IMG/VR virus record: IMGVR_UViG_3300030061_003813
Span: 34,654-58,154 of that record
Length of the DNA stretch: 23,501 nucleotides
Origin: a virus
Strand: one strand, 5' to 3'
The notes below the pieces were generated by a model that was not told the DNA's origin, ran no database searches, and was given only the letters and a program-made list of their open reading frames with translations. Made by a program: the position numbers and the translations under genes. Of the stretch, positions 1 through 23,501 are shown one piece after another; position 1 is the stretch's first letter; every line of letters begins with the position of its first letter.

Positions 1-1206
1 ATTATGAACGAAAGAGACTATTCGATTAGAATTAGCAGTCCCTTCAAAATTAACCAGCGAGCCATAAGCTGTAGTATTAAAATAGTTAGTTCGCGCAGTT
101 GTTAAATTTACTAATAGTTTGCCGGCAAACGTGGCAGATCCATCAACACCAATACGCGCAACTTCGGCATTTGATGTGTTTCTTCCAGAAAAAACATCAC
201 CTGAAGCGTTGTGATTTGTAATGTACAAAGTAGCTGATGATGCGTCGCTATTACTAAATTTACCGGCTACATCTGCAACACTGCTGCTACCAAAATCGCA
301 ACGCTGTAGAAACTGTGCACCTCCATCGTTGTAGAAAGAAATAACATCGGTTCCAGACGTATCAGTAACTTTGAAATGTCTACTAGCCGCAGAATCTTGG
401 TCTGTCGTAATAAAAACTGCGCCTTCTTTGTAAAGACGCACGCCGCCGCCTAAGTTAGCACCATAAGTTCCAATTTCAGTTTGGCCTTTGAACGTGGCAG
501 ATCCATCAGGATAAATTCCTCCACCTGTATAGCTGTCAGTTGTCCCCCACCTAAATAAAGGATAAGGCTGATTGTCAGTGCGCATAATTGACAATGCGCC
601 ATACGAGGCAAGATCAAATTGGTTTCCTGACCCAAACGAGGCGGATCCGTCGTGTTTAAAAAGTATTACTTGTGCGCCACCATTAGCGTTAATTTTTAAT
701 GCTTCATTTTGGCTGGATGAACTGGAGTTAATTGTTAGACCACGGGCCGCATCTTGAGTTCTAACGTTAACGCCTGCTTCAAACGTGGCAGATCCATCGT
801 GAAAAATCCTTGCCTTGTATCCAGCTGTGCCATCAACTTTATATACACCAAAAGCGGTATGTGTTGAATCTCCAGTGCCATTAATATATAAACCGTAACT
901 GTTATTATTCCAAATCTTTGCACTACTTGCTGTTGTTGAACTATAGTTACCAAATGTCAAAGATCCCGCGCTAGTTTCTAAATTAGTAAATGTAGTTGTT
1001 CCATCACTTGCAATAGTTAATCTTGCAGAGCCGCCAACAGATAATGCTAGTTGGTTGGCTCCTGGTCTAAATAATCCTGTATCACTATCTCCATCAAAAA
1101 CTAATGACGGTGAAGCTGCAGTGCCCGTATTAGCAAGCGTAGTAACTGGCGCACCCAAAACAGTGAGCCCATTTAAAGTTCCGTTGCCTTGCAGAGTTAA
1201 AGTCAT
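1..1206 (-). CDS. Phage fibre-like protein, 3' end cut by window edge
   Basis: An uninterrupted minus-strand frame of 402 codons runs from an ATG at 1206 to the first base of the window, so the C-terminus is missing. It starts 11 nt after the stop of the neighbouring fibre gene. The protein is rich in Ser, Thr, Gly, Asn and Ala. Near residues 26-46 it carries a box (AASPSLVFDGDSDTGLF) that also occurs in the two upstream fibre genes. Further on it repeats a DGSATF/DGSASF motif four times, each in the form 'x-DGSATF-x-G', which is usual for the trimeric beta-rich shafts of marine phage fibres. No peptidase or chaperone domain is visible because the end is absent. Probable role: part of the tail or side fibre that touches the host surface. 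The fibre class is well supported; the exact position on the virion is not. Confidence 0.75.
   Translation of the reverse strand, partial: MTLTLQGNGTLNGLTVLGAPVTTLANTGTAASPSLVFDGDSDTGLFRPGANQLALSVGGSARLTIASDGTTTFTNLETSAGSLTFGNYSSTTASSAKIWNNNSYGLYINGTGDSTHTAFGVYKVDGTAGYKARIFHDGSATFEAGVNVRTQDAARGLTINSSSSSQNEALKINANGGAQVILFKHDGSASFGSGNQFDLASYGALSIMRTDNQPYPLFRWGTTDSYTGGGIYPDGSATFKGQTEIGTYGANLGGGVRLYKEGAVFITTDQDSAASRHFKVTDTSGTDVISFYNDGGAQFLQRCDFGSSSVADVAGKFSNSDASSATLYITNHNASGDVFSGRNTSNAEVARIGVDGSATFAGKLLVNLTTARTNYFNTTAYGSLVNFEGTANSNRIVSFVHN
128..144 (-). repeat. 17-nt coding repeat, copy 4 (DGSATF)
   Basis: Plus-strand sequence AACGTGGCAGATCCATC, encoding DGSATF on the minus strand. It is identical to the copies at 491-507 and 782-798 although the flanks have diverged. 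Confidence 0.85.
491..507 (-). repeat. 17-nt coding repeat, copy 3 (DGSATF)
   Basis: Identical 17-mer to 128-144. The distance to the next copies is a multiple of three (363 and 144 nt), so all copies lie in the same reading frame. Confidence 0.85.
635..651 (-). repeat. 17-nt coding repeat, variant copy 2 (DGSASF)
   Basis: AACGAGGCGGATCCGTC, which differs from the other three copies at three positions and encodes DGSASF. It is 147 nt from copy 1 and 144 nt from copy 3. Confidence 0.8.
782..798 (-). repeat. 17-nt coding repeat, copy 1 (DGSATF)
   Basis: Identical 17-mer to 128-144 and 491-507; first copy met by the ribosome on the minus-strand message. Confidence 0.85.
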
Positions 1207-1217
1207 TGTTCTTCAGA

Positions 1218-1976
1218 TTAAACGATGGACCAATTTTCACCAGTGCCGATGGTGACAGTCACCCCAGCATTTAAATAAACCGGGCCACAGCTTGTGGCAT
1301 TCTCATTGTTTGGTAAGGTGTAATTAGTAGTAACAGTTTGTTCATTCAATACAAATACACGATCACCACCTGAACCCGTAGCACCACCACCAAGGATGGC
1401 CCAGGTTCCGTCGTAACCCTCAAACTGAGCAAGAGTTGTGTTGTACCGGATCATACCGGTAGAAGAAGTGGAAGGTCGAGCGGCTGTTGTACCAGAGGGA
1501 ATCTTCAATGCCCCACTGCTGAACATGTGGGTGTCACCATTGCCAGAAATACGCCACCACTCAGCACCATCCGCAGCAACCGAGATTGTATTAGGGGCTA
1601 CTGTAAAGATGCCTGTGTTTTCATCATCGATGAAAGTAATGGAAGGTGCAGCTGCACTACCACTTTCAAAGTAGATTCTGTCAACACCAGACAGTGTGCC
1701 GGTGACAGTTAAATCACCAACAATACCTGTGGTAAATCGACCAATAGCACCTGAGATTGTGCCACTAGTTGTAGTAATATTACCCGTTACGGTATTGTAA
1801 TTTCCACTATTGGTGATATCACCTTTGACATCTAAATCCCCATTGATGATTACATCACCACTAAAGGTAGGGTTACGCAGTAAACCTGAAACAGGTACGG
1901 TAACATTTGCCTCGTTCGGAGAGACTCCCGTAGTAAATGTTATAAAATCAACGCGAACCTCGCCAAACTGTGGCAT
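1218..1976 (-). CDS. Phage fibre/tail-tip protein (252 aa)
   Basis: The N-terminal part (about residues 20-100) is a Thr/Gly/Ser-rich beta-repeat stretch of the type 'SGDVIINGDLDVKGDI'. A shared box (GSAAAPSITFIDDENTGIF, about residues 106-124) follows. Next comes a segment with the wording GMIRYN and FEGYDGTWA (about 174-193), seen near the end of many marine phage fibres. The C-terminus ends in a short beta motif (VTIGTGENWSIV) that commonly closes such proteins. It lies between two other fibre genes, 41 nt after the larger one and 11 nt before the partial one, so the three are probably co-transcribed. Likely an adhesive fibre or tip subunit; the receptor is unknown. Confidence 0.75.
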   Translation of the reverse strand: MPQFGEVRVDFITFTTGVSPNEANVTVPVSGLLRNPTFSGDVIINGDLDVKGDITNSGNYNTVTGNITTTSGTISGAIGRFTTGIVGDLTVTGTLSGVDRIYFESGSAAAPSITFIDDENTGIFTVAPNTISVAADGAEWWRISGNGDTHMFSSGALKIPSGTTAARPSTSSTGMIRYNTTLAQFEGYDGTWAILGGGATGSGGDRVFVLNEQTVTTNYTLPNNENATSCGPVYLNAGVTVTIGTGENWSIV

Positions 1977-2017
1977 GATTAATCAGTCTCGGCTACTACT
2001 TTTAAATACATTCTAAC

Positions 2018-4456
2018 TCAGTTACCCCAAATTGTTAGGACAGCACCGTAGGTACCAGAGGAGATCGTAGCTTTACGAGAAGCTCCTGCTGTAATATCAA
2101 GAACATCTCCTGCACTGCTATATAAACCTGTATTGGCATCATCAATAAATGCAATGCCAGGGGTTGCCTGATTGCCTGAAGCAAAGAAAGCTTGGTCTCT
2201 AGAAGTTAATCCACTTTGCAGATAAACTTCACCGCTGACATTAAGATCACCGCTAACAGTTAAGTTATCTCCTACAATAAAGACATCATCAATGTAGAGA
2301 TCATTAAATTGACCGGTAGTAAACGTTGCTGTTTCACCCGTAACAGTTGTGCCTGAAATCGTACCTGTTACAGTCAGATTTGTTCCAATCAGAATGCCAC
2401 TGACAAAGTTACTAGTCCCAGTGACTGTAATACCTTCACGGAAAACACTGGCTCCACTAACAACAATTCCACTATCAAAGACAGAATTACCACTAACTTC
2501 TAAGTCACCGCTAACGGTAAGATTGTCACCAATAACAAAGTCATCATCAACAAATAAATCTTGGAATGTACCTGTTGTAAATAATGCTCTAACACCTGTT
2601 ACTGTCTGTCCAGAAATAGTGGCACCTGATAAAGTGTTTGCAAGAACAGTTAAGCCAGTAACAGTTCCATCAAAAGCACCACTTGCTGCAGTTATTTCTT
2701 GAACAGCATCAATAAATTGACCTGAGATGCGATAACCAGTGATTGTGTTGCTAACAAATAAATCACCGGTAATTGTGATTTCACCACCACTAATAACAAT
2801 TCCACTAATTGTGCTGGTCCATGTTGGTGCTTCACCTGCTCCTTGTGATACCAAGACTTGTCCGTGAGCACCGTAGTTTTCACCACCAAGGCCTAACGCT
2901 CCATATCGACTAATACGTAATCGTTCAGTACCACTTGTTGAGAACCCTAAATATTTATCTAGTGCAGGATTGCCATCAATAACACCACTAGTAATAAAGA
3001 TGCCTGTATCATCTTCTCCTTCAAAAGTAATCGAAGGATTGGCAGCACTGCCAGAAGCAAAAACTCCTGTTTGTGCATGGATTGTCGTACCTGAGAACAA
3101 TGTTCCTGTTACGTTGGTGAAGACACCTGAAGCTCCACTAAAAGTTGTAAATTCTGCACTGGTGCCTGTAGCAGTTACGAAATGTCCACTTGTCGTAGAA
3201 ATTGTTGTGCCAGTAATGGTTCCACTGACATAAACATTGTCACCACTGATTGTGCCGCCTGTAATGGTTGGTGCAGTAATGATGGTGTCAAAATTACCAG
3301 ACTGTGCAGTAATCGTTTGACCACTAACTTCTCCAGTTACAGTAATGCCTGAAGCAAAATAACCTGAACCACTAATGAATAAATCTTCTAAAACAGTAAA
3401 ACTACCGCTAACAGTTTGGTCACCACTAAACTGAAGGTTGGCTGCAGTTAATGTTTGAGCTTGAAGGCTATTAAATAAACCAGACGCACCAGTAACAGTT
3501 GTTCCTGATAAGAAAGTAAAGAAACCAGAAGTTCCTAAAGTAACACCTAGGCTTGCTACATCACCTGTAATAGTGGTCCCTGAAAAAGACGTAGCGTGTG
3601 AACTATAGCCTGTAAGATTTAAAAACTGTCCGTAATCACCTGTAATTGTGGTTCCTGACAGGTTTGCAACATCAATAAAGGTTCCCGTTGTTCTTTCAAA
3701 AAATGCTGAATTACCTGTAATAGTCGTGCCAGAAATTTGAGTTGTAAATACAGCGGTTTGACCTGTTAGCGTCGTGTATTGACCAACATCTCCAGTAATC
3801 GTTGCACCAGAAATTGTTCCAGTTGCATTAATATCGTTGGCATTAATCGTTCCACTGTGAGTCAGAATGCCTGTAAAGGTTACATTATCTGCTGTAAGCG
3901 TATCAATCTGTGCAACCTGAGCATACAGATCATTGATATCTGCATCAACGATAATGCCTGATACAACACCAAAACTTTCACCTGTCAGGGTCGCTCCTGA
4001 CATTGTGTCAAAGAAACCGGTAACAAAGTCAATTGTTGTGCCAGTAATAATGGTAGTGAAATTACCTGAACTAATTTCTACATAGTCGGCAATAACATTA
4101 TTGACTTCAATTTGAGTACCGGTAATCGTACCTGTTACAGAAAAACTACCGCTAGTTGTTAAATCTCCACCGACAATAACAGCTTGAAAATCTGAGTCAC
4201 CACTTACGGTTAAATCATTAAGACTAGTAGTTCCACTAACACCCAGATTACCTGTAATGGTAATATTGTTGTATGTAGGATCTTCGCCAACGTTAATATA
4301 GTATTGATCTAAGTAGTCTTTAAAACCACTAAAAGTAATCTTTTTATTCCTTAAAGCCGGATCAACTTCAAAGACGTGAACCAGGGTCAGAAGATCTGCA
4401 TTAGCAATATCTACCGATTCAATCGTCGGAAATTGTGAGATCTTTCTATTGGCCAC
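2018..4456 (-). CDS. Large repetitive tail-fibre shaft protein (812 aa)
   Basis: The first 50 residues (KISQFP, then DLLTLVHVFEVDPALRNKKITFSGFKDYL in outline) form a non-repetitive head that resembles the attachment domain of marine phage fibres. From about residue 60 the protein is a long series of Thr/Gly/Ser-rich strands. SG(T/A)T(I/V)TG recurs at residues 216, 242, 267, 292 and 317, a period of about 25 residues, which fits a beta-helical trimeric shaft. The shared box appears twice, at about 468-487 and 760-779, and GQVLVSQGAGEAPTW sits at 532-546. Two copies of an approximately 45-residue block lie at about 623-667 and 709-753. The start is GTG at 4456 (reads as MANRKISQFP); no other start is available in frame. 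Fibre identity is strong; its attachment site is unknown. Confidence 0.8.
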   Translation of the reverse strand: MANRKISQFPTIESVDIANADLLTLVHVFEVDPALRNKKITFSGFKDYLDQYYINVGEDPTYNNITITGNLGVSGTTSLNDLTVSGDSDFQAVIVGGDLTTSGSFSVTGTITGTQIEVNNVIADYVEISSGNFTTIITGTTIDFVTGFFDTMSGATLTGESFGVVSGIIVDADINDLYAQVAQIDTLTADNVTFTGILTHSGTINANDINATGTISGATITGDVGQYTTLTGQTAVFTTQISGTTITGNSAFFERTTGTFIDVANLSGTTITGDYGQFLNLTGYSSHATSFSGTTITGDVASLGVTLGTSGFFTFLSGTTVTGASGLFNSLQAQTLTAANLQFSGDQTVSGSFTVLEDLFISGSGYFASGITVTGEVSGQTITAQSGNFDTIITAPTITGGTISGDNVYVSGTITGTTISTTSGHFVTATGTSAEFTTFSGASGVFTNVTGTLFSGTTIHAQTGVFASGSAANPSITFEGEDDTGIFITSGVIDGNPALDKYLGFSTSGTERLRISRYGALGLGGENYGAHGQVLVSQGAGEAPTWTSTISGIVISGGEITITGDLFVSNTITGYRISGQFIDAVQEITAASGAFDGTVTGLTVLANTLSGATISGQTVTGVRALFTTGTFQDLFVDDDFVIGDNLTVSGDLEVSGNSVFDSGIVVSGASVFREGITVTGTSNFVSGILIGTNLTVTGTISGTTVTGETATFTTGQFNDLYIDDVFIVGDNLTVSGDLNVSGEVYLQSGLTSRDQAFFASGNQATPGIAFIDDANTGLYSSAGDVLDITAGASRKATISSGTYGAVLTIWGN
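2231..2360 (-). repeat. Imperfect coding duplication, downstream copy
   Basis: Roughly 130 nt matching 2489-2618 at a constant offset of 258 nt (86 codons). Both encode '(D)LTVSGDL.VSG' and '.FTTG.F.DL(Y/F).DD.F..GDN'. This is an internal duplication in the fibre shaft. Confidence 0.7.
2489..2618 (-). repeat. Imperfect coding duplication, upstream copy
   Basis: Partner of 2231-2360, with the same reading frame and no length change between the copies. Confidence 0.7.
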
Positions 4457-4485
4457 CTATTTCTAATAGTCAAGTCCTATTTGAT

Positions 4486-4491
4486 ATTATA
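4486..4491 (-). promoter_or_regulatory. Perfect -10 hexamer upstream of the fibre operon
   Basis: The minus strand reads TATAAT here, 30 nt upstream of the GTG start of the 812-aa fibre gene. A -35 box at the usual distance is poor (AATTCG). The hexamer lies between the upstream gene's stop and the fibre start, so a sigma70-type or phage-modified promoter for the fibre genes is plausible but not proven. Confidence 0.3.
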
Positions 4492-4498
4492 GAACTGC

Positions 4499-4933
4499 CT
4501 AGTTCTCGCGAATTTCAATTCGTGGAAGAATATCTGTGGCAAAATTCCAAGCTCCTTGAATACCGAAAACAAGGCCACAAGAAACAGCAAAAACAACTAG
4601 AATTTCTGCAAGGGTTAAATTACGTCTTACATAAACAACATTAGGTTCTGGCGGAGTAGGGTATTGCACTTGTACTTGTGGAGCACTGCTGGGGGGAGCT
4701 TGTGCCGGTGCCGGTTGTTGGGTGACTTGGTGAATAGCCTGCTCTAAGGCAATGCGGCGCATTTCTTGGAAATCAGGAACAGGAGGAGCTTGTTGCGCTA
4801 CTTGTTGTTGTGCGGCAGCAAAATCAGCTGGATTTTGATAGCGAGGTCCTGCAGGATCTGAAAAATAATTATTTTCTTCCGGTAGTTGCCCAGGGGTTAC
4901 GTATTGTTTGCTGGAAGGGACTTGATCTTCCAT
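4499..4933 (-). CDS. Pro/Gln-rich single-pass membrane protein, unknown
   Basis: I chose the ATG at 4933 (MEDQVPSSKQYV), giving 145 residues. A longer reading to 5023 would run into the divergent plus-strand gene that starts at 4987, and its extra residues look non-coding. The first two thirds are polar, with Gln/Ala/Pro-rich runs (AAAQQQVAQQAPPVPDF; QQPAPAQAPPSSAP). Near the C-terminus one hydrophobic helix (LAEILVVFAVSCGLVFGI, about residues 110-127 of this start) is followed by a short basic/acidic end (PRIEIREN). The topology is a long N-terminal domain, probably cytoplasmic, on one membrane anchor. It could be a lysis-related (holin- or spanin-like) or host-membrane protein. No family is recognised beyond a resemblance to hypothetical cyanophage proteins. 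Confidence 0.65.
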   Translation of the reverse strand: MEDQVPSSKQYVTPGQLPEENNYFSDPAGPRYQNPADFAAAQQQVAQQAPPVPDFQEMRRIALEQAIHQVTQQPAPAQAPPSSAPQVQVQYPTPPEPNVVYVRRNLTLAEILVVFAVSCGLVFGIQGAWNFATDILPRIEIREN

Positions 4934-4986
4934 TGGTACTGGGTTATTGTTCTTTGAAAGTGTAGCATTAATCAAAACTTTTTGCG

Positions 4987-5451
4987 ATGAGTAAAAATGA
5001 TTCACTTGGAATTGTGAAAGCACTTGCTTCAGTCACTGCTGAATTGCGTGGTATTCGCAATATTCTATCTTCAATGTGGCATAGCAGGTATCAAAACGAC
5101 GAAACAGATCTCGTTTCACCTGAAGTTTATTCAGATGAATACATTTCCACGGAAGAGTGTGCTCGGCGTTTAAATGTAACAGATCAAACAATTCGTAATT
5201 GGATTTTACAAGGAAAAAAGAAAAAAGATTTTGGTTGGCAGCAAGGTGTTCATTACATTGTTATGCCTGTTGGTACACACAAAAAAATGATTCGTATTCC
5301 TTGGAATCAATTAATTTTGTCTTATAGAAAAGGAGAAGATGTTAATTTAAGAACTTTTGACGCTCCGAATACAATTGATTTGTATAAAACAAGTTCGCGA
5401 AAAGATTTGGATAATGTTCCTAATCCTTCTGTTCCCGATTTACCTGATTAA
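4987..5451 (+). CDS. MerR/excisionase-like helix-turn-helix protein
   Basis: The middle of the 154-residue protein (about 53-90) reads YISTEECARRLNVTDQTIRN, the typical pattern of a winged helix-turn-helix of the MerR/excisionase (HTH_17) type: a short strand, helix 'EECARRL', turn 'NVT', and recognition helix 'DQTIRNWI'. A basic run (GKKKKDF) and 'GVHYIVMP...IRIPWNQL', which would form the wing, come next. The N-terminal 50 residues contain a probable helix (GIVKALASVTAELRGIRNIL). It is the first gene of plus-strand island A and ends 1 nt before the next start, so it may regulate this operon or the divergent minus-strand genes. It probably binds DNA; the target is unknown. Confidence 0.7.
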   Translation: MSKNDSLGIVKALASVTAELRGIRNILSSMWHSRYQNDETDLVSPEVYSDEYISTEECARRLNVTDQTIRNWILQGKKKKDFGWQQGVHYIVMPVGTHKKMIRIPWNQLILSYRKGEDVNLRTFDAPNTIDLYKTSSRKDLDNVPNPSVPDLPD

Positions 5452-5452
5452 T

Positions 5453-5914
5453 ATGGCTCATCGATTTGACAACATAAACATATCCGAACTGACGTTAGAA
5501 AATTATGCTGAAAAATTACCAAAAGATTTAGCATCTCAAGTTACAAAATTTTTGCCTCCTGAGGGTTCTTTTGATGAAATAATTATGCGTCGTTATATTC
5601 AATCAATTCGTGACTTTGAATTGGAAGATCCAAATAGCAGTATGACGTTGGCCAATCGTTTGCGTCTTGCTTTTCAAGATATGCAACCGGAAACAATTTG
5701 TAGTCGTTTTCCAAATGCTGATTTACCTTTAAAACGTCGTTTACGTTGCGTAGCTGAATATTTAATTCGTTCTGAAGAATTTGATAAATTAAAAGATGAA
5801 AATGGAAAGCTAATTAAGAAACGTGGTATCTTAGGAAAAATGGTTGTAATCTATCAGCCTTTGCCTAAGATGTTAACCATTTTACAAAAACAAAAATTAC
5901 TAAAAAATGGATAG
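5453..5914 (+). CDS. Hypothetical protein, mainly helical (153 aa)
   Basis: The start is the ATG at 5453 (MAHRFDNINISEL), one base after the stop of the preceding gene. A longer frame back to 5357 would only overlap that gene. The protein is charged and predicted helical by eye, with Arg-rich stretches such as 'IIMRRYIQSIRDF' and 'LKRRLRCVAEYLI' and a basic C-terminus (KLIKKRGILGKM, LQKQKLLKNG). No motif that I recognise is present. It overlaps the next gene by 8 nt, which indicates translational coupling within island A. Function unknown. Confidence 0.7.
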   Translation: MAHRFDNINISELTLENYAEKLPKDLASQVTKFLPPEGSFDEIIMRRYIQSIRDFELEDPNSSMTLANRLRLAFQDMQPETICSRFPNADLPLKRRLRCVAEYLIRSEEFDKLKDENGKLIKKRGILGKMVVIYQPLPKMLTILQKQKLLKNG

Positions 5915-6290
5915 GAGAGAAAAATTACTTACTGCTGTTTGCGGTAAAGACTTTGATGGTAACAGTGTTCGTTATGCGGATGCAACTATCAAATTAATTT
6001 TGGGTGATATGGGTAAAGAATATATGAAATTTTGGGAGGTTGAAGGTCCAGGTGCTATGTGTTTTCAACCAAACAACACAGAACGTACAATGTTTTGGTT
6101 AACGTTAGAAGAATTGCATTCTGCCAAAGAACAAGCAGAATCTAACAACGAAGGAGATTTAGCTGAATCCTTTAGACGTATTTTAGAATCAGTACAAAAA
6201 ATTAATCCTACTGCTGGTGCTGGCTATATCTTAAACGATCACCAGGGTATGCGTTATTTTTATATTGATTACAATAAAGAATCTGAGTAA
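5907..6290 (+). CDS. Hypothetical protein (127 aa)
   Basis: ATG at 5907, overlapping the previous stop by 8 nt, and joined to the next gene by a TAATG overlap of 1 nt. The sequence has a mixed alpha/beta look: MDRREKLLTAVCGKDFDGNS, a helix 'TLEELHSAKEQAESN', then 'ESFRRILESVQKI' and a C-terminal strand pair 'GMRYFYIDY'. No catalytic motif or membrane segment is evident. Its fixed place between the preceding unknown gene and the methyltransferase homologue suggests a shared early role, but I do not assign one. Confidence 0.7.
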   Translation: MDRREKLLTAVCGKDFDGNSVRYADATIKLILGDMGKEYMKFWEVEGPGAMCFQPNNTERTMFWLTLEELHSAKEQAESNNEGDLAESFRRILESVQKINPTAGAGYILNDHQGMRYFYIDYNKESE

Positions 6291-6883
6291 TGGGTCTTAA
6301 GCGCGGTAACCTACGCTCAGAAGAGTTTGAATGGATTACTAACCGTGATTTGGTTGACTCTGCCCATCTCCTTATGGGTCAAATTGACCTCGATCCAGCT
6401 AGCTCTTCATTTGCTAACGAATACGTCGGTGCAAAACACTACTACACTCCAAAAGAAGATGGCTTAAATGAAGAAAAATGGTTTGGAAATGTTTATTTGT
6501 TTCCACCTAGCCAATCTTATTTTTGGCACAAGAAAAGTCAACGTTGGAAAATAACTCGTGGTCTATCCCCAACACTGACTTCAGGTCATGCTTTGTGGTG
6601 GACAGCATTAAAACGTAAATGGTTGTCAGGTGAAATTGAACAGGGTATATTTTTTTCTAATTTTATTGATATGACTATGTATTGTCAGGATATTTTTGAT
6701 CATCCTGTCTGCATTATGAAATCAAGACCAACATTAATTCGTCATTACTATGCAGATGATAACGTTATGTCAAGAAATACAGGGTGCAGTTTAATAGTTT
6801 ATTTACAACCAAAAGACAACATAGAAAAAGCTACTCAAGAATTTATCGATATTTATTCTGAAAAAGGCAGAATTATTGTGTAG
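6290..6883 (+). CDS. Dam-family adenine methyltransferase homologue with degenerate catalytic motif
   Basis: The N-terminal half follows the phage DNA N6-adenine methyltransferase family (Dam, PF05869-like) closely. 'EWITNRDLVDSAHLLMGQIDLDPAS' (about 14-38) matches the start of that domain, including the IDLDPAS signature near the cofactor site. 'FANEYVGAKHYYTPKEDGLN' and 'WFGNVYL' follow in the usual order. Where active members have NPPY or DPPY, this protein has FPPS (residues 71-74), so both the Asn/Asp and the Tyr that act on the adenine amino group are lost. The C-terminal half remains intact and rather long (HALWWTALKRKWL, MKSRPTLI). No frameshift or premature stop is seen, so the gene is maintained. 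It sits between an unknown gene and dCTP deaminase. It may be an inactive DNA-binding or SAM-binding relative, or may use different chemistry. Confidence 0.65.
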   Translation: MGLKRGNLRSEEFEWITNRDLVDSAHLLMGQIDLDPASSSFANEYVGAKHYYTPKEDGLNEEKWFGNVYLFPPSQSYFWHKKSQRWKITRGLSPTLTSGHALWWTALKRKWLSGEIEQGIFFSNFIDMTMYCQDIFDHPVCIMKSRPTLIRHYYADDNVMSRNTGCSLIVYLQPKDNIEKATQEFIDIYSEKGRIIV

Positions 6884-6890
6884 GATATTT

Positions 6891-6901
6891 GAACTGAGTT
6901 C
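6891..6901. promoter_or_regulatory. Perfect 11-bp palindrome GAACTGAGTTC upstream of dcd
   Basis: A 5-bp inverted repeat with a single central base lies between the methyltransferase stop (6883) and the dcd start (6907). It may be an operator or simply the spacer; a single copy is weak evidence. Confidence 0.2.
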
Positions 6902-6906
6902 TGGCT

Positions 6907-7491
6907 ATGTCTGTACTAAGCGATAAAGAAATCCGAGAATTTGCAGAGAAAGGAATGATTACTCCTTTCCAGTCATCTTTAATCAATAAAGAAAATGACA
7001 TTCCTATCCTTAGTTATGGACTTAGTTCCTATGGTTATGACATTCGTTTGTCACCTAATCAGTGTCTTTTATTCGGTGGTGTTCCCCACGGAATGTGTGA
7101 CGCTAAAAACTTTGATCCTCAAATTTTAAAGGAAACAGAACTTCATGAAGATGAGCGAGGAAAATATTTTATCTTGCCTCCTTATGGCTACTGTCTTGGT
7201 GTTGCTGTTGAACGCCTGGCTTTACCCCGAGACGTTACCGTGGTTGCAGTGGGTAAAAGCACATACGCCCGCGCTGGAATTATGGCGAACATTACTCCAG
7301 CAGAAGCTGGTTGGGAAGGTCATTTAACGTTGGAGATCAGTAATTGCACTCCTTTATTTAATAAAATTTATGCGAATGAAGGTATTTGTCAACTTTTGTT
7401 TTATCAAGGAGAACCTTGTGAGGTTGACTATCAAATGCGAAAAGGAAAATATCAAAAACAACCGTATGAAGTAGTCTTTAGTAAGGTTTAA
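6907..7491 (+). CDS. dcd: dCTP deaminase
   Basis: The 194-residue length matches the trimeric dCTP deaminase/dUTPase family. The hallmark motif GKSTYARAG (116-124) supplies the phosphate- and base-binding Ser118 and Arg122. 'GWEGHLTLEISN' (135-146) contains the expected catalytic Glu143, by comparison with Ser111, Arg115 and Glu138 of the E. coli enzyme. 'YGYDIRL' (42-48) and 'ANEGICQLLF' (156-165) are also typical. The enzyme converts dCTP to dUTP and ammonia, feeding dTTP synthesis for phage DNA replication. It may be mono- or bifunctional; sequence alone does not decide. It is the last gene of island A and its stop overlaps the stop of the convergent minus-strand gene. Confidence 0.93.
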   Translation: MSVLSDKEIREFAEKGMITPFQSSLINKENDIPILSYGLSSYGYDIRLSPNQCLLFGGVPHGMCDAKNFDPQILKETELHEDERGKYFILPPYGYCLGVAVERLALPRDVTVVAVGKSTYARAGIMANITPAEAGWEGHLTLEISNCTPLFNKIYANEGICQLLFYQGEPCEVDYQMRKGKYQKQPYEVVFSKV

Positions 7492-7835
7492 CCAAAACCT
7501 TTTCCTGTATAAAGTTTGGGTTTGTCTGCATAGTTCGTACTACCAGCTTTCCCAAACCTATCTCCTTCTATAAAAGCAGGAGTTTGTCCTTGTCTATCAG
7601 TATATGGCTGATCGTAACCACTTTTCTGACGAAACTTTCCAGCTGATCTCGCTGATCTCAAAAACTTCTCAACACGATTTTGCTGTTGCTCGTTGCGAGT
7701 GTCCCCAGCATATGCCGTCTTTCGTTCGCTCTCATCTAGATTGCGTAAGTCAACGTCATAAGCACGCTCTGGAGTGAGATCTGTAACAAATCCTCCAGAA
7801 GAGCCACGCCTGTTTTGAGGAGTAGGAATTACCAT
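7488..7835 (-). CDS. Hypothetical basic protein (115 aa)
   Basis: Polar, Arg/Gln/Gly-rich protein (NRRGSSGGF, NEQQQNRVEKFLRSARSAGKF) ending in 'YTGKGFG', with no hydrophobic core stretch, so it is probably partly disordered. The stop shares a TTAA palindrome with the dcd stop on the other strand. The start ATG at 7835 faces island B across a 42-nt gap. It could be a small virion or internal protein; no family is recognised. Confidence 0.6.
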   Translation of the reverse strand: MVIPTPQNRRGSSGGFVTDLTPERAYDVDLRNLDESERKTAYAGDTRNEQQQNRVEKFLRSARSAGKFRQKSGYDQPYTDRQGQTPAFIEGDRFGKAGSTNYADKPKLYTGKGFG

Positions 7836-7877
7836 ACCTGAATTATAATTGGAGTTAATAAAGGTACGTTGTTAATT

Positions 7878-8225
7878 ATGGATTTTTTATCCTCTTTCAT
7901 TGCTAATAATGATGAGCTAAAAGGACGCTTGGCAACCGTGAACGATTTTGGTCAAGAATTAGACAATGAAAATAATGATGTTCCGGTGTATGATCAATTT
8001 AATCGAGGAATTGCAGTGACGCAAGAATCGCGTCCTCGCATGAACTTAGCTATTGATCCGGAGGCACAACCACGATGCGGAGTAACAGGAACAATACCGA
8101 GTGCGGAACAGGGAATTGCAATGGGGGCAACGCCGCAACCAAGGCAGTTAATGATGGAGATTCCAGAGGAACTGATGGAGGACGAAGTGATGCAACGGAA
8201 ACTGAAAGCTGGTTTGAACCGGTAA
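7878..8225 (+). CDS. Hypothetical acidic protein (115 aa)
   Basis: I chose the ATG at 7878 (MDFLSSFIANNDELKG) rather than an upstream TTG at 7869. The N-terminus is helical, the middle is Asn/Asp/Glu-rich, and the C-terminus (EIPEELMEDEVMQRKLKAGL) looks like a charged helix. Its last 151 nt are also read in another frame by the next gene. No family is recognised. Confidence 0.6.
   Translation: MDFLSSFIANNDELKGRLATVNDFGQELDNENNDVPVYDQFNRGIAVTQESRPRMNLAIDPEAQPRCGVTGTIPSAEQGIAMGATPQPRQLMMEIPEELMEDEVMQRKLKAGLNR
8060..8064 (+). promoter_or_regulatory. Internal Shine-Dalgarno GGAGG that supports the overlapping start at 8075
   Basis: A full GGAGG lies 10 nt before the ATG at 8075, inside the coding region of the preceding gene. 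Strong SD sequences are rare in this window, so its placement supports the early start of the DUF3310 gene. Confidence 0.5.
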
Positions 8226-8557
8226 GTCAACAAGAAGAAAAGGAATGTCCGGGTGGTATTTGTCCTGTACCCTGGGCAAAAAAAGAAGATAAAGAACAAA
8301 TGTATCAAGAAAAAACATGGAGTGCTTATATTAAAAAACATAAAGAGATTGTGGACAATGTTAATCATCCATCTCATTACAACGATGGAGGGCTTGAGTG
8401 CATTGAAGCCATCGAAGCACAGCTAACGCCAGAAGAATATAGAGGCTACTTAAAAGGTAACGTAGCAAAATATGTCTGGCGCGAAAAGCATAAAGGGGGT
8501 ATTGAGTCATTAAAGAAAGCTCAATGGTATTTGAATAGATTGATTAATTTAGAATAA
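8075..8557 (+). CDS. DUF3310 protein with long N-terminal extension
   Basis: The C-terminal part (about 96-158) is a clear DUF3310 domain (PF11753 type): VNHPSHY, 'GLECIEAI', 'YRGYLKGNVAKYVWREKHKG', 'LKKAQWYLNRLI'. Similar domains occur in many phages, including a T7 nucleotide-kinase-type protein (gp1.7). The expected role is in nucleotide metabolism or takeover, but no enzyme activity can be read from the sequence. Residues 1-50 (Asn/Gly/Asp/Thr-rich) come from the 151-nt overlap with the preceding gene, in the -1 frame, and are probably disordered. 'CPGGICPVPW' (58-67) resembles a small metal- or disulphide-forming patch. The start at 8075 is supported by GGAGG at 8060-8064; a later ATG at 8300 would still include the domain. 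Confidence 0.8.
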   Translation: MRSNRNNTECGTGNCNGGNAATKAVNDGDSRGTDGGRSDATETESWFEPVSQQEEKECPGGICPVPWAKKEDKEQMYQEKTWSAYIKKHKEIVDNVNHPSHYNDGGLECIEAIEAQLTPEEYRGYLKGNVAKYVWREKHKGGIESLKKAQWYLNRLINLE

Positions 8558-8577
8558 TAAAATACTAAATAATTTAA

Positions 8578-9003
8578 ATGTTTAAGCCTCCTAAGCAAGA
8601 AAAAAGTTATTCTTATCAAGAGCAAGGACTTAATCCTTTTTTTGATAATCAAGGTAATGTTGTAAATAAATCCAGTAAAAGTCAAGCACTTGCTACTCCT
8701 ACGTTTTTTACTGCTACTAGTTATCAACAAGATACTCCACCTTCTTCAACATCTACTAACCAAGCTTTTTCTTTTTTAAGTAATAATCCTGTAGAAACAG
8801 GTGTTGATTTAGCCCCAGAGCCTGGTGAAGAAACTGTAAATGTTCAAGGATCTACAGGAGAAGCAACTGTACCTCTTGAGGATTTTGAACAACTTTTAGG
8901 TAAATTAGAAGGTTCCAAAATGCGTCAACAAAGACAAAAATCTGTTGAAGGCAGAAGAGATATTTATGCTGAAGGATTAGCTTCTATGATGGGAAATTTT
9001 TAA
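8578..9003 (+). CDS. Hypothetical Ser/Thr/Gln-rich protein (141 aa)
   Basis: Last gene of island B, 20 nt after the DUF3310 stop. The N-terminal half is rich in Ser, Thr, Asn, Gln and Pro and probably unstructured; the C-terminal part (EDFEQLLGKLEGSKMRQQRQ, then 'YAEGLASMMGNF') looks like helices. It has no recognisable domain. Its stop (TAA 9001-9003) shares a TTAA palindrome with the convergent gene. Confidence 0.65.
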   Translation: MFKPPKQEKSYSYQEQGLNPFFDNQGNVVNKSSKSQALATPTFFTATSYQQDTPPSSTSTNQAFSFLSNNPVETGVDLAPEPGEETVNVQGSTGEATVPLEDFEQLLGKLEGSKMRQQRQKSVEGRRDIYAEGLASMMGNF

Positions 9004-9317
9004 TCTCTTTGACGCCAATCGTCAGTTTTTTCTTGGCTAAACCATTGAGCCATATCTTCAACACTTTTAAATTCTGTGCGATGGTTACTTGGATCAGGAT
9101 CTCCCAAATCCATAGCATTCATAAAACTGTCTAAACCTTCAGCAGGCATGTCTGGATTAGCTGCAAAACGACGTGCTTTTCGCATCATTTCTCCTGCTGT
9201 TCGATTTGCTTTTGCTAATTTCTCAGCCCATACCATGTCTTTTAACTGAACTTCTTCTCCTTTAGAAATGCGTTCACAAATAAACTCAAGACGCAAGCGG
9301 TAGTTCGTCGATAACAT
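9000..9317 (-). CDS. Conserved hypothetical helical protein (105 aa)
   Basis: The sequence starts 'LSTNYRLRLEFICERISKGE', followed by 'VQLKDMVWAEKLAKANRTAG' and a basic helix 'MMRKARRFAAN'. The C-terminus is acidic/polar (KSVEDMAQWF). Similar 'NYRLRLEFIC.RI..GEEV...DM.WAEKLAK' proteins occur in cyanophages as unknown proteins, to my recollection. It is small, soluble and all-helical, located 21 nt after the NblA-like gene and probably transcribed with it. Function unknown. Confidence 0.65.
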   Translation of the reverse strand: MLSTNYRLRLEFICERISKGEEVQLKDMVWAEKLAKANRTAGEMMRKARRFAANPDMPAEGLDSFMNAMDLGDPDPSNHRTEFKSVEDMAQWFSQEKTDDWRQRD

Positions 9318-9338
9318 AACAAAAATATTTAATTTTAA

Positions 9339-9629
9339 TCAAAAAGATGCCTCTAAATCATCATCATCGTCTTCTTCCATTGCCATCATGGTCATAGCCA
9401 GCTGTGTTAATTCAATATCACTAGGAATGTCAAATTCAAGTTCAATATTTTCATCTTGCATCATGTCTTTAATTGCTTGCATTTCTAGCAGCCTTTGATG
9501 ATACAGATTCAAAAGAGCTGCATAAAGCTGATCCCATGTTAATTCTTTAGCTTCAAGTTCAGCTCTACGCATGGCGAGTTGCAAATGAAGTGGTAATTCA
9601 AACTCTTTTACAGATGCTGATTCACCCAT
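9339..9629 (-). CDS. NblA-like phycobilisome-degradation adaptor (candidate)
   Basis: Residues 10-57 align without gaps to the NblA of Synechococcus elongatus as I remember it. 'F.L.(L/V)...Q..(L/M)' opens both. A region 'EL/DI-(T/S)-x-(D/E)-(Q/D)-L' follows, then 'x-Q-(R/K)-(L/M)...' and a final 'I.K.M(M/I)'. NblA is a helical adaptor of about 55-65 residues that brings phycobiliproteins to the Clp protease; some freshwater and uncultured marine cyanophages carry it. This protein has 96 residues, because a C-terminal tail of about 38 residues ends in a poly-Asp stretch (MEEDDDDDLEASF). A good SD (AAGGA at 9638-9642) precedes the ATG. The neighbours are endolysin upstream and an unknown helical gene downstream. 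Alternatively it is an unrelated two-helix protein; the resemblance is motif-level only. Confidence 0.5.
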   Translation of the reverse strand: MGESASVKEFELPLHLQLAMRRAELEAKELTWDQLYAALLNLYHQRLLEMQAIKDMMQDENIELEFDIPSDIELTQLAMTMMAMEEDDDDDLEASF

Positions 9630-9652
9630 GCGTTTAGTCCTTACTTTATATA

Positions 9653-9661
9653 TTCTAATAG
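9653..9661 (-). promoter_or_regulatory. AT-rich promoter-like element upstream of the NblA-like gene
   Basis: The minus strand reads CTATTAGAATATATAAAG just upstream of the NblA-like start. The 9-mer CTATTAGAA also occurs at 4461-4469 before the fibre operon. It may be part of a phage promoter; two copies only. Confidence 0.2.
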
Positions 9662-9667
9662 ATAAGC

Positions 9668-10333
9668 CTACCTTTGTATCTCAAAAATACCCCGCAATTC
9701 TTCATCGGAAAGCACTATATCCGTGATACTTCCTAAACTAAAATTGTTAGCAAACACAGATAATACATAAGGATTAATGTGCTGCTCTAATTCGCGTATT
9801 GCTCTTACTTGATGAGGAGCGGCTGCATAATTTCTAAAGGCTTTTAATAAAACTTGGTCTGATGTCCAGGGATTGTCGTCATTTTCTTTTAAAAATAATT
9901 TAGCTTCTTGTCGTCTTCTGTCAATAAGTCCACCAATAACCTGATGCTCACTATCAAAAATCCACTTTGAAAATTCATCTGCTGCCAAGACGTATTCTTT
10001 ATGTTCACATAAGTCAATTATTTCACTATACAAAAAAGCATCCCAGCCAATCGAATGAACGAAAGAAATTAAACCTTCTTTCATTGAAAGATTCAAATCT
10101 AATTTTAGTTTGTCAAGCTGTTCTGCAATAATTTTAATTTCATGTTGCAAATATTCTTGAGCTTTTTCTTTTGTACAACAATGTCCTTGTTTTACTTTTG
10201 AACCGTCAGGATAAAATTGTGTTCCATAGCCTAAGGTATACGGATCTTTTCCTGTGTTTGGATCACAATATGCTTTCTCGTTAAAACCCTCAAATGTTTT
10301 AACAAGTAACGCTGCATTTTTGTAAGAACACAT
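9668..10333 (-). CDS. Endolysin, T4-lysozyme-type muramidase
   Basis: The N-terminal domain has the GH24/T4-lysozyme catalytic order: Glu15 in 'FEGF', Asp24 in 'CDPNTG' nine residues later, and Thr33 in 'YTLGYGT', the same Glu-to-Asp spacing as T4 lysozyme (Glu11, Asp20). 'FVHSIGWDAF' (about 91-100) and 'GGLIDRRRQEAKLF' (about 134-147) match the domain's core. About 70 residues follow beyond the usual end, with 'RAIRELEQHINPY' and 'VLSDEELRGIF', which may aid cell-wall or virion binding. No signal peptide is seen, so release from the cytoplasm would need a holin. It cleaves peptidoglycan between MurNAc and GlcNAc. The neighbours (the 37-aa basic gene upstream, the NblA-like gene downstream) are on the same strand. 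Confidence 0.88.
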   Translation of the reverse strand: MCSYKNAALLVKTFEGFNEKAYCDPNTGKDPYTLGYGTQFYPDGSKVKQGHCCTKEKAQEYLQHEIKIIAEQLDKLKLDLNLSMKEGLISFVHSIGWDAFLYSEIIDLCEHKEYVLAADEFSKWIFDSEHQVIGGLIDRRRQEAKLFLKENDDNPWTSDQVLLKAFRNYAAAPHQVRAIRELEQHINPYVLSVFANNFSLGSITDIVLSDEELRGIFEIQR

Positions 10334-10362
10334 AAAAAATCCGCATATCTTAATACTATATA

Positions 10363-10476
10363 TTATTTACCTTGTCCACGGAGTTTTTTTCTTCCGTGAT
10401 TTGGGCGTGAATGTTTTCCTTGGCCCTGGTTTGTTTTTTTAGGCTTACCAACAACGTAACTACCACCTTTGTTCAT
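10363..10476 (-). CDS. Tiny highly basic protein (37 aa)
   Basis: An ATG at 10476 opens a frame ending TAA at 10363: begins MNKGGSYVVGKPKKTNQ and ends GRKKLRGQGK. It is rich in Lys, Arg, Gly, Gln and His, with no hydrophobic core, so it is probably a nucleic-acid-binding or internal head protein. The ATG overlaps the previous gene's stop by 4 nt (ATGA), which supports real translation. It is too short for common ORF cut-offs. Confidence 0.6.
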   Translation of the reverse strand: MNKGGSYVVGKPKKTNQGQGKHSRPNHGRKKLRGQGK

Positions 10477-10658
10477 AGCTCTAAATCTAAAGAAGCTTCA
10501 CACATAATACTAAACAAAAATAGCTTCATGTGGTGTAACTTTTCTTGTTCTTCTGCTGGTCTTGCTGGAGATCCTGGCCAATATTGAATGGCATCACAAA
10601 CGGCTGTGTATAATGTACGGCAATCTTCTACGCTAATGCTTATTTCTACATTTACCAT
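10473..10658 (-). CDS. Small hypothetical protein (61 aa)
   Basis: Begins MVNVEISISVEDCRTLYTAV, then Pro/Ala-rich 'YWPGSPARPAEEQ' and a C-terminal helix ending in 'SLDLEL'. It overlaps the upstream gene's stop by 7 nt (ATGGTAA) and the downstream 37-aa gene by 4 nt, so it belongs to one tightly coupled message. No family is recognised. Confidence 0.6.
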   Translation of the reverse strand: MVNVEISISVEDCRTLYTAVCDAIQYWPGSPARPAEEQEKLHHMKLFLFSIMCEASLDLEL

Positions 10659-10951
10659 TTGACTTTATGACTCCAATAGCGTGCGCTCATTTTACTTGGC
10701 TTGCTATCCTGGGCATTATGTCTTGCATAATATGACTTCTTACGTGCTTTGTCTTTGGCTGTCTTCGGATTTTTGCCAGCACCCTTTACACCTTGTTGGC
10801 CAAAACGAATTATTTTTTCTTTCCCGTTATCGCAAGCTTTTACAACGTGTGATTTGGTTTTATGATTAGGAGTGCGCTTAGGCTTATTACAAGCCATTTT
10901 GTCTTTATTTAACTTAGCTGCTTTTGCAGCTTTTTTATGTTTTTCAGACAT
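10652..10951 (-). CDS. Lys-rich small phage protein (99 aa)
   Basis: The N-terminus is a poly-Lys/Ala stretch (KHKKAAKAAKLNKDK). Residues about 35-99 then match a conserved small-domain pattern found in many marine phages: HVVKACDNGKEKIIRFGQQG, 'ARKKSYYARHN', 'KMSARYWSHKVKW'. Such proteins are annotated as unknown, often next to structural genes. Its charge suggests nucleic-acid or head-interior binding. It starts by a TAATG overlap with the giant gene upstream. Confidence 0.7.
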   Translation of the reverse strand: MSEKHKKAAKAAKLNKDKMACNKPKRTPNHKTKSHVVKACDNGKEKIIRFGQQGVKGAGKNPKTAKDKARKKSYYARHNAQDSKPSKMSARYWSHKVKW

Positions 10952-13900
10952 TATTTAAAGAATACACTATAATCCATATCACTAATATACTCGCCATCAT
11001 CTTCAGTACCATCGTCTCCAAATAGATCAAAGTAATTCCCAAAGTCTTCTTGTTCTTTTTGTTCGTCTCTTTCAATAGCTGAATCAAAAATGTTGCTTCC
11101 TGTATCACCAAACAATGCACTTATATCTGCTAAGGCTTCAAAAGGATCTGTTGAAATTTCTTTTAGTTCAAGATCACCAGAAAGAGCTTGAGTTAAAAAT
11201 CCTAAATCAGCTCGGTCTATATCATCTGGCATAAAGTCATTGTAAAAATCATCGGCAGTACCTCCATAACCATATTGTTTAAATGTTTGAAATAAAATAT
11301 CTTCATCGGGATCTTCTAAATCTTGCTTATCTTCTTCTCGTTGAATATAACTAACACCTAATTCCTCTTGTGTAGGTGTCCGTCCTTTTTCATTTAAATA
11401 TTTAATACCTTCTCTGTATGCTTTTGCGTCACTTGATTGCAATGTTTCAATAATTAATTCTCTAACAGCTTCAATTTCTGTTGAGTAATCATCAATATCA
11501 TAAAGTTCTAATAATTCTTTCCATGCTGGATCGTTTTCATCAGGATTAATTCCTTCTAATAAAGCATCTGCAAGCTCTTCTGGTGTTGTAAATTCTGAAA
11601 ATACGTTACCATCTAATGCAATTTTTTCTTGTTCCAATAAAGGTAACAACTCTTCATTTGCTTGATCTTCAATATCTTTATATGTAATTGCATCACGAGC
11701 AGGATCAAAACCATAGTTTTGTCCAACTACTTCATAATGTAATTTTGCAAATTGATCAGGATTTTTTAAATCAATACCATAGTAATAAGCATAATCATTC
11801 CAGGTAATCCCTTGTGGGTAAGCATTTGATACCGTGCCTTCAATTACAGCGTTACCATTTGTTTTTGCTTCATTCCAATCAGCTGCAACTTTTTCCGCTT
11901 GTAAAACATAATCTTTATATTTTGCGTCGTCTTCTGCCCAACCACTATTGTCTCCTGCTAAAGGATTCATATAAAAACTAGCTTTAAAAACTTTATCTTC
12001 TGCTTTATAAATGCTATCTAATCTGTTTTTAGCATACGTTGCAGCTACATCTGTAATAGCTGTTAAGCCTGTTTCAGTTTGTAAAATATTTTGTTCATCT
12101 GGATCAAGCGAATCCATATATGAAATGAATTCATCCATGGATTTTGATTGATCAAATCTAGGTTTTAAATAATCTTCAATAAAAGAATTTTTAAAATCTT
12201 TTTCTAACAAATAAAGACGATTATATTTATTTTCTACTTCACCTGTTGGATTTCCATCTTCATCTAATATTGGTATAGTTTCAGAAAAAGCTGCCATAGC
12301 TTCTTCTTTTGTCGTATTTTCTTCTAAGTTATAACGATCCATTAAAGCCTTCCAGGCTTCTGGATCGTCGTTAGGATCTAATCCTTCTATTGTTGCCTGT
12401 GCTTCACTTTCAATCGTGGCAAGATTTTTATAACGTTCTGTAAATTCTTCTTCAAACCATTTTTCCCAGTTGAAAATTACACTGTTATTGGATATTCCTG
12501 TAACGCCTGATAATTGGCTTTCTAAATTTTGTTGTACTTCTTGTGTGTCATATCCAAGAATAGATAAATACCCACCTATTCCTGAATCTCCTAAAATAGA
12601 ATTTGCAATACTTTCATTTGCACTAAAAATTTCATCATATCCAGGTATGCCTTGAAGCATACTAAGTTCACTTTCTTCTTTTTTGACTTCTTTTAATTTG
12701 TCATAAGAAGTTTTAAAAGCATCTAAAGCAAGCTGTTGAAATTGATCTTGTAATTCTAAATCTTTTGTACCATATACATTAAAGACACTTGAGCCAACAG
12801 CACTAGTTCGAGCGTTGTTTAAAAAATCTGTATTTAAAACAGGTGTTTGTGAAGCAATTTGAGGTTGATCTGTTCTTTTTAGTTCTTGCTCATAAATAAT
12901 ATCTCCTGCTTCATTTCGCAAAGGCTCTCCGTCTCTATCAAGACGTGGGATAGGATTGCCATCTTCGTCTAAGGAGTTGATATAAATAAGATTTCCATTA
13001 GCATCTCTTTCAGGTTCATAAACAATATTGCCAGCTTCATCTGTTTTATATTCAATTTCATATAGAAGTTTAGGTATGGGTATTGGGTCTCCTTCATCAT
13101 CTAAAATTTGATTTCCTTCTTCATCTGTTGCATATAAAGGGTTTCCTTCTTCGTCTGTTTCGTAAACAGGATTACCTTCTTCATCTGTTTCATATTGAAA
13201 AATCTCAACTTGTTTTGGCCTGGGAGTTTGTGCACCTGTTTCAGGGTCTACGTCATAAATAATATTTCCTGCTTCATCTCTTTCAAAGAAATCAGATGTG
13301 CCTCCAGAGGGATCAATACCGAATTTTAAACTTTCTGTAAATTCTTCATATGTCTGGGTTGCTGGATCATACGCTGCACCACTAAGGCCTAATCCATAAG
13401 AACGTAGAATTTCTTTTTCTGCATCAGTAACTGTTTCTGTATATGTCTTGGCTGCAGCAGTTTCTTGTTCTTCAGTTACACGATGCTCAAGCGGATTAAA
13501 ATCGGCTGATTTAGATGCTTCTGTAAAATAGTTTGAAAGATAGCCAACAGGAATTTTATTTCCATTTACATTTATTGTTCCATCTAATCCATATTTAAAT
13601 GAGTAATCTAAATTATCAATTGTTCTTCCATCACTTGCTGAAAAAGTTGCATTCTTTAAATATTCATTGGCAGCATCTTGTCCATATGATGTTCCAATAT
13701 AATAATCAGCATCAAAATAACTATATTCAGGATCCATTAAAGGTGCTTTAGCACCGTCTTCTTCAGTGTTCCAGCGTTCTTCGTTTGGTATATTGTTTGC
13801 TACATAAGCAGCATCAATAAGACCTGTAGGATTTCCTTTTGCATCTTTTGTTCCTACAAAATTATTTAATAAAAAACCTACGTCATCAATACCATGAACA

Positions 13901-14691
13901 CTTGAGTTACGAAATGCTCCACCTATATCACTAATTAATTGTTTATATGGATCGTCGTAATTTTCTTTATAAACACCACCATTAACTGAATCTGCAAAAG
14001 ATTTAAAATTTTGTTGATAAGGTTTACCAACCCAGTCATTATTAACACTTAGTTTTCCATTGCTATCAACACTAAAAATAGCACTAGTAGGTATTATTCT
14101 TCCTTCGTTTTTTCCTGAAGTCTCCCAATGTCTTATGCCAAAATCTCGTTTTGCATTATTTCCAGTAAAATATTCTGTTCCTGAACCAAAGTCGAATATA
14201 TAAGGTACTGTTTTTCCTTCTGCCGCTCCCCCTTGAAACTCAGGAACATTTGACCAAAACATTCCTCCACCACTGTAGTGTTCTTCAGCAAATAGTTCTA
14301 ATCCATTATTACCTGCTGCATTAGCATTAAAATGATTTTGATAACTAGGAACATATGTAACATCTATTGTACCGTCGTTATTAAATTGAAAAGAAGTAGC
14401 GTTATTTAACTTTCCTATTTTTGTACTTGAAAGAGTAACTCCATCTCCCTTATAGTTATATGTTATTGGTGAGCCAAGAGGTATACCAAGAGCATTAGCT
14501 ACGTCTGCGGCTTCTTTTCCTGTAAGTTTATATTTAGTCTTGCCTCCTGCTGTTAAGGGATAATCTAAACCGTCCCAAGTATTTTTGACCCCTGAGTAAT
14601 AGTTAGCATAATCTGTCCAGCTGCCTTGACTATTGTTAAATGTGTTTGATAAATCAGTTTCACGATCAACGTATTTTTCGTAAACACTCAT
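10951..14691 (-). CDS. Giant acidic repeat-bearing virion-type protein (1246 aa)
   Basis: The largest gene of the window. Residues 1-440 are mixed with many aromatic and Gly residues (for example 'SVYEKYVDRETDL', 'YFTGNNAKRDFGIRHWETSG'). Residues about 471-600 form an acidic repeat zone in which DE(E/A)GN(P/I)xY recurs, including three 10-residue tandem copies at about 501-530. Two copies of a module 'EG(L/I)(D/N)P...(A)WK.L...Y' lie at about 768-808 and 1044-1085. The C-terminus resembles the end of cyanophage structural proteins (KQYGYGGTADDFYNDFMPD). It is very acidic, with no TM helix. Position among late genes and size fit a tail, ejection or internal virion protein, not an obvious tape measure because it lacks long hydrophobic coiled stretches. 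It starts by a TAATG overlap with the HNH gene. Confidence 0.75.
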   Translation of the reverse strand: MSVYEKYVDRETDLSNTFNNSQGSWTDYANYYSGVKNTWDGLDYPLTAGGKTKYKLTGKEAADVANALGIPLGSPITYNYKGDGVTLSSTKIGKLNNATSFQFNNDGTIDVTYVPSYQNHFNANAAGNNGLELFAEEHYSGGGMFWSNVPEFQGGAAEGKTVPYIFDFGSGTEYFTGNNAKRDFGIRHWETSGKNEGRIIPTSAIFSVDSNGKLSVNNDWVGKPYQQNFKSFADSVNGGVYKENYDDPYKQLISDIGGAFRNSSVHGIDDVGFLLNNFVGTKDAKGNPTGLIDAAYVANNIPNEERWNTEEDGAKAPLMDPEYSYFDADYYIGTSYGQDAANEYLKNATFSASDGRTIDNLDYSFKYGLDGTINVNGNKIPVGYLSNYFTEASKSADFNPLEHRVTEEQETAAAKTYTETVTDAEKEILRSYGLGLSGAAYDPATQTYEEFTESLKFGIDPSGGTSDFFERDEAGNIIYDVDPETGAQTPRPKQVEIFQYETDEEGNPVYETDEEGNPLYATDEEGNQILDDEGDPIPIPKLLYEIEYKTDEAGNIVYEPERDANGNLIYINSLDEDGNPIPRLDRDGEPLRNEAGDIIYEQELKRTDQPQIASQTPVLNTDFLNNARTSAVGSSVFNVYGTKDLELQDQFQQLALDAFKTSYDKLKEVKKEESELSMLQGIPGYDEIFSANESIANSILGDSGIGGYLSILGYDTQEVQQNLESQLSGVTGISNNSVIFNWEKWFEEEFTERYKNLATIESEAQATIEGLDPNDDPEAWKALMDRYNLEENTTKEEAMAAFSETIPILDEDGNPTGEVENKYNRLYLLEKDFKNSFIEDYLKPRFDQSKSMDEFISYMDSLDPDEQNILQTETGLTAITDVAATYAKNRLDSIYKAEDKVFKASFYMNPLAGDNSGWAEDDAKYKDYVLQAEKVAADWNEAKTNGNAVIEGTVSNAYPQGITWNDYAYYYGIDLKNPDQFAKLHYEVVGQNYGFDPARDAITYKDIEDQANEELLPLLEQEKIALDGNVFSEFTTPEELADALLEGINPDENDPAWKELLELYDIDDYSTEIEAVRELIIETLQSSDAKAYREGIKYLNEKGRTPTQEELGVSYIQREEDKQDLEDPDEDILFQTFKQYGYGGTADDFYNDFMPDDIDRADLGFLTQALSGDLELKEISTDPFEALADISALFGDTGSNIFDSAIERDEQKEQEDFGNYFDLFGDDGTEDDGEYISDMDYSVFFK
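12892..13281 (-). repeat. DE(E/A)GN repeat zone in the giant gene
   Basis: The clearest part is three in-phase 30-nt units at 13102-13191. Less regular copies lie either side (DEAGNIIY, DEAGNIVY, DANGNLIY, DEDGNPIP, NEAGDIIY). Each unit is Asp/Glu-rich and ends with a beta-prone residue pair. Confidence 0.8.
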
Positions 14692-15053
14692 TACGCTACA
14701 GCGTTTTCGCTATCTAAATTTCCATTTATAAAGTCTAACGTATTTGCTTTGACCCAGCTTTTAATGGCATCGTATTTTTCTTCAATAAAGAAATCTTGTT
14801 TTTGATACCATGCTTTCATTTCTTCTGATCCTTTATTAGCATTACATCGTCTACATGCAGGAATTAAATTATGACGGCTACTGCAGCCTGATTTATATTT
14901 TGGAATAATATGATCTAAAGAAGTAGCATCTGCTCCGCAATAAGCACATTTATGGTTCCAGTCTTTATATATCTCTTCTCTAAATCGTTTTTTGGCTAAT
15001 CGAGGCGACAGTTCAACAAGGAGGGCGAGGGGTTCGTGCTCCGTTTTGAACAT
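14691..15053 (-). CDS. HNH endonuclease
   Basis: Zinc-ribbon HNH nuclease of 120 residues: CxxC (Cys36/39, CAYCG), the core 'LDHIIPKYKSG' with Asp47-His48, 'RHNLIPACRRC' with Asn62 and Cys67/70, and 'NANKGS'. This is the complete HNH order, so activity is likely. The protein nicks or cuts DNA. It could be a free-standing homing nuclease or help DNA packaging. It joins the giant gene by a 1-nt overlap (TAATG), so it is not a recent insertion into it. The ATG at 15053 opens toward a 129-nt divergent intergenic region with possible operators. Confidence 0.9.
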   Translation of the reverse strand: MFKTEHEPLALLVELSPRLAKKRFREEIYKDWNHKCAYCGADATSLDHIIPKYKSGCSSRHNLIPACRRCNANKGSEEMKAWYQKQDFFIEEKYDAIKSWVKANTLDFINGNLDSENAVA

Positions 15054-15081
15054 GTTTTTCTAGCCGTTATCTCATTTTAAG

Positions 15082-15095
15082 TGAAGTAAACTTCA
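15082..15095. promoter_or_regulatory. Inverted repeat TGAAGT-AA-ACTTCA, candidate operator
   Basis: A perfect 6-bp dyad with a 2-nt spacer lies in the divergent gap between the HNH gene and the helix-turn-helix gene. Good shape for a dimeric repressor site; the bound protein is unknown, though the adjacent helix-turn-helix protein is the natural candidate. Confidence 0.4.
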
Positions 15096-15131
15096 TAAAA
15101 AGTAATCGGTCTTAAATTAAAGTAAACAGGG

Positions 15132-15159
15132 TTGACGTTTTATTAATTGAATTTACCTT
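15132..15159 (+). promoter_or_regulatory. Sigma70-like promoter for the helix-turn-helix gene
   Basis: TTGACG (15132-15137) and TACCTT (15154-15159) are 16 nt apart. The -35 matches five of six, the -10 is weak. Position, about 23 nt before the ATG at 15183, is suitable. Confidence 0.35.
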
Positions 15160-15164
15160 AAGTA

Positions 15165-15177
15165 TGTAGTTTCTACA
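15165..15177 (+). promoter_or_regulatory. Inverted repeat TGTAG-TTT-CTACA abutting the helix-turn-helix start
   Basis: A perfect 5-bp dyad with a 3-nt loop ends 5 nt before the ATG. It could be an autoregulatory operator downstream of the promoter or a 5'-leader hairpin that hides the start. There is no visible SD for this gene. Confidence 0.35.
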
Positions 15178-15182
15178 CGATC

Positions 15183-15443
15183 ATGTCAAAGAAAATCTGG
15201 TTTCCTGTGAAGGAAGCCTTGGAAGAATTGCAAATTGAGCGCAAGCAGCTTTTCCGTATGAGAGATGACGGAACGTGCAAGCTTGGAACGCATTATGCCG
15301 CATTTCCTGAGACTAGGTCAAGAGACAACTATCGCTGGAATGTTCCCAAGGTTAAAAAAATTCTGAAAGAACAAGAGGCTAAACAGAACACAGAAGTAAT
15401 TTCTGTTTCTTTTGACAACCGATTGTCCTCTGAGGCCGCCTAG
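15183..15443 (+). CDS. Excisionase-like small DNA-binding protein
   Basis: 86 residues: 'WFPVKEALEELQIERKQLFR' forms the helix-turn-helix pattern (about 6-25), followed by 'KLGTHYAAFPETRS' and 'NYRWNVPKVKKILKE', the wing and final helix of MerR/excisionase-type proteins. The layout (HTH, G-x-H-Y, then R-W/I-x-(V/I)-P) is shared with the plus-strand gene at 4987-5451. It stands alone on the plus strand, with a sigma70-like promoter and two inverted repeats upstream, suggesting self-regulation. Its last 65 nt overlap the tail of the convergent integrase-like gene. It could be an excisionase or repressor left from a lysogenic ancestor, or an early regulator. Confidence 0.65.
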   Translation: MSKKIWFPVKEALEELQIERKQLFRMRDDGTCKLGTHYAAFPETRSRDNYRWNVPKVKKILKEQEAKQNTEVISVSFDNRLSSEAA

Positions 15444-15819
15444 CAGGCGTGTAATAAATTTTACGAACTTTATGAGCTAGGAGGACATCATCTATCTGTG
15501 ATACAAGACCTGTGTCTTGAGCTTGCGAGAGTGATTCAGAGAGTGTATCCCAGCAGCTCTTCATTCTGGAGGGCTGTTTTTCTTTGAGTTGAAACAAGAA
15601 AACCCACTGAGGGTGAAGTGGGCGCAATGGTCGTTTTTTATGTTCAAGACTAATGCTGTTGTCTTTGTTCCAAACAAAATGCTTTAGCTCTTCTGGGTGT
15701 TTACCATAAACAGCAACCATCCCATAAAGCCACGCAATTTTTTCCAGTCCTGGTTTGGCTGCTAAAGAAAAGAACTCGTCTAAAATTTCTTGATCGCGAG
15801 GCACGCTACGAATAGTCAT
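15379..15819 (-). CDS. Integrase-like protein, degenerate tyrosine recombinase fragment
   Basis: Residues 1-75 follow the start of the catalytic domain of cyanobacterial and cyanophage tyrosine recombinases: 'RSVPRDQEILDEF', then 'IAWLYGMVAVYG' and, where these enzymes have 'GLRPHEL', 'GKHPEEL' (the catalytic Arg is Lys or lost), next a strand 'ISLEHKKRPLRPLHPQWVFLFQL'. The later His-x-x-Arg and Tyr motifs are not found; the last part (LAHKVRKIYYTPARRP) does not fit the active site. It has 146 residues, against about 300 or more for a full integrase. Either the gene is truncated, or the domain now serves another role. It lies beside an excisionase-like gene, which strengthens the recombination link. 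Family link is fair; activity is unlikely. Confidence 0.5.
   Translation of the reverse strand: MTIRSVPRDQEILDEFFSLAAKPGLEKIAWLYGMVAVYGKHPEELKHFVWNKDNSISLEHKKRPLRPLHPQWVFLFQLKEKQPSRMKSCWDTLSESLSQAQDTGLVSQIDDVLLAHKVRKIYYTPARRPQRTIGCQKKQKLLLCSV
15437..15449. other. Small hairpin at the end of the excisionase-like gene
   Basis: CGCCT-AGC-AGGCG spans its stop codon. There is no T-run, so it is at best a weak terminator; it lies inside the opposing gene as well. Confidence 0.2.
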
Positions 15820-15939
15820 GGCTTATGTCGCTAGTGAGCTTACTATACCCATAAGGGTCATTTGTCTGTGAATGAAAACTGTCATCTCAAGAAACCTTTA
15901 GGTAACTTGATGTAAGTATTCTATATTATTAAGATTTAC

Positions 15940-17592
15940 TTATGACTGACCACCTGAGTCGGGTTTTTGGCCAGAGGCTGGAATATACGCTATTCCATTT
16001 TTGTCAAACATAATGAACTGCTGAAGCTCGATAAATTCAGTAGGAAAGTTAAACAACTTCTGCAACATCGGTATCATTATTGGTGACTGGCAATTGTATG
16101 GAGGAATGTCCATATGACTGACACCATATTCAGTAAATGAATTAAACGAATCTTTTTGTTCTTTAATTGTTTTATCAATTAAATTATTTTCCCATTCAGT
16201 CATTAATCCTGCATCGATAGGAAAATCAGATGGTTCAGTAGGAAACTCATCTGCAAGGTATTTCATTGCATAAATATGTTTGCAATAACGATATTGATCT
16301 AATACATAAGTCCAATCATCTGAGATTTCTGTAATGTCTAGACCACTTTGTTTATAATCACCATATTTTGGCATCCCTTCTGCCACCTGGGTTGGTGAGG
16401 GATTGTCGCCAAAACCACGTCTATAGATTTTACCGAAATCAGCAAATTGTCCAGGGACATCTCGATACAACGTCTTGGGATCTCTAACGTCTTTAGTTTC
16501 ACCACTTACACCAACACCAACCAATTGATATCCACTTGGTGCAACGATAGTTAAACTTCTGTTTTGTACTATCTTCTCATTGACTTCTGTCATCATGGCA
16601 TTCGACAGTTGTCCTAATTCATAAATTTCTTCTGTACGTCCAGGTTTTAACGTAGCTACGTTAGTCCTTGGGAATAAAGGTTTTCTTCTAACGCCTAAAT
16701 TAGATAAGTAAGCATAATCACGACGTGTAAAATCTTGGCATGAACAACAATAACGTGGGCCTGTTTGAAAGAAACGTCCTGAATGTGGAGGAATTCTTGA
16801 TGGTGTAGCTAGTATTCCATCAATCGTTCCTTGTACAGAACCTAATTTTTCTAGTTTTAAAATGCCCTGGTACTGGTCTACGTCGATCAAAACAGCTTGA
16901 ACAAAACCAAAACGACGGTTTGTAGCCGGATCTCGACTATCAATTTCAATAGCTGTACCAGATACAGTTAATATTTTGTCTTCTAAAATATCCCCATTAA
17001 TTGGTTTTAATGTCTTTGTTGTACCTGAAAAAGTAACAAATAACGGTGGAGGAACTGGATTAATCGTACTAAACGTACCACTCAATTGGATATACCAATA
17101 ATTTTGATTGTCTTGTGGTACACCAAGGAACAAAGTATTCTTAGGAACTTCTCCTGAAATAGCTAGTAATGTTCCCGCTCCATCATCAAGACGATCAAAT
17201 CTAAGGTTACCTGGATGTATTTTACCTGCCCAATGAATTCCTAGTTCTTTATTCTTAGTTGGAAAACCTCTAAATGTTCCTGAGAGCTGAGGCTCTCTTG
17301 CACCTATTTGATCAATAGCTCCTGATGTTGTAGGGATAATGTAAGCAAAATTATATTCATAGGCTGTGTTTTTTAAATTAGCGGTTCCTAATTCATAACC
17401 ACGTCGCCAACGAGACCAGGTTGATTCTCGATCTACGGTATATAAAGAGTTTGGAATAGATCCTCCAAAAACTCCTTCGATTGGTTCGACACGATATTTT
17501 TCAATCTTTGGTCCGCTTCCATCAAAAGATTGTTTTTTAAAATTACCAAACCCATTGGAACCGCCAAATGGATTTGATTTTTTGCTAGCCAT
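15940..17592 (-). CDS. Virion structural protein with split SWIM-like zinc motif (550 aa)
   Basis: No signal peptide or TM helix. The Gly/Ser/Phe-rich N-terminus (SNPFGGSNGFGNF) is followed by beta-rich text with many aromatic, Pro and Gly residues, as in tail or baseplate proteins. CSCQDF (283-288) and CKHIYAM (437-443) together give the Cys-x-Cys...Cys-x-His pattern of a SWIM zinc finger, here separated by about 150 residues. 'RRDYAYLSNLG' and 'LYRDVPGQF' lie between. Similar split motifs may occur in other cyanophage structural proteins. It is 3 nt after the 264-aa gene and so shares its message. The zinc site is a prediction; the virion role is inferred from location and composition. Confidence 0.7.
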   Translation of the reverse strand: MASKKSNPFGGSNGFGNFKKQSFDGSGPKIEKYRVEPIEGVFGGSIPNSLYTVDRESTWSRWRRGYELGTANLKNTAYEYNFAYIIPTTSGAIDQIGAREPQLSGTFRGFPTKNKELGIHWAGKIHPGNLRFDRLDDGAGTLLAISGEVPKNTLFLGVPQDNQNYWYIQLSGTFSTINPVPPPLFVTFSGTTKTLKPINGDILEDKILTVSGTAIEIDSRDPATNRRFGFVQAVLIDVDQYQGILKLEKLGSVQGTIDGILATPSRIPPHSGRFFQTGPRYCCSCQDFTRRDYAYLSNLGVRRKPLFPRTNVATLKPGRTEEIYELGQLSNAMMTEVNEKIVQNRSLTIVAPSGYQLVGVGVSGETKDVRDPKTLYRDVPGQFADFGKIYRRGFGDNPSPTQVAEGMPKYGDYKQSGLDITEISDDWTYVLDQYRYCKHIYAMKYLADEFPTEPSDFPIDAGLMTEWENNLIDKTIKEQKDSFNSFTEYGVSHMDIPPYNCQSPIMIPMLQKLFNFPTEFIELQQFIMFDKNGIAYIPASGQKPDSGGQS

Positions 17593-17595
17593 TTA

Positions 17596-18390
17596 TCAAT
17601 AGAAGCCGCCTTGCGCAATAATGTGAGCACCAGGAATATAACCGGAAGCTGTGTTATACACACCTCGTTGAAGAACGCCTACATAAAGTCGATCACCACG
17701 TTGTAGATAAATACCACGATTTTTTAAAGGTGTCTTAGGGCCTAAACCAGTAGTATTTCCTTGTTGTGGTACAGGTGTTGCTAATTCAGGCATAACATCT
17801 GAACAGTCAACAAAACCAGAATTACTAGGTACTGTTTTGCTAAACACAGGGACATAATCACCGTCTCCTGGAATTGGTACCGTAGTACCGCGAGTGTGGT
17901 AGACAACAAAGGTAACAGCAGGAAGATTAGTAGAACTTAAAGAATTAAACGTAAAACCAGAAGCAGTAGGGCTTGCTACACCTGAAAAATGAATAGCAGT
18001 GTTAACAACATTTAATGCGGTATTTCCTGTGTATGTGTAATATCCTTGTCCACTTTCAGCAGGTGTCGTTAAGACGCCTGTATTTTCTACATAAATAATT
18101 TGACCTTTTGTTAAACCAATAAAAGTTCCTGAAGTATCTGCATTAATGGTGTAATCAATATGAACAGCATCTGAAGTATCATCACGGACAATAGTAATTG
18201 AATCAACAACACCACCACTATTATTATCGGAGCTTAAGGTTGCATCCATGTCAACCAATAAGCCAGGACTTTGTCCACCTTGAACATTAAGGTCTGTGTT
18301 ATTACCAACAACTTGATTAGTCAGTCGTGTGCGTGCCAACAACGGACGATCAACAAAAACAGGTTGTTTATTAGTATTGGTTGCTGTCAT
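17596..18390 (-). CDS. Probable virion protein, beta-rich (264 aa)
   Basis: Thr/Ser/Gly/Asn/Val-rich, low charge, no domain recognised. The N-terminal 'QPVFVDRPLLARTRLTNQ' and the C-terminal 'NRGIYLQRGDRLYVGVLQRG' with 'SGYIPGAHIIAQGGFY' look like beta-sandwich strands. It starts with an ATG at 18390 after a short AT-rich gap of 34 nt, where the minus strand reads 'ATAAAATAGATAG', possibly a promoter. The following 550-aa gene is 3 nt away. Likely a tail or head accessory protein. Confidence 0.65.
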   Translation of the reverse strand: MTATNTNKQPVFVDRPLLARTRLTNQVVGNNTDLNVQGGQSPGLLVDMDATLSSDNNSGGVVDSITIVRDDTSDAVHIDYTINADTSGTFIGLTKGQIIYVENTGVLTTPAESGQGYYTYTGNTALNVVNTAIHFSGVASPTASGFTFNSLSSTNLPAVTFVVYHTRGTTVPIPGDGDYVPVFSKTVPSNSGFVDCSDVMPELATPVPQQGNTTGLGPKTPLKNRGIYLQRGDRLYVGVLQRGVYNTASGYIPGAHIIAQGGFY

Positions 18391-18424
18391 TTAATTGCTG
18401 TTCTTATCTATCTATTTTATCGTA

Positions 18425-19021
18425 CTATGGATAAAACGTATCATAACTTTGCATCAGTCTAGCTGCATCTCTTTTGCTCTGATCAGTAAGCGTCTGCAAT
18501 AACTTACTAAAACCATGGCTAGGAGGAGTAGATTTAAGAGAGTTGTTAAGGAGTTGCCCTAGCATAAGTTGTTCAAACTCTTTTTCTGGATTTCTTGCTT
18601 TTTCTTTTTTAGCTTCAACAGTAATGTTATATGTATCTCCTGTTTGTTTTACTGTAGTATCATCTAAATTAACACCAGTAAAGGCTGGGTCGGTTGGATT
18701 ATAAACTGACCAGGCTCCAAACCCTTGTTGATCTTTTATAATTTTTGCAGCTCTTGTATTAGTATCTAAATCATATAATTGTTCATTTTTTTCAATTCCA
18801 AATTGTTTACGTCGCTCAGGCCCCATATCCCCAAGCATATTAATTTGAAAAGCGCCGTAACTTAAATCTCCGGTATTTGCATTAGGGTTTAATGCCAGTC
18901 GATTCAAGCCAGATTCTCTCCGAGCAATTTCAATCATTGTTGGAAGCTCTTGCGGAGAAAAGCCTGCTTTTAACAATGATTCGGCTAATTGTTTTTTAGT
19001 AACGTAAGACGGTGATGTCAT
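18425..19021 (-). CDS. Lytic transglycosylase (SLT-like), virion-associated
   Basis: Residues about 25-107 form a lysozyme-like SLT core: catalytic Glu36 in 'ARRESGLN', 'GDLSYGAFQINM' (51-62) and 'FGAWSVY' (101-107), which is the usual ES...GxxQIN...AWxxY order. A charged helical region (EAKKEKARNPEKEFEQLML) and a Ser-rich tail come next. Because it is embedded among virion genes and not next to the endolysin, it probably cuts peptidoglycan during DNA entry. It overlaps the preceding gene by 4 nt (ATGA). Confidence 0.8.
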   Translation of the reverse strand: MTSPSYVTKKQLAESLLKAGFSPQELPTMIEIARRESGLNRLALNPNANTGDLSYGAFQINMLGDMGPERRKQFGIEKNEQLYDLDTNTRAAKIIKDQQGFGAWSVYNPTDPAFTGVNLDDTTVKQTGDTYNITVEAKKEKARNPEKEFEQLMLGQLLNNSLKSTPPSHGFSKLLQTLTDQSKRDAARLMQSYDTFYP

Positions 19022-19833
19022 TTCTTTTTCTTCTCCAGCTCTTTCATATATTCTTGCATAAACGCTTGTTCTTCTAGCATTTGAGTTGCTTCAGCTAGCT
19101 GTGCAAGACCTTGCTTTTTATTGCCTTCAATCACTTGTGTTTGTGCATCCTTATCAGTCATTGTATAAGGCATTTGAACACCACCACCTTTAACAAAACC
19201 TTCCATAGTTGCTGGATAGCCTTCAGGGAACATACCGGTTTTAATACCGCTCATTTGCGGATTAAAGGTCCGGTCTGATGCCATCGGCGTTTGGAAGTCG
19301 CTATAAAGATGTGGATTATGTGCTTTATGAATAGCTAAACCAAGATCTCTTACTTGGTTCATTTCAGCTTGTGTTTTAGCAGCACCACGGCCTTGTTCAT
19401 ACAAAGCCATTTGATACTGCATAGGATTTGTATCAATGGATTGCTCAGCGGAAGCAGGAAGATCTTTATTGGGATTGAACTGAGGAATATAGCCACCACC
19501 AGGGGCATCAGCGTCTAAAGATTGTGCTTGTGCTGCATTACCACCACCTACACCTGTTGAAATTCCTTCGGGGTAATCAGTAACAACACGTGCTGATAAA
19601 GGCAACGTTCCATAACTTGTTTGAGTGCGCGGCATGGGTCCTAAAGGACCACTAAAACCTGGACGACCTTTATTCCCACGACCATAGAATCCACTACTTC
19701 GATAAGTATCTGGTTCAAGTAAACCAGCCATTTTTGCAAGTTCGTATCCAGTAAGAGCTGTACCAGCTCCTCCTAAAATAGTTGTAATTGCTTTAGCGCC
19801 TGTAAGAGCAGGACCAACAAATTGTAAAGGCAT
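19018..19833 (-). CDS. Probable internal virion protein with Gly-rich N-terminus
   Basis: The first 40 residues are hydrophobic and Gly/Ala-rich (ALTGAKAITTILGGAGTALTG), a glycine-zipper-like segment that could insert into a membrane. A Gly/Pro-rich linker follows (RGNKGRPGFSGPLGPMPRTQ). The C-terminal third is helical and ends in a coiled, Lys-rich stretch (MLEEQAFMQEYMKELEKKKK). Its coupling to the transglycosylase by a 4-nt overlap suggests the two act together in the ejection apparatus. No family is recognised. Confidence 0.6.
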   Translation of the reverse strand: MPLQFVGPALTGAKAITTILGGAGTALTGYELAKMAGLLEPDTYRSSGFYGRGNKGRPGFSGPLGPMPRTQTSYGTLPLSARVVTDYPEGISTGVGGGNAAQAQSLDADAPGGGYIPQFNPNKDLPASAEQSIDTNPMQYQMALYEQGRGAAKTQAEMNQVRDLGLAIHKAHNPHLYSDFQTPMASDRTFNPQMSGIKTGMFPEGYPATMEGFVKGGGVQMPYTMTDKDAQTQVIEGNKKQGLAQLAEATQMLEEQAFMQEYMKELEKKKK

Positions 19834-19835
19834 GA

Positions 19836-20315
19836 TTATCGAGTCGTAGCGTGAAGGTAGATGTTTGCGCCGATTGCAGTATCAGCAGGGCCTGGTAATG
19901 CCTGGATAAATTCAGCTCCTGATCGCTCGTAGCGATACCGAGCTTGCATAGGATCCTTGTAGTTAGGAACATAAAGAATCTGAGCAAGACGATTGGTCTC
20001 ATACATGTAGACCTCGTCCCAAAGCTTCAGAGCTTCTTTAATACTGCTTGAACGAATCGTACGATCAACGTCACCTATGATCCCTTCAACTCGTGTGCTA
20101 GGTACTTGGAAAGTGTCCTCAAACGAAGCAAGTTGAGTTTTCTTTTCAGCTGCATCACAACGACCAATCTGAAGAACTATTTTGTCGTGGAACACTGCAT
20201 CTGGAACAGAATTTAATGACTCTTCCAAACGTGCATAATCACCAGCTGGAACACTAACAACGTAGTAACCCAGATGATATCGAATACGACTTTTATTAAA
20301 ATCAGATAGTTGCAC
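19836..20315 (-). CDS. Probable virion/neck protein (159 aa)
   Basis: The start is GTG at 20315 (MQLSDFNKSRIRYHLGYY); no ATG is available nearby. The text 'VPAGDYARLEESLNSV' and 'RVEGIIGDVDRTIRSSSIKEALKLWDEV' is helical; 'RLAQILYVPNYKDPMQAR' and 'SGAEFIQALPGPADTAIG' follow. Size and place (after the capsid genes, before the Gly-rich ejection-type protein) would fit a head-completion or neck protein, but this is inference. It ends 2 nt before the next start. Confidence 0.6.
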   Translation of the reverse strand: MQLSDFNKSRIRYHLGYYVVSVPAGDYARLEESLNSVPDAVFHDKIVLQIGRCDAAEKKTQLASFEDTFQVPSTRVEGIIGDVDRTIRSSSIKEALKLWDEVYMYETNRLAQILYVPNYKDPMQARYRYERSGAEFIQALPGPADTAIGANIYLHATTR

Positions 20316-20358
20316 TGTAAGCCGCCGGTATTTTTTTATTATACTTTGCGTTAATAAA

Positions 20359-20378
20359 AAAAGCCCCGAAGGGCTTTT
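20359..20378 (-). terminator. Rho-independent terminator with UUCG loop
   Basis: On the minus strand: AAAAGCCC, loop TTCG, GGGCTTTT, and a run of seven T in all. The stem is 8 bp, closed by a C-G pair around UUCG, a very stable tetraloop. It lies right after the stop of the helix-hairpin-helix gene (20380) and before the 159-aa gene, so it ends the capsid-side transcript. Confidence 0.85.
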
Positions 20379-20379
20379 A

Positions 20380-20790
20380 TTAAACTCTAACTAAATCAGC
20401 GGCAAAAACAGAATCCCAATCAACACGTTTAATTTGTTTTAATTGATCCAAACTGTGAAATCTTTCACCCGACAATGAAAGTTGTAAGTCTTTAATTTCA
20501 CGAGCTGTTTTTAAACCAATTCCTTTAATATGATCAGCAATCATTTGGGCTGTTGCTGAATTGATATTAAGGCGTGTTTCAGGAGGGAATTTACGAATTT
20601 CTTCTTTAGCTGCAGCGTCTTTTACTTGAAGAGTTTTAACTTGTTTAGTTGCCTTTTGATCGGGAACAACTTCAGTTTTATAAGCGGTAAATACACGACC
20701 GTCTTGATCTTCGATCATAAACCAATCGCCATCATCCCACTCGCTAACAACTTTAACTCGCGCTCCTGTTTTTACGTGCTGATAAAGCAT
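20380..20790 (-). CDS. Helix-hairpin-helix protein (136 aa)
   Basis: N-terminal residues 1-45 form a small beta-barrel-like stretch (GARVKVVSEWDDGDWFMIED). Residues about 74-121 carry a tandem helix-hairpin-helix (ComEA-type) pattern: LNINSATAQMIADHIKGIG, then 'LKTAREIKDLQL' and 'FHSLDQLKQI'. HhH motifs bind DNA backbone, so a role in DNA packaging, replication or head filling is plausible. It is a one-gene unit between a perfect hairpin upstream (20792-20816) and a strong terminator downstream. The start is the ATG at 20790. Confidence 0.8.
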   Translation of the reverse strand: MLYQHVKTGARVKVVSEWDDGDWFMIEDQDGRVFTAYKTEVVPDQKATKQVKTLQVKDAAAKEEIRKFPPETRLNINSATAQMIADHIKGIGLKTAREIKDLQLSLSGERFHSLDQLKQIKRVDWDSVFAADLVRV

Positions 20791-20791
20791 A

Positions 20792-20816
20792 AGGACCAGA
20801 TTAAATCTCTGGTCCT
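20792..20816 (-). terminator. Perfect 9-bp hairpin between decoration and HhH genes
   Basis: AGGACCAGA and TCTGGTCCT flank a 7-nt loop. It lacks a proper T-run and ends 2 nt before the HhH start codon. It could be a leaky terminator of the capsid message, an RNA processing stem, or a structure that limits translation of the HhH gene. Confidence 0.5.
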
Positions 20817-20831
20817 ATATTACATTAATTA

Positions 20832-21587
20832 TCAGCTAACAGTGCGGTTAGGCAGATACTGCTCCATGTCGGCGTAAGCAACAGCCGTATCAGGACGGAT
20901 GTAGCAAACTTCGACCAGGATGTAACCTTTGCGGCCAGCAGCAACGTCATCAGCGTGAATGGAGAAGCCACCATTCAAAGAAGTAGCGTTAGTCGTTGCT
21001 TTTGAGTAGACCTCAAAAGTAGTATCAGTAGTTAGCTCTTCATAGAGCCACTCTTTGGTCACAATGCCAGTAATGTTCTGGAACGGGTTAGTACCGTATC
21101 CAGCAGTGCCAGCAGGGATGTTGTTGGAGGCTGCCGTTAAGTTTGCACCTTCCACAACACCAGAGGTGCTTACAGGGCCTGCAGGACCAAAAGCAACCAC
21201 TTGAGTACCACCAGAGGTCATCAGACCGCTTTCGGCAACACGACCGTCTCCCCAGCCCTGGGCTACGGAAAGGTTCGTGCGATACACATAAGCAGGACGG
21301 GTGGTATCAGCAGAAACCACCATGCCGGTGATGTCAGTGCGGGTATCATCGTTCCGATAGGGGGAAGGAATGATCACACTGGCAGAAGAGGTGTAACCAG
21401 TGGTGGTCACAGGAACGTAACCACGCAGTTGATAGAACTGCCAACCGGGATTGGCGAGAACAGAGGTAGGGCCTCCATTGGAGGCATCGTTAGTGCCACT
21501 ATCGTTGGTATCAATATTTTTGTACCAACCATTAAGAGGCTCGTTGAAGTTACCGGGGTAAATCTTCTTAGCAGACAAATAAGCCAT
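20832..21587 (-). CDS. Probable capsid decoration or minor head protein (251 aa)
   Basis: Thr/Ser/Gly/Asn-rich beta-type protein with low charge, starting 'AYLSAKKIYPGNFNEPLNGW', and ending 'YILVEVCYIRPDTAVAYADM'. No domain is recognised. It follows the capsid gene by 32 nt and has a clear SD (GGAG) before its ATG. Like the capsid gene it is visibly richer in G+C than the rest of the window, which suits a highly expressed structural protein. A head surface protein is the best guess. Confidence 0.6.
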   Translation of the reverse strand: MAYLSAKKIYPGNFNEPLNGWYKNIDTNDSGTNDASNGGPTSVLANPGWQFYQLRGYVPVTTTGYTSSASVIIPSPYRNDDTRTDITGMVVSADTTRPAYVYRTNLSVAQGWGDGRVAESGLMTSGGTQVVAFGPAGPVSTSGVVEGANLTAASNNIPAGTAGYGTNPFQNITGIVTKEWLYEELTTDTTFEVYSKATTNATSLNGGFSIHADDVAAGRKGYILVEVCYIRPDTAVAYADMEQYLPNRTVS

Positions 21588-21619
21588 TTATTTCTCCAAA
21601 TTAGTTTGAACTATAACAA

Positions 21620-22783
21620 TCAGACGGAACCGTCATCTTGAATGAAACTGAACGCATTTGTGATGAAATCTTTGTTCAAGATTTCAAAACCAGCATACAA
21701 TTGCCAGATTAAAATGATGAACCTAGAGAAGTCATCATTGTTGTTAATTAACACTTGCGCGTTCGGTCCACCGATACCAACACCCACAGACTGAGGGCCA
21801 AAGAAGAAGCCTTGGGCAACTTCTTTAGAAGCATAGTTACCACCGCCGTCGAAAGAAGCAGTAACACTCTTAGATGGGAAGTTGGTTGACTCGAAGAACT
21901 TGACGCCTTCAAATTGTACACCAGTCGGCATTACAGGCTCACCAGCCAGGAAATAGCCCTGACCAGCTTGGGGACCCATGTAGAAGCTGGAGTTGTTAGG
22001 CATCATGGGGTTAGCCATGTACATGCCTTGACCAGGATTGCCAGCGTAACGGGCGATCTCGCGGAAGTCAGAATCACGACGCAGATGCAGCATGAAGACA
22101 GGATCGCAAATACAGCGATACAGGCCATCAGCAAACGTCGGCACGTTGCGCTTACGCAGGTCCTTAACGACTTCTAACAAGTCAGTGCGAACAGAGAACT
22201 GTTGGATTTGGTCACCATACTCATTGGCAGTGTAGGAAACACGTCCTGTAGCATCTTTCTCTTTACCACCAGCAAAGTAGTAACCACCTTGAGAAGCAGA
22301 AGCGGCTCCATTAGCTTCAGCTTTGGCTAATTCGTCAATAAAGACCCGGTCGCGCCAGCGTCGGTAGTCATCTAACAGCGTCAAGCTGCCGATGCTTTGA
22401 TGGAACATGTTCAGGTTACCCGTGTCAAGCAGCAGGCGCTGCGCAGTGATCAGGGTCTCCCGAGCAATTTTAAAAGTAGAAGGCTGAGTAGGATCACCCG
22501 GGTCCGCAGGACCTGTGTACTCTTTCAGCACAACCAACACTTTTTCTTTAGTGATGTTGCGGCTATTAGCGGTACCAATTGTTTGATCAGCAATACGCTC
22601 ACGAGAGTCCTTTGTACCAGGTGCCCCCCAGAACTTGTAGCGATCCAGTTGCACAGTCTGGCCGGGCTGGGATGTAAAGTCGTGGACGACTACAGGCTCA
22701 ACAGCCATCTCACAAACATAGGCTGGATGCGGACGGTATAATTCCGCGCCTAAAATCTTGGGAAAATCGTTATCAAGAAACAC
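21620..22783 (-). CDS. Major capsid protein (probable HK97-type fold)
   Basis: 387 residues, not similar to T4 gp23. Text such as 'QTVQLDRYKFWGAPGT', 'ADQTIGTANSRNITKEKV' and 'VLKEYTGP' resembles the N4-gp56/HK97-type capsid proteins, where a conserved strand pair is followed by a long helix ('FKIARETLITAQRLLLDTGN'). The C-terminal part is Gly/Phe/Asn-rich with a P-domain look ('EGVKFFESTNFPSKS', 'FFFGPQSVGVGIGG'). The start is GTG at 22783, behind a perfect GGAGG at a 10-nt distance; strong SDs are rare here, so this points to high expression. Raised G+C and codon choice agree. No scaffold or protease is found next to it, but an upstream gene is cut off. Role: shell subunit of the head. Confidence 0.7.
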   Translation of the reverse strand: MFLDNDFPKILGAELYRPHPAYVCEMAVEPVVVHDFTSQPGQTVQLDRYKFWGAPGTKDSRERIADQTIGTANSRNITKEKVLVVLKEYTGPADPGDPTQPSTFKIARETLITAQRLLLDTGNLNMFHQSIGSLTLLDDYRRWRDRVFIDELAKAEANGAASASQGGYYFAGGKEKDATGRVSYTANEYGDQIQQFSVRTDLLEVVKDLRKRNVPTFADGLYRCICDPVFMLHLRRDSDFREIARYAGNPGQGMYMANPMMPNNSSFYMGPQAGQGYFLAGEPVMPTGVQFEGVKFFESTNFPSKSVTASFDGGGNYASKEVAQGFFFGPQSVGVGIGGPNAQVLINNNDDFSRFIILIWQLYAGFEILNKDFITNAFSFIQDDGSV

Positions 22784-22793
22784 TTTCTTTTAT

Positions 22794-22798
22794 CCTCC
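22794..22798 (-). promoter_or_regulatory. GGAGG ribosome-binding site deciding the capsid GTG start
   Basis: Perfect SD on the minus strand, 10 nt before the GTG at 22783. It supports the non-ATG start of the capsid gene. Confidence 0.75.
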
Positions 22799-22829
22799 AG
22801 ATATTCGGAAAATTAAGTAATCGGGTGAA

Positions 22830-22856
22830 AGATTCGGGCATTCTATTGCCCTATCT
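22830..22856 (-). other. Hairpin in the capsid leader region
   Basis: GGGCA (22836-22840) and TGCCC (22847-22851) around a 6-nt loop, extended by AGAT/ATCT with a small bulge. It has no T-run. It lies in the 110-nt gap between the capsid gene and the Ala/Gly-rich gene and may be a weak terminator, processing site or leader structure. Confidence 0.4.
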
Positions 22857-22893
22857 AAAGAAAATTTTAGCAGTCTGTAATTTATTGGTGTAA

Positions 22894-23418
22894 TTAATAC
22901 ATTACAGGGTATTGTTGCATGTTCATACGTGATCCAAGGGTATTACTTGAACCTGGCATTTCAGGATCAATTACTTGTTGAAAACCGGGCATGCCTAATG
23001 CTCCTGGTACAGCACCAGCGGCGACACCACCAAGACCGGCGGCAAGCGCAGAGGCAGGAACTAAGCCAACTGCAGCAGCTTTTGCCATGCCGCGTTCAGT
23101 CATTGCATCTGCAGCCTGACCTGCTACTCCTGATAGATCTAACAAAACATTAGCTCGCATAGAACCATCTGGTCTCCTTGCACTTGCTTGAGAAAGACGA
23201 TCTTCAATTCGTCCTAAACCACGCTGTGTTTTAGAGACGAGTTGTGGTGCATATCTACCAGCAAGTTTGCGTGAGGCTAGTAAGCCACCAGCAGCACCTA
23301 GCCCACCAAGTCCAGCAGCTAGTGCAGCAGACCCAGGATCTTCCCCTTGAGAAAGGGCGTACCCGCCTGTTGCCAAACCGGCAGCGGCAGGTACACCATA
23401 CTTAAGAAGTGGACGCAT
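22894..23418 (-). CDS. Ala/Gly-rich membrane-active or internal head protein
   Basis: I chose the ATG at 23418 (MRPLLKYGVPAAAGL), 4 nt after the upstream stop; a TTG further up would overlap that gene. The 174 residues contain three Gly/Ala/Leu-rich hydrophobic segments (GVPAAAGLATGG, ALAAGLGGLGAAGGLLA and GLVPASALAAGLGGVAAGAVPG), separated by a basic Arg-rich section (TQRGLGRIEDRLSQASARR). This glycine-zipper pattern suits a membrane-inserting ejection protein or a head-internal protein. Next gene: capsid. Function is inferred from composition only. Confidence 0.6.
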   Translation of the reverse strand: MRPLLKYGVPAAAGLATGGYALSQGEDPGSAALAAGLGGLGAAGGLLASRKLAGRYAPQLVSKTQRGLGRIEDRLSQASARRPDGSMRANVLLDLSGVAGQAADAMTERGMAKAAAVGLVPASALAAGLGGVAAGAVPGALGMPGFQQVIDPEMPGSSNTLGSRMNMQQYPVMY

Positions 23419-23422
23419 AGCC

Positions 23423-23501
23423 TCATTCCATAACAAAGAGCTTGTTAGCAAACTGACGAGGGTCAGCTTGGTTCACTAAACGCCAGGCTTGGGAGGGATC
23501 A
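23423..23501 (-). CDS. C-terminus of an unknown gene, cut by window edge
   Basis: A frame open at the right edge ends with TGA at 23425-23423. The 25 visible residues (QAWRLVNQADPRQFANKLF among them) are helical and polar. The gene after it starts 4 nt further. By position it may be a portal, protease or scaffold-type gene, but 25 residues do not permit a call. Confidence 0.45.
   Translation of the reverse strand, partial: DPSQAWRLVNQADPRQFANKLFVME

Follow-up and report, generated by a model that had tools for sequence, protein, structure and literature searches.

A diverged NblA-like protein with a conserved acidic C-terminal extension, encoded next to lysozyme in S-EIV1-like cyanophages

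In cyanobacteria, the helix pair of NblA (PF04485; structures 1ojh, 2q8v, 2qdo and 3cs5) dimerises and recruits the unfoldase ClpC, and in the study of 1ojh, Leu51 and Lys53 are said to be the C-terminal residues that bind phycobiliproteins. Published work presents NblA as an adaptor binding both phycobiliproteins and ClpC (PMC7966870, PMC4103541), and the contact with ClpC was reported for a conserved N-terminal motif (PMC4103541). Other phage NblA proteins, including one from an uncultured phage, were reported to be active, with phycobilisome degradation and loss of phycobilin (PMC9602691). Phage NblA is already known: the freshwater cyanophages Ma-LMM01, MaMV-DC and PaV-LD carry it, and the Ma-LMM01 copy matches PF04485 with 52 bits. 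For marine cyanophages, Nadel et al. 2019 reportedly predicted nblA in S-TIM5, S-SCSM1 and cyanopodoviruses. The annotated nblA of S-SCSM1 is ORF237 (L275:8952-9116), whose assignment in its own paper rests on HHpred.

We analyzed a window of 23,501 nucleotides (positions 34654-58154 in a virus record of 58,154 bases) that encodes a protein homologous to these NblAs. Like the cyanobacterial proteins, it has a gap-free helix pair of 50 residues, but it adds a conserved acidic extension of 38 residues. The initial annotation had claimed that the pattern of key residues is preserved, and this holds for L7, L9, Q12, R16, Q29, L37 and Y38, whereas Q11 is replaced by Leu and, in the window, His stands at E10 and Gln at the K53 position. 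The freshwater phages that carry NblA are unrelated to the phage studied here, and their NblA proteins were not recovered by the profile of the S-EIV1-like family; the Ma-LMM01 protein (65 aa) has no acidic tail and keeps LEQQ. The marine predictions are distant NblA relatives in Synechococcus phages, but the S-SCSM1 protein (54 aa) has no tail and matches neither PF04485 nor the family profile.

The locus and its place in the S-EIV1-like lineage

The open reading frame proposed for this protein was borne out, with an ATG start, 96 aa and a stop codon, and it lies on the minus strand, on which the initial annotation was silent (Table 1). It closes a long series of structural genes on the minus strand, 38 bases beyond the lysozyme gene, and this place in the late operon suggests that the NblA-like gene is expressed late. 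The structural run is broken by two overlapping ORFs on opposite strands, one of which (15183-15443, plus strand) resembles a small DNA-binding protein, while a PHROG search with the other (15379-15819, minus strand) gave no match. Elsewhere in the window, an 812-aa protein (2018-4456, minus strand), in which short SGTTITG-type repeats of Ser, Thr and Gly make up most of the sequence, is probably a tail fibre. The 105-aa gene downstream of the NblA-like gene belongs to phrog_507 (S-PM2 T4-like GC 49), a group with 460 cyanophage records, most of which come from T4-like phages of Synechococcus and Prochlorococcus. Among the relatives it was present in just 18 of 78, and it has apparently been exchanged between unrelated picocyanobacterial phages.

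Table 1. Features at the NblA-like locus, in window coordinates (dN/dS values are approximate, from pooled pairwise counts)
Feature	Position	Strand	Evidence
96-aa NblA-homologous protein with C-terminal acidic extension	9339..9629, including stop	minus	ORF, translation (ATG start), family alignments
NblA core, residues 10-58, helix pair 14-29 and 32-59	9456..9602	minus	gap-free profile matches, hhalign, AlphaFold helices, dN/dS 0.035
Conserved segment, residues 59-79 (DENIELEFDIPSDIELTQLAM)	9393..9455	minus	invariant residues, dN/dS 0.058, overlaps part of predicted helix 71-90
Acidic run with conserved Pro-Phe type end, residues 80-96 (window: ...EEDDDDDLEASF)	9342..9392	minus	family alignment
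Phage lysozyme, directly upstream	9668..10333	minus	Pfam PF00959, E = 8e-21; adjacent in 75/75 relatives with room
105-aa downstream gene, phrog_507	9000..9317	minus	18/78 relatives

Among isolates, a similar protein occurs only in Synechococcus phage S-EIV1, as AHV82245.1, which is labelled 'hypothetical protein' and carries no NblA annotation. It is a direct ortholog, 66% identical over residues 1-76, is also encoded next after lysozyme, and has an acidic tail ending in APF, but it is 104 aa long and its acidic run is longer. Genes for dCTP deaminase and a DUF3310 protein that lie near the NblA-like gene are common to the relatives too, and from this ortholog and these shared neighbours we assigned the window to the S-EIV1-like cyanophages. 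Such phages occur widely in both freshwater and the sea, and a prophage of S. elongatus UTEX 3055 has been described as S-EIV1-like (PMC9239245).

Scanning IMG/VR with the family gave at least 558 related stretches. The results showed that lysozyme is directly upstream of the NblA-like gene in all 75 relatives with room, these having been retrieved through the NblA-like gene itself. To avoid circularity, contigs were also retrieved by lysozyme alone, and the NblA-like gene was present in 14 of the 14 with enough downstream sequence. The NblA-like gene is therefore not patchy cargo but a fixed core gene of S-EIV1-like cyanophages, closing their late operon of structural genes and lysozyme. The psbA gene was not found in the nine records searched. 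One relative (L286) has a second partial copy of the C-terminal part of the gene downstream of the intact one (about 3073-3211, plus strand), which is possibly a duplication or an assembly join.

Homology of residues 10-58 to NblA

Single-sequence searches with the window protein alone gave no Pfam and no PDB match, and PF04485 found only a 13-bit partial match on the 58-kb record, in another gene. Because this single-sequence evidence is weak, we tested the family instead. PF04485 matched 15 of 26 diverse orthologs, the best with 27.1 bits (L058) and another with 25.0 (L250) at a cut-off of 25, and in three phage records the NblA-like gene was the sole NblA match and exceeded the cut-off. When the 26-member family profile was searched against the whole PDB (177,635 sequences, E up to 10), a single match was obtained, Anabaena NblA 1ojh (E = 5e-4), gap-free over profile positions 8-59. 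Using hhalign against 17 diverse NblAs, we obtained 52 gap-free columns (P = 5e-7, probability 92%) with a score of 37.8, compared with a maximum of 23.2 in 300 column shuffles and 9.9 for the reversed alignment. Finally, a blind six-frame scan of 386 Cyanobacteriota genomes with the phage-family profile matched 13 genomes, and all 13 sites were nblA in the same register.

From these sequence comparisons, the homology of residues 10-58 to NblA is regarded as established. The comparison made in the initial annotation was upheld by the PF04485, PDB, hhalign, shuffle and blind genome tests; the PDB-wide profile search and hhalign place its gap-free stretch at residues 10-58 or 59. The profile search that the initial annotation had proposed brought relatives over the PF04485 cut-off, with the window protein itself unmatched in Pfam. 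A different protein, PSSP7_019A of P-SSP7 (L171:13741-14049, 103 aa, overlapping an exonuclease gene), is weakly matched by the cyanobacterial NblA profile (E = 1e-3), but its C-terminal part is not an acidic run as in the family studied here. Proteins of this type recur in 39 cyanopodovirus records, including those of Prochlorococcus phages, whose hosts are thought to be without phycobilisomes.

Residue Q11 does not vary across the cyanobacterial set, and 54 of the 59 family members carry Leu at this position; E10, which is His in the window, is Glu in other members. The N-terminal motif thus reads LPLHLQL in the window and LPLELQF in other members, compared with LxLEQQF in NblA, with both Leu residues and Q12 retained. 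The L51 position is Met in the window, where a hydrophobic residue is retained, and at the K53 position the family usually has Gln or Ala; some cyanobacterial NblAs likewise have no Lys there. The changes at Q11, E10 and the K53 position suggest that contacts with ClpC or phycobiliproteins may be changed or lost. AlphaFold predicted the two core helices where they were expected, in the NblA arrangement, and an extra helix at 71-90, with a moderate pLDDT of 75 for the whole model and 87 for the core alone. Foldseek, run with the whole model and with the core alone, returned no NblA structure and no useful match, as expected for a short helix pair.

The acidic extension

The 38-residue acidic tail described at first was confirmed as residues 59-96, with 15 Asp or Glu and no Lys or Arg, and it falls into two parts. 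The segment 59-79 is amphipathic and conserved, with E60, P69, E73, L74 and L77 invariant in 59 sequences, and by the dN/dS values in Table 1 it is nearly as constrained as the core, which has the lowest value of the three parts. The acidic run 80-96 is under weaker constraint (dN/dS about 0.15, approximate as the others). Positions 87-91 are Asp or Glu in nearly all family sequences, and the end is marked by P95 in 86 of 89 and F96 in 80 of 89 sequences, the window ending in ASF. An acidic tail with an aromatic-type end was found in 76 of 76 distinct family members. The dN/dS values indicate that the tail is under purifying selection, as is the core.

Family proteins are 93-105 aa long (96 aa in the window), compared with about 54-67 aa for the usual NblA. 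Among about 80 cyanobacterial NblAs collected, all of at most 67 residues, none has a tail of such kind, and no tailed homolog was found in the 386 cyanobacterial genomes, or in two genomes of the genus of G038, which itself has an elongatus-type nblA. Present in every family member and absent from the surveyed cyanobacterial NblAs, the tail is therefore genuine, an addition specific to this lineage.

Possible functions of the tailed protein

By homology, the protein probably acts as a phycobilisome adaptor like other NblAs. We consider it reasonably probable that it is a diverged NblA whose short helix pair serves as a phage-adapted adaptor for phycobilisome degradation and has gained a docking arm. 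During infection, it would hand phycobilisome proteins to the host Clp protease, and the breakdown of the phycobilisome would free amino acids and lower light absorption. Less firmly than this delivery to Clp, we infer that the tail (helix 71-90 and the acidic Pro-Phe end) is the docking arm, which could make contact with ClpC, with a phycobiliprotein or with another partner of phage or host origin and so offset the altered N-terminal motif and K53 position. The initial annotation had proposed that the phage may dismantle the phycobilisome and that the tail could alter Clp docking or timing. The tail may stand in for a contact that was lost, or the protein may have been put to a new use.

Repurposing would mean that the core of an NblA descendant still dimerises while its acidic Pro-Phe tail docks another partner, for example SSB-tip-binding proteins or a virion or lysis component; we regard this as rather unlikely. 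The altered NblA functional positions are consistent with it, as is the universal presence of the gene in the lineage, unlike typical patchy metabolic cargo; a core gene adjacent to lysozyme could have been taken up for a different function. The acidic end with its nearly invariant P95 and F96 also resembles SSB tips: cyanobacterial SSBs from the same searches end in DYDDIPF, GEDEIPF and DEVPF, and the phages' own SSBs in KDPF, DDAPF and DEPF. However, only 42 of the 76 distinct proteins end exactly in Phe, and many others end in PFFG or PFFI, which are ill-suited to a terminal-carboxylate pocket; the ASF end of the window and the stronger selection on the core than on the tail also argue against repurposing. 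Because nearly half of the family extends beyond the Phe, we kept the SSB-tip resemblance as a lead only. In a further reading that we find unlikely, NblA would have been joined throughout the lineage to an acidic Pro-Phe tip like that of SSB, giving a core protein that links antenna destruction to, for example, the replication machinery and is not a simple adaptor. The SSBs of S-EIV1-like phages (L312 and L317-L320) have Pro-Phe ends poor in acidic residues, and the NblA-like proteins of the same phages have strongly acidic ends of the Pro-Phe type.

It is very improbable that the gene encodes a virion-assembly protein unrelated to NblA, such as a tail assembly chaperone. Its late-operon position points in that direction, as does the tail assembly chaperone group phrog_2992, which weakly matches the window protein and 8 of the 26 members (E = 0.004 at best), but the PHROG alignment covers 81 of 301 positions and spans acidic helical sequence, NblA scores far better and is specific, and the gene follows lysozyme and is not beside a recognised tape-measure gene. 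The chaperone assignment was rejected, the match being weak and compositionally driven. A chance resemblance of two short amphipathic helix pairs, which the domain size of about 50 residues and the failure of the single-sequence and Foldseek searches would allow, is strongly disfavoured by the one PDB-wide match being NblA, the uniform register of the nblA sites and the shuffle scores far below the real one.

As far as the literature examined goes, the Nadel et al. 2019 survey aside, a phage family with NblA as a universal core gene and a conserved acidic extension is undescribed; that survey may already list family members among its 'unknown environmental' types. The papers examined that mention both nblA and S-EIV1 do not credit the gene to this phage, and one survey table gives hli and ptoX, and no nblA, as photosynthesis genes of S-EIV1-like phages (PMC5332604). 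If the NblA of these phages is active, S-EIV1-like phages would break down the antenna as a fixed part of infection and not through optional cargo. The conserved tail on NblA would also offer a natural construct for probing adaptor docking, which is poorly understood.
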